A stretch of 64,000 nt of DNA from Labrenzia sp. DG1229 (GTDB taxonomy: Bacteria; Pseudomonadota; Alphaproteobacteria; Rhizobiales; Stappiaceae). The notes under the pieces were generated by a model. That model saw nothing but the letters and a program-made list of their open reading frames with translations. It was not told the DNA's origin and did no database searches. Below, piece after piece: positions 1 to 64,000 of this stretch (positions within the stretch are counted from its first letter, which is position 1; the number at the start of each line of letters is the position of its first letter). A program made the translations under genes and the position numbers. Where the stretch lies: contig NZ_AYYG01000075.1 of the NCBI RefSeq assembly GCF_000521215.1, positions 1 through 64,000 on the forward strand. Direction: 5' to 3'.

Positions 1-152
1 CCCGACGCGCCTCCAAGTTAGGTTTCCTACGCACGGCCGTCGCGGTCCGGGACGTCGCGTCCGGGCCCGACTCAGGCGACGCCCTTCCTTGACCTCGCTC
101 CGTCGTCAACAGGCGCCCCGACCAGCACTATCTGTTTCCTGGACACGATCAC
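1..152 (-). pseudogene. 5' end of an arginase-like gene, frame broken, continues beyond the window
   Basis: Reading leftward from a GTG at 152, preceded by a GGAGGA ribosome site (157-162), the first residues include IVLVGAPVDDGA, which resembles the extreme N-terminus of arginases (arginine to ornithine plus urea). After about 26 codons the frame hits a stop at 74-72. In another frame the next codons read SGPDA, similar to the family's MGPDA stretch, so the sequence looks like an arginase with one or more indels. It diverges from an Lrp-type regulator at 249, a common arrangement for arginase genes. The damage is right at the window edge, so poor sequence quality is as likely as a true pseudogene. 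Too little is visible for certainty. Confidence 0.42.
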
Positions 153-248
153 TTTGTCCTCCAAATGCCTCAATCCCAGAATTGTGCGGATACGGAGCGG
201 CGGAGTAAATCCCGTGACTTGCGCAAAAGAACAGCAGAATTTATCATA

Positions 249-722
249 ATGGAAAGCAAAACTAATCAAGTTGATAAAATGGATGATCTGGATCTTCGAT
301 TAATTTCTCTGTTGCGGCATGATGGGCGACGATCCGTGTCCGATTTGGCAGGTGATCTGAAAGTGTCTCGGGCAACGGTCCGCGCACGCATGGAAAAGCT
401 GCAGATTACCGGAGAGATTCTGGGATTTACGGCCGTTCTGCGCGACGACTGGCGTGATCTGCCAATCAGGGCGATAACCCTTCTGGTGGTTGCCGGTCAC
501 AACACGGATCCTGTTATCCGGTCCTTGAGTGCCATGACAGAGGTCCGGGCAATCCATTCGACAAACGGCAAATGGGATCTTGTCCTGGATGTTGCGACAA
601 GAGATCTCGCTGCCTTCGACGACGCGCTCAACCGCATTCGCCTGATCGAGGGCATTACCGGATCGGAGACCAATCTGCTTCTGAACACCCGCAAGGGCCC
701 GGCCGTTCTGCCCAGCCAATAG
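249..722 (+). CDS. Lrp/AsnC family transcriptional regulator
   Basis: A 157-residue protein with an N-terminal winged helix-turn-helix (about residues 12-60; recognition helix around SRATVRARMEKL) followed by an Lrp-type ligand-binding half. The length is typical for Lrp/AsnC regulators of amino-acid metabolism. The ATG at 249 was chosen; an ATG at 279 would give a shorter protein beginning MDDLDLR and also fits the family. It is transcribed away from the arginase-like fragment, which suggests local control of arginine or ornithine catabolism (inference). Confidence 0.85.
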   Translation: MESKTNQVDKMDDLDLRLISLLRHDGRRSVSDLAGDLKVSRATVRARMEKLQITGEILGFTAVLRDDWRDLPIRAITLLVVAGHNTDPVIRSLSAMTEVRAIHSTNGKWDLVLDVATRDLAAFDDALNRIRLIEGITGSETNLLLNTRKGPAVLPSQ

Positions 723-803
723 GCCGGCCCTCGCAAAACGGGTCGCGCTTCCAGGCTCTACCACCTAACATCGCTTCAGAATTGATCAAGCGACGAGTTT
801 GAA

Positions 804-1721
804 ATGACCAAGGCAATCGATCTTTCCAGCCTCACCCCCGGACCCGAACCGATTTCCGTGGGCGAAGAGGCGGCCGAAAACTACGCCGTCGTCCGGCAGA
901 CCCTGAAGAGGATCACCGAGGACTGGCGCGAGCAGCCGACGCTCGAACAACTGGCAAAGGAAGCAAGGCTTCAGCCCATCCAGCTGCAGAGAGTGTTTTC
1001 GCGCTGGGCTGGCTTGACGCCGAAGCAGTTTCTGCAAGCCATCACGCTGGACCATGCCAAGGCGCTCCTGCGGGACTCCGCGAGCGTTCTGGATGCATCC
1101 TACGAAGTCGGTCTGTCCGGTTCGTCCCGCCTGCACGATCTGTTCATCACCCATGAAGCCATGACGCCTGGCGACTACCGGGCTCGCGGTGAAGGCCTCC
1201 AGATTGTCTATGGCTTTCACCCGTCTCCTTTCGGCCAGGTGCTGATCCTGGCAACCGACAAGGGACTGGCAGGTCTCGGATTTGCGGATCCGGGCGAGGA
1301 GCAGAGTGCGCTGGAGGACATGTGCGAGCGATGGCCGGCGGCGGTCTATTCTCATGATCAGGACGCCACTTCTCCTTATGCACAACGCGTGTTCGATCCC
1401 GACAAATGGTGTGAGGATCAGCCGCTCAACGTGGTCATGATCGGGACGGATTTCGAAATCAGGGTGTGGCAGACCCTGCTGAAGATCCCGATGGGTCAGG
1501 CAACCACCTATTCCGATGTTGCCGCCTCGATCGGCAACCCCAAGGCTTCGCGCGCTGTCGGATCAGCAGTCGGGCGCAATCCGATTTCCTTCGTGGTGCC
1601 GTGTCACAGGGTCCTGGCCAAGGACGGTCAGATCGGAGGTTACCACTGGGGCCTTACCCGCAAACGCGCCATCCTCGGTTGGGAGACAGGCCTGTCAGGG
1701 CCGGTTCTGGAGTGTGTTTGA
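804..1721 (+). CDS. AraC-type HTH / methylated-DNA-[protein]-cysteine methyltransferase fusion
   Basis: A 305-residue fusion. Residues about 25-115 form an AraC-type DNA-binding domain (TLEQLAKEARLQPIQLQRVF). The C-terminal third is an O6-alkylguanine-DNA methyltransferase with the invariant VVPCHRV motif; the alkyl-accepting cysteine is residue 267. It removes alkyl groups from guanine in DNA by transferring them irreversibly to that cysteine. Compared with E. coli Ada it lacks the N-terminal zinc domain that senses methylphosphotriesters, so it is probably an Ada-like repair protein whose regulatory role is uncertain. It is a single gene downstream of the Lrp regulator. Confidence 0.9.
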   Translation: MTKAIDLSSLTPGPEPISVGEEAAENYAVVRQTLKRITEDWREQPTLEQLAKEARLQPIQLQRVFSRWAGLTPKQFLQAITLDHAKALLRDSASVLDASYEVGLSGSSRLHDLFITHEAMTPGDYRARGEGLQIVYGFHPSPFGQVLILATDKGLAGLGFADPGEEQSALEDMCERWPAAVYSHDQDATSPYAQRVFDPDKWCEDQPLNVVMIGTDFEIRVWQTLLKIPMGQATTYSDVAASIGNPKASRAVGSAVGRNPISFVVPCHRVLAKDGQIGGYHWGLTRKRAILGWETGLSGPVLECV

Positions 1722-1762
1722 GAAGACTGAAGTCGACTCAAGGCCATAGTGAGCTTGTTGTC

Positions 1763-1796
1763 ATCCCGGTTTGGCGTCTTGCGCCAAGGCCGGGAT
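1763..1796. repeat. REP-like palindromic intergenic element
   Basis: The arms ATCCCGG-T-TTGGCG and CGCCAA-GG-CCGGGAT pair around a short TCTTG loop, making a long near-perfect hairpin. Just downstream is a TGGATCCCTGCCTTCGCA-type stretch. Alphaproteobacterial genomes carry many dispersed repeats of this GTCATCCC...GGGATCCA form. It lies between the methyltransferase gene and the convergent unknown gene, where it could also act as a transcription barrier. I saw only one full copy in the window. Confidence 0.55.
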
Positions 1797-1862
1797 CCAA
1801 TTCCCAAGGCCTTTCCCTACTGGATCCCTGCCTTCGCACGGATGAAAAAGCAAAAAACGTGT

Positions 1863-3125
1863 CTAGTGCACCGGCCCTTCCGGCATCGGGTAATTGCCGG
1901 TGATTTCCCAGCCGAATGCGGTGAGCCGTTCGGCAGCCATGGGCGTCAGGTCACCGGTGATCAGGAAATCGACCCCCGTAGGCGGGAACGGCAAGCCGGC
2001 CATGCCTTCGTGCATTGACGAGAATGTTTGTGCAGCGGTCTGAGTCCAGGCGACCATGTCAAGCGGCAGGACGACGGCGGCAAGTCCGTCTTTGCGAATT
2101 GCGACGGGGATACCGTTGAGTTCCCTGATCTGGCCAAGTCCGGAAATTGTCCGGTTGTAGGTTTCAAGGAGCACGACGCGGCGGAGCTGAAAATAGGCGA
2201 TGTCGCGGCTTTCCGCGTCGGCTGCCTTGGCGGCGATCAAGTCCAGATCCTGCACAGTCGGCATGGCCTGCAGCTGATAGGCAATGACTGCCTTTTCCGA
2301 AGCCGTGTAGAATGGATTTTTCGCGATCCGGGATATCGTTTGCACCGCAACACCGGCGGCGCGCAAAGTTCCTGCTGTCCGCTCCGCAAGTTCTGCCGGA
2401 GTGCTGTCGACAATCAATGTGCGAAAACTATCCGCCTGACGTGCGGCAGACACAATCATTCCGCCGGGCAAAAGGGCGGTAATTGCTGTCACGGTCCAAT
2501 TTCCTGCGGTCGTCACGCTTGCTGTTTCATTCAGCTTCTTGGACAGAGTTGCATAGAAGGTGTAAGGATCCGCACCGAGTTCGACCGCCAGTTCCCGTTC
2601 GGCGCGGGCCTGTCCGGTAATCGATTTGGCCAGTTCCGCCGGTGAACCGCCTTTCCCGGAGACCGCCTCTTCGACGCCCTTGGTCAACCTGCCGAACATG
2701 CGGCCAACACCGGATACGGTGCTTTTCGCGGTACCGACCGGATCAGTGACAGTACTTTCGACAAAATCGACCGGTTTCATCGCTGCCTGTTTGAGCCCGT
2801 CCACAAAGCTTGCATCGTTCTTGAGGCTTTGGAGCGCGATCAGAACCCTGATCTCCGAAAGCCGGAGTTTCAGAAGGCCATCGCCCTCTATCTGTTCGAC
2901 ACCCTGGTCGGTCTGCAGCTGATAGATACGCAGGAAACCATCACTGCGCACCGGCGACAGGACCGCATAACCCGGACCATTCTCCTTGCCCTCGAGCACA
3001 ACAGCCGGGTCCTGTTCGGGCGGCGTTTCGTACTGCTCCGACAAAGACAGCGCGGGGGCACCGGCAAGTAGCACGCCGAGCAGAAGAGCAGTTGCTCCTG
3101 CAGAAAGTTTGAAAGACATACGCAT
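1863..3125 (-). CDS. Exported protein of unknown function
   Basis: A 420-residue protein I do not recognise. It begins with a basic stretch and a hydrophobic segment (TALLLGVLLAGAPALS, about residues 10-26) that looks like a Sec signal peptide, so it is probably periplasmic or membrane-attached. The mature part starts with an acidic region, a beta-rich segment around GYAVLSPVRSDGFLRIY, then long helical regions and a hydrophobic patch (TAITALLPGGMIVSA). The ATG at 3125 was preferred because a GAGG motif lies 9 bases upstream; ATG 3119 is an alternative. Downstream of folC on the same strand, separated by 35 bases, so possibly cotranscribed. No catalytic motif is visible. Confidence 0.7.
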   Translation of the reverse strand: MRMSFKLSAGATALLLGVLLAGAPALSLSEQYETPPEQDPAVVLEGKENGPGYAVLSPVRSDGFLRIYQLQTDQGVEQIEGDGLLKLRLSEIRVLIALQSLKNDASFVDGLKQAAMKPVDFVESTVTDPVGTAKSTVSGVGRMFGRLTKGVEEAVSGKGGSPAELAKSITGQARAERELAVELGADPYTFYATLSKKLNETASVTTAGNWTVTAITALLPGGMIVSAARQADSFRTLIVDSTPAELAERTAGTLRAAGVAVQTISRIAKNPFYTASEKAVIAYQLQAMPTVQDLDLIAAKAADAESRDIAYFQLRRVVLLETYNRTISGLGQIRELNGIPVAIRKDGLAAVVLPLDMVAWTQTAAQTFSSMHEGMAGLPFPPTGVDFLITGDLTPMAAERLTAFGWEITGNYPMPEGPVH

Positions 3126-3160
3126 CCCAACAGGCCTCCATCCGGGGTCCCGGTGATACA

Positions 3161-4477
3161 TCAGTCCGGAGCCGTTCCGTTCCGTGCCAAAGCTTCACCG
3201 GCAAGATAGAGCGAACCGCAGATCAGTATCCTGGGCGGCTCGCCATCCTTTTCGGCACAGGCTGCCACATCTGCCAGCGCCGCGTCCAGTGAGGGGAACG
3301 GTGTTGCTTCCAATCCGGCGCAGCGTGCAAGGTCCGCCAGGTCATCCGGCGATCTGGCGGTCGTGGTCGTGGATATCGGCACGGTCCCGACATGACGCAC
3401 AAGACCATGAAACGGGAGGAAGTATCCGACGGGATCTTTTGTCGTCAGCATGCCCGCGACAAGATAGAGCGGCCGAGGTGATCGTTCTTCCTGTTCGCCC
3501 ATGAATTGCGCGACAGATACGCCTGCACCGGGGTTGTGACCGCCGTCGATCCAGACCTCGGCGCCTTCCGGACACAAATCCAGCAAATATCCGTGCATGA
3601 TCGGCTGCAGCCGTCCAGGCCAGTTCACCGACTTCAAACCCTCGGTTATCGTGGATTCGTCCGGCAGCAGGTCGGCCGCCTTGAGTGCGGCAATCGCGAG
3701 GCCGGCGTTGGCAAACTGATGACCTCCACCCAGGACAGGAAGCGGCAGGTCGGTCAGCCCGTCGTCGTCCTGAAACGCCATGCGGCCCTGATCGTGTTGT
3801 GCGACAAAATCCTGTCCGAATACCTTGAGAGCTGCGCGTTTGCGCGCCGCCTGACGGACAATGGCAGGAAACGCCTCTTCCGGCTGTGCCGCGGAAACCA
3901 CAGGAACACCCCGCTTGATGATACCCGCCTTTTCAGCAGCGATCACTGCAAGATCGTCGCCCAGAAACTTCTCATGGTCCATGGAAACGGGGGTGATGAC
4001 CGTCACGACCGGTTGATCGATGACATTGGTCGCATCAAGACGCCCGCCAAGACCGACCTCCAGCAGCAGAACGTCCGCCGGGTGTTCGGAGAAAATCAGC
4101 AGAGCCGCTGCCGTGGTGATTTCAAAGAAGGTGATTTCCGCGCCGGCATTGGCTTCCTCGCATCGATGAAGCGCGTCGTACAGAACAGGATCGGCAACGA
4201 ACTTGCCGTCCGTTCCAAGCCGGATGCGCTCATTGAAGGATACAAGGTGCGGCGACGTATAGACATGGCAGCGCTTACCGGAGGTTTCCAGGATCGCGCG
4301 CATGGTAGCCGTCACCGATCCCTTGCCGTTGGTGCCGGCAACATGGACAACCGGAGGAAGCCGGTTTTCAGGATTGCCCAGCGCTGCCAGCAGCCGGTGC
4401 ATGCGTCCCAGGGAGAGATCGATCTCCTTCGGATGCAGTGCCAATAATCTATCCAGGATTTTTGTTATCTGATCCAA
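3161..4477 (-). CDS. folC: Folylpolyglutamate synthase / dihydrofolate synthase
   Basis: Bifunctional enzyme that adds glutamate to dihydropteroate and then extends the polyglutamate tail of folates. The family N-terminus LHPKEIDLSLGRM is followed by the ATP-binding GTNGKGS loop (residues 48-54) and the SPHLVSFNERI motif. At 438 residues it has normal length. The start is assigned to TTG 4477 because GGAGG lies six bases upstream and the reading begins exactly where homologues begin; an upstream extension to 4654 looks non-coding. It is the last gene of the trp-accD-folC block typical of alphaproteobacteria. Confidence 0.92.
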   Translation of the reverse strand: MDQITKILDRLLALHPKEIDLSLGRMHRLLAALGNPENRLPPVVHVAGTNGKGSVTATMRAILETSGKRCHVYTSPHLVSFNERIRLGTDGKFVADPVLYDALHRCEEANAGAEITFFEITTAAALLIFSEHPADVLLLEVGLGGRLDATNVIDQPVVTVITPVSMDHEKFLGDDLAVIAAEKAGIIKRGVPVVSAAQPEEAFPAIVRQAARKRAALKVFGQDFVAQHDQGRMAFQDDDGLTDLPLPVLGGGHQFANAGLAIAALKAADLLPDESTITEGLKSVNWPGRLQPIMHGYLLDLCPEGAEVWIDGGHNPGAGVSVAQFMGEQEERSPRPLYLVAGMLTTKDPVGYFLPFHGLVRHVGTVPISTTTTARSPDDLADLARCAGLEATPFPSLDAALADVAACAEKDGEPPRILICGSLYLAGEALARNGTAPD

Positions 4478-4563
4478 GGCGCCCTCCGAAGGGTCCTCTG
4501 TCCCGTGTTTCGCTTCCGCACCCGCCCTGCCTCTTGAAAGACGAGAAGATGCGCTGTCTCCTT

Positions 4564-4611
4564 GAAGCCGGCCGGCTTCGGAACATCCAGTCCGGACAGA
4601 CTGGATGTTCC
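4564..4611. repeat. Two adjacent hairpins between accD and folC
   Basis: A 16-base perfect palindrome GAAGCCGGCCGGCTTC (4564-4579) abuts an inverted repeat with 11-base arms GGAACATCCAG and CTGGATGTTCC (4580-4590 and 4601-4611) around a ten-base loop. There is no T-tract on either strand, so a simple intrinsic terminator is unlikely. The pair may attenuate or stabilise the transcript between accD and folC, or be a dispersed repeat. Confidence 0.5.
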
Positions 4612-4732
4612 TTGATCCAATTACGCGTTTAGGGGATGGCCAGCCGCTTGACAAGCGAACCGGGCGGAATTGTCGGGATATGCCGCTTTCGCGACATTTT
4701 CGGGAAAATCCAGCGGGAAAACTGTCCGACTA

Positions 4733-5707
4733 TCAGCTCGCCGGTTCCGGTTCCTTGGCGTCCTTGTCATCGGATTCGGCTTCTTCGGCCGGGTCTTCGG
4801 CGATGGATTCGTCTTCAACTTCTTCTGTCACGGGCGCTTCAAGCTTCGGCAACTCAACTTCGCGCTTCATCAGAATGCCGCATATCCGGGCGATCGTTTC
4901 CTTCAGTTCCAGCCGCGGAACCACCATGTCGATCATGCCATGATCGAGCAGGTATTCGGCCGTCTGGAAATCCTCGGGCAGCTTTTCGCGAACCGTCTGT
5001 TCGATGACGCGCCGTCCGGCAAAGCCAATTTGCGCACCCGGCTCGGCAATATGGACGTCGCCCAGCATCGCATAGGATGCGGACACGCCGCCGGTGGTCG
5101 GATTGGTCAGGACGACAATATAGGGCAGTCCGGCCTCGCGCAGCATCTGAACGCCAACCGTTGTGCGCGGCATCTGCATCAGGGACAGAATGCCTTCCTG
5201 CATGCGGGCACCGCCGGAGGCCGCGAACATGATGAAAGGCGTCTTGTCTTCCACCGCTTTCATCATGCCTGCAAGGATGGCTTCCCCGGCTGCCATGCCC
5301 AGCGACCCGGCAACGAAGTCAAAGTTCTGTACGGCAATGGTCATGTCCATGCCGTTGACTTTGCCCTGAGCAACCAGAATGGCTTCTTCCTCGCCGGATT
5401 TCGCGCGCGCTTCCTTCAGCCGATCCGTGTATCGCTTGGAATCCCTGAACTTGTGAGGATCCGCCTGAACTTCGGGCGTCTTGACGTCTGAATAGTTGCC
5501 GTCATCGAAAAAGGTTTCGACACGCTTGCGCGCGGGCATGCGCATGTGATGGCCGGAATTGGGCACCACCCAGAGATTGGCTTCCAGATCGCGATGGAAC
5601 ACCATCTCACCGGTTTCCGGATCCTTGATCCAGAGATTTTCCGGAACTTCGCGCTTTTTCCAAAGGTCGCGGATCTTGGGGCGTACGATAGAGTTGATCC
5701 AGTTCAC
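4733..5707 (-). CDS. accD: Acetyl-CoA carboxylase carboxyltransferase subunit beta
   Basis: The beta subunit works with AccA to transfer the carboxyl group from carboxybiotin to acetyl-CoA, giving malonyl-CoA for fatty-acid synthesis. The crotonase-type core is clear: [24 protein letters not shown] and [16 protein letters not shown]. The N-terminal region that carries a CxxC...CxxC zinc ribbon in E. coli is recognisable ([20 protein letters not shown]) but contains no cysteine. The protein ends in a low-complexity acidic tail of about 35 residues. It is 324 residues long and lies between trpA and folC on the same strand. Confidence 0.96.
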
Positions 5708-5775
5708 GTCAAACGTGTCCGTTTACTCGAGTAATGACTAGGCGGAGATATGGGGTCCACCTGAAATCGTTCAAT

Positions 5776-6624
5776 TCAAACAACCCGGTTCAGTTCGAAC
5801 GGGCTCTTGCGCAGCCGGAAGCCAGATCCCGGACAACGGCCGAAACCGCATTGACGGTCCTGTCTGGTTGCCTTGCCTGCCTCGTCCAGGCTGTCACGAA
5901 TGGCATTCACGAGAACCGAACCGACGACGACGCCGTCGGCATCCTTGCCGATGACCGCCGCCTGATCGGCCGTCTTCACGCCAAAACCGACAGCAACAGG
6001 CAGATCCGTGTGGCTCTTGATGCGGTTGACCGCCTGGGTCACCTGCCCCGTGTCCGCGATGTTGGCGCCGGTGATACCGGTGACTGAAACGTAATAAACG
6101 AATCCGGAGGTATTGGCCAGAACGGCAGGCAAACGCTTGTCATCTGTAGTGGGAGTGGCGAGGCGGATAAAATTCAGTCCTGCTTCCAGCGCCGGAATGC
6201 AAAGCTCGTCGTCTGCCTCGGCAGGGATGTCGACAATGATGAAACCATCAACGCCTGCATCCCGGGCAATTTTCACGAATTTCTCCGGATCGCGGACATA
6301 TATCGGATTGTAGTATCCCATCAAAATGATCGGGGTGTCGTTGTCCTGTTCCCGGAACCTGCGCACCATTTGCAGAGTCTTGTCCATGGTATGGCCCGCG
6401 GCAAGCGCCCGCTGGTTGCCAAGCTGGATCGGGATTCCTTCTGCCATGGGATCGGAGAACGGCATGCCGAGTTCGATGACGTCGGCGCCGGCTTCGGGGA
6501 GCGCGTTCAGGACCGCCTGGGATGTTTCCAGATCAGGATCGCCCGCCGTGATGAAGGTGACCAAGGCAGGCCTGCCTGCATCGGCACAGGCCTTAAAGCG
6601 GCGATCGATACGCGTTTCCGTCAT
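5776..6624 (-). CDS. trpA: Tryptophan synthase alpha chain, with an apparent C-terminal frameshift
   Basis: Cleaves indole-3-glycerol phosphate to indole, which passes to TrpB. The TIM-barrel motifs [33 protein letters not shown] and [11 protein letters not shown] are present. The usual ADGPAIQ active-site loop reads AEGIPIQ, so the position equivalent to E. coli Asp60 is Glu. After GKAT the open frame gives an unrelated tail (RQDRQCGFG...), whereas skipping one base near 5865 gives [17 protein letters not shown], the expected family ending, with a stop at 5792-5790. So either a sequencing error or a recent frameshift is present. The core domain is intact. Upstream neighbour of accD. Confidence 0.9.
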
Positions 6625-6795
6625 GCAGCTTCACCCTTGCCGCGCACTGCGCGGCCCCGTTACTCAGTTTGAACCCAGTGCGATGTAGGGGAGCGGGCAA
6701 GCGGATGTCAATCAAGAACGTACCAATCCGGCAAGATGTCCGATCGACAATTGTCCTCACGGCGAATACCCGGCCGTCCGGACAGGTTCCTTGAA

Positions 6796-6966
6796 CTAGA
6801 GCTGATTGAAGTGCTTGTTGAAAGCGTAGCTGGAGATCTGGGTGCGATCCAGGCCAAGCCGGGCAAGTTCTTGTGTGTTCATCCGGTTCAGGCGTTCAAA
6901 CTCGTTCGCAACGCGGCGAGCTGAGCGGATGTCGCGGACAAAACCTGTCAGAAGATCGAAGTTCAT
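6796..6966 (-). CDS. Small DUF1127-like (YjiS-type) protein
   Basis: A 56-residue ORF starting with ATG 6966 behind an AGGAAGGAAA ribosome site. The C-terminal half, with RVANEFERLNRM and ELARLGLDRTQIS, matches the pattern of DUF1127 proteins (arginine-rich helix, then L..LGL.R..I). Family members in alphaproteobacteria have been linked to phosphate, carbon and RNA metabolism, but the role of this copy is unknown. It sits between trpB and trpA on the same strand. Confidence 0.62.
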   Translation of the reverse strand: MNFDLLTGFVRDIRSARRVANEFERLNRMNTQELARLGLDRTQISSYAFNKHFNQL

Positions 6967-7031
6967 CTCAATTTTCCTTCCTGTTGATCAGACGGAACTT
7001 CTTTCCGTCCTTGTCCGGCCTCGAAGATAGT

Positions 7032-7076
7032 CATTGCTGCACTGCAAACAACCGACAGGAATGCATTGCAGCAATG
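7032..7076. repeat. Inverted repeat upstream of the DUF1127-like gene
   Basis: Ten-base arms CATTGCTGCA (7032-7041) and TGCAGCAATG (7067-7076) face each other across 25 bases in the gap between two divergent small genes. It could be an operator or an RNA hairpin in a leader; nothing else identifies it. Confidence 0.4.
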
Positions 7077-7221
7077 CTGTTCTGGAATATCTGTCTGCCT
7101 GATTGATCAAATCTGCCGCGAAAACTGCATAGCTCGTTGGGCAATGATGCAGAATTGGCGGTTTATAAGTGCACAAAGTGCGCCTATAGTAACTCTCACG
7201 CAATCAACAAAGGAGCTGCAA

Positions 7222-7458
7222 GTGGCCCATTCGCTTTTCGAACCTGCGCCCAGACCGTTGCATGAGCTGATCTGGCGGCGTGTCAGGGATTTCAACATTG
7301 CCGCTCCGCTGCGGGATACAGAAAACACCTGTCCGAACGACAGGACCGATCCAGCATTGCTGAAACAGGCTGAGAACCTGGATGCGCGTGGCAGACAGGA
7401 TCTGCTTGACGCATTGCTGAGGCAAAAACCGATCAGAAAAAAAGCCGCGCGTCCCTGA
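7222..7458 (+). CDS. Small protein of unknown function
   Basis: A 78-residue ORF starting with GTG 7222 behind a strong AAAGGAG ribosome site. The sequence is polar and charged without signal peptide or membrane segment (for example LHELIWRRVRDF and QAENLDARGRQDLLDALL). I recognise no domain. It is on the plus strand, opposite to the surrounding trp genes, and its stop overlaps a hairpin that probably terminates it. The good start signal and matching terminator support it as a real gene. Confidence 0.55.
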   Translation: MAHSLFEPAPRPLHELIWRRVRDFNIAAPLRDTENTCPNDRTDPALLKQAENLDARGRQDLLDALLRQKPIRKKAARP

Positions 7459-7463
7459 CGCGC
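7447..7463 (+). terminator. Hairpin at the end of the small gene, between it and trpB
   Basis: Seven-base arms GCGCGTC and GACGCGC with a CCT loop, followed by AGCTTT. The hairpin overlaps the stop codon of the plus-strand small gene and lies 30 bases from the convergent end of trpB. The T-run is weak, so it may be an imperfect terminator. Confidence 0.45.
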
Positions 7464-7493
7464 AGCTTTGCATGCAAGTCTGCCGGCGTACGG

Positions 7494-8708
7494 CTAGATG
7501 TCGAAACCCAGCATCTGGCCAACCGCGAAAACATCCTTGTCACCGCGTCCGCACAGGTTCATCACCAGGATCTGGTCCTTGTCCATCTGTGGCGCCAGCT
7601 TGACGACATGGGCAAGCGCATGAGCAGGTTCGAGTGCCGGAATTATGCCCTCGACGCGGGTCAACATCTGGAAAGCGTCCAGGGCCTCATCATCCATTAC
7701 GGGGACATATTCCACACGGCCAATCTCCTTGAGCCAGGAATGTTCCGGGCCGATGCCGGGATAATCCAGACCCGCCGAAATCGAGTGACCTTCAAAGATT
7801 TGCCCGTCATCGTCCTGCAGAAGATAGGTGCGGTTCCCATGCAAGACACCAGGCTTGCCGGCCGTCAGTGATGCACAATGCTCCTCGCCGGAAAGACCAC
7901 GCCCGCCTGCCTCGACACCGTAGATCCTGACATCCGCGTCATCGAGGAACGGATGGAACAGTCCGATCGCGTTGGAGCCGCCTCCGACCGCAGCAACCAG
8001 CGCGTCAGGAAGACGGCCTTCGGCTTCCATCATCTGTTCCCGCAACTCCTTGCCGATCACCGACTGGAAGTCGCGGACCATTTCCGGATAGGGGTGCGGG
8101 CCGGCTGCCGTTCCGATCAGATAATACGTATCCTCGACATTCGTGACCCAGTCACGCAATGCCTCGTTCATGGCATCCTTGAGCGTGCCTGCACCGGCAG
8201 TCACGGGAACGATTTCGGCACCCAACAGCTTCATGCGAAAAACATTCGGCTTTTGACGCTCGACATCGGTGGCGCCCATATAAACCACGCAAGGCAAGCC
8301 GAAACGGGCACAAACGGTTGCCGTTGCAACACCGTGCTGTCCCGCGCCGGTTTCGGCGATGATGCGCGTCTTGCCCATGCGCTTGGCAAGCAGGATCTGA
8401 CCCAAACAATTGTTGATCTTGTGCGATCCGGTATGGTTCAGCTCGTCGCGCTTGAAATAGATTTTTGCGCCGCCGAGTTCTTCCGTCAGCCGCTCTGCGA
8501 AATACAGCGGTGAAGGCCGGCCGGTGTAGTGCGTATTCAGCGTCTCGATTTCGGCATGAAACGCCGGATCGTTCTTGGCATTCTCGTACTGCTGTTCCAG
8601 ATCGAGAATCAACGGCATCAGCGTCTCAGCGACATAACGGCCGCCGAAAATTCCGAAATGCCCGCGATCGTCCGGACCTGTCCGGATACTGTTCGCCATA
8701 TCGTTCAC
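7494..8708 (-). CDS. trpB: Tryptophan synthase beta chain
   Basis: PLP enzyme that condenses indole with serine to tryptophan in complex with TrpA. The 404-residue protein has [12 protein letters not shown], the PLP lysine in HTGSHKINN (Lys97), [10 protein letters not shown] and the glycine-rich phosphate loop VGGGSNAIG. The start is GTG 8708 because GGAG lies seven bases upstream; ATG 8699 is less well placed. trpF lies 32 bases upstream on the same strand, whereas trpA is separated by two small genes. Confidence 0.97.
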
Positions 8709-8740
8709 GCGTTTACTCCTTAAACCGGCAAGTCCGGAAA

Positions 8741-9385
8741 TCAGGCGCTTTTGGCCGCCGCCACAAAAGCGCGAATTCGTTCACTGTCCTTGACGCCCTT
8801 TTCCCGCTCAACACCGGAAGATACATCAACCGCCTTCACGCCGCTTTGCCGAATTGCATCACCTACATTCGCCGGGTCCAGCCCTCCTGAAAGCAGGAAA
8901 GGCTTTTCCAGGTCAAGATCTTTCAGGAGCGTCCAGTCGTAGGACACACCATTGCCTCCTGGTAACTCCGAGTCCTTGGGTGGCTTGGCATCAAACAGGA
9001 TCCAATCCGCTACAATAGAGTAGTACTCAGCGCGTTCCAGATCTTCCCGTTCGCCGACCGACAGGGCCTTCATGACCTTGGTGCCCTGCATCACCTTTGC
9101 CGCCGCAAGAGCCTCCGGCGCTTCCGAGCCATGAAACTGGATCATATCCGGGTTTACGAGTTCCCTGATCCGCGACAATCCGTCCGGGTCCATATTCACG
9201 GTTACCGCAACGATCTCTGCTTTGCCGCGCGCCATATCCGCCAACTTGCAGGCCTTGCTCAACGAGACATGGCGCGGGCTTTTCGGAAAAAACATCAACC
9301 CGACCATGTCCGCGCCGGCATCGAGCGCGGCTTCCATGGTCTCTTCTGTCGACAGACCGCAGATTTTGACTTGAATATCAGACAT
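8741..9385 (-). CDS. trpF: Phosphoribosylanthranilate isomerase
   Basis: Catalyses the Amadori rearrangement of phosphoribosylanthranilate in tryptophan synthesis. The N-terminal VKICGLS carries the catalytic cysteine, and [19 protein letters not shown] and VDVSSGVE (general-acid aspartate and phosphate site) are all present. At 214 residues it has the standard monofunctional TIM-barrel length. First gene of the minus-strand trpF-trpB block. Confidence 0.96.
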
Positions 9386-9536
9386 GGGATCGAGGTATCG
9401 CCGGTGCGGAAGAGTTTGTCAAAAGAGGATTTCCGGCTTATTGCGTCGACCCGGTGCCACATCAGACCCAAACAACCTGATCAGCCAGGTGGCAATTATC
9501 CGAAATTCCGCATTTCAGAGCTTGAAGGCAAATTGA

Positions 9537-10313
9537 ATGCTTCACTACCGCCACTCCGGATCGAACGAGCAGAAGTCGATCGTTCTTCTTCACGCAGCGG
9601 GGTTTGACGGGCGAATCTGGACACGGTCCGCAGAGCTGCTTTCCGAGTTCAACTGCATTTGCCCGGACTTACCAGGTCACGGAAAATCCGAAGGCGTACC
9701 CTTCACCGATTTTGACGATGCCAGTGACAGGGTTGCCGAATTGATCCAAAGCCTCGATCACAAACCCGTTCATCTCGCCGGGCTGTCCATGGGCTCCTAT
9801 GTCGGATTCCGGTTGTTGGTTCGCCATCCACATCTCGTGGAAAGTGCCGTCTTCAGCGGTTTTCAACACAATCCCATTCCGGCCTCAGTGTTTATCCGAG
9901 CGATAATGCATGCTTCGACCTGGATGATGAACTCCAAGAGGAACCGCGAAAAGATGGCCAGATCCATGGGCGTATCGGACATAAAGCTTATCAGCCAGAA
10001 GTCCGGACGCTCCAATGCTTCTTCCAGAACGATGCGGAAAATCGGATCTCTGGCGCTCGATTTCGATGCATCGTCAGAGCTCTCGCACGTTGCAACACGC
10101 ACCCTCGTGGTCGCAGGCGAAAAGGAGCATCCAGCCATTCTCGCTTCGCTGTCGGCATTTCAGGCTGCAATGCCGAATTGCACATCCCGGCTTGTCCCCG
10201 GCCTGGGACACGGCTGGATCGCAAACGACAATGAGCTCTTTGCCGAGACACTGCGTGCCTGGACAGAACAGCAGCCATTACCGGACAGACTGGCCGAGAT
10301 TACCCGGGGCTGA
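9537..10313 (+). CDS. Alpha/beta-fold hydrolase
   Basis: A 258-residue alpha/beta hydrolase. The N-terminal strand LLHAAGFDGRIW provides the oxyanion-hole region, the nucleophile elbow is LAGLSMGSYVG (serine near residue 84), and GLGHGWIAND gives the catalytic histidine near the C-terminus. No signal peptide, so cytoplasmic. The substrate cannot be told; the closest general pattern is small-molecule esterases or lactonases. It starts 151 bases from divergent trpF and converges on maeB. Confidence 0.8.
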   Translation: MLHYRHSGSNEQKSIVLLHAAGFDGRIWTRSAELLSEFNCICPDLPGHGKSEGVPFTDFDDASDRVAELIQSLDHKPVHLAGLSMGSYVGFRLLVRHPHLVESAVFSGFQHNPIPASVFIRAIMHASTWMMNSKRNREKMARSMGVSDIKLISQKSGRSNASSRTMRKIGSLALDFDASSELSHVATRTLVVAGEKEHPAILASLSAFQAAMPNCTSRLVPGLGHGWIANDNELFAETLRAWTEQQPLPDRLAEITRG

Positions 10314-10394
10314 CTGACCTGCCACTCTTATGCATCACGTCATCCCGGTACCGGCGGCGATGATCTTTTCGAAATGGACTCGCCGGTCAGCGGG

Positions 10395-12677
10395 TCAGGA
10401 CACGTTGAACGCGGCAATCGCCGCCATGTTGACGATGTCGCTGTCCTTGGCCCCGATCGGCAGGATCTGGATCGACTTGTCGAAGCCGGTCAGAAGTGGG
10501 CCGATGACAGTGGCCCCACCCAGTTCCTGGAGCATCTTGGTGGAAATCGAAGCGGAGTGAAATGCCGGCATGACAAGGACGTTCGCCGGACCTGAAAGAC
10601 GGCAGAACGGGTACGCAGCCATCCGGTCCATATTCAGGGCAACGTCAGCAGCCATGTCTCCGTCATATTCGAAATCCACCCGCCGTCGGTCGAGGATCTT
10701 GACCGCCTCGATGACTTTTTCAGACCGCTCCCCGCGCGGATGACCAAATGTGGAATAGGCCAGCATCGCGATGCGCGGCTCATAGCCGAGTTTGCGCGCA
10801 ACATGGGCAGCTTCTTCCGCGATGTCGGCGAGTTCTTCCGAATTTGGCATATCGATCACCGCCGTGTCGGCGATCAGAACGGTTTTGCCCCGGACAAGCG
10901 CCAATGACACGCCGATGACCCGGTGCCCGGGTTTCGGGTCGATGGTTGCCTTGACCGTATCGAGCGCGACGGAATAGTTCCGCGTAAGACCGGTCACCAT
11001 GGCATCTGCGTCTCCCCGAGCCACCATGATGGCCCCCCAGTAGTTCCTGTCGTTGTTGACCATGCGCTGGCAATCGCGCAGCAGATAACCCTTGCGCTGC
11101 AGGCGGCCATAAAGATATTGCGCATAATCCTCATTCCGGTCCGAGAGACGGGCATTCTGGATGGAAACGCCGGGACGATCGATATCGACGCCCGCCTGAT
11201 CAGCCGTGGAATTGATCTCGTCCTCCCGGCCAATGAGAATCGCTTCGCCAAGACCCTGCGAAGCGAATGCGGCAGCCGCGCGGATGACCGGCTCTTCCTC
11301 ACCTTCGGCGAAGACGACGCGTTTGGGCTGCTGGCGGACCTTGGTGAAAATCCGCTGCAACGTTCCGGCAATCGGGTCGCGCCGGGCGGAAAGCTGGTGC
11401 TTGTAGGCCTCCATGTCGACGATCGGGCGCCTTGCAACACCAGAATCCATTGCTGCCTGGGCAACGGCTGGAGGAATGGCATGGATCAACCGGGGATCGA
11501 ACGGAACGGGGATGATGTATTCCGGACCGAATTTCGGACGGTTGCCACGATAGGCGGCAGCCACCTCGTCGGGCACTTCCTCGCGCGCAAGCTCCGCCAA
11601 TGCGTGAGCGCACGCAACTTTCATCTCGTCGTTGATTGTTGTCGCGTGAACGTCGAGCGCACCGCGAAATATATAGGGAAACCCGAGCACATTGTTGACC
11701 TGGTTCGGATAGTCGGATCGGCCGGTGGCAACAATTGCATCATCACGAACGGCCGCGGCCTCCTCCGGCGTAATTTCCGGATCCGGATTGGCCATCGCAA
11801 AGATAACCGGGTTTGGCGCCATGACGCGCAGCATGTCCGATGTCAGAGCTCCCTTGACCGAAACACCTAAGAAGACATCCGCACCCTTCATTGCATCATA
11901 CAGTGACCGGTCGGACGTCTCGATCGCATGCGCCGATTTCCATTGGTTCATACCCTCGGCACGGCCCTTGTAGATAACACCCTTGGTATCGCATAGCGTG
12001 ACGTTGTCATGGGGAACCCCCATTGCCTTGACAAGTTCGATACAGGCAATGCCTGCCGCCCCGGCGCCGTTGCACACGACCTTCGTTGTCTTCAGATCTC
12101 TCCCCGTGAGGTGCAGCGCATTAAAAAGTCCCGCCGCCGCGATGATCGCCGTACCGTGCTGATCGTCGTGAAAGACCGGAATATCCATCAACTCGCGCAG
12201 ACGCTGCTCGATGATGAAACAGTCGGGCGCCTTGATGTCTTCCAGATTGATGCCACCGAAAGATGGACCTAGGTAGCGCACGGAATTGATGAACTCCTCA
12301 ACGTCCTGGGTCTCGACTTCAAGGTCTATAGAATCCACGTCGGCGAAACGCTTGAACAGAACCGCCTTGCCCTCCATCACGGGTTTGGAGGCAAGTGCGC
12401 CAAGATTGCCCAGACCCAGGATGGCGGTACCGTTGGAGATCACGGCAACCAGATTGCCCTTGGTGGTGTAGTCATACGCCCGGCTCGGATCATCCGCTAT
12501 CGCCAAGACAGGTACCGCCACACCTGGCGAATAAGCCAGTGACAGATCGCGCTGCGTGGCCATCGGCTTGGTCGGTGTGACCTCGAGCTTGCCGGGCCGG
12601 CCCTGCTGGTGAAACTGCAGAGCTTCCTGATCCGTGAAGCTGACACTGGTTTTTGGCGAAGTCTTATCGGTGGACAT
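10395..12677 (-). CDS. maeB: NADP-dependent malic enzyme (MaeB type)
   Basis: Converts malate to pyruvate, CO2 and NADPH. The 760-residue chimera has an N-terminal malic domain ([12 protein letters not shown], then [15 protein letters not shown] and the metal-binding HDDQHGTA), an NAD(P) domain ([11 protein letters not shown]) and a C-terminal phosphotransacetylase-like domain (from about residue 430; [11 protein letters not shown]) that is usually catalytically inactive and regulatory. Start at ATG 12677, with an AGGAGG 12 bases upstream; a longer frame to 12704 would contain that ribosome site inside the gene. Confidence 0.95.
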
Positions 12678-12812
12678 GGCGCGGGTGTTTCCTCCTGGTC
12701 GCACTTCTTATCGAGGCGGGACACCGACCTTATCCCCTGGAAAATGAAGCCTCAAGCCAAGAAGGCATAACCCTTTTGTGGAATGGCGGGCGAGGTTTGA
12801 TACGTATTTGTC

Positions 12813-15530
12813 ATGAGTGGACAGAATGCGCAGAAAACAGCCCCGGCCGATCAAAAAGTGACGCCGATGATGGCCCAGTATATCGAGATAAAGACCGCCA
12901 ATCCGGACAGCCTCCTGTTCTACCGGATGGGTGATTTCTACGAGCTGTTTTTCGAAGACGCGGAAATTGCCTCGCAATCGCTCGGCATCACGCTCACCAA
13001 GCGCGGCAAACACCAGGGAGACGACATCCCGATGTGCGGCGTGCCCGTGCATGCGGCCGATGACTATCTTCAGAAACTGATTGCCAAGGGACATCGGGTA
13101 TCGGTTTGCGAACAGACCGAGGATCCCGCGGAAGCGAAGAAACGCGGCTCCAAATCCGTCGTGCGCCGGGACGTGGTCCGGCTGGTGACGCCCGGAACGC
13201 TGACCGAAGAACGCCTTCTGGACGCCGGCACCAACAATTACCTGATGGCGTTGGCCCGTCTCAAAGGCGGTTCGCTGTCGGGCGATGCGGTCTTCGGGCT
13301 TGCCTGGATCGACATGTCCACCGGTTCATTTCAGCTGTCTGAAACCGACCAGCAAAGACTGGCCGCCGATCTGGCGCAGGTGTCACCCCGCGAACTGATC
13401 CTTGCCGACTCGCTGCTGCAGGAAAGCGAACTCCGACTCGTCGCAGAACAATCCGGCGGTTCCCTGTCACCCGTCCCGCGCGCCTTTTTCGACAGTTCGA
13501 CGGCCAGCGACCGGCTGGCACATTATTTTGGCGTGAAGACCCTTGACGGCTTCGGCACATTCAGCCGGGCGGAACTGTCGGCAGCCGCCGGAATATTGTC
13601 CTATATCGAGCGCACGCAACTGGGCGAACGCCCGCCGCTCGATCCTCCCATGCGCGAGGCGGGCGCCGGACGCATGCTGATCGACCCAGCGACCCGCGCC
13701 AATCTTGAACTGGCCCGCACGCTTTCCGGCGAAAGGCAAGGGTCACTGCTGGCCACCATCGACCGGACCGTGACCGGAGGCGGATCCCGTCTGCTGGCGA
13801 GTCGCCTCGCCGGACCGCTGGTCAATGTCGATGCCATTCATCACCGGCACGATTCGGTTGCGTTTTTCCTCACCAATGAAATCAAGCGTGAGGGATTGCG
13901 CCAGACGTTGAAAGGCGCGCCAGACATGGCTCGCGCTCTTTCCAGAATTGCCCTCAACCGCGGAGGACCACGCGACATTCTCAGTGTCGCCCAGGGTCTG
14001 GCTGCCGCACGCGCCGTACTCGACCAGACCCGGAACGGAGACATTCCGGCAGAAATCGCAACTGCCCGTGCAAGCCTGGAACAGGCACCACACGAGCTGG
14101 GAGCGGAACTTGTCGCCGCGATCAAGGAAGAACCGCCTCTTCTGAAACGGGATGGCGGCTTTGTCGCAACCGGATACAATTCCGATCTCGACGAACTGCG
14201 TTCGCTGCGTGACGAAAGCCGCAAGGTGATCGCCAAACTTCAGGCGGAATACTCGGAAGAACTCGGCCTCAGGTCCCTGAAGATCAAGCACAACAACGTG
14301 CTTGGCTGGTTCATCGAGGCTCCGACCGCCCAAACGGAAAAGCTGACCGCCGATCCGGCAAGGTTCATTCACCGGCAGACAATGGCGGGTGCCATGCGGT
14401 TCACGACCACGGAACTGGCAGATCTGGAATCCAAGATTGCCAGCGCCGGCGAACGGGCATTGGCCATTGAACTGGAAGTCTTCGATCAGCTTGGTCAGGC
14501 GATCATCGAGACAGGCGATGCAATCAAGGCGGCGGCCCATGGTCTGAGCATCCTGGATGTGTCGGCAGCGCTGGCAAAACTCGCGCAGGAGGAAAACTAT
14601 TCCAGACCCGCGATCGACGACAGCCGGGCTTTCGAAATCAAGGGCGGTCGCCACCCGGTCGTCGAGCTGGCGCTCAGGAAAACCGGTGGGGAGAGTTTTG
14701 TCGCGAACGATGCCGACCTCGGACCGGATGCGTCGGAGGAAATCGGCCATATCTGGCTTATCACCGGCCCCAACATGGCAGGTAAGTCGACCTTTCTGCG
14801 GCAAAATGCGCTGATTGCCGTCCTTGCCCAGATGGGGTCCTTCGTTCCCGCACTTGAAGCACATATCGGCGTGGTGGACCGGCTATTTTCGCGTGTCGGA
14901 GCCGCCGACGATCTGGCACGTGGCCGCTCCACCTTCATGGTCGAAATGGTCGAGACCGCCGCCATTCTCAATCAGGCAGGCGACCGGTCACTGGTCATTC
15001 TGGACGAAATCGGCCGCGGCACGGCAACTTTCGATGGCCTGTCGATTGCCTGGGCGACGATCGAACACCTGCATGAAGTCAACAAGTCCAGGGCGCTCTT
15101 TGCGACGCACTATCACGAATTGACGGCGCTGTCTGGCAAGCTCGATCGGCTTTCAAACGCCACCGTGTCCGTCAAGGAATGGAACGGCGAGGTCATTTTC
15201 CTTCATGAAATCGTCCCCGGCGCGGCCGACCGGTCCTATGGCATCCAGGTTGCCAAGCTCGCCGGTCTTCCCGCAATGGTTGTCGAGCGCTCGAAGCAGG
15301 TTCTCGGCCAACTCGAGGAACAGGACCGACGCTCGCCCGCCGAAAGCCTGATTGACGAGTTACCGCTTTTTGCCAATATCACAACCAAGCCTCCCAGCGG
15401 CGCCGATCCTGCAAAACCGGACCCGGTCAGCGAAGCCCTGACGGACCTCGCTCCCGACGACATGACGCCAAGGGAAGCCCTTGAAGCGCTTTACCTGCTC
15501 AAGACGCTGCAGGCGGGTAGTGACGGCTGA
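12813..15530 (+). CDS. mutS: DNA mismatch repair protein MutS
   Basis: Recognises mismatches and short loops and, with MutL, starts strand-directed repair. The 905-residue protein has the mismatch-binding domain ([17 protein letters not shown]; the FYE motif that wedges into the mismatch), the core and clamp, and the ABC-type ATPase with Walker [10 protein letters not shown] (near residue 655), [14 protein letters not shown] and the ATHYHELT switch. The C-terminal tail ends in an acidic-proline stretch. Divergent from maeB. Confidence 0.98.
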
Positions 15531-15615
15531 TTGCGCTTTTCGCGTGACCTGACCGGAAAGTCGGATTAGGTTGACACCGCTTCCAAAGCCCCCTCTTAAA
15601 GCGGCCATTCCGATC

Positions 15616-16803
15616 ATGTTTTCTTCTGCGCAGCTCCCTCGACAGGTGCTGTTGATAATGCTGCTGCAGTTCACCAAAAGCCTTGGTGCATCTGCTCTCA
15701 TACCGCTGATGAGCTTTTTCATCGTCGAGGGGCTTGGCTCAAAGCCATGGCAGGTGGGGCTCTATACCGGGCTGGTGATGCCGCTCACCCTGGTTGCCAA
15801 CCGCTGGGCTGGCGAGCGGCTGGATCACGGTTTTCTGGTAAAACGGTTGCTGCTCGTCTCCATATGCGCGTTCATCGTCCTGACAGCACTGCTGACACAG
15901 GTTTCAAGCCTCCTGATGCTGGTGCTGCTCGTCGCGCCGCTGATGGGTCTTGCCAACATGGGGTCGGGCACGATTTTCACCTATGGCCGCATCTACGCCG
16001 AACGCAACGATCTGGATGTCGCGCGGATCAATTCATGGCTTCGCATGACCGTATCCCTTGCCTGGATGATCGGGCCCGCAGCCTCCTTTACGCTGGTTGC
16101 CCAGTACGGCTTTTCGGTCACCTTTTTCTGCGCGTTTGTCGTCGGCCTAGTGTTCCTGATACTTGCATGGCTATCGATACCGGCCGATTTCAGATCGAAC
16201 AGCAAGCCGAAAGTCAAAAACAAGGACGAACCCGTCAACTGGGGCCTTCTGATCGCCGGGCTGACATGTCTCGGCTTCGTCGTCACCAATACGCTGTTCG
16301 TTTCGGCCATGCCGCTGTTTTTCGTTCAGGAAACCGGCCTTCCCGGATCCACGCCCGGACTGTCCCTTTCGGTCAAATGCCTGGTGGAGGTGTTCGTGAT
16401 CTTCGGGTCCGTGCGCCTGGCCGAGCGGATCGGGATCCGTCAGGTTCTTGTGATTGCCTCGGTTCTTGCCGCGACGAGCATGCTGCTGTTCACCCAAGTC
16501 ACCGAACTCTGGCATGTGATTGCCGTTTCCGTGATGGAAGGTGTCTATTACGGCCTGTTTGCAGGCGTATCGATCAGCTTCGTGCAAAGTTTCGCGCCAG
16601 ACCGCCCCGGGCGGGCAACGGCCATTTACATGAACAGCCTGTTTCTGGGCGGCATGATCGGCAGTGTTTCCATGGGCATCATTGCAAGTGCGACCGACTT
16701 CAGGACGGTGCTTTACGTTGCTGCCTGCTCTTCGATCGTGGCGCTGATCGTGCTGATGGCAACATTGCGAATTCAACCCGGCACGACCCAGGAGAGTGCT
16801 TGA
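15616..16803 (+). CDS. Major facilitator superfamily transporter
   Basis: A 395-residue membrane protein with about twelve hydrophobic segments and a short charged central loop (NSKPKVKNKDEPVN), as in MFS carriers. Its overall look (QFTKSLGASALIPLMSFFIVEGLG at the start) recalls the sugar-efflux (Set) or multidrug branches, but the substrate is unknown. ATG 15616 was chosen although it lacks a good ribosome site; a TTG at 15571 in the same frame is the alternative. It follows mutS by less than 100 bases. Confidence 0.85.
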   Translation: MFSSAQLPRQVLLIMLLQFTKSLGASALIPLMSFFIVEGLGSKPWQVGLYTGLVMPLTLVANRWAGERLDHGFLVKRLLLVSICAFIVLTALLTQVSSLLMLVLLVAPLMGLANMGSGTIFTYGRIYAERNDLDVARINSWLRMTVSLAWMIGPAASFTLVAQYGFSVTFFCAFVVGLVFLILAWLSIPADFRSNSKPKVKNKDEPVNWGLLIAGLTCLGFVVTNTLFVSAMPLFFVQETGLPGSTPGLSLSVKCLVEVFVIFGSVRLAERIGIRQVLVIASVLAATSMLLFTQVTELWHVIAVSVMEGVYYGLFAGVSISFVQSFAPDRPGRATAIYMNSLFLGGMIGSVSMGIIASATDFRTVLYVAACSSIVALIVLMATLRIQPGTTQESA

Positions 16804-16805
16804 GG

Positions 16806-17321
16806 TCAGCCCGCCTTCGCCACGGCGAGTGCATTTGCCATGGCGCCGGCAAAGCTTGTCCGGTCGTCCGGATTGAGAAAATTGCCGAGATCGACCGACT
16901 CACCCCGGCTCGTCAGCGTGATTTTCACGACGCCTTCGTCTTCGATGCGCTCAATCGAAAGCCTGACCCAGAACGGGTTGAACCTGAATTCCTGGAAGCG
17001 CTTGCCCGGCCCGACCCTGCGAATGATCAGGTCGTTTCGGGACACAACAACCTCTTCATAGGTTTTCGCGGACCGGTAGTTCATCCGGAATGCGAACCAG
17101 AGCAGGGCGATGTCGAGACCGAAAAACCCGAAGACCGGCCAGGCACCTATGCTCCAGAACAGGATGCCCGCGGCAAAGCTGACCGCGCCGAAACAAAGCA
17201 TCAGGATCATGAAACCGTTCGGGCCCAAGGACCTGTACGGTGTCAAAACAGCCGAGAAAAAAGGACTGTCCATATCCTTCGACCGGACACTAATCTCTGG
17301 TTTCGGATTGTTCTCACTCAT
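16806..17321 (-). CDS. DUF2244 family membrane protein
   Basis: A 171-residue protein with two neighbouring membrane segments (GFMILMLCFGAVSFAAGILF and PVFGFFGLDIALLWF, about residues 35-80) followed by a cytoplasmic beta-rich domain (VVVSRNDLIIRRVGPGKRFQEFRFNP), matching DUF2244 integral membrane proteins of alphaproteobacteria. Function unknown. In these bacteria it is often divergent from nth, as here. A start at ATG 17273 (MDSPFFSAVL) is possible. It converges on the MFS gene with two bases between stops. Confidence 0.8.
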   Translation of the reverse strand: MSENNPKPEISVRSKDMDSPFFSAVLTPYRSLGPNGFMILMLCFGAVSFAAGILFWSIGAWPVFGFFGLDIALLWFAFRMNYRSAKTYEEVVVSRNDLIIRRVGPGKRFQEFRFNPFWVRLSIERIEDEGVVKITLTSRGESVDLGNFLNPDDRTSFAGAMANALAVAKAG

Positions 17322-17343
17322 GAGGTTTGATTATAGAGAGTTC

Positions 17344-18159
17344 ATGACCCAAGCAAAGAGCTCAGCCAAAAGCAAATCACCCAGGCAGACTGCGAAACGG
17401 AAACAGGCGGGAAAAACAACGCCGTCCGTCGACAATCCCGGCAAGGTGCTGAAACGGTCCCGGTACAGCAAGGCCGAGACGTTCGCCATCTTTCAGAGAT
17501 TTCACGCTGACAACCCCGAACCGGAAGGCGAACTCGACTATGTCAATGCCTTCACACTGCTGGTCGCGGTTGTCTTGTCGGCCCAGGCAACGGATGTCGG
17601 TGTCAACCGGGCAACGAAGAACCTCTTCAAGATTGCGGATACACCTGAAAAAATGCTGGCTCTTGGCGAGGACAGGGTCCGGGAAGAGATCCGGACGATC
17701 GGTCTTTACAAGAACAAGGCGAAAAACGTCATCCTCCTGTCCGAACAACTGCTCCGCGACCACCGAGGAGAGGTTCCGGAAAATCGCGAAGCGCTCGAAG
17801 AGTTGCCGGGTGTCGGCCGGAAAACCGCCAATGTTGTGCTGAATATCTATTTTGGTCATCCGACGATCGCCGTCGATACGCACCTGTTCCGCCTCGGTAA
17901 CCGGATTGGAATCGCTCCTGGAAAGACGCCGCTCGACGTCGAAAGGGCCATGGAAAAGGCTGTTCCGGCGGAATATTCCCTGCATGCCCATCACTGGCTG
18001 ATCCTGCATGGACGCTATATCTGCAAGGCACGCAAGCCGGAATGCAGGCGCTGCGTGATCTACGACCTCTGCAAGAGCCGGGAAAAAGAAAAATTCGACG
18101 CGATCCCCGAAATCGCTGTGCGGACCAGAGCGTTGATTAAAAAGGATAAAATCGCTTGA
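17344..18159 (+). CDS. nth: Endonuclease III
   Basis: Bifunctional DNA glycosylase/AP lyase for oxidised pyrimidines. The helix-hairpin-helix LPGVGRKTANVVLN carries the catalytic lysine, followed by the catalytic aspartate in VDTHLFRL. The C-terminus has a C-x6-C-x2-C-x5-C cluster that binds 4Fe-4S. The first 40 residues are a basic, low-complexity extension not found in E. coli Nth. ATG 17344 is assigned; an in-frame ATG at 17320 would overlap the divergent DUF2244 start. Confidence 0.95.
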   Translation: MTQAKSSAKSKSPRQTAKRKQAGKTTPSVDNPGKVLKRSRYSKAETFAIFQRFHADNPEPEGELDYVNAFTLLVAVVLSAQATDVGVNRATKNLFKIADTPEKMLALGEDRVREEIRTIGLYKNKAKNVILLSEQLLRDHRGEVPENREALEELPGVGRKTANVVLNIYFGHPTIAVDTHLFRLGNRIGIAPGKTPLDVERAMEKAVPAEYSLHAHHWLILHGRYICKARKPECRRCVIYDLCKSREKEKFDAIPEIAVRTRALIKKDKIA

Positions 18160-18704
18160 CTGTTACCGCAGAACCGTTCCCGGAAAGCACGCGTCTGACA
18201 TTTCGCCTACCGACGCCAGATGACGCCGATTTTTACCGGTCGCTGATGAATGAACCGGATTACCATCGCTTCATAGCCGATCGGGGCATTCGTTCGGACG
18301 AAGATGCAGTCAGCTACATCGAAGGCAAAACGCTCGTGCATTTTGCAGATCACGGGGTCGGTCTATGGCTGGTGGAACTGAAGGAAACGGGCAGACCGAT
18401 CGGCGCTTGCGGCCTTGTCGTTCGCGATGAGCTGGACCACCCCGACCTCGGCTACGCCTTTCTGCAGGACAGCCGCGGCAAGGGGTATGCGGCTGAAGCT
18501 GCCCGAGCGGTTTTGGCGTATGTTGCGCAGAACATGGATCTACCGCGCCTGTGCGCAATCACCCACACAGAGAATGACAGATCCGCCAGTCTTCTTTTGA
18601 AAATCGGATTTGTTTCAAAAGGTCAGATTTACCTGGCGGCGTATGACGATACGTCCGACTATTTTATCTATGATGTGAAACGGGACCTTTCGGCCGCTGA
18701 GTAA
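18156..18704 (+). CDS. GNAT family N-acetyltransferase (RimJ/RimL-like)
   Basis: A 182-residue acetyltransferase of the Acetyltransf_3 type: N-terminal TRLTFRLPTPDDADFYRSLM, acetyl-CoA loop QDSRGKGYAAEAARAVL and a final ENDRSASLLLKIGF. The substrate is unknown. It starts with TTG overlapping the nth stop (TTGA), with AAGGA nine bases before, so it is translationally coupled to nth. Its stop codon abuts the stop of the convergent irr gene. Confidence 0.82.
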   Translation: MTVTAEPFPESTRLTFRLPTPDDADFYRSLMNEPDYHRFIADRGIRSDEDAVSYIEGKTLVHFADHGVGLWLVELKETGRPIGACGLVVRDELDHPDLGYAFLQDSRGKGYAAEAARAVLAYVAQNMDLPRLCAITHTENDRSASLLLKIGFVSKGQIYLAAYDDTSDYFIYDVKRDLSAAE

Positions 18705-19184
18705 TCAGCGCTTCTCGCGCACGCGCACGACGACGTCGACGCGCACGACTTCCATGCCTTCAGGGGCTTCGGGAAGTTTGCCGATACCGACGCCTTCACC
18801 TGGAATGTCGATCACGCGGTTCTCACCTTCGATGAAGAAGTGATGGTGATCGGAGACATTTGTGTCGAAATAGGTCTTGTTGCCGTCGATCGCGACTTCG
18901 CGCAACAAGCCTGCTTCAGTGAACTGGTGCAACGTGTTGTAGACCGTCGCCAGCGAAACAGGGACGTCTGCCCCGACCGCTTCCTCATGAAGAAGTTCAG
19001 CTGAAATGTGGCGATCACCCTTGGAATAAAGCAATTCTGCCAGGGACACACGCTGGCGCGTCGGCCGCAGGCCAGCTGTTCGCAGCATGCCGGTCACATC
19101 CTTGCCGGCCGTTTCCAATTCCCTGTGCGTCGTCATTCCAAATCTGTCCAAATCTAAGTCCTTGTTTCGGATGGCCGTTTTCAC
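18705..19184 (-). CDS. irr: Iron response regulator Irr (Fur family)
   Basis: A 159-residue Fur-superfamily repressor. GLRPTRQRVSLAELL begins the winged helix domain, and the region SDHHHFFIEGENRVIDI has the histidine triplet that in Irr proteins binds heme. In alphaproteobacteria Irr controls heme synthesis and iron storage and is degraded or inactivated by heme. The Bradyrhizobium-type GCPWHD heme regulatory motif is absent, as in Rhizobium-type Irr. The N-terminus may start at MTTHREL (residue 17) rather than the first ATG. Divergent from fabA. Confidence 0.92.
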   Translation of the reverse strand: MKTAIRNKDLDLDRFGMTTHRELETAGKDVTGMLRTAGLRPTRQRVSLAELLYSKGDRHISAELLHEEAVGADVPVSLATVYNTLHQFTEAGLLREVAIDGNKTYFDTNVSDHHHFFIEGENRVIDIPGEGVGIGKLPEAPEGMEVVRVDVVVRVREKR

Positions 19185-19474
19185 ACTATCCCATCTTCGT
19201 TAAGGAACTTTTTCCGCAGGTCTTCGGCTAGTTCTGCCATTTCTTGTGCCTAAAATGCAAGTTTTTACCGCGACGTGCAAGCTGACGGCACGAAGACAAT
19301 CGGTCTGGTCTTTCATTCGAATCTCGCCAAATGGCCTGTAATTCCCGGAAATTTGGCTCATGTGACATCTTTCGGTCATGGTTCCCCTGTGGTAGGAAGG
19401 CGCCGCAAACAGAACGAAAAACTAACCCGTTCCACCTAGGGATAATGGGTAGGAAGCAAGAAAACGGATCCTGA
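19185..19474. other. Divergent irr-fabA intergenic region
   Basis: This 290-base gap must hold the promoters of irr (minus) and of fabA (plus). I could not find a convincing Irr (ICE) box or a clear -35/-10 pair by eye. Just before fabA is CCACCTAGGGATAATGGG, but no strong ribosome site. Confidence 0.4.
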
Positions 19475-19981
19475 ATGACCGAGCGCCGCTCCAGCTACGA
19501 CTACGAAGCTCTACTCGCCTGCGGCCGCGGCGAGCTCTTTGGCCCCGGCAATGCCCAGCTGCCGCTCCCACCGATGCTGATGTTCGACCGGATAACGGAA
19601 TTGTCCGAGACAGGCGGCGAATACGACAAGGGGTATGCGCGCGCGGAATTCGACATCAAACCGGATCTTTGGTTTTTCCCGTGTCACTTTCAGGGCAACC
19701 CGGTCATGCCGGGCTGTCTCGGTCTGGACGCGCTCTGGCAGCTGACCGGTTTTTTCCTTGGCTGGCTCGGTCTTCCGGGCAAGGGCATGGCGCTTTCGAC
19801 CGGCGAGATCAAATTCAAGGGTATGGTTACACCGGACGTCAAACTCGTGGAATACGGCGTCGACTTCAAACGGATCATGAAGGGGCGCCTGGTTCTGGGT
19901 ATTGCTGACGGCTGGCTGAAGGCCGACGGCGAACAGATCTACAAGGCAACGGATTTGCGTGTCGGCCTGGCGAAGAGCTGA
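19475..19981 (+). CDS. fabA: 3-hydroxydecanoyl-ACP dehydratase/isomerase
   Basis: Dehydrates 3-hydroxydecanoyl-ACP and isomerises the trans-2 product to cis-3-decenoyl-ACP, the entry point of anaerobic unsaturated fatty-acid synthesis. The 168-residue hot-dog protein has the catalytic histidine in [16 protein letters not shown] and the acidic residue in GLDALWQL. First gene of fabA-fabB-fabI. Confidence 0.97.
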
Positions 19982-20114
19982 AGCAAATTTCATCGATCAA
20001 ATTCGACCGGCGTTTCTCTTTTTCATTGGGAGCGCCGGTTTGCGTATTATGTAAGGGCGAGAAGGCTTGAGCAGTAACCGGGCCATTTGCACCTTGAACA
20101 AGTAGGAGACCGCA

Positions 20115-21338
20115 ATGAGACGCGTTGTCGTCACCGGTATGGGTATCGTATCCTCCATCGGATCAAATGCACAGGAAGTGCTGTCCAGCCTTCGTGAAGG
20201 CAAATCGGGTATCAGCTTCGCGCCGGACTATGCGGAACACGGCTTCCGCAGCCAGGTTCACGGCATGCCGGATATCGACATTCCGTCCCTGGTCGACAAG
20301 CGCCAGCTCCGCTTCATGGGCGATGGTGCGGCCTACAATTACATTTCCATGCAGCAGGCGATCGCCGACAGCGGACTGGAAGAAAGCGACGTCTCCAATA
20401 CGCGGACCGGCCTGATCATGGGATCCGGCGGGCCTTCCACCAAGAACCTGTTCCAGGCGCACCAGATCGTTCTTGAAAAAGGGGCTCCCAAGCGCATGGG
20501 GCCGTTCATGGTCACGCGTGGCATGAGCTCGACAAATTCGGCCTGCCTGGCAACTCCCTTCAAGATCAAGGGGATCAATTATTCCATCACATCCGCATGC
20601 TCCACATCCGCACACTGTATCGGTGCGGCAACCGAGCAGATCCAGTTCGGCAAACAGGATGTGATGTTTGCCGGTGGCGGCGAGGAACTGGACTGGACCC
20701 TTTCCTGCCTGTTCGACGCCATGGGCGCGATGTCTTCCAAATACAACGATACACCCCAGACCGCTTCGCGCGCCTATGATTTGACCCGTGACGGGTTTGT
20801 CATTGCCGGCGGAGGCGGAGTGGTCGTCCTGGAAGAACTGGAACGCGCCAAGGCACGCGGCGCGAAAATCTATGCAGAGGTCACGGGTTACGCGGCCAAC
20901 TCCGACGGTTATGACATGGTCGCTCCCTCCGGCGAGGGCGGTGAGCGCTGCATGCGACTTGCCATCGAAACCCTTGGCGATCGCAAGGTCGATTACATCA
21001 ACACGCACGGCACGTCGACACCGGTCGGTGATATCGGCGAAATCGAAGCGATTCGCCGTGTGTTTGGCGACGAACAGCCGCCGGCATCTTCCACAAAATC
21101 CCTGACCGGGCACAGCCTTGGAGCAACCGGCGTGCAGGAGGCGATCTACTGCCTGCTCATGCTGCAGAACGATTTCATGACGGCATCAGCTAACATCAAC
21201 GAACTCGATCCCGCGCTCAGCAAGGACGAAATCGTCACGGAACGTGTCGACAATGCCGGATTGGATACCGTGCTCTCCAACAGCTTCGGGTTCGGCGGCA
21301 CCAATGCCTCGCTCGCGCTGTCGCGCTACCACGGCTGA
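20115..21338 (+). CDS. fabB: 3-oxoacyl-ACP synthase I
   Basis: Condensing enzyme that elongates the cis-3-decenoyl-ACP made by FabA and other acyl chains. The 407-residue thiolase-fold protein has the active cysteine in [13 protein letters not shown] and catalytic histidines in [11 protein letters not shown] and GHSLGATG. A good AGGAGA ribosome site precedes the ATG. The gap to fabA (133 bases) contains a weak hairpin (ACCGGCG/CGCCGGT, about 20007-20041). Confidence 0.97.
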
Positions 21339-21348
21339 GGAGACCGAC

Positions 21349-22161
21349 ATGTCTAATCTTATGAAAGGCAAACGCGGCCTGATCATGGGTGTTGCCAACG
21401 ATCACTCCATCGCCTGGGGTATCGCCAAGACACTTGCCGATCACGGCGCGGAGCTTGCGTTCACCTATCAGGGCGAAGCCTTCGGCAAGCGCACCAAACC
21501 GCTGGCCGAATCCGTGGGATCGGATATTCTGCTCCCGTGCGACGTCGAGGACATCAATTCGGTCGATGCGGTGTTTGACGTCCTGAAGGAAACCTGGGGC
21601 AGCATCGATTTCCTGGTTCATGCCGTCGCTTTTTCCGACAAGTCGGAACTGCGCGGCAAATATGCGGACACCACCCGGGAGAACTTCTCCCGCACGATGC
21701 TGATCTCGTGCTTTTCCTTCACGGAAATTGCCAAGCGTGCGGCGGACATCATGCCGGGCGGCGGTTCGATCATCACGCTGACATATGGCGGCTCCACCAG
21801 AGTGATGCCGAACTACAACGTCATGGGTGTTGCCAAGGCCGCGCTTGAATCTTCCGTTCGGTATCTTGCGGTCGACTATGGCGAGCAGAATATCCGCGTC
21901 AATGCGATTTCGGCCGGTCCCGTGCGCACACTGGCCGGGTCGGGTGTCTCTGACGCGCGTCTCATGTTCAATTTCCAGAAGCGCAATTCACCACTTTGCC
22001 GGACGGTATCGCTCGACGAGATCGGTGGCACCGGGCTCTACCTTTTGTCCGATCTGTCCGGTGGCGTGACCGGCGAAGTGCACTTCGTCGACAGCGGCTA
22101 CAACATCATGTCCATGCCGCGACTCGAGCAACTGAAGGCTCAGGAAACCAAGGTGGACTGA
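21349..22161 (+). CDS. fabI: Enoyl-ACP reductase (NADH)
   Basis: Short-chain dehydrogenase that reduces trans-2-enoyl-ACP, the last step of each elongation round and the target of triclosan. The 270-residue protein has the Rossmann start GLIMGVANDHSIAWG, the FabI-type active site with tyrosine and lysine in YNVMGVAK, and the substrate region GPVRTLAGSG. Start ATG 21349 lies ten bases after the fabB stop, with GAGGAGA before it. Ends MSMPRLEQLKAQ, a stretch duplicated downstream. Confidence 0.97.
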   Translation: MSNLMKGKRGLIMGVANDHSIAWGIAKTLADHGAELAFTYQGEAFGKRTKPLAESVGSDILLPCDVEDINSVDAVFDVLKETWGSIDFLVHAVAFSDKSELRGKYADTTRENFSRTMLISCFSFTEIAKRAADIMPGGGSIITLTYGGSTRVMPNYNVMGVAKAALESSVRYLAVDYGEQNIRVNAISAGPVRTLAGSGVSDARLMFNFQKRNSPLCRTVSLDEIGGTGLYLLSDLSGGVTGEVHFVDSGYNIMSMPRLEQLKAQETKVD

Positions 22162-22185
22162 ATTCCGGAGCAAAACGAACAGTTC

Positions 22186-22210
22186 AAAGGCGGCTCATGG
22201 CCGCCTTTTT
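22186..22210 (+). terminator. Intrinsic terminator of the fabA-fabB-fabI operon
   Basis: AAAGGCGGC and GCCGCCTTT pair around TCATG and are followed by more T residues, 25 bases after the fabI stop codon. Confidence 0.85.
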
Positions 22211-22277
22211 CGTTTGTGTCAGCCTCGCTCCCAAAGGTCGCGATAAACTTGATGTCCTGCCACATCCCTCAACGGTC

Positions 22278-22346
22278 ATGTCCGTACCGCGGCTCGAGGA
22301 ACTGAAGGTTCAGGACCGCAACGCCAAAAGAACCTTGCTCGGCTGA
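22278..22346 (+). pseudogene. Remnant of a second fabI 3' end
   Basis: The bases from 22278 encode MSVPRLEELKVQ, close to the fabI ending MSMPRLEQLKAQ at 22108, with roughly 85% DNA identity over about 38 bases and several synonymous changes, before the reading diverges and stops at 22346. Upstream there is no further fabI reading frame. It looks like the tail of a lost fabI paralogue rather than a very recent duplication. It overlaps the 3' end of the convergent hydrolase gene. Confidence 0.6.
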
Positions 22347-22999
22347 TCGATGGTTGGCCAATGCGAGGCGCCATCCAATTCCACTTTGGTCAAACCGGAA
22401 GTCTTCAGCCAATTCAGCGAATTTTCCGGACAATTCGCAGGGTTCAAAACGTAGAGAACATTTCCCGCAGATCGAAGCCGCTCGCCAGGATGACTGGTTT
22501 GCGAGTAATGTCGCGCAGCGCGTCCCAGAGACCATAATGCGCCCGGATCCGCTCGCGATACCCTTTCAGCATAGCCTTTAATGATACGGTTGCCCTTCGC
22601 CAACTCACGAAGGCGCTCAAGAAACGCAACGCGAAAGGAAACCGCATCATCGTAGTCGGCTGCCGTGCCTGAGAAATAGGCGTCTTCCGCCGTCAAATTA
22701 CCCTCAAGGGATACGATGGTTTCAATTGTGCTGTCCGAGAGATGTGCCGCTTCGGCTGCAATGATCGACGCAACGGAGTGCGCGATAACGGAACGTGCAC
22801 CGAACCTGTGCGCCTCGGCAGCAAGGTGTTGTGCCAGCGTCGCGATTGACGTTTCCCTCAAAGGCTCGGCGCCAAAGCCCGGCAGATCGAGCGGAAGAAT
22901 CTGCGGATCCCCGGGCCGACGTGCATCGACCAGCGGGGCGAACATTGAACAGTCGTCTCCAAATCCGGCGACGCAAAGTATCGGTCCCTTGATGTTCAT
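22310..22999 (-). CDS. Alpha/beta hydrolase fold protein
   Basis: A 229-residue protein with an alpha/beta hydrolase outline: ILCVAGFGDDCSMF (oxyanion-hole strand), PLDLPGFG, a nucleophile elbow reading IAHSVASIIAAEA, and a C-terminal DGASHWPTIDQP histidine. The elbow H-S-V-A-S departs from the usual G-x-S-x-G, so activity is uncertain. Start at ATG 22999, five bases after the stop of the RidA gene, which suggests cotranscription. Confidence 0.72.
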   Translation of the reverse strand: MNIKGPILCVAGFGDDCSMFAPLVDARRPGDPQILPLDLPGFGAEPLRETSIATLAQHLAAEAHRFGARSVIAHSVASIIAAEAAHLSDSTIETIVSLEGNLTAEDAYFSGTAADYDDAVSFRVAFLERLRELAKGNRIIKGYAERVSRADPGALWSLGRAARHYSQTSHPGERLRSAGNVLYVLNPANCPENSLNWLKTSGLTKVELDGASHWPTIDQPSKVLLALRS

Positions 23000-23004
23000 C
23001 GTGA

Positions 23005-23391
23005 TCACGTTCTGCGCGCAATACAGCGTAGCTCGACAACCGCTCCGTCTCGCACGAATCCCGCAACTTCTATTGCCGTCCAAGCCGGGTACGGCTCGCT
23101 GACCGTTGCGGCACGCACCTCTTTGAAAAGCACCAGATGATCGCGCAAGCCGACGTGGTAACTCGTCATTTCAACAATGTGCTCAAATCCCAGGCCAGCC
23201 TCCTCGAGCACGAGGCGGACTTTCTCGAAAGCATGCTCGAACTGCTCGCGCGGATCACTGGACAAGTGACCATTTTCATTTGCCCCGGTGAAACCAGTCA
23301 TGAACACGAAACCGTCATGCTCCAGTCCGGGAGACATGTTCCAGTCGCGCACGTAACTGTTCAAGACTGAAGGAACGATGGCTTCAGGCAT
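23005..23391 (-). CDS. RidA (YjgF/UK114) family protein
   Basis: A 128-residue RidA-superfamily protein; the archetype hydrolyses reactive enamines and imines released by PLP enzymes. Seen are FVFMTGFTGANENG, FEKVRLVLEEAGLGFEHIV, the late PYPAWTAIEV region and a C-terminal VELRCIARRT, where the last arginines correspond to the family's substrate-binding end. ATG 23391 was chosen because CGGAGGGC precedes it directly. It heads a two-gene unit with the downstream hydrolase. Confidence 0.85.
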   Translation of the reverse strand: MPEAIVPSVLNSYVRDWNMSPGLEHDGFVFMTGFTGANENGHLSSDPREQFEHAFEKVRLVLEEAGLGFEHIVEMTSYHVGLRDHLVLFKEVRAATVSEPYPAWTAIEVAGFVRDGAVVELRCIARRT

Positions 23392-23573
23392 TCTTGCCCT
23401 CCGAAATTGCGGTTGTGGTTTTTCGGTCAACCTAGGTGATAACCGGATTGCACGCCAACAATGCCGTTCACCGAAGGGGTGTCCGCCGCCGAGGCCGACA
23501 CAATTGAACAGTTGGCTACTGCTCTGGAAACGAAAAGATCAGGGGAGCGCCTGCTGTCTGTCCAGGCGAGTAC

Positions 23574-24113
23574 TCAATCCTCCACGACTTCGTCCGGATA
23601 AACACCGAAAAGGCGGGTCTGGTCCAGCCAGCCGTCATATTGCTCACCATTGACGCGGCACCAGCCGCCGGCACATTCGGTGACCGAAGTCAGAACAAAC
23701 GGTTCAAGTTCGGCGACGATATCGGCATCGGATTTCGAGCGAGCGCGCAATGGTGTCCGGTTGGTCTTCTCCCAGGGCGTGACCAGCGCGGTCCGGCGGC
23801 CGGACAGCAGGGAATGGAATACCCAGCCAACCTTGCCTTCCCAATCTCGGATCCGCCGCCAGTTCTCGAATTCCTGGATGATTTCGACAGGAAGGCCCGA
23901 CTGAACGAATGTCCAGGCGACGGCATGTTCACGGGACGGACCGACACGGACGTTGACACGATCCGACTTCAGACTGACAAATCGCGGAACGGGAAGTCCG
24001 GAAGTCCCGGTTGTCGTACCTTGTGCGTCAGCAGGAGCAGCGTTCCAGCTGATTGCCAGGAAAATTGTCAGTACACACAGTAGAAGGCGAAGGCCTGGAT
24101 TCGAACGGGTCAT
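23574..24113 (-). CDS. Exported bacterial SH3-domain protein
   Basis: A 179-residue protein with a Sec signal peptide (LLLCVLTIFLAISWNAAPADA, cleaved near residue 30) and two SH3-like repeats: LKSDRVNVRVGPSREHAVAW followed by WEGKVGWVFHSLLSG, then LRARSKSDADIVAELEPFV with WCRVNGEQYDGWLD. This matches the SH3_4/DUF1058 periplasmic family of alphaproteobacteria, thought to bind cell-wall or other envelope components. ATG 24113 starts exactly before the signal peptide. Confidence 0.85.
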   Translation of the reverse strand: MTRSNPGLRLLLCVLTIFLAISWNAAPADAQGTTTGTSGLPVPRFVSLKSDRVNVRVGPSREHAVAWTFVQSGLPVEIIQEFENWRRIRDWEGKVGWVFHSLLSGRRTALVTPWEKTNRTPLRARSKSDADIVAELEPFVLTSVTECAGGWCRVNGEQYDGWLDQTRLFGVYPDEVVED

Positions 24114-24360
24114 ATTGTCCGGTTGTCCAATTGTTCTTGATCGTTGAGTTGCGTCAAAGCTGTACCGAAAAAACTGCGTGAAAACCACCTTGCCGAATTT
24201 GGCTCGTGGGCAATGCGCGGCGATTGAAAGCGATCTCTTGTTTCTGCCGAACCATCTGGTAAGGAAAAGGGTAAGGTCTCATGCGCTCGCGCGACGCGCA
24301 GCATCAAAGTGAATCCGTTGTGGTTAACAAATCCCCAACGAAGCGCGAAAGGCAGTAGGT

Positions 24361-25347
24361 ATGGCGAAAAAGAAGCCTGTCGTTGTTGTGACCCGGAAGC
24401 TTCCGGAGGTGGTCGAAACCCGGATGCGTGAACTTTTTGAAACGCGTCTCAATGAAAATGACAGGCCCTTCAGCCAGGCAGAGCTGGTGGAAGCTGTCAG
24501 AACCGCCGATGTTCTCGTGCCAACGGTGACCGACCGGATCGATTCGTCGGTGCTGTCGCAGGCCGGAGAAAATCTGAAACTGATCGCGAACTTCGGCAAC
24601 GGTGTCGACAACATCGATGTGGTGACAGCCAACAACCGGGGAATCAACGTCACGAACACACCCGGCGTGCTCACAGAAGACACGGCGGACATGACCATGG
24701 CGCTGATGTTGTCGGTCCCGCGTCGACTTGCCACAGGTATCAGCGCTCTGGAGAGCGGGGAGTGGGCCGGATGGTCTCCAACCTGGATGCTCGGCCACCG
24801 GATCTGGGGAAAACGGCTCGGCATCATCGGCATGGGCCGTATCGGCCAGGCGGTCGCCCGCCGCGCAAAGGCCTTCGGCATGTCGATCCATTATCACAAC
24901 CGCCGCCGGGTTGCCGACGAGATCGAGGAAGAGCTGGAAGCAACCTATTGGGAAAGCCTCGACCAGATGCTGGCACGCATGGACGTGGTTTCGGTTCATT
25001 GTCCACATACGCCCGCAACCTTCCACCTCCTGTCTGCCCGCCGCCTGAAGCTCCTCAAGAAGGATGCCTACGTGGTCAACACCGCCCGTGGTGAAGTCAT
25101 TGACGAAAACGCGTTGATCCGGATGCTCGAAGCGGGTGACCTCGCCGGAGCCGGTCTCGACGTCTTCGAACACGAACCTGCCGTCAATCCGAAGCTAGCG
25201 AAGCTGGAAAATGTCGTGCTGCTGCCGCATATGGGTTCGGCGACAATCGAAGGGCGTATCGAGATGGGCGAGAAAGTCATCATCAACATCAAGACCTTCA
25301 TGGATGGTCACCGTCCGCCGGACCGCGTCCTTCCATCCATGCTTTGA
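24361..25347 (+). CDS. D-2-hydroxyacid dehydrogenase (glyoxylate/hydroxypyruvate reductase type)
   Basis: A 328-residue NAD(P)-dependent enzyme. The cofactor loop is GIIGMGRIGQAVARRAKAF; the catalytic arginine lies in NTARGEVIDENAL, the glutamate in GLDVFEHEP and the histidine in LLPHMGSAT. These match the GyaR/GhrB branch that reduces glyoxylate or hydroxypyruvate. The kinase gene begins 21 bases downstream on the same strand. Confidence 0.9.
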   Translation: MAKKKPVVVVTRKLPEVVETRMRELFETRLNENDRPFSQAELVEAVRTADVLVPTVTDRIDSSVLSQAGENLKLIANFGNGVDNIDVVTANNRGINVTNTPGVLTEDTADMTMALMLSVPRRLATGISALESGEWAGWSPTWMLGHRIWGKRLGIIGMGRIGQAVARRAKAFGMSIHYHNRRRVADEIEEELEATYWESLDQMLARMDVVSVHCPHTPATFHLLSARRLKLLKKDAYVVNTARGEVIDENALIRMLEAGDLAGAGLDVFEHEPAVNPKLAKLENVVLLPHMGSATIEGRIEMGEKVIINIKTFMDGHRPPDRVLPSML

Positions 25348-25368
25348 CGGACTTCTTCGGAACATTCC

Positions 25369-26256
25369 GTGGCGAATTCGCGATCAAGTGCCCCGTTTCA
25401 GGTTCCTGAGAGCCTTTTATGGCTCAAAAAGAAGGAAGCGGGTGCATCATGGCTCGATGCGCTTCCTGATATTTTTGAGGCCGCCTGCCAGACGTTCGAT
25501 CTGACCTCTGTCGGCCACCCGTATTCCGGTGGATGCGTTTCCTATGTTGTGCCGGCGCAGCGAAATGACGAAGCCGTCGTTCTGAAGCTTCAATTCCAGC
25601 ACCGGGAATGCGAGTGCGAAGCCGATGCCCTCAAGCATTGGGGCGGCAATGGCGCTGTGAAGCTTTTGAACCACGCGCCGGACATTGGCGCCCTGTTGCT
25701 GGAGACTTGCGATCCGGGCCGGTTTCTTGCCGACGATCCGGAGCCGGACAAGATCGGTGTCATGGCGGATCTGCTCCACCGGTTGCTTGTTCCTGCCGAC
25801 AAGCCATTCCGAACTCTTGCCGATGAAGCTGCCTTGTGGCTCGAAGCGCTTGAAGGCGACTGGCACGCGGCCGGAAAACCGTGTGACTACTATCTTGTTG
25901 ACGTCGCGCGCGCAGCCTTGAAGGACCTCACAGCGGATGACAACGGAGAGGTCCTGCTCCATCAGGATCTCCACGGGCACAACGTGCTGTCTTCGTCGCG
26001 GGAGGCCTGGCTGGCAATAGATCCGAAACCCCTAGTCGGAGATCCGGCCTTTGCCCTCAGTCCGATCGTGCGGAGTTTTGAATTCGGCCACTCCAAAGAG
26101 GCCGCCGTGTACCGGCTCGATCGGCTGTCGGAAGAACTTCAACTGGACAGGGAGCGTGCCAGGCTTTGGACCATCGCTCAGACAATGGCCTGGGCATTTG
26201 ACAGTAGCCATTCCGAGCGACATTTCGATTTGGTGCGGTGGTTGATGGCTGACTAG
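25369..26256 (+). CDS. Aminoglycoside/hydroxyurea-type phosphotransferase family protein
   Basis: A 295-residue kinase-like protein starting with GTG. The phosphotransferase motif HQDLHGHNVL (catalytic Asp near residue 200) is followed by the metal-binding IDPKPLVGDPAFALSP, as in APH(6) streptomycin kinases and hydroxyurea phosphotransferases. An acidic, tryptophan-containing N-terminal half replaces the classical nucleotide loop weakly. Chromosomal members often have no proven antibiotic role, so the substrate is open. It follows the dehydrogenase closely and converges on dnaQ. Confidence 0.82.
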   Translation: MANSRSSAPFQVPESLLWLKKKEAGASWLDALPDIFEAACQTFDLTSVGHPYSGGCVSYVVPAQRNDEAVVLKLQFQHRECECEADALKHWGGNGAVKLLNHAPDIGALLLETCDPGRFLADDPEPDKIGVMADLLHRLLVPADKPFRTLADEAALWLEALEGDWHAAGKPCDYYLVDVARAALKDLTADDNGEVLLHQDLHGHNVLSSSREAWLAIDPKPLVGDPAFALSPIVRSFEFGHSKEAAVYRLDRLSEELQLDRERARLWTIAQTMAWAFDSSHSERHFDLVRWLMAD

Positions 26257-26259
26257 CAG

Positions 26260-26973
26260 CTATCGACTATATTTTCCCCAAATCGCGCTTTCTCCCATGC
26301 CCTCGATAAAAGCCTTGTGTGCGGCATATTCATCATCGGTCATTCGCGAGGCGAGTGGAACAGGGCGCGGCTTTGCGTTGAATTTGCCGAGTTCTCCGGA
26401 AACAGTGGCGCCATTTGAGGAAGCAGCCTGCTCTTCTTCCGGCATCAGACCAAGCGCGGTCTGACGACCACCGATGAGTTCCAGATAGACTTCCGCGAGG
26501 ATTTCAGCGTCGAGCAAGGCGCCGTGCTTGACGCGCCTGGAATTGTCGATGCCATAGCGGGAGCACAGGGCATCGAGGGAGTTCGGGCCGGTCGGGTGCT
26601 TTCGGCGGGCAATTTCCAGCGTGTCGAGCACCTGGGTGTTCGGGATGGTCCGTCGACCTGCTTTCTTCAGCTCTTCGTTGATAAAGCCCATATCGAACGC
26701 AGCGTTGTGAATAACGAGCGTCGCATCGCCCACGAATTCCAGAAACTCGTCGGCAACATGCGTGAACAAGGGCTTGTCTGACAGAAACTCCTCGGAAAGA
26801 CCATGCACGCGGAAGGCTTCCGCCGGCATGTCGCGCTGAGGATTGACATAGACGTGATAGGAATTGCCGGTTGGAATGTGGTTGAGAAGTTCCACACCGC
26901 CGATTTCCACCAACCGGTCACCACCTCGGGGATTAAGTCCTGTCGTTTCCGTGTCGAAGGAGATCTCGCGCAT
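26260..26973 (-). CDS. dnaQ: DNA polymerase III subunit epsilon
   Basis: The 3'-5' proofreading exonuclease of the replicative polymerase. Exo I (FDTETTGLNP), Exo II (HNAAFDMGFINEE) and Exo III-epsilon (HGALLDAEILAEVY) motifs carry the metal-binding acidic residues and the catalytic histidine. After about residue 180 comes a linker and a C-terminal segment for polymerase binding. ATG 26973 is preferred over an upstream GTG. Last gene of the ppsR-maf-aroE-coaE-dnaQ run. Confidence 0.96.
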   Translation of the reverse strand: MREISFDTETTGLNPRGGDRLVEIGGVELLNHIPTGNSYHVYVNPQRDMPAEAFRVHGLSEEFLSDKPLFTHVADEFLEFVGDATLVIHNAAFDMGFINEELKKAGRRTIPNTQVLDTLEIARRKHPTGPNSLDALCSRYGIDNSRRVKHGALLDAEILAEVYLELIGGRQTALGLMPEEEQAASSNGATVSGELGKFNAKPRPVPLASRMTDDEYAAHKAFIEGMGESAIWGKYSR

Positions 26974-27062
26974 TGTTTGCCTTTTCACTTTTATCCCAGT
27001 GTGCAGCGTGGCCTGACAGACGCAAGAGCGAGAGTTGGTTTTCCCCGGTGTTCGGGGAATTT

Positions 27063-27650
27063 TCAGGCTACGACACCCAACTCCTTCAGAATTTCATCAA
27101 CCCGTTGCTCGGCGATCGCGAATCCCTGGCCCGTGTCGATCAGAAAATCGGCGCGCTCGCGTTTTTCGGCATCCGGCGCCTGTGTTTCCAGGATCGCCTG
27201 AAAACGTTCCTCAGTCATGCCGTCCCTGGCAAGAACACGATCGCGCTGGATATCTGCATCAGCGGTAACAACGACAACGGCATCGACCCTTGTCTCCGCT
27301 CCGGTCTCAAAAAGAAGGGGAATGTCCATCAGGACAGCGGAATGACCGTCCATCCTGGCGAGGTCCAGAAACACCTGTTCTTCTTCGTGCACCAGCGGGT
27401 GGACAATGTCTTCGAGACGTTTCATGGCCTCAGGATTGCCGAGGACCTGTTTCGACAGCAACGTCCGATCAACCTTGCCATCAACGATGCTGCCGGGAAA
27501 TGCATCGCCAATCAGAGGCACGCCACGACCTTCGTAAAGCGAATGAACGCAGGCGTCTGCATCATGAACCGGCAGGCCACGTTCGGCGAACATCTTCGCG
27601 GTTGTCGATTTGCCCATGCCGATGGACCCTGTCAGACCAATCCTGATCAT
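27063..27650 (-). CDS. coaE: Dephospho-CoA kinase
   Basis: Final step of coenzyme A synthesis: phosphorylates the ribose 3'-hydroxyl of dephospho-CoA. The P-loop GSIGMGKST (residues 8-16), DADACVHSLY and DIPLLFETG motifs are all present in 195 residues. Its start overlaps the aroE stop by four bases (ATGA), so translation is coupled. Confidence 0.97.
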   Translation of the reverse strand: MIRIGLTGSIGMGKSTTAKMFAERGLPVHDADACVHSLYEGRGVPLIGDAFPGSIVDGKVDRTLLSKQVLGNPEAMKRLEDIVHPLVHEEEQVFLDLARMDGHSAVLMDIPLLFETGAETRVDAVVVVTADADIQRDRVLARDGMTEERFQAILETQAPDAEKRERADFLIDTGQGFAIAEQRVDEILKELGVVA

Positions 27651-28495
27651 ACGATCACCCCAAGATCCTTCAACACCAATGCGCGCAAGTCATCTGTGAC
27701 TTCCGGCCGGACACCAAACCAGCGCTCAAATCCAGGAACCGCCTGATGGAGAAGCATTCCGATGCCATCAACGGTCGGATTGCCCTGCGCCGCCGCCTGT
27801 TTGAGCAGCTCCGTTTCGAGAGGAGAATAAACGATGTCGTTGACGAGCGCATGGGATGGCAAATTCGAAAGATCTATTTCCAACGGCTGTTTTCCCGTCA
27901 TGCCAAGCGATGTCGTGTTCACCAGAATGTCCGCTTTTCCAAGCAAAGTCCCCAGGCTTTCCCATCCGTGAGCAAACGTTTTGGAGCCAAATTCATCGCA
28001 GATCTTTCGCGCTTTTTCTTCGGTCCGGTTGACAACATGCACAGCTGTGAAGTTTCGGGACAGGAGGGCCCAGACGATCGCACGGGCTGCGCCACCGGCC
28101 CCCAAAACCAAAGCGGTTCCCTGCGAGCGATCCCAGCCCCGCGCCAGTTGATCGAGATTGCCCAAAAATCCCATACCGTCGGTATTGGCACCGCAAAGCC
28201 GGCCGGCATCGTCCAGCCAAAGGGTGTTCGCAGCACCCATCGTCTGCGCCGTTTCATCGAGCCAGTCACAGGCGCCTGCAGCTATTTCCTTGTTCGGCAC
28301 CGTGACATTGGCGCCCACCAGGCCGGAGCTCCGCAGGTTTCGATAAAAGTCACGTGCAGCTTCCGGAGCAACATCCATGCGGCCGTATTCACCGGGAATT
28401 CCATGTTGCTTCAACCAGTATCCGTGAATAAGAGGTGATCTGGAGTGGGCAACCGGGTGACCCGTAACCGCCGCTTTTTTCAGAACCGCGCTCAT
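27647..28495 (-). CDS. aroE: Shikimate dehydrogenase
   Basis: Reduces 3-dehydroshikimate to shikimate with NADPH. The 282-residue protein has the shikimate-binding [11 protein letters not shown], the catalytic lysine in VTVPNKEIA and the cofactor loop [10 protein letters not shown] with NRTEEKA. It overlaps maf upstream and coaE downstream by four bases each. Confidence 0.96.
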
Positions 28496-29085
28496 GTCTC
28501 GATAACCTTGAGAGTGCGGAGTTCCGCCAGCAAAGGAAGCATTGGCAGACCAAGAATGGTGAAATAGTCACCTTCAATCTTCTCGAAAAGCTGAACGCCC
28601 AGGCCTTCCAGCTGATAGGCGCCGACGCTTGAAAGCACGCGGTCACCGGCTGCTGCAAGATAATGCCCTATGAATTCGGGGGTCAGATCACGCATGGTCA
28701 AGCGGGCGGTTGAAACCTGGCGCCAGATCGCTTCGCCATTTTGCGAAATCACGACTGCGGAATGCAATTCATGTGTCTTGCCGGAAAATGCAAGCAGTTG
28801 CCGCCGGGCTGCTTCCATATCGTCGGGTTTGGTCCTGCGTTCGCCCTCGAAAGCAAGGATCTGATCCGCTCCGACGACGAGATCAGCCTGCCTGCGTCCG
28901 CTGACATCATTTGCCTTGGCTTCCGCCAGGACGCTCGCAAGATCTTCGGGTGGGAAGCCCGCCTCGAGAAGCGGTGCCTCCACCGCTCGTTCATCAACGT
29001 CAGCCGGGTCGATCTCAATCACAAGACCTGCATTTTCCATCAGTTCAGCGCGGATTTTGCTGCCGCTCGCCAGAACGAGTGCCAT
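28492..29085 (-). CDS. Maf-like nucleoside triphosphate pyrophosphatase
   Basis: House-cleaning pyrophosphatase of the Maf family that hydrolyses non-canonical or pyrimidine nucleotides. The family start reads [16 protein letters not shown] (usual SxSPRR changed to SGSKIR), with a later [12 protein letters not shown] and [12 protein letters not shown]. This variant, next to aroE, is the branch called YceF-like or 'Maf-2' in alphaproteobacteria; the exact substrate is not determined. 197 residues. Confidence 0.9.
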
Positions 29086-29120
29086 TTTTCCCTCTCAGAT
29101 GTCTGTTCGGTCGACCCGGT

Positions 29121-29963
29121 CTAGACCGAATCTCCGGTGTCGGCCTTGAAACCCTTGAATTTCGTTAGAATTTCGGCAGCTGTTTCCTCCACCGAACGGC
29201 GCGTCACGTCAATCAGCGGCCAGCCGTTTTCCGAACAGAGCCGGCGGGTCATATTGATTTCCTGCGAAATTTCCTTCCGGTCGACATAAGTGTCATTGTA
29301 ACCCTCGGAATTCAACGACAGAACCCTGTTGCGCCTGATCTGCTGAATGCGCTCGACAGATGCGATCAGACCGACAATCATCGGTCCCTTCAGAGCTTTC
29401 ACATGATCCGGCAGGGGAATGCCGGGAACCAATGGAACATTTGCAGCCTTGATGCCACGATTGGCCAGATAGATGCAGGTCGGCGTCTTGGATGTTCTGG
29501 AAATGCCGATCAGAACAATATCAGCTGATTCCAGATCGTCCCAGACCTGACCGTCATCATGCAACATCGTGTAGTTGAGGGCCTCCATTCGCCGGAAATA
29601 TTCGGCGTCGAGTTCATGCTGCCCGCCGACTCGATGTGTTTGCGTCACGTTGAGGTAGGATTGGAACACGGCGAAGACCGGATCCAGGATATTGACGAAG
29701 GGAATACCAAGTTCCCGGCATTTCCTTTCCAACCGACTGGCGATTTCGTCATCCACCAGCGTGTAAAGGACGATACCCGGCGCGTTTTCAATTTCTGAAA
29801 TAACCCGGTCCAGCTGCTTCGACGAGCGGACGAGCGGATAAACATGCTCTATTTCCTGCACGTTTTCATATTGAACAGTCGCGGCACGGGCGACCGTCAT
29901 CAGGGTTTCACCGGTCGAGTCGGACACGAGATGCAGATGAAAATAGTGTCTCGACTTGTTCAC
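29121..29963 (-). CDS. ppsR: Pyruvate, water dikinase regulatory protein (bifunctional kinase/pyrophosphorylase)
   Basis: DUF299-family enzyme: ADP-dependent kinase and Pi-dependent pyrophosphorylase that switches PEP synthetase or pyruvate phosphate dikinase off and on. The N-terminus [14 protein letters not shown] and the P-loop GISRTSKT (residues 153-160) are diagnostic. 280 residues. It begins the minus-strand run leading to dnaQ and flanks the predicted replication origin; a DUF299 gene beside hemE is a conserved feature of alphaproteobacterial origins. Confidence 0.92.
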
Positions 29964-29969
29964 GGTGTC

Positions 29970-30385
29970 ATCCCCAGGGCTGTTGAAGAATTGGGAGTTA
30001 AGTCCCAGATTGAGTGCGTAGCACGAAGTTTATGCCCGCTCAGCAATATTTGTTAACAATCCTTTAACGCGCGGAAACTGACTCCGAAACGATTGTGCAT
30101 CGATGTGGATTCACAGTCAGACTGTGACATATCGACAGATTTTCCACCTGCTCGCAATTCCTTAACGAAAGGTAAACACGCTTCCAAGTAGCTGGAATCA
30201 ATTCATAAATCAGTTTATTGACTCTTGGGGAAGGATTCTTTCGTTATCTGTGTGTGATTTATCCCGTCAGGAATTTTGCGCAAACGCATTGTGGATAGAA
30301 AATGATCCCTGTAATCCACGCGCAATAAATAAAAACAGATTCAAAATAAGAATCTTGTTTGGTTTGAAATGTGGGAAAGGCGCTA
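29970..30385. other. oriC: Probable chromosomal replication origin (oriC)
   Basis: The gap between ppsR and hemE is where Caulobacter, Rickettsia and rhizobia carry oriC. It contains a perfect CtrA site, TTAA-N7-TTAA (30053-30067), and a near match TTAA-N7-TAAA (30162-30176). DnaA-box-like 9-mers are TGTGGATAG (30290-30298, 8 of 9), TGTGGATTC (30104-30112), TTTTCCACC (30140-30148) and TAATCCACG (30312-30320), each 7 of 9. Seven GANTC (CcrM) sites lie at 30080, 30108, 30195, 30220, 30234, 30338 and 30350. A TCACAGT/ACTGTGA hairpin is at 30111-30127, and the flank from 30321 is AT-rich, suitable for unwinding. The function is inferred; no dnaA gene is in the window. Confidence 0.78.
30053..30067. 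promoter_or_regulatory. CtrA-binding site (TTAA-N7-TTAA)
   Basis: Exact full site for the response regulator CtrA, which in Caulobacter represses initiation at the origin. It lies inside the predicted oriC. A second, one-mismatch version is at 30162-30176. Confidence 0.65.
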
Positions 30386-30389
30386 CCTC

Positions 30390-31418
30390 ATGAAATCCCA
30401 AGATAGAGCCGTTATGCGGGTTCTCTCAGGAGAAAAGATCTGGCCGCCTCCCATCTGGATGATGCGTCAGGCCGGACGGTATCTTCCCGAATACCGGGAA
30501 GTCCGGAAGAACGCTTCCAACTTCCTGGACTTCTGCTACTCCCCGGATCTTGCAACTGAAGTCACACTTCAACCGATCCGCCGCTATGGTTTTGACGCAA
30601 GTATTCTGTTTTCAGATATCTTCGTCGTTCCCGATGCGATCGGATACCCTGTTCGTTTTGAAGAAGGACGTGGTCCGGTTCTGGAACCGCTGTCTTCAGA
30701 CCTTCTTGACCGTCTTGAACAGGAACAGGCCGAGGATCACCTAAAACCGGTCATGGAGACAGTTTCGCGTCTTCGGGCGGAACTCCCTAGCGAAACAACG
30801 CTGCTTGGCTTCTGTGGAGCTCCCTGGACCGTTGCCTGTTATTCCGTTGCCGGGCACACGACGCAGGATCAGGTTGCCGCGCGTGTCGGGACTTATCGTG
30901 ACCCGGATCTCATGCAAAGGTTTGTCGATCAACTTGTCACCGCGTCCATCAGATATCTGGTCCGCCAGCTGGATGCCGGCGCCGATGCGGTGCAGATATT
31001 CGACACCTGGGCCGGAGTTCTGGATGATGCCGGGTTCCGTCGCTGGTCGATCGAACCGACCAAAAAGATCGTTGACGGCGTGCGGGCCACCCGGCCGGAC
31101 GCAAAGATCATCGGATTTCCAAAGGCGTCTTCAGCAAGAATAATGACCTTCATCGAGGGAACCGGTGTTGACGCCGTCGGCTTTGACTGGACTGCACCTG
31201 ATCATCTTGCGCTCGACATCCAGAAAAGAGTTCCGATCCAGGGGAATCTCGACCCGATGCGGCTGGTTGCAGGCGGCAAGGCTCTTGAAGATGGTGTTGC
31301 CCATATTCTGAAAACATTTGACAAGGGACCCCTGATCTTCAATCTCGGGCATGGCGTCACGCCGGATGCGGATCCCGACAATGTCAAACGAATGGTCGAA
31401 CAGGTTCGGAGAGGCTGA
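30390..31418 (+). CDS. hemE: Uroporphyrinogen decarboxylase
   Basis: Converts uroporphyrinogen III to coproporphyrinogen III by removing four acetate carboxyls. Family signatures PIWMMRQAGRYLPEY and FCGAPWTVACY are present, with the catalytic aspartate in ILFSDIFVVPDA. Start at ATG 30390, nine bases after AAAGG; an upstream ATG at 30369 has no ribosome site. 342 residues. Followed at four bases by hemJ. Confidence 0.97.
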   Translation: MKSQDRAVMRVLSGEKIWPPPIWMMRQAGRYLPEYREVRKNASNFLDFCYSPDLATEVTLQPIRRYGFDASILFSDIFVVPDAIGYPVRFEEGRGPVLEPLSSDLLDRLEQEQAEDHLKPVMETVSRLRAELPSETTLLGFCGAPWTVACYSVAGHTTQDQVAARVGTYRDPDLMQRFVDQLVTASIRYLVRQLDAGADAVQIFDTWAGVLDDAGFRRWSIEPTKKIVDGVRATRPDAKIIGFPKASSARIMTFIEGTGVDAVGFDWTAPDHLALDIQKRVPIQGNLDPMRLVAGGKALEDGVAHILKTFDKGPLIFNLGHGVTPDADPDNVKRMVEQVRRG

Positions 31419-31421
31419 ACG

Positions 31422-31850
31422 ATGGATCTGTTCCTTTGGGTAAAATCGCTGCATGTGATTTCGATAATCGCCTGGATGGCGGGTATGCTCTATCTGCCGC
31501 GACTGTTCGTCTACCATGCCGAGGCCGAGGTCGGCTCCGAGAAGTCGGAGACGTTCAAGGTGATGGAACGCAGGCTGCTGAAAGCGATCATCAATCCTGC
31601 AATGGCTGCGTCCTGGATTTTCGGGTTATGGGCAGCTTACGAACTGTCTGCGTGGCAGGACGGATGGTTCCACGCAAAACTGACGCTGGTTCTCATCATG
31701 TCTGGCGTTCATGGTTATCTCAGCAAATGCGTGAAAACCTTTGCAGCGGACCAAAATACCAAACCGGCAAGGTTTTACAGGATCCTGAATGAAGTCCCGA
31801 CCGTGTTGATGATCTGTATTGTCATACTGGTGATCGTCAAGCCTTTCTGA
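31422..31850 (+). CDS. hemJ: Protoporphyrinogen oxidase HemJ
   Basis: A 142-residue protein with four membrane helices, oxidising protoporphyrinogen IX to protoporphyrin IX. The family histidine in KSLHVISIIAWMAGMLYLPRL and the HAKLTLVLIMSGVHG segment with further histidines are seen. It is three bases behind hemE, so the two heme steps are cotranscribed. A hairpin GTCGTGAA/TTCACGAC at 31871-31895 follows but lacks a T-run. Confidence 0.93.
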   Translation: MDLFLWVKSLHVISIIAWMAGMLYLPRLFVYHAEAEVGSEKSETFKVMERRLLKAIINPAMAASWIFGLWAAYELSAWQDGWFHAKLTLVLIMSGVHGYLSKCVKTFAADQNTKPARFYRILNEVPTVLMICIVILVIVKPF

Positions 31851-32150
31851 CTGTTTTGAAAACAAGCTGTGTCGTGAAGAATGCGGTTTCACGACTGTCT
31901 TCAACTCATCGATTTGTAAGCAATTGCGAGCCCTGGAAACCAGCAGATTTGTGGGCTTGCGATTCACTTTAAAACAAAGTATCTTCGCGCCACTTCAAAT
32001 CGGTGCAGTGTTGGTTTCAATTCGATACGTTTCACCGAACAATCTGGACACGTCTAAAAGTCTCTCAGATATCTTCTGGCCGACCCATCACCCCCCGGCA
32101 CGGAACGACCCTCCCAATTTCATCCCTAAAAAAAGACAGACCCAAACTCG
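31851..32150. other. hemJ-rho intergenic region
   Basis: Three hundred bases without a gene. Apart from the hairpin at 31871-31895 it holds the rho promoter and leader; in many bacteria rho regulates its own leader. I see no clear promoter boxes, but an A-run followed by GACAGACCC lies just before the rho start. Confidence 0.35.
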
Positions 32151-33416
32151 ATGCGGGAAATGAAACTCAAAGACCTAAAAGCAAAAACACCGACCGAGCT
32201 ATTGCAAACTGCCGAGGAGCTCGAAGTAGAAAACGCGAGCACCATGCGCAAGCAGGAGCTGATGTTCGCTATTCTGAAGAACCTGGCTGCGCAGGATGTC
32301 GAAATTATCGGCGAAGGCGTTGTGGAGGTCCTGCAGGACGGTTTTGGCTTCCTGAGATCTCCGGACGCCAACTATCTGCCTGGACCAGATGACATTTATG
32401 TCTCTCCCTCGCAGATCAGGCGTTTTTCGTTGCGGACAGGCGATACCGTCGAAGGACAGATTCGCAGCCCGAAGGAAGGAGAGCGGTATTTCGCCCTTCT
32501 GAAGGTCAATACGATCAACTTCGAAGATCCAGAAAAAGCCCGGCACAAGGTTCACTTCGATAATCTTACGCCGCTTTATCCGGACGAACGATTCCAGATG
32601 GAGATTGAAGATCCGACCATCAAGGATCTGTCATCCCGGGTAATCGATCTGGTCGCACCGCTCGGCAAAGGCCAGCGGGCCCTGATCACGGCGCCTCCTA
32701 GGACGGGTAAAACTGTATTTCTGCAGAATATTGCCAAATCCATTACCAACAATCATCCGGAATGCTACCTGATCGTTCTTCTGATCGACGAACGGCCGGA
32801 AGAAGTCACCGACATGCAGCGCACGGTGAACGGAGAGGTTGTTTCGTCAACCTTCGACGAACCGGCGTCACGTCACGTGCAGGTCGCCGAAATGGTGATT
32901 GAAAAGGCCAAACGCCTGACCGAACACGGCCGGGACGTTGTCATCCTGCTTGATTCCATCACGCGTCTCGGACGCGCCTACAACACTGTTGTTCCATCGT
33001 CGGGCAAGGTTCTGACCGGCGGTGTGGATGCAAATGCGTTGCAGCGTCCGAAGCGGTTCTTCGGTGCGGCCCGGAATATCGAAGAGGGCGGGTCGCTGAC
33101 GATCATCGCGACAGCCCTGATCGATACCGGCAGCCGGATGGATGAAGTCATCTTCGAGGAATTCAAGGGAACCGGTAACTCTGAAATTATCCTTGACCGC
33201 AAGATTTCCGACAAACGCGTCTATCCGTCAATCGATATTCAGCGATCCGGAACTCGTAAGGAAGAACTTCTCGTTCCCCATGAGCGTCTCAAGAAGACGT
33301 TCGTGTTGCGCCGTATCCTCAATCCAATGGGTACCGTCGATGCGGTCGAATTCCTTCTCGACAAGCTGAAGCAGACCAAATCCAACGATGAGTTCTTCGA
33401 CAGCATGAATACCTGA
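32151..33416 (+). CDS. rho: Transcription termination factor Rho
   Basis: Hexameric RNA-dependent helicase that ends transcription. The N-terminal helical domain ([15 protein letters not shown]) and RNA-binding cold-shock-like domain ([20 protein letters not shown]) precede the ATPase with Walker [21 protein letters not shown] and the Q-loop/R-loop regions ([23 protein letters not shown]). 421 residues. Start at ATG 32151; ATG 32160 is equally possible. Confidence 0.97.
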
Positions 33417-33441
33417 TCCTGTCTGAAAGCAGCAATTTGGG

Positions 33442-33468
33442 AAGGCGCGAACCGTTGGGTTTGCGCCT
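33442..33468 (+). terminator. Intrinsic terminator after rho
   Basis: AAGGCGC pairs with GCGCCTT, and within it AACC with GGTT around GTTG; TTACCTTT follows. It lies 25 bases after the rho stop. Confidence 0.7.
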
Positions 33469-33484
33469 TTACCTTTGGTATTCC

Positions 33485-33500
33485 TGTTTCACGTGAATCC
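33485..33500. other. parS-like ParB site 1
   Basis: TGTTTCACGTGAATCC, two mismatches from the bacterial parS palindrome TGTTTCACGTGAAACA, with an intact central TTTCACGTGAA. It lies between rho and a GNAT gene. Confidence 0.65.
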
Positions 33501-33530
33501 GTCTGAACCTTTTGAATCGGAACCGTTCTG

Positions 33531-34106
33531 ATGACGCGGAATATTTTCATTGAGACCGACCGCCTGCGGCTACGTGCATGGGAGGACACAGACATTGGAC
33601 CATTCGCGGAGATTTGTGCAGATGCTGAGGTAATGCGGTATTTTCCCGATGTCATGACGCGAGAAAAATCCGAATATCTGGTTTCCAGGTGTATTGAAAA
33701 GCAAGACAAGGACGGTTTCTGTATGGCTCCCGTCGAGATCAAGGAAACAGGAGAGTTTCTCGGATTCGTCGGATTGAACCGGCCGGGTTATGCCGCACCG
33801 TTGCCGTTTGAACCCTGCGTCGAGATTGGCTGGCGGCTTAAAAAATCCTGTTGGGGCAAAGGATATGCAAGTGAGGCAGCGAATGCCTGGCTTCGATTCG
33901 GTTTTGAAACCATCGGGCTCGATGAGATTGTTGCATTTACAATCCCCGCCAATAGCCCCTCCAGGCGGGTCATGGATCGCATAGGCATGCAAAGGGACGT
34001 GGATGGAGACTTTCTACATCCGTCTTTGCCTGCCGATGATCCGGTCGCACCTCATGTCTTGTACAGGTTGTCAAAACAGGACTGGAATTCGCGGCAGCGT
34101 GTGTAG
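33531..34106 (+). CDS. GNAT family N-acetyltransferase
   Basis: A 191-residue acetyltransferase of the RimJ/RimL type: IFIETDRLRLRAWEDTDIGPF at the start, an acetyl-CoA loop around KKSCWGKGYASEAANAW, and NSPSRRVMDRIGM near the end. Substrate unknown. It is flanked by parS-like sites within the origin-proximal region. No obvious operon partner. Confidence 0.85.
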   Translation: MTRNIFIETDRLRLRAWEDTDIGPFAEICADAEVMRYFPDVMTREKSEYLVSRCIEKQDKDGFCMAPVEIKETGEFLGFVGLNRPGYAAPLPFEPCVEIGWRLKKSCWGKGYASEAANAWLRFGFETIGLDEIVAFTIPANSPSRRVMDRIGMQRDVDGDFLHPSLPADDPVAPHVLYRLSKQDWNSRQRV

Positions 34107-34118
34107 CGCCCGTCGGGC

Positions 34119-34134
34119 CGATTCACGTGAAACA
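34119..34134. other. parS-like ParB site 2
   Basis: CGATTCACGTGAAACA: two mismatches from TGTTTCACGTGAAACA, with the right arm perfect. Confidence 0.62.
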
Positions 34135-34346
34135 CAATGCGGTCGCCACAATAAGGCGTCACCGGCAGACGTGAATCGTCCAAACCAACGTAGATTCGCT
34201 TCCGTACCAACAGGGTGACAGATCGGATCCTTGGTTTCAGTTCGACCGAACTTCATGGGTTTCCTAAGATTTTTCTGCACCAGAGATAAGCTCTTTAACT
34301 CGACCCGCGAATTTGGTTGACGCTGGGAGGCACTTGGTTGCCTGAT

Positions 34347-34362
34347 TGATTCACGTGAAACA
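34347..34362. other. parS-like ParB site 3
   Basis: TGATTCACGTGAAACA: a single mismatch from the consensus, at position 3. Confidence 0.75.
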
Positions 34363-34591
34363 CAAGCACGGCGTTTCACATTTGTCCTTCACGTCAGGAC
34401 CTGCATTTGATTCGTCTGCGGAACATTAATCAAACGGTGGTACGGCGGACCGGCTTATCGGTTCGAGGGAAGAACTGCCTCGCCGTTTTGGAGCATCTTC
34501 CCGTATTCGCGCCTGTTTGCTAAAGAGGCGAACTCACACATTGCAGTTGGGAGTATTCCCGCTTTCCCAAAACTCTCCTGGAAAGAAAACC

Positions 34592-35941
34592 ATGGCAGAA
34601 ACAATCTTTGCACTTTCAAGCGGCGCTGTGCCTTCGGGAGTTGCTGTCATTCGTGTTTCGGGTCGCGAAACCAAAAAGGTTCTGGAAAATATCTGCGGAC
34701 AGGTTCCGGACGCCCGAAAGGCAACCGTGACCAGGCTGAAAGCTCCGGAAACCGGAGATGTTCTCGATGAAGCACTCGTCCTGTTTTTCGAAGGTCCGAG
34801 GAGTTTTACCGGTGAAGACGTTGCTGAACTTCACTGCCATGGTGGAAGGGCAGTTGTCGGCAAGGTGCTCAGTGAGCTGGGAAAGTTTGAAAACTGCAGG
34901 CCTGCGGAAGCAGGAGAGTTTACGCGACGCGCTTTTTATCATGGCCGAATGGACCTCACGGAAGTTGAGGGCCTTGCTGATCTGATCGCGGCTGAAACGG
35001 AGAGCCAGCGGAAACAGGCTGTCCGGCAGATGGGCGGTGCGCTCGGTGGGCTTTATGAAGGCTGGCGCACAAGGCTTATCCATATGCGCGCGATGATCGA
35101 GGCCGATTTCGACTTTGCCGATGAAGAGGATGTGCCTGGGAGCGTCGCAGATGAGGTCTGGTCGGAAGCCGCGTCTCTCCATGGCGAGATCTCAGATCAT
35201 CTGGACAAGTCGAAAAGCGGAGAACGTCTGCGTTCAGGCTTGCAAGTCGTCCTCATGGGTGCACCGAATGCCGGCAAGTCCAGTTTGCTGAACGCTATTG
35301 CCGGTCGGGATGTTGCCATTGTCACGGAGGAAGCAGGTACGACGCGAGACGTCATCGAAGTGCATCTTGATCTGGGAGGATATCCACTCACGCTGGTGGA
35401 TACGGCTGGTCTTCGGGAATCGGGGGGACTTGTTGAAAGGGAGGGGATCCGCAGGGCACAGGCCAAAGGACAGGAAGCCGATCTGATCCTTTGGGCGATG
35501 GAACTGAATGGTGTGCCTTATGATGGTTCTGCCGGGGGTCTTCCGGAGGAGTTAAGGGAAACGATCCCGCTCTGGATCGTTCGAACGAAAAGCGATCTTG
35601 TGACTCTTCCGGAACAAGACTCTTCCGGAACAATCAAGGAAATCTCTTGCTCGGACAGAAATGAAGACGGCGTTAAGTCGCTAATCAGTGCCCTGACATG
35701 TTTTGCCGAAGAAACGATTTCCCTCGGCGAAGCACCTCTTGCCACACGTGAACGGCACCGGCATTACCTGTCAAATTGTCTGACGGGTTTGAAAACGGCG
35801 GTGGATGCCAACCATCATCCGACGGAATTGAGGGCGGAAGACCTGCGGCGTGCTGCTGATGCACTTGGTCGGATCACTGGCCGAATTGACGTGGACGATC
35901 TCCTGGATGTTATCTTCCGCGACTTCTGTATTGGCAAATGA
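34592..35941 (+). CDS. mnmE: tRNA uridine-5-carboxymethylaminomethyl modification GTPase
   Basis: With MnmG it adds the carboxymethylaminomethyl group to U34 of several tRNAs. The 449-residue protein has the N-terminal formyl-THF-binding domain (TIFALSSGAVPSGVAVIRVSG), a GTPase domain with GAPNAGKSSL, EAGTTRD and DTAGLRE, and the C-terminal FCIGK with the conserved cysteine. Start at ATG 34592 after GGAAAG. Confidence 0.97.
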   Translation: MAETIFALSSGAVPSGVAVIRVSGRETKKVLENICGQVPDARKATVTRLKAPETGDVLDEALVLFFEGPRSFTGEDVAELHCHGGRAVVGKVLSELGKFENCRPAEAGEFTRRAFYHGRMDLTEVEGLADLIAAETESQRKQAVRQMGGALGGLYEGWRTRLIHMRAMIEADFDFADEEDVPGSVADEVWSEAASLHGEISDHLDKSKSGERLRSGLQVVLMGAPNAGKSSLLNAIAGRDVAIVTEEAGTTRDVIEVHLDLGGYPLTLVDTAGLRESGGLVEREGIRRAQAKGQEADLILWAMELNGVPYDGSAGGLPEELRETIPLWIVRTKSDLVTLPEQDSSGTIKEISCSDRNEDGVKSLISALTCFAEETISLGEAPLATRERHRHYLSNCLTGLKTAVDANHHPTELRAEDLRRAADALGRITGRIDVDDLLDVIFRDFCIGK

Positions 35942-35957
35942 TGTTTCACGTGAATCA
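35942..35957. other. parS-like ParB site 4
   Basis: TGTTTCACGTGAATCA, one mismatch from consensus, immediately after the mnmE stop codon. Confidence 0.75.
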
Positions 35958-35990
35958 AGTCCAACCAAGGATCGATTCTGTACCGGAACA

Positions 35991-36006
35991 TGTTTCACGT
36001 GAATCA
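35991..36006. other. parS-like ParB site 5
   Basis: TGTTTCACGTGAATCA, identical to site 4 and 49 bases from it, in the mnmE-mnmG gap. The remaining 220 bases before mnmG show no gene. Confidence 0.75.
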
Positions 36007-36226
36007 TGCGCTCCAAAGTCCACAATCCTGGAGTTGATAGAACTTCAAGGATTCGTCCATTCGAATTCCACTTTGACCCAGATGTCGTCTCGCATTATAA
36101 CGACGCACAGGAACTGCCGGTTTAGACGGCATATGATAGTCTGGCGTGATGCCGGCGACCGATCCCTGAAAATGATCTGGATGTTACCGGGTGCTTGTCT
36201 GAAGTGCCTGTGTGGACGGTGAGACT

Positions 36227-38113
36227 ATGAGTGATCAGAAACTGAATTTCGATGTTGTGGTGATTGGCGGCGGTCATGCAGGCTGTGAAGCAGCTGCAGC
36301 CTCCGCGCGCGCTGGTGCTTCGACCGCACTCGTTACCCACAAGTTCGAAACGATCGGAGTGATGTCCTGCAACCCGGCGATAGGCGGTCTTGGCAAGGGG
36401 CATCTGGTTCGCGAGATAGATGCACTTGACGGTCTGATGGGCCGCGTCGCGGATCAGGGTGGCATTCAGTTCCGCATGCTCAACCGGCGTAAAGGTCCGG
36501 CCGTCCGGGGTCCGCGTGCGCAGGCAGACCGCAGACTTTACCGTGAAGCCATGCAGCGCGAGATTGCCGGCATCGAAAATCTGACAGTTGTCGAAGGCGA
36601 GGCCCACAAGGTCCGCTTTACGGGTGAAGGACCAGACAGGCCCGTTTCGGGGATTGATCTTGCCGACGGACGCATAGTGTCCTGCGAGGCAGTCGTACTG
36701 ACCAGCGGGACTTTCCTGCGCGGGCTTATTCATATCGGCGACCGGAAGATACCGGCAGGACGTTCGGGCGAGGCACCCGCTCTGGGGCTGTCGGCCTCCC
36801 TTGAGGAGATCGGCTTTGAACTCGGGCGTCTCAAGACCGGTACACCGGCGCGACTTGATGGTCGAACAATCCACTGGGATCGCCTGGAGGAGCAGCCTGG
36901 AGATGACGATCCGGTTCCGTTTTCAACATTGACCGACAGGATCGAAACCCCACAGGTTCCGTGCCATATCACCCGAACCACTCCTGAGACCCATAAAATC
37001 ATTCAGGACAATCTTTCCCGTTCAGCCATGTATTCAGGGGAGATAAAAGGACGGGGGCCGCGATACTGTCCTTCGATCGAGGACAAGATAGTTCGATTCG
37101 GCGAAAGAGACGGGCATCAGATCTTCCTTGAACCGGAGGGACTTGATGATCACACCGTCTATCCCAACGGCATATCGACATCACTTCCAGAAGACGCGCA
37201 ACTCGCATTTTTGAAAACCATTCCAGGTCTTGAAGACGTGACGGTTATTCAGCCTGGTTACGCGATCGAGTACGATCATGTGGATCCGCGTGAGCTTCGT
37301 CCGACACTAGAGGCGAAACGCTGCCCGGGGCTTTATCTCGCAGGTCAGATCAATGGAACGACAGGGTATGAAGAAGCAGGGGCCCAGGGGCTTGTTGCCG
37401 GTGTCAATGCCGCGTTTCAGACAGCAGGCAAGGAACCCTTTGTCGTAGACCGGTCGCAGGGATACATCGGTGTGATGATTGACGATCTTGTGACGAGAGG
37501 CATTACAGAACCGTATCGCATGTTCACGTCGAGGGCGGAATACCGTTTGTCGCTGCGGGCAGACAACGCGGACCAGCGATTGACTCCACTCGGTGTGGAA
37601 AGGGATTTTGTATCCGATACCAGACGTCTGGCATTTGACACCAAGATGGCGAAAATTGAGCAGGCACGCGACCTTCTTGAAACCCTTTCGGTGACGCCTT
37701 CGGAAGCGCGGAAAAAAGGTTTGCCCGTGAATCAGGACGGTATTCGTCGGTCTGCCTTCGATCTGCTGTCCTACCCCAATGTGACCTACGAGATGCTCAC
37801 AACGATCTGGCCGGAGCTTGGTGCGGTTGACCAGGGGATTGCGGAGCAGGTGGCGACTGATGCCCTCTACGCCGTATACCTCGACAGGCAGATGGCGGAT
37901 ATCGAAGCCCTGAAGCGCGACGAAGCCGTGCGAATCCCCGATGATTTCGACTACGAAGCGATTGTCGGATTGTCCAACGAGGTTAAGCAGAAGCTGATCG
38001 ATGTTGGGCCAGCAACTCTCGGACATGCGTCACGAATGGACGGCATTACACCAGCTGCGCTGACTTTGATCCTGTCCCATCTCAAGCGCAGTTCCCGCAA
38101 GGGTGCCGCTTGA
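36227..38113 (+). CDS. mnmG: tRNA uridine-5-carboxymethylaminomethyl modification enzyme MnmG
   Basis: FAD enzyme partnering MnmE in wobble-uridine modification. FAD-binding [39 protein letters not shown] and the C-terminal [12 protein letters not shown] motif are seen. 628 residues, start ATG 36227. Its stop overlaps the rsmG start by one base. Confidence 0.98.
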
Positions 38114-38769
38114 TGGGGCGTCCCGTGGTGTTGAATGACACTGGACAAATTGTGCATAAGTATGGGGATGTTTCACGTGAAACGTTGGATAGACTCCAGA
38201 TTTACGTGGATCTTGTGCTGAAGTGGCAGCCTGCGCAAAATCTTATCGCACCGTCCACTATCGCAGAAATCTGGACCCGGCATGTGGCCGATAGTCTTCA
38301 GACCCAGTGGCTTGATCCTGCTGCCCGCGTATGGGTGGATATCGGCAGCGGAGGAGGTTTTCCGGGTATTGTCACCGCGATCCTGCTGGCAGACGAACCG
38401 GACGCGCATGTGCATCTGATCGAAAGCAATCAGCGCAAGGCTGCGTTTCTGCGCACCGCACTCCGGGAAACGGGCTCGACAGGTACTGTCCATCCGGGGC
38501 GTATCGAATCGGTGGCGAAAAAATGGGGACATGGCCCGGTCGATTCCATTTCGGCACGTGCCCTGGCCTCTCTCGACCTGCTTTTCCGCTTGTCTGAACC
38601 GTTTACAGCGGCAGGTGCGGGTGCTGTTTTCCACAAAGGTCAGGATTTTCAGAGAGAAGTTAACGAAGCCTCTGACGCTTGGAACTTCGATCTGGTAGAA
38701 AAGGTAAGTCTTGTAGATCCTGTGAGCCGGATGCTTGTTTTCTCAAATATTTCAGCCCGGTCGGACTAA
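38113..38769 (+). CDS. rsmG: 16S rRNA (guanine(527)-N7)-methyltransferase
   Basis: Methylates G527 of 16S rRNA; loss gives low-level streptomycin resistance. The SAM-binding motif WVDIGSGGGFPGIV and LIESNQRKAAFLR are clear. 218 residues starting at ATG 38113, which shares a base with the mnmG stop. The codons for DVSRET (residues 19-24) contain a parS-like site. Confidence 0.95.
   Translation: MGRPVVLNDTGQIVHKYGDVSRETLDRLQIYVDLVLKWQPAQNLIAPSTIAEIWTRHVADSLQTQWLDPAARVWVDIGSGGGFPGIVTAILLADEPDAHVHLIESNQRKAAFLRTALRETGSTGTVHPGRIESVAKKWGHGPVDSISARALASLDLLFRLSEPFTAAGAGAVFHKGQDFQREVNEASDAWNFDLVEKVSLVDPVSRMLVFSNISARSD
38169..38184. other. parS-like ParB site 6, inside rsmG
   Basis: TGTTTCACGTGAAACG has a perfect central 14-mer and one mismatch at the last base. 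It is read in-frame as part of the codons for D-V-S-R-E-T of RsmG, so the DNA serves both as coding sequence and probable centromere. Confidence 0.78.
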
Positions 38770-38782
38770 CCAGGAAAGTGTC

Positions 38783-39613
38783 ATGGCAATGAGCATGCTT
38801 CCCGAAACACCTCGCGTCCTCGCGCTCGCGAACCAGAAAGGCGGAGTGGGAAAGACCACGACTGCCATCAACCTCGGCACGGCGCTGGCAGCGATCGGGG
38901 AAAAGGTTCTGGTCATCGATCTCGATCCCCAGGGCAATGCGTCTACCGGTCTGGGCATTGAACATCGCGACCGCGGGTTGTCTACCTACGAAGTCCTGAG
39001 CGGAGACTGCTCGATGGCTGAGGCTGTGCGGGAAACTGCGGTGCAACGGCTTTGGGTGGCTCCCTCGACGATGGATCTGCTCGGCCTTGAGCTTGAGATT
39101 GCATCGACCAGTGACCGCGCCTTCCGTCTTCGCAATGCGATCGAGAACCTGACGCGCTCGCGTCTGTTCCAGGAAGTTGGCTTCACCTATGTCCTGGTCG
39201 ATTGCCCACCGTCGCTCAATCTTCTGACGATCAATGCACTTTCGGCATCGCATTCCATTCTTGTGCCCCTTCAGTGTGAGTTCTTTGCGCTGGAAGGTCT
39301 TAGCCAATTGCTCAGCACTGTTGAGCAGGTCAGGGACGCGCTGAATTCCGAACTCAGCATTCATGGCATCGTGCTCACCATGTATGACAGCCGTAACAAT
39401 CTTTCCAGCCAGGTTGTTGCCGATGTTCGCGAAACAATGGGTGATGCGGTGTATGAGACAATCATTCCGCGGAACGTTCGCGTATCCGAAGCACCATCTT
39501 ATGGCAAGCCGGCGCTGCTGTATGATCTGAAATGCGCCGGAAGCCAGGCCTATCTGCGACTGGCGTCCGAAATCATTCAGCGGGAGCGTGAACTGCGTCG
39601 CGTGGCTGCCTGA
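38783..39613 (+). CDS. parA: Chromosome partitioning ATPase ParA (Soj)
   Basis: Walker-type ATPase that moves ParB-parS complexes apart. The deviant P-loop KGGVGKT (residues 19-25), DLDPQGNASTGLG and DCPPSLNLLTINA are diagnostic. 276 residues from ATG 38783, preceded by AGGAAAG. Overlapping no gene, 13 bases after rsmG and 104 bases before parB. Confidence 0.97.
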   Translation: MAMSMLPETPRVLALANQKGGVGKTTTAINLGTALAAIGEKVLVIDLDPQGNASTGLGIEHRDRGLSTYEVLSGDCSMAEAVRETAVQRLWVAPSTMDLLGLELEIASTSDRAFRLRNAIENLTRSRLFQEVGFTYVLVDCPPSLNLLTINALSASHSILVPLQCEFFALEGLSQLLSTVEQVRDALNSELSIHGIVLTMYDSRNNLSSQVVADVRETMGDAVYETIIPRNVRVSEAPSYGKPALLYDLKCAGSQAYLRLASEIIQRERELRRVAA

Positions 39614-39717
39614 TTGCTGATCAGATTCGGTTCCGGATTGAATTCAGGTTTGTGATGGTGCGAGAAACTTTGCTGTCACAAGCTAAGTTATTGAAATAAA
39701 AAAGAAAATGGTGCGTT

Positions 39718-40623
39718 ATGGCTGACAAGGACGTCAAGAACAAGCGTTTGGGCAGAGGCCTGGCGGCTTTGATCGGAGATTCGGCTCCTGTGGTGGCGGC
39801 AACCCCTGAGAAAGTCGTTCGGGACAGCCGCAGAGTTCCTATTGAGCACCTTGAGCCAAATCCGCGCAATCCACGCAAGACATTTACGGAGAAGGATCTT
39901 GGTGATCTTGCTGAATCGCTGAAGGCGAAGGGAATCGTTCAACCGATTCTGGTGCGCCCGGCAGCCGGCAAAACCAATCGTTATGAGATTATTGCCGGTG
40001 AACGGCGCTGGAGGGCTGCGCAGCGGGCGGGGCTGCATGAAGCCCCGATTATCATTCGCGACGTTACCGATCAGGAAGCGCTCGAACTTGCGATTATCGA
40101 GAACGTGCAGCGTGCTGACCTCAACCCGATCGAAGAGGCAATGGGTTATGATCAGCTGACCGCTGAGTTCAAGTATAGCCAGGGCGAACTGGCGAAGGTT
40201 ATCGGCAAGAGCCGCAGCCATGTCGCCAACACGATGCGACTTCTGAAACTTCCGAATTCCGTCAAGGATTACCTCGCCGAAGGCCTGCTGACGGCTGGCC
40301 ATGCGCGTGCGCTGATTACCGTTGATGATCCGGCCGCGCTCGCCGAACTGATTGTTGAGAAGGGCCTGACTGTTCGGGATGCTGAAAAGATTTCGCAGGA
40401 CCCGGCAGCCCTTGCGAAGCTGAAGGGCGAAAAGGCCCCAAGCGAAAAGCCCCAGAAGGATGCGGACACCAAGGCGCTTGAAAAGCGATTGACCGACACC
40501 TTGGGCCTGAAGGTGGTTGTTGGACACAAACCGGGAAAAGATTCCGGAGATCTCAAAATCAAGTACACCTCATTGGAGCAGCTTGACGAGATCTGCAAGA
40601 AGCTTGGTGTCGAAACACGCTAA
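39718..40623 (+). CDS. parB: Chromosome partitioning protein ParB (Spo0J)
   Basis: CTP-dependent DNA clamp that loads at parS and spreads. Seen are LGRGLAALIGD at the start, the CTP-binding GERRWRAAQRAG, the NIENVQRADLNPIEEA-type box (IIENVQRADLNPIEEA), the helix-turn-helix QGELAKVIGKSRSHVANTMR and a C-terminal dimerisation domain. 301 residues. Target sites lie in the same locus (33.5-38.2 kb). Converges on holA. Confidence 0.97.
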   Translation: MADKDVKNKRLGRGLAALIGDSAPVVAATPEKVVRDSRRVPIEHLEPNPRNPRKTFTEKDLGDLAESLKAKGIVQPILVRPAAGKTNRYEIIAGERRWRAAQRAGLHEAPIIIRDVTDQEALELAIIENVQRADLNPIEEAMGYDQLTAEFKYSQGELAKVIGKSRSHVANTMRLLKLPNSVKDYLAEGLLTAGHARALITVDDPAALAELIVEKGLTVRDAEKISQDPAALAKLKGEKAPSEKPQKDADTKALEKRLTDTLGLKVVVGHKPGKDSGDLKIKYTSLEQLDEICKKLGVETR

Positions 40624-40743
40624 GTGTCTGACACGATAGAAATATCTATCAAACTGTCATTGTGTTTGTGCTGTTTGGTTTGGTCAATTGCGACTTGACC
40701 GAAGAGGACGCCCGATTTTGGAATCGGTCATGGATCCGTGATT

Positions 40744-41784
40744 TTACCGCCGTTGGGCGCGGGCCCTTGCGACTCTTCCCAGTGTCAGCAGTGCCTCGGA
40801 GAGAACCGGTACACCGAGCGGATCATTGAGGCGCGAAATCTTCGTGGCTTCCGCGAGAATTTCCATTGCCCGTTCCAGATCGGAGAGCGACCAGATACGA
40901 AGCTGCTGGGCGAGTTTGGGCTTGCGGCTGAAGAAGACGGGAGGACGCTGTCCGTCGATAACCGCCTGTGCGTTCTTTCCCTTGTCAACATCGATCCGCA
41001 TCCGGTGCAAATGCTGAAAATGCTTCAGGGCCTGGTTGGCGATGACGGACGATTTTGATCCGGCTTCGGAAAGCCGTTCAAGCCCATGGTCGAGGAGCGC
41101 GATGTCTCCTGAGGCTGCGGCATCAATAAGTTCTGACATCTCGAAGGATGATGCATCGCCGATGATCGCTTCGATATCATCGCTGTCTATCCGGCCCTTG
41201 CCGAGCGCATAAAGGCAGAGCTTCTTGAGCTCTCCACGGCTGGCCATCCGGTCTCCTCCAAGAAGGCTGTGCAGGGCACCACGAGCTTCACGGGTGATGG
41301 CGAGACCGGCTTCCCTGGTTTCCTCGTCGATCAGCTGGTCGATGCCGCGATCATTGTCCGAATAACAGGGCAGTGCGACGGCGCGCCTGTGTGTCTCGAT
41401 CAGCTTTCTGAGACCGACACCTTTCTTGATGTCTCCGCCTTCCAGCACGACAAATGTCTGCCAGTCGTCCAGCTTCAGGACAGGATCAAGCGCAGGAGTG
41501 AGATTCTTGCCGCCGGCATCCTTGACCCAGACAATCCGGCGCCCACCGAAGAGTGGAATGGTCAGAACCTCGTCAATCAGTCGATTCGGATCCGAAGCGA
41601 GTTCCGAAGCATCGATCTTGATCAGATTGAAGGGGTCGCTGTCGCCTTCCGTGGCCTTGGCCACGAGCCGTGTCGCCCGTTCCGATACAAGGCCAGTGTC
41701 AGGTCCGAATATCAGAACGACGGCACCGCTGTCGGGGGGATTGGCGATGAACCGGTCAATTTCTCCGGCCTTCAGGGCGGTCAC
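40744..41784 (-). CDS. holA: DNA polymerase III subunit delta
   Basis: Clamp-loader subunit that opens the sliding clamp. The N-terminal VLIFGPDTGLVSERATRLV and domain III segment (AAASGDIALLDHGLERLSEAG) follow the HolA pattern. 346 residues, GTG start at 41784. It follows lptE by 24 bases in the leuS-lptE-holA operon, an order common in alphaproteobacteria. Confidence 0.92.
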   Translation of the reverse strand: MTALKAGEIDRFIANPPDSGAVVLIFGPDTGLVSERATRLVAKATEGDSDPFNLIKIDASELASDPNRLIDEVLTIPLFGGRRIVWVKDAGGKNLTPALDPVLKLDDWQTFVVLEGGDIKKGVGLRKLIETHRRAVALPCYSDNDRGIDQLIDEETREAGLAITREARGALHSLLGGDRMASRGELKKLCLYALGKGRIDSDDIEAIIGDASSFEMSELIDAAASGDIALLDHGLERLSEAGSKSSVIANQALKHFQHLHRMRIDVDKGKNAQAVIDGQRPPVFFSRKPKLAQQLRIWSLSDLERAMEILAEATKISRLNDPLGVPVLSEALLTLGRVARARAQRR

Positions 41785-41808
41785 AATCCGTTACCTCCCG
41801 CAGCGCTC

Positions 41809-42387
41809 TCAGGATCGACTTGCAAAATAGCCGGCAAGCCGGGTTGCGATATCGTCGGCAACCGCCTTTGCAATCCGCTCCTGTGCGTCCCGGAGCGCAC
41901 GCTGGTTGGCAAAGCGCTGACTGGAGAAGTCATAAGATGCCGATCTGAATGTCCGGCCGGTTGTCAGGGTTTCGTCAGTCTCGATATCACTCAAGACATA
42001 AGTGGAGTTCATGGTGATCGTAAAGGCGGACGGGACGTCAGCGAACTGCTCTACGCCAACCGCCGCATTGTTCACATCGACTAGGATCTCAAGCCGGAAC
42101 TTCTTTTCCACGGATCCTGCACCGCGCTCCAGCCTGAAGGTAAGCTCGTTGTTGAGGACCCTTGCCGACTCCTCATTGGCGAACCGGGCCGAAATCGACT
42201 CAAGGTCGATTGCCGCAAGATCTGCGGCGACCGGGGAAGATTGCGCTCCGAAATCCCCGGTGGTGCTGGTGCCGTAAAGCGGGCGGATCTGGCACCCGCT
42301 CAAGATGACGGCCGCCACGAAGGCGGAGCAGAGGGCGGCACGCCGCAAGTTGTTTTCGCTTTTCAAGATGTTGCTAAACAACGACAT
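41809..42387 (-). CDS. lptE: LPS-assembly lipoprotein LptE
   Basis: Outer-membrane lipoprotein that plugs LptD and helps place lipopolysaccharide on the surface. The signal sequence ends in the lipobox LSGC (Cys near residue 32) and the mature protein starts QIRPLYG, typical of alphaproteobacterial LptE. 192 residues. Its start overlaps the leuS stop by 14 bases. Confidence 0.88.
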
Positions 42388-44995
42388 TCACAATCCTCTG
42401 CGGCACGACAATGAGTTTCCTGGGCGCGTTGCCCTGCAGCGCCTTTCGAACGAAATCCAGAGCCAAGGTAGCTGCTTCGACCTCTTCTTTGGAAGCTTCT
42501 TTTGCAATTTCCAGTTCACCGCGGCGCTTGCCGTTGATCTGGATTGGATAAGTGACCGAATCCTCGGCCAGCAGGGCGGGGTCGGCAACCGGCCACTTAG
42601 CCTCGGAAATCAGATTGCCGTGACCAAGTGCGGACCAGCATTCCTCGGCAAGGTGCGGCATCATTGGCGCCATCATCTGGACAAGGTAGTCGGCAGCCTC
42701 CCTGATCGCATATTCCATCGAAGAGTCTTCGATATCGTTACCAACGGATTTGCTGATCGTGTTGACAAGTTCGTAAAGGCGCGCGACCGCCCTGTTGAAT
42801 CCGAGCGATTCCAGATCGTTGGAAACAGCTGCCAATGTCTTGTGGCTCGCACGCCGCAGTTCAAGAACCTCGCCAGAGGCGTCCGGTGCGGAGCCGGCCC
42901 GCGGTTCGATTGATTCGGAAATCTCGTTGATCAGGCGCCAGACGCGCTGAACAAAACGCCACGCTCCCTGAACTCCGTCCTCCGTCCAGATCACGTCACG
43001 TTCCGGAGGGCTGTCCGACAACATGAACCAGCGCGCCGTGTCAGCTCCGTATGTGTCGATGATATCGGTCGGATCGACGGTGTTCCTTTTGGACTTCGAC
43101 ATCTTTTCGATCGACCCGATGGCGACGTCTTCGCCGGTATCCAGCAATGTGGCGCGTCGATTTCCGTCAACGTCCTCGATTTTGATCTCGGCTGGAGAAA
43201 TCCACGAGCCGTTTGCGCCTTCCCCGAGACGGTAAGTCTCATGGGTGACCATTCCCTGGGTGAAAAGGCCCTTGAACGGCTCCTTCAGATCAAGCGCGCC
43301 GACCTTCTGCATCGCCCGGGTAAAGAAGCGGGAATAAAGCAGGTGCAGGATCGCGTGTTCGATGCCGCCGATATACTGGTCTACAGGCAGCCAGCCATTG
43401 GCCGCCTCCGGATCCGTCGGCTGGTCGCAACCGGGTGCCGTGAAACGGGCAAAATACCAGGAGGAATCCACGAACGTGTCCATGGTATCGGTTTCACGCC
43501 TCGCAGCCTTGCCGCAATTCGGGCAGGTGGTTTCCCGCCAGGTCGGGTGCCGATCCAGAGGGTTCCCGGGTTTGTCGAAATTGATGTCGTCCGGCAATTG
43601 AACCGGCAGGTTTTCATCCTTTTCCGGAACAACACCGCAATCGTCGCAATGAATGACCGGGATCGGACAGCCCCAGTAGCGCTGGCGGGAAATCCCCCAG
43701 TCGCGCAGACGATAGTTAACCTGACGCTCGCCCCGAGGTGCACCGTCGACAGTGACGGATTCAAGCTTTTGCGCAATTGCTTCCTTCGCATCAGGAATGG
43801 ACATGCCATTCATGAAATCGGAATTGAAGATCGTGCCGTCGTCTGTAAACGCCTCCGTACCGATTTCATAAGTCGCCGGGTCCGCATCTTTCGGCAGCAC
43901 GACCGGCTTGACCGGCAAGCCGTATTTGCGGGCAAAATCCAGGTCGCGCTGGTCATGGGCAGGACAGGCGAAGATGGCACCGGTGCCGTAATCCATCAGG
44001 ATAAAGTTGGCGACATAGACCGGCAATTCGAGTGATCTGTCGAGTGGATGCATTACTCTCAAGCCGGTATCAACGCCGTTTTTGTCAGCCTTTTCAATAG
44101 CTTCCTCGGAGGTGCCGACACGCTTGCATTCATCGATGAAGGCCTTCAGCTCCGGATTGTCTTCCGCAAGTTTTGCCGAAATCGGATGATCCGGTGACAG
44201 GCCCATGAAGGAAGCGCCGAAAAGGGTGTCCGGGCGCGTGGTGAAAATCTCCAGTGCCGTGTCGCCTGTCGGCGCAGCCTGGGTGAATTCAAACCGGACC
44301 CGCAAGCCTTCGGACCGGCCGATCCAGTTCTTCTGCATCAGGCGGACCTTGTCCGGCCAGCGGTCGAGCGTATCGATTGCTTCCAGCAGGTCTTCGGAAT
44401 AATCCGAAATTCTGAAGAACCACTGGGTCAGTTCGCGCTGCTCCACCAGAGCGCCAGAGCGCCAGCCACGGCCGTCGATCACCTGTTCATTCGCCAGGAC
44501 GGTCATGTCGACCGGGTCCCAGTTCACCTTGGCATTCTTGCGGTAGACCAGTCCGGCGTCCAGAAACCTCAGGAACAAGCGCTGCTGCTGGGTGTAATAA
44601 CCGACGTCGCAGGTCGCAAATTCCCGAGTCCAGTCCAGCGACAGGCCCATGATCTTGAGCTGGTCGCGCATGGCGGCAATATTTTCGTAGGTCCAGTCTT
44701 TCGGATGCACATTGTTCTGAATCGCCGCATTTTCTGCCGGCATGCCGAATGCGTCCCAACCCATCGGATGAAGGACATTGAAACCCTTGGCACGCTTGTA
44801 GCGTGCAACGACATCACCCATTGCGTAGTTGCGTACATGACCCATGTGAATTCGGCCGGACGGATAGGGGAACATCTCAAGGACGTAGTACTTGTCCCGG
44901 GGATCGTCATTGTGCGTGACGAAGACGTCCTTGTCGTTCCAGACTTTCTGCCAGCGCGCTTCAACCTCGCGTGCGTTGTACCGTTCCGTTGCCAT
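42374..44995 (-). CDS. leuS: Leucine-tRNA ligase
   Basis: Class I aminoacyl-tRNA synthetase. The HIGH equivalent reads [13 protein letters not shown], the editing domain has the threonine-rich [12 protein letters not shown], and the KMSKS loop is [12 protein letters not shown]. Two CxxC pairs (HCDDCGVV and [12 protein letters not shown]) form the zinc insertion. 873 residues from ATG 44995; the longer frame to 45064 has no homologous start. Confidence 0.98.
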
Positions 44996-45399
44996 CGATT
45001 GTGCCGTTTGTTCTTGCCGCCGGACCCGGCGGATTTCCTGAATGTTTTCCTGCCGGACTGTCACCAGAAATTGGGTTGCGGGTCAACATGTGACTATAGA
45101 AAGACCCATTGGAAGACTGTTTATTTCGCAATGCCGCATCCGTAAAGCTTTCGGTTCGCCGGATCGGGACGCAAAAGCATGTTGAAAGGACTAATATTTC
45201 AAGGAATTCGCCTCAAGGTTAGCAAATGAAGAGAAGTGCTCTCCAGCAAGGAGCGGCGCGAGAAGGTGCCTGGGACTGTCTTTCCTGATCGCGGAAATCG
45301 GCCGGCAAGCAGAAACTGAAGCGACACCCTTGAGAAGATTGCCTTACAAGGCGTAAGAGAAGCCGAGCAAATTCGTCCATCGTTGCAAAGGGAATACCG
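44996..45399. other. leuS-yggS intergenic region
   Basis: About 400 bases without a gene between two divergent genes, so it holds both promoters. I found no T-box or other clear leader element, and no small open frame with a good ribosome site. Confidence 0.4.
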
Positions 45400-46071
45400 A
45401 TGTCATCCGCCTCAGACCGTCTTTCAGGAGTTCAGGACGACATCCGGCGCGCAGAGACCGAATTTGGCCGACGAGAGGGCACGGTTACGCTGATCGCGGT
45501 GTCCAAGACATTTTTTGCAGATGATATCCGGCCGGTTCTGACGGCCGGTCAGCGGGTATTTGGCGAAAATCGTGTCCAGGAGGCGATGGGGAAATGGCCT
45601 GACCTGCGCACGGAATTCTCCGGTATCGAATTGCACCTGATTGGACCACTGCAATCCAACAAGGCCAAGGAGGCGGTCGCAACTTTCGATGTCATCCACA
45701 CGGTTGACCGGCCCAAAATCGCCAGGGCGCTGAAGACTGAAATGGAGAAACAAGGCCGCAATCTGCCCTGTTTCGTTCAGGTGAACACCGGCGAAGAACC
45801 GCAGAAGGCAGGCATTGCACCCAAAGATGTCGATGCTTTTGTTGCGGAGTGCAGGGAGACCGTCGGTCTCGACATAAAGGGCCTGATGTGCATTCCGCCG
45901 GTCGAAGACGCACCGGGAGAGCATTTTGCGCTGCTGGAAAAAATTGCGAAGCGGAACGGGCTAGACCAGCTGTCCATGGGAATGTCATCCGACTATCAGG
46001 TCGCTGTCGGTTTCGGAGCAACCCATGTTCGCGTGGGATCCGCGATTTTTGGTGCGCGAGATTACCCCTGA
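45400..46071 (+). CDS. YggS family pyridoxal phosphate homeostasis protein
   Basis: A 223-residue PLP-binding TIM barrel without known catalytic activity, thought to carry PLP and balance vitamin B6 and amino-acid pools. The PLP lysine lies in IAVSKTF, followed by FGENRVQEAMGKWPDL, HLIGPLQSNK and the phosphate-binding LSMGMSSDY with VRVGSAIFGARDY. Confidence 0.94.
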   Translation: MSSASDRLSGVQDDIRRAETEFGRREGTVTLIAVSKTFFADDIRPVLTAGQRVFGENRVQEAMGKWPDLRTEFSGIELHLIGPLQSNKAKEAVATFDVIHTVDRPKIARALKTEMEKQGRNLPCFVQVNTGEEPQKAGIAPKDVDAFVAECRETVGLDIKGLMCIPPVEDAPGEHFALLEKIAKRNGLDQLSMGMSSDYQVAVGFGATHVRVGSAIFGARDYP

Positions 46072-46498
46072 CAAATTGTCAAAGTAGCGGTGGCGCGGAG
46101 AAACAGCATGAAAGATCAGGATTTTGCGTAAATTTAGGTTGAAATTATGCAAGCCCTGTAGCTAGATATCCAGATGTAAGTAAACTCATTTTAAATTCGA
46201 TATATTTTCCCTTATTGATTAATATATATCAGCCTTTTTCTTGCCGAACACTTTCAAAAGTGACGTGAATATGACTGGCTTGTGTCTGAATACGAAAACC
46301 AGTCACAACAATGCCCTGAAGGTTCCAAAGAGCAGCCCTTTACCTGTCGCGATCCCGCATCAAAGTCCTCCCTGTTCCGGTTCGGCAGGTCGCAGGGGCT
46401 TGGCGGACAGACGGAACACATGGTGGGCATCCCACTCAGATTCCTTCGTAGCAAGGGTCGGGATTGCCTGCTTAGAACCAACAGTTGGAGGTTACATC
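46072..46498. other. AT-rich intergenic region upstream of the EF-hand gene
   Basis: No gene is supported here. An AT-rich block (about 46180-46240) is followed by an inverted repeat TGACTGG/CCAGTCA (46272-46278 and 46299-46305) and a small hairpin GTGGG-CAT-CCCAC (46423-46435). These may be parts of the promoter and leader of the EF-hand protein or a small RNA. Confidence 0.4.
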
Positions 46499-46729
46499 AT
46501 GTCCAAACGTCTTACCGCTGCTCTTCTCATTGGTGCTTTCACTGTGTCCACAGCAGCGCTTGCACAGGGCATGTCATTTGAGACGATCGACAGCAACCAG
46601 GACGGTTTCGTGAGCTTCGAAGAAATCACGACCGCTGTTCCGGATCTGTCGGAAGACGTTTTCAAGGCAGCAGACGCGAATCAGGACAACCTGCTCGATC
46701 CGGCTGAGTTTGCAGCGGTTCAGCCATAA
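46499..46729 (+). CDS. Small exported EF-hand protein
   Basis: A 76-residue protein with a signal peptide (RLTAALLIGAFTVSTAALA, cleavage near residue 22) and two EF-hand loops, DSNQDGFVSFEE and DANQDNLLDPAE, with the aspartates and glutamates that bind Ca2+. It is likely a periplasmic calcium sensor or buffer. GGAGG 9 bases before the ATG supports the start; a strong terminator follows. Such small EF-hand proteins are common in marine alphaproteobacteria; the role is unknown. Confidence 0.85.
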   Translation: MSKRLTAALLIGAFTVSTAALAQGMSFETIDSNQDGFVSFEEITTAVPDLSEDVFKAADANQDNLLDPAEFAAVQP

Positions 46730-46790
46730 TCTCAGCTTCGGGCGATCCTCCCCCCGTAAGCTGCTATTGCAGCGGGGTTGCCTGATTAAG

Positions 46791-46825
46791 ACCACTGCCG
46801 GTACGGTCACGCCGGCAGTGGTTTT
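46791..46825 (+). terminator. Terminator of the EF-hand gene
   Basis: Eleven-base arms ACCACTGCCGG and CCGGCAGTGGT with a ten-base loop, then TTTT. It lies between the EF-hand gene and the convergent trkH end. Confidence 0.8.
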
Positions 46826-46842
46826 CTGTGTTCTGCAAGCTT

Positions 46843-48282
46843 TCAGTCGAGCCAGAAATCCGGCGTGACCAGAAGTATCCCCGCGAGTATTTCCAGTCGT
46901 CCCAGTATCATTTCGATCACCAGGAGCCATTTCGCCGGATCCGGAAGGATCTGGAATGTTCCGGACGGTCCGATCGTGTCGCCAATCCCGGGTCCGACAT
47001 TGGCGAGTGCCGTGATCGAGGCACTCAAGGCGGTCATCAGATCCAGTCCCAGAAAAAGATAGGCTAGCGAAAAGACCGCGTAGGTTCCCGCGTAAAGCAC
47101 GGCGAATACGAATACCCCTTCCACGACACCATCCGGTATCGGCTTTCCCTGAAATCTCAGGATCGAGACGCGGTGCGGATGGACCAGGCGGCGCATTACG
47201 CTGATTACAACGTTCCAGAGAATGGCGATGCGGAACATCTTGAAGCCGCCCGATGTCGATCCGCTGCATCCACCGAAAAAGGTCAGGATGAAGAAGACGG
47301 TGACCACCGCCGGGCCGAATTTCAGATAGTCGTCTGCTGCGTACCCTGTCGTGCTCACGACCGACACGACATTGAATACCGCCAGCGTGAACATGTGAAA
47401 CGGCGTGTCATGTGCTGCGTAACGTTCGAAATAAAAAACACCGAGCGCGCCGGCACTGACAATAGAAAGCATCAGGATGATCTGGATATCCCACTTGAAG
47501 CGCCGGCGTTCCATGCTGCGGAGCAGATAGAGAAAGGGGACGCTTGAGAGCAGCATGAAGACAATCGAGACCCAGTAAACTGCAATGCCGTGAAATTGTC
47601 CGAACGATTGATCGGATGTCGAGAACCCGCCTGTCGAAACAGTGGTCATGGCATGAACCACCGCATCGAACAACGTCATGCCGCAGAACAGGTACAGCAG
47701 CAAGCAAGCAGCCGAAAGACCACCATACAGCGCCAGCAGCCGGTATACGAATGGCCATGTTCGACCGTAGGGTTTTGTTGCGTGTTCGGATGATTCAAGG
47801 ACAAACACCTGACTGCCGCCTATCCTCAGGCCCGGCAACAGCCAGATGCCGACGGCAACAACTCCAATCCCCCCAATCCATTGCAGCAGGGCGCGCCACA
47901 GAAGAATACCGGGAGGCATCTCGTCCAGACTGGTCAATACGGTCGACCCGGTCGTTGTAAGACCCGAGGCCGTCTCGAGTACCGCGTCCGTAATCCCGAT
48001 GTCCAGATCGCTGAAATAGAACGGAATGGCGCCGGCCAGGGAAAAAACGATCCAGGCTGCATTTACGAAAACGATGGATTCCCGGAAGCGGTGGGGGAAC
48101 TTTTGCCCGTGAAACGCGAGAGTGACGAGAAGACCTGTTGTTCCCAGTGCCAGAGACGATACCAGAAACACCTGCCAGTCGATGTCCGAAGCAACAAGGT
48201 CAACGATCGCCGGAATGAACATCATGAGCGATATGAGAATGAGCAAACGCCCAATCGGCAAGGCAATGGCTCGATAGTTCAT
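46843..48282 (-). CDS. TrkH family potassium uptake protein
   Basis: A 479-residue integral membrane protein with about ten hydrophobic segments and four pore-loop repeats (for example TTTGSTVLTSLDEMP, TVSTGGFSTSDQSF, SVVSTTGYAADDYL and ANVGPGIGDTIGP), the K+ selectivity filter pattern of TrkH/KtrB. It needs a TrkA/KtrA gating subunit, not present here. ATG 48282 starts right before the first helix; an in-frame upstream GTG at 48321 is less likely. Confidence 0.92.
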   Translation of the reverse strand: MNYRAIALPIGRLLILISLMMFIPAIVDLVASDIDWQVFLVSSLALGTTGLLVTLAFHGQKFPHRFRESIVFVNAAWIVFSLAGAIPFYFSDLDIGITDAVLETASGLTTTGSTVLTSLDEMPPGILLWRALLQWIGGIGVVAVGIWLLPGLRIGGSQVFVLESSEHATKPYGRTWPFVYRLLALYGGLSAACLLLYLFCGMTLFDAVVHAMTTVSTGGFSTSDQSFGQFHGIAVYWVSIVFMLLSSVPFLYLLRSMERRRFKWDIQIILMLSIVSAGALGVFYFERYAAHDTPFHMFTLAVFNVVSVVSTTGYAADDYLKFGPAVVTVFFILTFFGGCSGSTSGGFKMFRIAILWNVVISVMRRLVHPHRVSILRFQGKPIPDGVVEGVFVFAVLYAGTYAVFSLAYLFLGLDLMTALSASITALANVGPGIGDTIGPSGTFQILPDPAKWLLVIEMILGRLEILAGILLVTPDFWLD

Positions 48283-48540
48283 GGACGGAGATTCCGTTAC
48301 GGTCAGGGATCTGTCAAGCACTCAAGGCGGGGCAGACCCTTGTCTGCCTCCCTCGATGGATTGCAAGCACCGGAGCCGATTTCCAGCGAATCAACGCTTT
48401 GCCCCCAACCACAAGAGACGACCCGGATTATTGCTAAGCTCAAGTGAAAAATGAGTTTTTGTCATGCATCCCGGGTTTTCACGTCATTGACCCCAGGTTA
48501 GTCCTTTGCAAGACTGCCCACCTATTTTTGGGAGGAAATG

Positions 48541-49533
48541 ATGAAAACACTTGCCTGGGCCATGGGTGCGGCCGTTGCACTCGGACTTACGTCGGGAGTT
48601 GCCCTTGCCGCCGACACGACGTTGCGCATCTCGTTGCAATTGCCCCTGAAGAGCCACCTTGGCCAGAACCTGCTCCTGTTCAAGGAAGAAGTTGAAAAGA
48701 ACTCCAATGGCGACATAGCCGTCGAGATCTATGATTCCGCTCAACTCTACAAGGACAAGGAAGTTCCGGCAGCAGTCGGATCGGGTGCGATTGAAATGGG
48801 TGTGGCGTCGCTTACCCGCTATGTCGGTGATGTACCGGCCGTCGATATTTTCTATCAGCCGTTTTTGTTCGACACGGACGACAAGGTCCGCGCCGCAGTT
48901 GCGCCCGATTCGCCGGTCCGTGGCCCGCTGGATGCTGCGATCAAGGATACAGGCTCGACCGTGCTCTGGTGGCAGGCCTATGGTGGCGCGATCATGCTTT
49001 CCAAGGACGGGCCGCTGAAGACGCCGGAAGACATGGAAGGCAAGAAAGTGCGCGTGTTCGGCAAGACGCTCGGTGATTTCGTGACGGCTTCCGGCGGCGC
49101 GCCGACCCTGATTTCCGGTTCCGAGCAGTATCTTGCATATCAACGCGGAACCGTTGATATCGGCATGACCGGCGTGTCCGGAGTCAAATCCAGAAAACTC
49201 TGGGAAGTGATGGATACCATCACGGTTACAAATCACGCGGATATCGAATTTATCGTCGTCGTGAACACCGATTTCTGGAACGAACTTCCTGAGGAACACC
49301 AGGCCATCATTCAGGCAGCTGCCGTGAAAGCGGAAAACGATGTGCGTAACCGCATGTCGGAAATCGAGGCTGCAGCCTACGCGGCGGCTGAAGAAAATGG
49401 CATGACCGTCTACAGACCGAACGCAGAAGAAACTGCAGCCTGGAAGGCTGTCAGCCAACCGGTTTATGACACTTATTCGGAAAAAGCCGGTGATCTCGGC
49501 AAGTCCGTGATGGATGCGGCGAAGGGCCTCTGA
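48541..49533 (+). CDS. TRAP transporter substrate-binding protein (DctP family)
   Basis: Periplasmic receptor of a TRAP importer, 330 residues with signal peptide ending GVALA. The mature part LRISLQLPLKSHLGQNLLLF and EIYDSAQLYKDKEVPAAVGSG match DctP proteins that bind carboxylates via an arginine (here in the EGKKVRVFGKTLGDF region). ATG 48541 was chosen because GGAGG lies at optimal spacing; ATG 48538 is adjacent. First gene of dctP-dctQ-dctM-lyase. Confidence 0.92.
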   Translation: MKTLAWAMGAAVALGLTSGVALAADTTLRISLQLPLKSHLGQNLLLFKEEVEKNSNGDIAVEIYDSAQLYKDKEVPAAVGSGAIEMGVASLTRYVGDVPAVDIFYQPFLFDTDDKVRAAVAPDSPVRGPLDAAIKDTGSTVLWWQAYGGAIMLSKDGPLKTPEDMEGKKVRVFGKTLGDFVTASGGAPTLISGSEQYLAYQRGTVDIGMTGVSGVKSRKLWEVMDTITVTNHADIEFIVVVNTDFWNELPEEHQAIIQAAAVKAENDVRNRMSEIEAAAYAAAEENGMTVYRPNAEETAAWKAVSQPVYDTYSEKAGDLGKSVMDAAKGL

Positions 49534-49632
49534 AAGCCTTGCTGAATGAAAGCGTTCCGCGTCCTTCCGGATGCGGAGCGCCTTGATATCCGTTTCGAAC
49601 AATTCCACCTTCAAAAGTCTGCTTGGTTACCC

Positions 49633-50127
49633 ATGAGAGCGTTTTATGCGCTGCTTCGGACGCTTGCCGGATCAGCGGCCTTTTTGTTCATTCTTGCCGG
49701 GTGCATGCTGACCTACGAGGTCAGCGCCCGCTATCTGTTCGTTGCGCCGACGATCTGGGCGGCAGAGCTCTCGCAGCTCTGCCTCATCTGGGGATGCATG
49801 ATCGGGATGCCCTGGCTGCTGAAGGCAAATCAGCACATAGCCGTCGATGCGCTGACGATCAGGCTAGGGGACACGGCGCAACGTGTCTGCCGTGTCCTGG
49901 CAATGAGTGCAATTGCCCTTTTCAGCGCGGTGGTCGCCTGGAAGGGCGGAGAGATTTTCCTTGATTCCTTTGTACGCGGGCGAACCACGGGATCCATGCT
50001 CGACCTGCCAACCTGGATTTCCGAACTTGCAATACCGGTCGGATTTGCGCTGCTGTTCGTCCAGGCGGTTATCGAGCTCGGATCGGCTTTCGGGCGCCGG
50101 GATCTGGAAGGCGGCGTCGCTTCATGA
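49633..50127 (+). CDS. TRAP transporter small permease (DctQ family)
   Basis: A 164-residue protein with four membrane helices, including the family stretch VSARYLFVAPTIWAAELSQLC and GMPWLLKANQHIAVD. It stabilises the large permease. Start taken as ATG 49633; an in-frame ATG at 49546 would add an unhelical N-terminus. Overlaps dctM by four bases. Confidence 0.9.
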   Translation: MRAFYALLRTLAGSAAFLFILAGCMLTYEVSARYLFVAPTIWAAELSQLCLIWGCMIGMPWLLKANQHIAVDALTIRLGDTAQRVCRVLAMSAIALFSAVVAWKGGEIFLDSFVRGRTTGSMLDLPTWISELAIPVGFALLFVQAVIELGSAFGRRDLEGGVAS

Positions 50128-51398
50128 CCACTCTGCTGATCCTGGTCGCCCTGTTCGCGCTCCTGCTCATTCGTGTCCCGGTTGCCTTCACGCTGGGCGG
50201 TATCGGGCTCGCGATGCTGATATTCGGCGGCTTTTCGCCCTTGATGGCGCCACAGGCGATCCTTTCCACACTGGACGGGTTCATCCTGCTCGCCGTGCCG
50301 CTGTTCCTGCTGATGTCGAACATCCTGCTGAAGGGTGGTGTCGGAAAGGATCTTTTTGCAGCCGTACATGCGTGGGTCGGTCACTGGCCCGGAGGGCTGG
50401 CTGTCGCGACGATCCTTTCCTGTGCGATCTTTGCAGCGATTTCAGGCTCATCGGTGGCAACCGCCGCAACCATCGGTACGGTCGCCATTCCCGAGATGAT
50501 CAGCCGCGGTTACGAGCGCCGCTTCGTCTATGGTCTGCTGGCGGCGGGAGGGACGCTCGGCATCCTCATTCCTCCGTCGATCCCGATGATCGTCTATGGT
50601 TTTGTGACCGAACAGTCCGTCATTGCGCTGTTTCTGGCCGGAATAGGACCGGGTATTCTGCTGGTGGTGCTGTTCATCGCTTTCGCGATGATCCATGCGC
50701 GCTGGTTCGGCGGATATCGGTCCGAACCAGCTGCTAGCGTTGACGAACGTCTGCGGAGTTCCCTGCGCGCATTACCGTCCGTGGTGCTGGCAGTATTCGT
50801 CATCGGCGTCATTTATTCAGGCATCGCGACCCCGACCGAAGCGGCGGCAATCGGATTCGCGGTCGCTCTGGTCATCACGGGCGTCGTCCTCAGATCACTC
50901 TCCTGGCAGGGGTTGAAGGAAGCTGCTTACGACTCGATGGTCACGACCGTTGCCATTCTCCTGATCGTTGCTGGCGCAAAGGTTTTCGGCAAGGCAATCA
51001 CGCTCTACCGGCTCCCGCAGGAAATTTCGATGTTCATCGGGCAGAATATCGATACACCGCTGGCGTTCATCCTGGTCGTGTCTGTTGTGCTGCTGATCAT
51101 GGGGCTTGTTTTCGAAGCGCTGTCCATGGTCCTGATCATGACACCCGTATTGTTGCCTGCCGCGATGGCGCTCGGTTTCGATCCGATCTGGTTCGGGGTC
51201 TATATGGTGGTGATGGTTGAATGCGCGTTGATCACACCACCAGTCGGTCTCAATCTCTATGTGATCCAGTCGGTTGCGAAATCCAGCCTTTCCGACGTTT
51301 CGCGCGGGGTGCTGCCGTTTCTGGCACTGATGCTGCTGTCGGTTGCCATCCTGTATATCTGGACCGACCTGGCCCTATACATACCTTTCAAATTCTAG
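50124..51398 (+). CDS. TRAP transporter large permease (DctM family)
   Basis: Sodium-coupled translocation subunit, 424 residues and about 12 helices, with the family motifs VPLFLLMSNILL, ISGSSVATAATIG and GILIPPSIPMIVYG and a second repeat ending in LITPPVGLNLYVIQ. Translationally coupled to dctQ. Confidence 0.95.
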   Translation: MTTLLILVALFALLLIRVPVAFTLGGIGLAMLIFGGFSPLMAPQAILSTLDGFILLAVPLFLLMSNILLKGGVGKDLFAAVHAWVGHWPGGLAVATILSCAIFAAISGSSVATAATIGTVAIPEMISRGYERRFVYGLLAAGGTLGILIPPSIPMIVYGFVTEQSVIALFLAGIGPGILLVVLFIAFAMIHARWFGGYRSEPAASVDERLRSSLRALPSVVLAVFVIGVIYSGIATPTEAAAIGFAVALVITGVVLRSLSWQGLKEAAYDSMVTTVAILLIVAGAKVFGKAITLYRLPQEISMFIGQNIDTPLAFILVVSVVLLIMGLVFEALSMVLIMTPVLLPAAMALGFDPIWFGVYMVVMVECALITPPVGLNLYVIQSVAKSSLSDVSRGVLPFLALMLLSVAILYIWTDLALYIPFKF

Positions 51399-51407
51399 GT
51401 GGTGAGA

Positions 51408-52280
51408 ATGCCGTCACAGGCTGAAAAACTCAGGAAACTGCTCGATGCGGACAAATTGCACGTCATGCCGTGCTGTTTTGATGCGCTTTCTGCAAAACTG
51501 ATCGAGCAGTCAGGCTTCGACCTGACTTTCATGTCGGGATTTGCGACCTCCGCTTCGAGAATCGGGCAACCTGATCTCGGGTTGATGTCCTATGGGGAAG
51601 TGCTCGATCAGGTCGGCAACATAACGAATGCCGTTGACTTTCCCCTGATTGCCGACGGAGACACGGGATACGGCAACGCCATGAACGTGCGCAGGACCGT
51701 CGCCGGTTTTGCCAAGGCGGGGGCGGCTGCCGTCATGATCGAGGATCAGGTCGCGCCGAAGAGATGCGGCCATACGCCAGGCAAGGCGGTTGTTTCGCGG
51801 GACGAAGCCTTCGACCGGATCCGCGCCGCAAACGATGCCAGGGAGAACGGCGCGGATATCCTGATCCTTGCACGAACCGACGCACGTCATGAACACGGCC
51901 TCGCAGAAGCAATCGAGCGGGCTGCCCGGTTCAAGGAACTGGGCGCTGACATTCTCTTTGTCGAGGCTCCGAAAACCATTGCGGAAATGGAGACAGTCTG
52001 CCGGGAATTGCCCGGGCCCAAAATGGCAAATATCGTTGAAGGCGGTGAAACACCGGAATTGTCACACAGGGAACTGGAAGAGATAGGGTTTGCCATCGCG
52101 GCCTATCCGCTGACGCTCATGGCAAGTGCGATGAAGGCAATGCTAACGACGCTCGGTCAATTGAAAACCGACACACCGCGACAATCCGAACTCATGGATT
52201 TCAAGGAAATCAGAACCCGAATCGGCTTCAGCGACTACTACGAGATCTCTTCGCGCTACGAGACGTCCCGGCGGGATTGA
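51408..52280 (+). CDS. Isocitrate lyase/PEP mutase superfamily lyase
   Basis: A 290-residue enzyme of the PEP mutase/isocitrate lyase fold. MPCCFDALSAKLIEQSGFD starts the barrel, the Mg-binding DGDTGYGNAMNV and EDQ are present, and the catalytic loop reads KRCGHTPGK, the cysteine-containing form of C-C lyases rather than P-C mutases. Candidate activities are oxaloacetate decarboxylation or cleavage of a 2-methylisocitrate- or dimethylmalate-like acid. Nine bases behind dctM, so the imported acid is likely its substrate or precursor (inference). Start ATG 51408; GTG 51399 is possible. Confidence 0.85.
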   Translation: MPSQAEKLRKLLDADKLHVMPCCFDALSAKLIEQSGFDLTFMSGFATSASRIGQPDLGLMSYGEVLDQVGNITNAVDFPLIADGDTGYGNAMNVRRTVAGFAKAGAAAVMIEDQVAPKRCGHTPGKAVVSRDEAFDRIRAANDARENGADILILARTDARHEHGLAEAIERAARFKELGADILFVEAPKTIAEMETVCRELPGPKMANIVEGGETPELSHRELEEIGFAIAAYPLTLMASAMKAMLTTLGQLKTDTPRQSELMDFKEIRTRIGFSDYYEISSRYETSRRD

Positions 52281-52551
52281 CCTGTTCAGCCGGGCTACAA
52301 AAGGGGCGCCATGCTTGACTCTCGGTTCGCAGTCGGGCATAGACCCGCGAACTCCATATGAGTGACTGACAACCTGTACCACCGACCGGGACCCGAAAAG
52401 GTATAAAGAGATCCCGGAGGCTCACACCCGACAGCGCGACGCGCCCTCGGGTGCGAAACTGCTTTGCGTCAAGCAAACCTGTTGGATCCAGGCGCCGGTT
52501 GCCCATATGGTTCGGGAGATTTCCCGAAGAAGATGACTTAAGGACCCTTTG
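52281..52551. other. ffh upstream region
   Basis: This 270-base gap separates the lyase from ffh. It contains hairpins (CCCGA/TCGGG-type) and a TTGACT at about 52315 that may begin the ffh promoter. The 4.5S SRP RNA, which has a conserved GGAAGCAGC-type loop, is not found here. Confidence 0.35.
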
Positions 52552-54102
52552 ATGTTTGAAAGCCTGTCCGATCGACTAAGCGGAGTATTCGACAAGCTCA
52601 CCGGCCGTGGTGCGCTGTCGGAAAACGACGTCAACGAAGCGATGCGTGAAATCCGGCGCGCGCTTATCGAAGCCGACGTTGCCCTGCCGATCGTACGCTC
52701 CTTCACCGACAAGGTTCGCAGCCGCGCTGTCGGTGCCGAAGTCGTCAAGTCAGTTACGCCGGGCCAGATGGTCGTGAAGATCGTTCATGACCAGTTGGTG
52801 GAGATGCTTGGTGCCGAAGCTCAGCCAATCGACCTGAATGCGCCCGCACCCGTGGCGATCATGATGGTCGGCCTTCAGGGTTCCGGTAAAACGACAACGA
52901 CTGCAAAAATTGCCCGCAGGATGACCCAGCGCGACAGGCGCAAGGTTCTGATGGCATCGCTTGATACCCGTCGTCCGGCCGCTCAGGAACAGTTGAAAAT
53001 TCTGGGTGAGCAGAACGAGATCGACACGTTGCCAATTGTCGAAAGTCAGGGCCCGGTTGAAATTGCCAACCGGGCGATGTCCGCGGCAAAGCTGGGTGGC
53101 TATGACGTCGTCATGCTGGATACGGCGGGCCGCATACATATCGACGAACCGTTGATGATGGAAATGGCGGATGTGAAATCCGCCGCCCAGCCTCATGAAA
53201 TTCTGCTGGTTGCCGACTCATTGACCGGACAGGACGCAGTCAATCTGGCCAGCAGCTTTGACGAACGTGTCGGCATCACAGGTATCGCACTGACCCGAAT
53301 GGACGGCGACGGGCGCGGCGGTGCCGCGCTTTCCATGCAGGCGGTCACCGGCAAACCCGTCAAACTGATCGGTACCGGTGAAAAATCCGATGCGCTCGAA
53401 GACTTCCATCCAAAGCGGATCGCCGACCGTATCCTCGGAATGGGCGATATCGTTTCGCTTGTCGAAAAGGCTGCCGAGGCCATCGATGCGGAAAAAGCCG
53501 CGAGGATGGCGAAGAGGATGCAGAAGGGTCATTTTGACCTGGAAGATCTCGCCGAGCAGCTGAAGCAGATGGAAAAGCTTGGAGGCATGTCCGGGATGAT
53601 GGGCATGCTGCCGGGTGTCGGCAAGATGAAGAAGCAGATCGAGGCATCAAACATCGACGACAAGATGTTCAAGCGCCAGATCGCGATCATTCAGTCTATG
53701 ACCCCGTCCGAAAGATCCAAACCTGACCTCCTGAAAGCGAGCCGCAAGAAGCGTATTGCAGCCGGGTCCGGCGTTCAGGTTGCCGAAGTCAACAAGCTTC
53801 TCAAGATGCATCGCCAGATGGCGGATATGATGAAGAAGATGGGCAAGGGCAAAGGCATGCTGGGCAAGCTCATGGGCGGGCTTGGCGGTGGCGGGATGCC
53901 GGATGTCGATCCGAAACAACTGGAAGAAATGGCCAAGTCGGGCCAGCTTCCCGATGGAATGGAACTGCCGAAAGGCCTTCCCGGCGGGATGACGGGTGGA
54001 TTGGGTGGCGTCGGATTGCCTCCGGGCATGCCGGGTCTTCCAGGTCTCGGTGGGCCGAAACTTCCCGGCCTGCCGGGCATGGGGAAGGGTAAGAAGCGAT
54101 GA
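52552..54102 (+). CDS. ffh: Signal recognition particle protein Ffh
   Basis: GTPase that delivers nascent membrane proteins to FtsY and the translocon. The NG domain has GLQGSGKTTTTAKIA, DTRRPAAQEQL, DTAGRIHIDEP and TRMDGDGRGGAALS; the methionine-rich M domain follows (MGKGKGMLGKLMGGLGGG). The tail from about residue 460 is glycine, proline and leucine rich, longer than in E. coli. 516 residues; ATG 52552. Confidence 0.97.
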   Translation: MFESLSDRLSGVFDKLTGRGALSENDVNEAMREIRRALIEADVALPIVRSFTDKVRSRAVGAEVVKSVTPGQMVVKIVHDQLVEMLGAEAQPIDLNAPAPVAIMMVGLQGSGKTTTTAKIARRMTQRDRRKVLMASLDTRRPAAQEQLKILGEQNEIDTLPIVESQGPVEIANRAMSAAKLGGYDVVMLDTAGRIHIDEPLMMEMADVKSAAQPHEILLVADSLTGQDAVNLASSFDERVGITGIALTRMDGDGRGGAALSMQAVTGKPVKLIGTGEKSDALEDFHPKRIADRILGMGDIVSLVEKAAEAIDAEKAARMAKRMQKGHFDLEDLAEQLKQMEKLGGMSGMMGMLPGVGKMKKQIEASNIDDKMFKRQIAIIQSMTPSERSKPDLLKASRKKRIAAGSGVQVAEVNKLLKMHRQMADMMKKMGKGKGMLGKLMGGLGGGGMPDVDPKQLEEMAKSGQLPDGMELPKGLPGGMTGGLGGVGLPPGMPGLPGLGGPKLPGLPGMGKGKKR

Positions 54103-54422
54103 GTGAAGCGGAGACCCGGCTTGGCGAGAGCGAGGCTCTGCAGGAGCTGAAAGCTCTGAGATCTTCCATCGACAATATCGATGCCGCGCTCATCCATATG
54201 CTCGCTGAACGTTTCAGGTGCACCCAGCAGGTGGGTGTTCTGAAAGCAACCAACGACCTGCCGCCGGCCGATCCGGCGCGGGAGAAGATTCAGATCGAAA
54301 GACTGCGGCGGCTGGCTGCCGATGCCAATCTCGATCCTGACTTTGCCGAGAAATTCCTGAACTTCATCGTTCGCGAAGTGATCCGGCACCATGAAGCCAT
54401 TGCCGCTGAAGCCGGCAACTGA
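54099..54422 (+). CDS. Chorismate mutase (AroQ type)
   Basis: A 107-residue all-helical chorismate mutase: ALRSSIDNIDAALIHMLAERF, then KIQIERLRRLA and a final helix NFIVREVIRHHEAI carry the charged active-site residues (Arg, Lys, Glu/Gln). It overlaps ffh by four bases (ATGA) and lies 18 bases from rpsP; this placement between ffh and rpsP is usual in rhizobia-like alphaproteobacteria. Confidence 0.9.
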   Translation: MSEAETRLGESEALQELKALRSSIDNIDAALIHMLAERFRCTQQVGVLKATNDLPPADPAREKIQIERLRRLAADANLDPDFAEKFLNFIVREVIRHHEAIAAEAGN

Positions 54423-54439
54423 AAAACTGGAGATAAAAA

Positions 54440-54841
54440 ATGGCTACGAAAATTCGCCTGGCACGCGGCGGTTCCAAGAAACGCCCGTATTACCGTATCG
54501 TTATTGCTGACATCCGCTCACCGCGCGATGGTCGTTTCATCGAGAAGGTCGGCTCCTACGATCCGATGCTTCCGAAGGATTCCGAAGACCGCGTCAAGCT
54601 GAATGTTGAACGCATTCAATACTGGCTCGGCAACGGTGCCAAGCCGACCGACCGTGTTCACCGCTTTCTGGATGCCGCCGGCCTGCTGAAGCGCGAGCCG
54701 CGCAACAACCCGCAAAAGGCAGAACTCGGAGCCAAGGCCAAGGAACGCCTGGAAGCCAAGAAACTTGCTGATGAGGAAGCTGCTGCAGCAACCGCAGATG
54801 CTGCGACCGAAGGCGCTTCCGAAGAAGCAGCTGCTGAATAA
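54440..54841 (+). CDS. rpsP: 30S ribosomal protein S16
   Basis: Small-subunit protein needed for 30S assembly. The conserved start [21 protein letters not shown] and GSYDPM are clear. The C-terminus is extended by an alanine-glutamate-rich tail of about 40 residues, seen in other alphaproteobacteria. Ribosome site GGAGAT precedes the ATG. Confidence 0.98.
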
Positions 54842-54903
54842 GCACCTGCCGATCCAATATTTGAAAGAGACGGCGCCGGTATACATCAAAGGCCCATGCT
54901 GAC

Positions 54904-55461
54904 ATGAGTTCAACAGACAGTCAGAAAGTCCTGATGGCCAAGATCGGTGCCGCTCACGGCATCCGCGGGGAAGTGCGGGTCAAACCTTATGGTGACGACC
55001 CGCTCTCTTTCACCGACTACGGCGTGCTGATCTCCAAGGACGGATCAAGGTCCTTCGAGGTTGAAAAAGCGCGAGTGCAGAAGACGGTCGTGATCACCAA
55101 GTTCAAGCAGGTGAAGGACCGGAACCAGGCGGAAGAACTGAACGGCGTCGAACTCTATGTCGACCGCGACCGGTTTCCCGATCCTGATGAAGACGAATTC
55201 TACTATTCCGACCTCAACGGCCTGAGCGTCATCGACCAGAGCGGTGCACAGCTGGGGAAAATCGTTGCGGTTCAGGATTTCGGCGCCGGCGATCTTCTGG
55301 AGATCAGGCCGAAGCGAGGCAGGACATTCTACATCCCGTTCACGAAGGAGTTCGTTCCTGACGTCGTTATGGCGGAAGGGTTCGTGAAAGCGGACTTGCC
55401 TGAAGACTACTTTTCCGAAGACGCGCCGGGATCGTCTGAAGAGGATTCGCCGGACAAATAA
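54904..55461 (+). CDS. rimM: Ribosome maturation factor RimM
   Basis: Binds S19 and helps mature the 30S head. N-terminal domain KIGAAHGIRGEVRVKPYGDD and the PRC-barrel part FYYSDLNGLSVID with IPFTKEFVPDV are present. The 185-residue protein ends in an acidic serine-rich tail (SEDAPGSSEEDS) that overlaps a convergent gene by 55 bases. Confidence 0.95.
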   Translation: MSSTDSQKVLMAKIGAAHGIRGEVRVKPYGDDPLSFTDYGVLISKDGSRSFEVEKARVQKTVVITKFKQVKDRNQAEELNGVELYVDRDRFPDPDEDEFYYSDLNGLSVIDQSGAQLGKIVAVQDFGAGDLLEIRPKRGRTFYIPFTKEFVPDVVMAEGFVKADLPEDYFSEDAPGSSEEDSPDK

Positions 55462-55895
55462 CGTACCGGAACAGGCTCCAGGCCCATGCGGTTGAGGTTC
55501 AGGTTTTCCTCGGTGTCATGGTCTTGAACCGCCTGGCTGACCTCGGACCGCAGCAATGCGATCAGCGCAACGATCAGGGCAACCCCGATACCGTTTGCGA
55601 CCGTGTCCGCGATGGACATTTCATGATGCGGCAGAAAGCCTTGCACAACTTCACCGGCTATTCCCATCGTGAACGCAACGACCGCTGAAATTCGCAGACG
55701 GCAGCAGAACAGCGCGTGAATGGAGAGCGTGAGCAGGGCAAAGAAGCCAATATGAATCACCTTGTCATAAGGATGACCCACGCCTGTTTTGAAAACCATG
55801 CCAACCAGAATTCCGAATGTCATCAGCGAAACCAGCGGTACTATCCGGCTCAGCGAAATGTCGAGATAGTGCTGGTCAACCCGCCTCTGAATCAT
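55407..55895 (-). CDS. VanZ-like membrane protein
   Basis: A 162-residue protein with about four membrane helices: PLVSLMTFGILVGMVF, KVIHIGFFALLTLSIHALFC, a helix ending GEVVQGFLPHHEMSIADTVANGIG, and VALIVALIALL. The DKVIH...F and E..Q.F.P.R/H..D..N pattern is that of the VanZ-like family, of unknown function outside teicoplanin resistance. Its C-terminal tail (SGESSSDDPGASSEK) overlaps the rimM 3' end. An alternative GTG start is at 55934. Confidence 0.75.
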   Translation of the reverse strand: MIQRRVDQHYLDISLSRIVPLVSLMTFGILVGMVFKTGVGHPYDKVIHIGFFALLTLSIHALFCCRLRISAVVAFTMGIAGEVVQGFLPHHEMSIADTVANGIGVALIVALIALLRSEVSQAVQDHDTEENLNLNRMGLEPVPVRYLSGESSSDDPGASSEK

Positions 55896-56057
55896 GGCGG
55901 GAAGCTTGAAACGCAAAACTGGGAACTGAAACACGGCAATAGACCTGATTGAAACGCTCTTGCCAGCATGACCGGTGGGCCTTAATCAGATCTTTCCGTG
56001 CCGTTATAGTCCGGTGGACAAGCGGAACTTTCGAATTTCAGGGTTAATGTTCACTTG

Positions 56058-56768
56058 ATGCCCTTTAAAGCCACGATCCTCTCGCTCTATCCGGACATGT
56101 TTCCAGGACCGCTTGGCCACAGCCTGTCGGGGCGGGCGCTCGACAAGGAGCTCTGGGCTCTCGAGACGGTCCAGATCCGGGATTTCGCCACGGACAAGCA
56201 TCGAAGCGTCGACGACACACCTTCCGGTGGCGGCGCCGGGATGGTGTTGCGGGCAGACATTCTCGCAAAGGCTGTCGATGTAGCGGCGCCTGCCGGGGAT
56301 CCGCGTCCTCGGCTTTTGATGAGTCCGCGCGGTCGCCCATTCACGCAGGAACGGGCACATGAGCTTGCGTCGGGTCCGGGCGCCATTATTGTCTGCGGCA
56401 GGTTTGAAGGTGTTGACCAGCGGGTCATCGATTCGCGGGAACTTGAGGAGGTTTCCGTCGGTGATTACATTCTGTCCGGTGGCGAGGTTGCGGCGATCAC
56501 GATGCTGGATGCCATCGTCAGGCTTATCCCGGGCGTCATGGGCAACATAGAAAGCGCGGATACGGAGAGTTTTGAGACCGGACTGCTGGAACATCCGCAT
56601 TACACCCGTCCGGCCGCCTTCGAGAACATGCCGATTCCGGATGTTCTGACATCCGGTAACCACCAGAAAATTCACGAATGGCGGATGGCAGAGGCTGAAC
56701 GCCTGACCCGTGAACGGCGTCCGGATCTCTGGGAATCCTATATGGCGGACGAGGACGACGTGGACTAG
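56058..56768 (+). CDS. trmD: tRNA (guanine(37)-N1)-methyltransferase
   Basis: Methylates G37 next to the anticodon, preventing frameshifts. The trefoil-knot SPOUT fold signatures [40 protein letters not shown] and [14 protein letters not shown] are all present. 236 residues from ATG 56058. Confidence 0.97.
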
Positions 56769-57916
56769 GTCCTGCCCGAAGCCTGGTCTCCCAGTTTTGC
56801 AAGGAGATGCGTTCCACGCCGGACGATATCGGCCTGTGAATGGGCGCCGGTTTTCGAAGTCGCGCTCGCCAGATGATTTCTTGCCGTATTATAGGAAATC
56901 TGCAAGTTTTCCGCTGCCTGTTTCAGGGAGACACCAAGGATCAGCTGTTGAACCAGCAGCGCTTCCCGGTCGGTCAAACCGAATGCGGTCGAGAGTATTT
57001 TTTCAGAGGATTTCGGGACATCGTCCGGGTCGAACACCGTGACGAGCAGCGGTAGCCGTGGCGCCAGAAAAGGCGCAAACCCCGGGTGAAGCCGGTCTTT
57101 GTGCTGGATAGGCAAGACGAAAAAGAAAGGACCCGAGTTCCCGTTGTCCATCAGGGGTATTGGCCCGACCGGCAGGGATGATCTTGAGGCTTTTGCGAGA
57201 GCCGCCTGAAGAGCGGATTGTATTTGAGGTCTGCGCGCACCCAGACGGACTGTCCGGTCGATAAACAACGCTTTGCCGGTTGTCAGCACTCTGTCGGCCT
57301 GTCGGTTGAAATGCTGAATTCTGCCGTCGGGCTCAACAACCAGAGCGGCCGTCGGAATCTGATCCAGCCAGAATTGCGGGTTGGCGGGTTCAGCGTCCCG
57401 TTTTGCCAGTTCCAAAAGCAGCCCGAAGGCATTTTGCAGATGGGGCCTGAGAAAGCCGAAAAGACTTCGGACATGTTCCTCTTCTTTCGGGCCCATTCTT
57501 CTGGGCAGGTTGGCAGCCACGAACGCGGAATCCTGGCCTTCGCGATGCAGTATCACGCCAAAGGCACGATTGATCTCGCCGTGATCCTTCAGGAACTCAT
57601 CGTAAAAATCGGTGTTCTCGACATCGGCGGTGGAAATGAAATCCCCGGTGAAAACCACATCCGAGGGATCACATTGCAATGCAATTGGCGGAAACGGATT
57701 CGGCGAGACAGCATGGTTTAGCCGGAACTCGGCGTCTTCGCCGTGATTGAACATGGCGCAGTCGTAAACCTTGTTCCGGTATACGCATTGGGCCTGATAT
57801 GAAATCGGCAGATCCGGATAAATGGTTGCAAGATCCGAAAGCACACCAGTAAGTCCCTCGTCCAGCAAAGCAGCTGAGTAGATTTTGTGCAGTAAACTGG
57901 AGTGATCGTTTACCAA
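56765..57916 (-). CDS. LuxR-type HTH transcriptional regulator
   Basis: A protein of about 383 residues with a C-terminal LuxR helix-turn-helix ([36 protein letters not shown], about 310-360) and an N-terminal sensory part of unknown type with a PAS-like strand [18 protein letters not shown] near residue 200. Start uncertain: TTG 57916 has AGGA eight bases upstream; TTG 57961 is also possible. It converges with trmD and its stop overlaps the trmD stop by four bases, splitting trmD from rplS. Confidence 0.82.
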
Positions 57917-57989
57917 GTGTCGAATCCTGTAGCTTACAACGTGAGATTTAACCGTTATCAATTAACGTTATTTTATAGATATCGTAAAT

Positions 57990-58140
57990 GCCATCGTGAC
58001 AATTTTTTTCAAATGTGCTATAAGAATGCTATTGCAACCAAAATTGTTTTGTCAGTTGTGAATAACTGGTGAAATGGGGAAATAATTACTTTAGGCAATG
58101 CTAAGCATCAGCAGCGGCACTTGTGCCGCTGCTTTTGTTG
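57990..58140 (+). ncRNA. Candidate small RNA ending in a strong terminator
   Basis: An intrinsic terminator follows a stretch that lies in no gene and is read on the plus strand, while the neighbouring gene upstream runs the other way. This pattern suggests a short independent transcript. The 5' end is unknown and the start coordinate given is a guess. Confidence 0.3.
58110..58137 (+). terminator. Orphan intrinsic terminator
   Basis: Perfect 11-base arms AGCAGCGGCAC and GTGCCGCTGCT with a TT loop, followed by TTTGTTGTT. It is directional to the plus strand and does not follow any plus-strand gene. Confidence 0.8.
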
Positions 58141-58482
58141 TTATAGTCAGCCACGTAATTGTCTGTAGAAATGGAACTCTTCTAGCCACGCTGGCGAAAA
58201 GCTCTTGAATTTATTCTCTGAAAATCAGTGCGAAGCTTACCAGTTCGTGATTTCAGCCGAAGAAAAACAACATGACAAGCTCCGGATTTTGCTATATACG
58301 CCCGCGAAAGCTGGGTGATGGTGCGTTCAATTTCTGTTGAACGACCTGCAGGGCGGAACCGGTCTCGGTTCATTTCCGATAATCCCAGTTGATATGCAAC
58401 ATGGCCCAAAGCTGGTGAACACGTTTCCGGCCTTTACCGGAAAACGCTCTGACCGCTTTGTAATTGAAAAGGGAAATATGCC

Positions 58483-58953
58483 ATGAACATAATCGAGCAG
58501 CTCAATGCTGAGGAAATGGCGAAGATCGAAGCTCAACGCAAGCTTCCCGAATTTTCACCAGGTGACACGGTTCGCGTTAACGTAAAGGTCACCGAAGGTA
58601 GCCGTACCCGTACACAGGCTTACGAAGGCGTCTGCATTGCCCGTTCCGGCGGCGGCATCAACGAGAGCTTTACGGTTCGCAAGATTTCCTATGGCGAAGG
58701 CGTTGAACGTGTCTTCCCGATCTACTCTCCGATGCTGGAAGGTGTTGAAGTTGTCCGCCGCGGCAAGGTTCGCCGCGCGAAACTCTACTACCTGCGTGAT
58801 CGCCGCGGCAAGTCCGCCCGGATCACCGAAAACACCAATGTTCGCTCCAAGCGCCTCAACGAGGAAGCACGCGCGGAAGCTGCCGCTGTCAAGGTTGCCA
58901 AGGCGGAAGCCAAGAAGGCCCAGCAGGCAGCTGCTGAGAGCGCTGCTGAATAG
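58483..58953 (+). CDS. rplS: 50S ribosomal protein L19
   Basis: Large-subunit protein at the 30S interface. [46 protein letters not shown]-type sequence and [12 protein letters not shown] are conserved. The 156-residue protein has an alanine-lysine-rich tail beyond the usual 115-120 residues, as in other alphaproteobacteria. GGGAAAT precedes the ATG. Confidence 0.98.
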
Positions 58954-58977
58954 GCCGAGTTGGCAAATACGATTGAA

Positions 58978-59003
58978 AGGCGGTCCCTGCGACCGCCTTT
59001 TTT
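58978..59003 (+). terminator. Terminator of rplS
   Basis: AGGCGGTC and GACCGCCT around CCTGC, followed by a run of T, 25 bases after the stop codon. Confidence 0.88.
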
Positions 59004-59199
59004 GTATGAAATGATGGCAATCAATCTCAGTTGAATTCAGCTCAACCCGCCAGAACTTGACCTTGAGGCGTGGCTGCGCCATTCACTAGCGAGAATTTTG
59101 CAACATTCCTTGCTGCTCCTGTCAGCGAAGGAAAACGATGCCGGAAGCAGGCGCCGGGACGCAGGCGCAGCTGGAACCGGCGGGAAAGAGGAGAGACCG

Positions 59200-60612
59200 A
59201 TGGCGAAGGCTCGCACGCTTTACGACAAGATCTGGGATGACCACGTGGTCGACATGCAGCCGGACGGAACCGGCCTGCTCTATATAGACCGTCACCTGGT
59301 GCATGAAGTCACCAGCCCTCAGGCCTTCGAAGGCCTGCGCATGCACGGCCGCAAGGTACGCAGCCCGCAGAAGACGCTTGCGGTTGTCGACCATAACGTG
59401 CCGACATCCGACCGGCGCGACGGGATCGACGATCCGGAGTCCGCGTTGCAGGTGGACACTCTTGCCAAGAACGCAGCCGAATTCGGTGTTGAATATTATT
59501 CCGAACTGGATATGCGCCAGGGTGTTGTTCATATCGTCGGTCCGGAACAGGGCTTTACGCTGCCGGGAATGACCATTGTCTGCGGCGACAGCCATACCTC
59601 CACGCATGGTGCGTTCGGATCGCTTGCACACGGCATTGGAACGTCCGAGGTCGAGCATGTGCTTGCGACCCAGACCCTGATCCAGAAAAAAGCCAAGAAC
59701 ATGCTGGTCAAGGTCAATGGTGACGTACCGAAAGGCGTGACTGCAAAAGATATCGTCCTGGCAATCATCGGCAAGATCGGCACCGCAGGCGGTACCGGCT
59801 ACGTCATTGAATATTCTGGTGACGCCATCCGGTCGCTGTCCATGGAAGGACGGATGACGGTCTGCAACATGTCTATCGAGGCCGGTGCGCGCGCCGGACT
59901 GATCGCTCCGGACGAGAAAACGTTTGAATACGTCAAGGGCCGCCCGAAGGCACCAAAGGGTGAAGCCTGGGATATGGCGATGGCCTACTGGCATACGCTG
60001 CACTCGGACGCGGATGCCTATTTCGACAAGGTTGTCGAGCTGGACGCCGCAAACCTGCCGCCGATCGTTTCCTGGGGCTCCTCTCCGGAAGATGTGGTTT
60101 CGGTGGAAGGCGTTGTACCGGACCCGGAGCAGATCGAGGATGAAAACCGACGCGACTCCAAGAAACGCGCGCTGGACTACATGGGTCTTGAGCCGGGCAC
60201 GAAAATCACGGACATCAAGATCGACCGTGCATTCATCGGTTCATGCACCAACGGTCGGATCGAAGACCTGCGCGCGGCCGCCGCTGTCATCGGGAACCAC
60301 AAGGTGGCGGCACATGTCGATGCCATGGTGGTTCCGGGCTCCGGTCTCGTGAAGGAGCAGGCTGAGGAAGAAGGTCTTGATGTGATCTTCAAGGAAGCCG
60401 GATTTGACTGGCGTGAACCTGGATGCTCCATGTGCCTGGCAATGAATGCCGACAAGCTCAAGCCGGGCGAGCGCTGCGCTTCAACTTCGAACCGGAATTT
60501 CGAGGGCCGTCAAGGACATAAGGGCCGTACTCATCTTGTTTCGCCGGCAATGGCCGCCGCAGCTGCGATCGCCGGTCACTTCGTTGATATTCGCGACTGG
60601 ACGGTGAATTGA
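59200..60612 (+). CDS. leuC: 3-isopropylmalate dehydratase large subunit
   Basis: With LeuD it isomerises 2- to 3-isopropylmalate in leucine synthesis. The 4Fe-4S cluster cysteines are in SCTNGR and GCSMCLAMN; the aconitase-type [12 protein letters not shown] and [12 protein letters not shown] motifs are clear. 470 residues, ATG 59200 after GAGAGGAGAG. leuD is not in the window. Confidence 0.98.
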
Positions 60613-60647
60613 TTCGTAGCCACTCCGATCAATAATTCCGGCAATTC

Positions 60648-60675
60648 AAAGGGCGTCTTCGGGCGCCCTTTTTCA
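60648..60675 (+). terminator. Terminator of leuC
   Basis: AAAGGGCG and CGCCCTTT flank TCTTCGGG and are followed by TTT, 36 bases after the leuC stop. Confidence 0.82.
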
Positions 60676-60913
60676 TGGTGCACGTAATTTTGTCGACATG
60701 ACGCAGGTGCAATTGATGTCAGGCAACTGATTCATAGATTTAAGAAAATTCCTTTGCCAGAAAACGCCATTCAACAACCTCAATCAGAAATGACTTTGAC
60801 GGGCTTCACAAGACTGTCACCTCGGCACTACAATACTCCTGTCACAAAAGGACATGTTCCGCTGTCCGATTGACCGGGCACAGAGCATTCCGAGCAGGTG
60901 TGAGGAGCGGAAG
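60676..60913. other. leuC-HNH intergenic region
   Basis: About 240 bases after the leuC terminator with no gene. An in-frame upstream extension of the HNH gene (from 60854) lacks a ribosome site. The GTG start at 60914 has AGGAGCGGAAG before it. I see no clear promoter boxes. Confidence 0.35.
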
Positions 60914-61471
60914 GTGACAATAGCGGTTTCGTCTGGAGCCCATCCGGCGTTGGTGCTCAATGCGGACTACCGGCCTTTGAGTTACTATCCATTGTCTTTG
61001 TGGTCGTGGCAGGACACCATAAAGGCGGTGTTCCTGGATCGGGTCAACATAGTTGCAGAGTATGATGCGGCGGTCCGAAGTCCGAGCTTCGAATTCCGAT
61101 TGCCAAGCGTTGTCTCGCTCAAGACCTTTGTGAAACCTAGCCGTTACCCCGCATTTACCCGCTTCAACGTCTTTCTCCGCGATAAATTTCAGTGCCAGTA
61201 TTGCAGCTCCAAATACGAGTTGACCTTCGATCATCTCATTCCCCGCTCCAAAGGTGGCCTGACGACCTGGGAGAATGTGATCACTGCCTGCTCACCCTGT
61301 AACCTGCGCAAATCCAACAAGTCCTGCGAACAGCTGAACATGTGGCCGATGCACATGCCGTTTCGGCCGACCATCCAGGATCTGCACAACAATGGCAGGG
61401 GGTTTCCGCCCAACTACCTGCACGAGAGCTGGATGGATTTCCTGTATTGGGATACAGAACTCGAGCCGTAG
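60914..61471 (+). CDS. HNH endonuclease family protein
   Basis: A 185-residue protein. The N-terminal half HPALVLNADYRPLSYYPLSLWSWQD is a conserved domain of unknown function. The HNH motif follows: CQYCSSKYELTFDHLIPRSKGG and ENVITACSPCNLRKSN, with zinc cysteines in pairs and the metal histidine in DHLIPRS. This arrangement is widespread as a single chromosomal gene in alphaproteobacteria and is not part of an evident mobile element; its target is unknown. GTG start. Confidence 0.88.
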   Translation: MTIAVSSGAHPALVLNADYRPLSYYPLSLWSWQDTIKAVFLDRVNIVAEYDAAVRSPSFEFRLPSVVSLKTFVKPSRYPAFTRFNVFLRDKFQCQYCSSKYELTFDHLIPRSKGGLTTWENVITACSPCNLRKSNKSCEQLNMWPMHMPFRPTIQDLHNNGRGFPPNYLHESWMDFLYWDTELEP

Positions 61472-61637
61472 AGCGCATTGTGTCGGGGCGACCGGAAAGC
61501 AAATCTGCTTTATCCGTGCATTCACATCGCCTCTTTATTCGATTGCGTTAAGACTTATTTTACCCGTTTTAAAGGGTTCATTTAAGAATTTAGGTACTTT
61601 TCTGTAATAACTGTCTCATGAGAGCTGTGAGGCAGTC

Positions 61638-62996
61638 ATGTTAAAGCAACCTATTCTTTCTATCCGAAACCTGGCCGTTCGTTTTCGCGACGAACGAGAC
61701 GGAGCGATCATCCCCATCTTCGGGATCATGTTGGTCATCATCATCGTGATGGCCGGTGCTGCGGTCGACGTATCGCGGGTCGTGAATGCACGCGAAAAAC
61801 TTTCATACGCGCTCGACGCTGCGGCTCTTGCTGCGGCGACGCAATTGTCGACCCAGGCCTTGACCGATGCGGAAATCCAGAAGGTCATCACGGATTCCTT
61901 CAAGGGAAATATGTCAGACGCCGATTTCCTCGACGAAGCGATCGATAACCTTTCCTTCGTCGTCGATAGCGAAAACGGTCGGGTTACCGTCACATCGGCG
62001 GCGACCATGGACAACATGTTCATCGATTTCGGCGGTTACGGCAAAGAAGCCTTTGGCCCGGAGACATTCACCTTCGGTACCAACTCGCAGGTGACCTTTT
62101 CCCGTTTCGATGTTGAAATGGCAATGGTGGTCGACGTGACCGGTTCCATGTCGGGTGAAATCAATGATCTGAAAGATGCAGCTGAATCGGTCGTCAATAT
62201 CCTCATTCCGGACGGTTCGACGGAAAGCAAGGTCAAGATCTCACTCGTTCCATACAGCGTTGGAGTGAACCTGGACTCTTATGCCTCCGCGGCGACCGGA
62301 GGATTGAGCACCAAATGCGCCACGGAGCGTGCCGGCAGCGAGAAGTACACGGACGCGAGCTATACCGTTTCACCGCTCGGTGACGGGTCGGGAACGTACC
62401 GGTCACAGGATTGCTCAGGTTCGGTTATCCAACCGCTTACCGACAATCGGTCGTCACTCATGACCGCGATCAATGGGCTGACCACCGACGGTTATACTGC
62501 CGGGCAAACCGGTGTCGGTGTCGGTTGGTATACACTTTCGCCAAACTGGAAAGACCTCTGGCCAGCTGAATCGGCACCAGCAGAATATTCAGATTCAGAA
62601 GTTTTGAAGTTTGCCCTGATCATGACCGATGGTGACTTCAACACGCATTACAACAAACAATCCCTGACCAAGTCGCAGTGTAAAAACAAGCAAGACAATG
62701 GTCAGTATGACGGCCCCTGCTACAACGGCACCAATGATTACTGGCTGGAAAAATCCCAATGGGGTTATTCCGGTAAGTCTTCACAACGGGCACTCTCGCT
62801 TTGTGGCGCGATGAGAAATTCAGGCATCACCATCTACACCGTGTATTTCGGAACTGCGACAAGTTCTGACGGTGCGAGAGTGATGCAGGACTGCGCCGAT
62901 CCCGGAAAATACTATGCCGCAACATCTTCCGATGATCTGGTAGCTGCCTTCTCCAACATTGCGAAGAAGATCCAGCAGGTCTACCTGTCGCAATAA
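61638..62996 (+). CDS. TadE/TadG-type protein with von Willebrand A domain
   Basis: A 452-residue protein starting with a basic region and a single membrane segment (IIPIFGIMLVIIIVMAGAAVDV, about residues 27-50; TadE/TadG signature AAVDVSRVVNAREKLSYALDAAALA). After about residue 155 a vWA domain follows with the MIDAS-like VDVTGSMSGEIND. Such proteins are associated with Tad pili and adhesion and are probably exported to the cell surface. No other tad gene is in the window. Confidence 0.88.
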   Translation: MLKQPILSIRNLAVRFRDERDGAIIPIFGIMLVIIIVMAGAAVDVSRVVNAREKLSYALDAAALAAATQLSTQALTDAEIQKVITDSFKGNMSDADFLDEAIDNLSFVVDSENGRVTVTSAATMDNMFIDFGGYGKEAFGPETFTFGTNSQVTFSRFDVEMAMVVDVTGSMSGEINDLKDAAESVVNILIPDGSTESKVKISLVPYSVGVNLDSYASAATGGLSTKCATERAGSEKYTDASYTVSPLGDGSGTYRSQDCSGSVIQPLTDNRSSLMTAINGLTTDGYTAGQTGVGVGWYTLSPNWKDLWPAESAPAEYSDSEVLKFALIMTDGDFNTHYNKQSLTKSQCKNKQDNGQYDGPCYNGTNDYWLEKSQWGYSGKSSQRALSLCGAMRNSGITIYTVYFGTATSSDGARVMQDCADPGKYYAATSSDDLVAAFSNIAKKIQQVYLSQ

Positions 62997-63014
62997 GGTT
63001 TGCAATGACAAAAG

Positions 63015-63040
63015 AAAAGCCCGCCATTCGGCGGGCTTTT
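63015..63040. terminator. Bidirectional terminator between the TadG-like gene and acs
   Basis: AAAAGCCCGCC and GGCGGGCTTTT pair around ATTC. The T-run on the plus strand and the A-run before the stem on the other give termination in both directions for these convergent genes. Confidence 0.88.
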
Positions 63041-63059
63041 TTGTTGGAAACCTGCGGCG

Positions 63060-64000
63060 TTAGCCGCGGTTCTGACGATTGTCGATCAGGTCATCGACGA
63101 CGGCCGGGTCCGCCAGAGTAGAGGTATCCCCGAGATTGTCGAAGCTGTCCTCGGCGATCTTGCGCAGAATGCGGCGCATGATCTTGCCGGACCGTGTTTT
63201 CGGCAAGCCTGGAGAGAACTGAATCAGGTCTGGAGACGCGATCGGTCCGATTTCCGCGCGCACGTGCCTGACCAGTTCCTTTTTCAATTCGTCCGTCGGT
63301 TCCTCACCTTCCATCAGCGTGACATAGGCATAGATGCCCTGCCCCTTGATATCGTGCGGATAGCCGACAACGGCAGCCTCGGAAACTTTCGGATGCGCGA
63401 CAAGCGCACTTTCAACTTCCGCCGTGCCCATGCGGTGACCGGAAACGTTGATGACATCGTCCACCCGCCCTGTGATCCAGTAGTAACCGTCGTCGTCGCG
63501 TCGACAGCCGTCGCCGGTGAAGTAAAGCCCCTTGTAGGTGGCAAAATAGGTCTGGACGAAACGTTCATGGTCGCCATAGACCGTCCGCATCTGACCTGGC
63601 CAGCTATCCTTGATGACAAGGTTGCCTTCCGTTGCACCTTCCTGGAACTTGCCTTCCGCATCAACGATAGCAGGCTGAATCCCGAAGAAAGGCCTTGTGG
63701 CGGACCCGGGTTTCAGCGCCGTCGCACCGGGAAGCGGCGTGATGAGGATGCCGCCAGTCTCTGTCTGCCACCAGGTGTCGACGATCGGGCAGCGGCCTCC
63801 GCCGACGACATTATGGTACCAGGTCCAGGCTTCAGGGTTGATCGGTTCGCCAACGGACCCAAGCAGGCGCAGGGATTTGCGCGAGGTCTTGGTGACATGG
63901 TCGTCGCCCGCACCCATCAGCGCACGGATCGCTGTCGGAGCCGTGTAGAAGATATTGACGTTGTGCTTGTCGCAGACTTCCCAGAACCGGCCCGGTCCCG
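63060..64000 (-). CDS. acs: Acetate-CoA ligase, C-terminal part (runs off the window)
   Basis: Activates acetate to acetyl-CoA through acetyl-AMP. The visible 313 residues include [42 protein letters not shown] (the ATP motif), [26 protein letters not shown] and the C-terminal [17 protein letters not shown] with the lysine that is acetylated to switch the enzyme off. The 5' half lies beyond base 64000. Confidence 0.96.

Follow-up and report, generated by a model that had tools for sequence, protein, structure and literature searches.

The ppsR-hemE gap of a Roseibium strain as the probable chromosomal replication origin, with predicted CtrA, CcrM and DnaA-type sites, and a second DnaA in most members of the genus

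The stretch of DNA analysed here (the window) consists of 64,000 nucleotides of Labrenzia sp. DG1229, a marine bacterium treated with the genus Roseibium, and is part of contig C61 in a genome of 7.63 Mb distributed over 61 contigs. It carries a gap bordered by ppsR, which we take to be COG1806, and by hemE (Table 1). The ATG listed as the hemE start, at 30369, is absent from some relatives, so that the gene probably starts at the conserved position 30390 and the gap extends up to it. The GC content of the gap is 41.7%, vs. 56.3% for the window. The sequence 29964-30368 occurs once in the genome, in which no second copy was found at E ≤ 0.001. Downstream of hemE lie rho, mnmE and mnmG, while two ORFs recognised by eye as ParA-like and ParB-like are found at 38735-39613 and 39718-40623. 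Six parS-like sites, with at most two mismatches to TGTTTCACGTGAAACA, are present 3-8 kb from the gap, where 0.01 would be expected.

Table 1. Coordinates of the features at and around the ppsR-hemE gap (window positions; fractions of 39 refer to the usable Roseibium gaps)
Feature	Position	Strand	Remarks
ppsR, left border gene	29121..29963	-	NF003742, 338 bits
Candidate oriC, ppsR-hemE gap	29964..30389		GC-skew turn, conserved blocks, single copy
CtrA-type site 1, TTAA-N7-TTAA, exact	30053..30067		≤1 mismatch in 30/39
GANTC, lineage-specific	30080..30084		7/39
DnaA-box-like GAATCCACA	30104..30112	-	some relatives TAATCCACA or TGATCCACA; ≤2 mismatches in 34/39
GANTC, partly conserved	30108..30112		18/39
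DnaA-box-like ATATCGACA	30129..30137	+	≤2 mismatches in 20/39
DnaA-box-like TTTTCCACC	30140..30148	+	≤2 mismatches in 32/39
CtrA-type site 2, TTAA-N7-TAAA(C), one mismatch	30162..30176		≤1 mismatch in 38/39
GANTC, lineage-specific	30195..30199		4/39
CcrM site GACTC	30220..30224		kept in 38/39 Roseibium, 0/5 other family gaps at aligned place
TCCCCA hexamer	30226..30231	-	within conserved block 30215-30231
GANTC, partly conserved	30234..30238		13/39
Best DnaA-like 9-mer, TGTGGATAG / CTATCCACA	30290..30298	-	best match to TTATCCACA, one mismatch; ≤1 mismatch in 26/39
DnaA-box-like TAATCCACG	30312..30320	+	≤2 mismatches in 35/39; block 30311-30319 mean column identity 0.98
A+T-rich strip	30321..30366		next to 30312 box; possible unwinding element, hemE promoter region, or both
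CcrM site GATTC	30338..30342		GANTC kept in 39/39 genus, 5/5 family; N varies
CcrM site GAATC	30350..30354		kept at aligned place in 37/39 genus, 0/5 family
hemE, right border gene	30390..31418	+	TIGR01464, 380 bits; start taken from alignment
Six parS-like sites	33485..38184		starts 33485, 34119, 34347, 35942, 35991, 38169; upstream of ParA/ParB-like ORFs

As for the comparative material, hemE was found in 60 of the 61 genomes searched, that of the strain included. The Roseibium set (loci L006-L035 and L105-L114, our strain included) covered 40 of the 41 genomes of the genus and provided 39 usable gaps from 40 loci; locus L110, with no ppsR in its stretch, and genome G023, with its hemE match split in two, were left out. 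At the order level, 66 loci from other genera and families yielded 57 usable gaps, namely 5/5 within the family but outside the genus, and 52/61 from other loci, the latter 52 representing 37 other families; nine of the 66 lacked the expected ppsR-hemE gap, one of them (L227) being cut by a contig end. Sites were counted by script and compared with counts in shuffled sequences, which for the window were dinucleotide shuffles of its gap (405 bases). Since shuffling ignores the kinship of the genus members, counts at the order level give the fairer test.

GC skew changes sign at the gap. Within the window, it is -0.023 to the left of position 30160 and +0.034 to its right, with the cumulative minimum at 29409. 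In two near-complete relatives, G034 and G003, each sampled by 20 stretches of 20 kb, the two arms are of opposite sign, 10/10 samples being negative and 9/10 positive in G034 (the exception at 300 kb), vs. 10/11 negative and 9/9 positive in G003 (the exception at 5.5 Mb). The turn falls between samples ending at 4.200 and starting at 4.215 Mb in G034, with hemE at 4.208 Mb, and between samples ending at 954.0 and starting at 956.0 kb in G003, with hemE at 953.7-954.8 kb. In both chromosomes the reverse turn is close to the opposite side. A local reversal on the negative arm of G003 (C2, 5.50-5.52 Mb, +0.041) possibly reflects an inversion or an island.

The original prediction had listed, between ppsR and hemE, an exact TTAA-N7-TTAA site and a second one with one mismatch, several DnaA-box-like 9-mers, seven GANTC sites in about 275 bases and an A+T-rich flank. 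In a direct reading of 29400-31000 and by script, both CtrA-type sites were recovered, all seven GANTC sites are present, and the flank reaches 87% A+T at 30324-30353, the highest value among the 30-base windows tested. Concerning the 9-mers, six have at most two mismatches and the best is that at 30290-30298, while matches at 29968 (TCATCCCCA) and 30370 (TGTGGGAAAGG), each overlapping a likely ribosome-binding site (of ppsR and hemE, respectively), are not counted as DnaA boxes; these two conserved blocks were discounted on the strength of that probable alternative function.

An exact CtrA-type site occurs in about 1% of the dinucleotide shuffles of the window gap, and two or more sites with at most one mismatch in 3.9%. 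All 39 Roseibium gaps have sites at this tolerance, with a mean of 2.15 vs. 0.30 in shuffles, as do the 5/5 gaps from other genera of the family. Of the two, the imperfect site 2 is the better kept (Table 1): it is exact in 5/39 Roseibium gaps and one step below the consensus in 33/39, and the aligned place is exact in 5/5 members of the other family genera, while site 1 is not kept at its aligned place in four of these five. Gaps with TAAA or CTAA as one half of site 2 mostly have TTAA as the other. Judging from these alignments, site 2 is probably older than site 1. In the other families, 17/52 gaps (13/37 families) have exact sites vs. 0.8 expected, and 29/52 (23/37 families) have sites with at most one mismatch vs. 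8.7 expected; the remaining 23/52 gaps have none even at one mismatch. Nine of 19 exact sites fall 140-240 bases ahead of hemE, close to where Roseibium has its site 2 (-207), a grouping made post hoc.

Six DnaA-like 9-mers with at most two mismatches, the 29968 match among them, are reached in 0.2% of the shuffles of the window gap; the single box with at most one mismatch is reached in 10.8% and is not significant alone. In the Roseibium gaps, boxes with at most two mismatches average 8.05 vs. 1.41 in shuffles, and in the other families 40/52 gaps have a box with at most one mismatch, where 4.0 would be expected. A TCCCCA hexamer, presumably of the weak-box type, lies in a conserved block (Table 1). 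A DnaA-trio unwinding system (BUS) is described as a DnaA box, a spacer and a run of at least three trios (PMC8287927); with a pattern of our own, for which about 0.01 match is expected per gap, no such run was found in 39 genus, 5 family and 17 other gaps. IHF sites are not enriched in Roseibium (mean 0.87 at one mismatch or fewer vs. 0.69 in shuffles; exact in 1/39), whereas they are in 17 tested gaps of other families (0.88 vs. 0.40). Folded as single-stranded DNA, the gap has a z-score of -2.43, with 0/100 shuffles equally good; our guess is that inverted DnaA-type repeats contribute to this folding.

The window holds 139 GANTC sites in total and, scanned in 10-base steps, has them at their densest over the 276 bases with these seven; seven are reached in 0.15% of 2000 shuffles of the 405-base gap (mean 1.90). 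Only three of them, at 30220, 30338 and 30350, are well conserved. At 30338, the middle base is T in 37 and A in 2 Roseibium gaps and T, C, A, A and C in the family gaps, with GA and TC constant, a pattern to be expected if selection acts on the methylation site as such. The mean number per gap is 4.72 in Roseibium vs. 1.86 in shuffles and 3.06 vs. 1.90 in the other families, while the five family gaps, with 2.8 vs. 1.8 (reached by 5.5% of shuffles), show no clear enrichment. The sites concentrate next to hemE. At least one lies within 90 bases of this gene in 39/39 Roseibium, 5/5 family and 44/52 other gaps, and in 31/37 families taken once, vs. 60%, 29%, 37% and 33%, respectively, of other 90-base windows in the same gaps; at least two are found in 39/39, 5/5, 20/52 and 14/37 families vs. 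13%, 0%, 11% and 10%, the hemE start of the other families being extrapolated from the alignment, so that positions may be off by some codons. The two sites of this pair are 11-14 bases apart in the 39 genus gaps and 14-17 in the five family gaps. Their flanks also differ from those of other GANTC sites: of 30 hemE-proximal sites with sufficient flank, one per family, 77% have an A before them and 73% a T after them, as against 21% and 16% for 58 other sites. Within the A+T-rich strip, block 30330-30345 has a mean column identity of 0.97.

The corresponding regulators are encoded in the genome. CtrA was identified with NF045991 (425 bits, cut-off 350) and by its match to the CtrA structure 4qpj, and CcrM by the CcrMI structure 6pbd (550 bits), its score with the Caulobacter-specific NCBIfam model being 617, under the cut-off of 830. 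SciP and GcrA are also encoded. A second, weak match to the GcrA family (59 bits) was seen in a 302-aa open frame on contig C36, at 18.6 kb (L078).

A search for Bac_DnaA revealed two long DnaA proteins in the genome, at L002:952-2463 (C12:235 kb) and L001:955-2517 (C15:9 kb). A second full-length DnaA is present in 37/41 Roseibium genomes, and only one in G015, G016, G018 and G025. Across 149 genomes sampled from the order, counted at E ≤ 1e-20 and with the best 22 first-look candidates scored in some genomes, one DnaA was found among the candidates scored in the five genomes of other family genera and in 142/143 others, and two only in our strain and in G111. The latter (family f34) is the only one of the 143 genomes outside the family with two Bac_DnaA matches at this threshold. 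Named relatives identified through the second DnaA are mostly Roseibium or Labrenzia, the nearest among the matches listed being Roseibium album CECT 5095 (99%). Our literature search on a second dnaA in alphaproteobacteria and Roseibium, a search with subscription papers mostly outside its scope, found no report of this paralog, which is no proof of novelty.

DnaA2 has all three DnaA Pfam domains (I, III and IV), scores 412 bits with TIGR00362 (cut-off 344) and is 57% identical to DnaA1. The recognition helix RDHTTVLHAVRKI, the Walker A motif G-x-G-K-T/S-H and the two Walker B aspartates are kept in 19/19 copies. In the domain comparison, for which L150 was counted as outgroup and 22 named loci were left out, DnaA1-DnaA2 identity is 73% in domain IV, 56% in domain III and 43% in domains I+II, and within the genus DnaA2 is far more variable than DnaA1 (domain III identity 68% vs. 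91%). In a tree of 44 proteins, the 23 second DnaAs form one clade (100/100) on long branches beside the Roseibium DnaA1 clades; the fork joining the two, with a support of 85/90 and long-branch warnings, was drawn open. A third, very divergent DnaA was observed near the terminus of one genome (L150, G017:C1:4.91 Mb), 53% identical to DnaA1 and 43% to DnaA2.

In 6/6 near-complete Roseibium chromosomes, dnaA2 lies mid-arm, at 0.41-0.50 of the distance toward the terminus vs. 0.13-0.18 for dnaA1; the two genes are about 0.75-1.1 Mb apart, both far from the origin. The genes fabI, FAD oxidase and glyoxalase-8 are grouped both at second-DnaA loci and in four genomes without dnaA2. Glyoxalase-8 stands between FAD oxidase and dnaA2 in G030 and beyond dnaA2 in our strain. 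A single shared insertion of dnaA2 is likely, albeit short of proven, since gene order near dnaA2 differs. The absence of dnaA2 from G015 and G016 is probably a loss, given that their DnaA1 groups with that of dnaA2-bearing genomes; G018 and G025 were outside the tree. Near the second DnaAs, boxes with at most one mismatch were found at 3/20 loci (L145, L156 and L160; L151 is without upstream sequence). A TTAA-N7-YTAA site lies about 400 bases before the conserved dnaA2 start in 11/11 main-clade loci (L141 included), in an A+T-rich region, where CtrA-type sites average 1.09 vs. 0.42 in shuffles, the best shuffle also reaching 1.09. We read dnaA2 as a duplicated initiator under selection, possibly one with a regulatory role. 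At L141 (733-2595) of our strain, a caspase-domain (Peptidase_C14) protein with SH3 domains is encoded near dnaA2, with relatives in 18/41 other second-DnaA loci.

Two dnaA genes in one chromosome are known from Chlamydia. In Acidaminococcus fermentans, both of the two dnaA genes described are in the dnaA-dnaN cluster (PMC4403523), whereas the Roseibium pair is far apart. As for the origin itself, that of Caulobacter crescentus (Cori) is reported between hemE and COG1806, with DnaA boxes and CtrA sites (PMC1914354); CtrA binding (PMC4433202, PMC8959179) and an A+T-rich region (PMC8959179) are described as well. The bordering genes, the A+T-rich region and, as predictions, the DnaA and CtrA sites are shared by Roseibium. 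The Roseibium gap is therefore in the same place, ppsR being equated with COG1806 as above. Differences also exist: Cori has five CtrA sites and an IHF site, vs. two CtrA-type sites and no IHF enrichment in Roseibium, where CtrA-type site 2 is one mismatch off in 33/39 gaps and most genomes have a second DnaA. The number of IHF sites is reported to differ among hemE-type origins, and those of Rickettsia and Wolbachia have, as here, a hemE border and predicted DnaA and CtrA sites, together with predicted IHF sites and, in Wolbachia, COG1253 in place of COG1806 (PMC1914354).

Taken with the skew turn in the window and in two relatives, with the parS-like sites nearby and with the sites kept in relatives, the ppsR-hemE gap is, with a probability of about 0.97, the chromosomal replication origin of this Roseibium. 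This agrees with the original prediction of oriC at this place, for which GC skew and conservation in relatives had been named as checks: the minus-to-plus turn is at the gap in the window, in G034 and in G003, and sites of the predicted kinds are kept in relatives. In a working model that we consider quite likely, built from motifs and encoded proteins, DnaA would assemble on a row of boxes at 30104-30320, weak for the most part, and probably melt the A+T-rich strip. Phosphorylated CtrA would sit on the two TTAA-N7-TTAA-type sites, site 2 being situated amid the DnaA boxes, and would keep one cell type or phase from initiating, in the manner of Caulobacter. The three conserved GANTC sites, of which two fall within the A+T-rich strip beside hemE, would be methylated by CcrM. 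The passing fork would leave these sites hemimethylated. This state could label an origin that has just fired, or it could time the hemE promoter by way of GcrA.

Many bacteria have their origin at dnaA. If that held here, the hemE gap would be an ancestral relic, and Ochrobactrum anthropi has been suggested to carry candidate origins at both loci (PMC4403523); with dnaA1 at 333-566 kb from hemE in 6/6 near-complete chromosomes compared, skew turns at hemE and, in the single genome examined, no DnaA box upstream of dnaA1 at one mismatch or fewer, we regard this as extremely improbable. The part played by CtrA calls for more caution. The idea of a direct block of the origin by this protein comes largely from Caulobacter. 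Two other alphaproteobacteria, Sinorhizobium meliloti and Brucella abortus, are in the same order as Roseibium. The S. meliloti origin is reported to lack CtrA motifs and binding, any CtrA effect there being thought indirect (PMC4433202), and CtrA is reported not to bind that of B. abortus (PMC2877005). Caulobacter-type control, which the original prediction had assigned to this origin, is for this reason not to be assumed: the conserved CtrA-type sites and the encoded regulators speak for it, on the basis of sequence and gene content. An origin without direct CtrA control, the TTAA-type sites serving promoters (of hemE, ppsR or a small RNA) or being leftovers, would also fit the 23/52 gaps of other families that have no CtrA site, and the Caulobacter origin has an RNA gene presumably activated by CtrA (PMC8959179). 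We find this reading unlikely all the same, as site 2 stands mid-gap and is kept to the extent given above in the genus and the family, the exact sites of the other families far exceed expectation, and no known RNA was matched in the region at E ≤ 1 in Rfam, which may not include an origin RNA of the Caulobacter kind. Direct control of the origin by CtrA would thus be the likely case.

The GANTC pair and the A+T-rich strip are more evenly contested. They may form an unwinding element, the hemE promoter, or both. That they are a hemE promoter controlled by GcrA and CcrM, and not an unwinding element, has a chance somewhat below even: the pair is 15-31 bases ahead of the hemE ORF start as listed, a TAGAAT in relatives resembles a -10 element, and GcrA is reported to prefer promoters with methylated GANTC (PMC8116508). 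A consensus search of the gap returned one sigma-70-like promoter, on the strand opposite hemE (0.6 expected), and none on the hemE strand, where the consensus may miss GcrA-type promoters. Promoter and unwinding element can also coincide, and hemE transcription is reported as important for Caulobacter replication (PMC8959179).

Dam sites occur in the unwinding repeats of Escherichia coli. According to a speculative and rather doubtful scheme, a single hemE-type origin would be served by two DnaAs, the ordinary one and a fast-evolving paralog with the ATPase motifs and recognition helix retained but domains I-III changed; the two would compete or alternate at shared boxes, gated by CtrA. For CcrM, the GANTC pair of the A+T-rich strip would be what those Dam sites are for Dam, making melting methylation-sensitive, perhaps order-wide. 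Hyphomonas neptunium belongs to a different order from Roseibium. In this species, the CtrA binding seen by ChIP-seq adjoins the origin, the bound site being beside it (PMC7200025).

Two aspects are surprising, namely the second DnaA and the retention of CtrA sites in an order in which the model species reportedly lack them. The CtrA-type site of Roseibium and the exact sites in 13/37 other families suggest that direct gating by CtrA may be widespread in the order and lost in some lineages. With two DnaAs in most Roseibium and one in 4/41 genomes, the genus also offers a natural experiment on the tolerance of initiator duplication.
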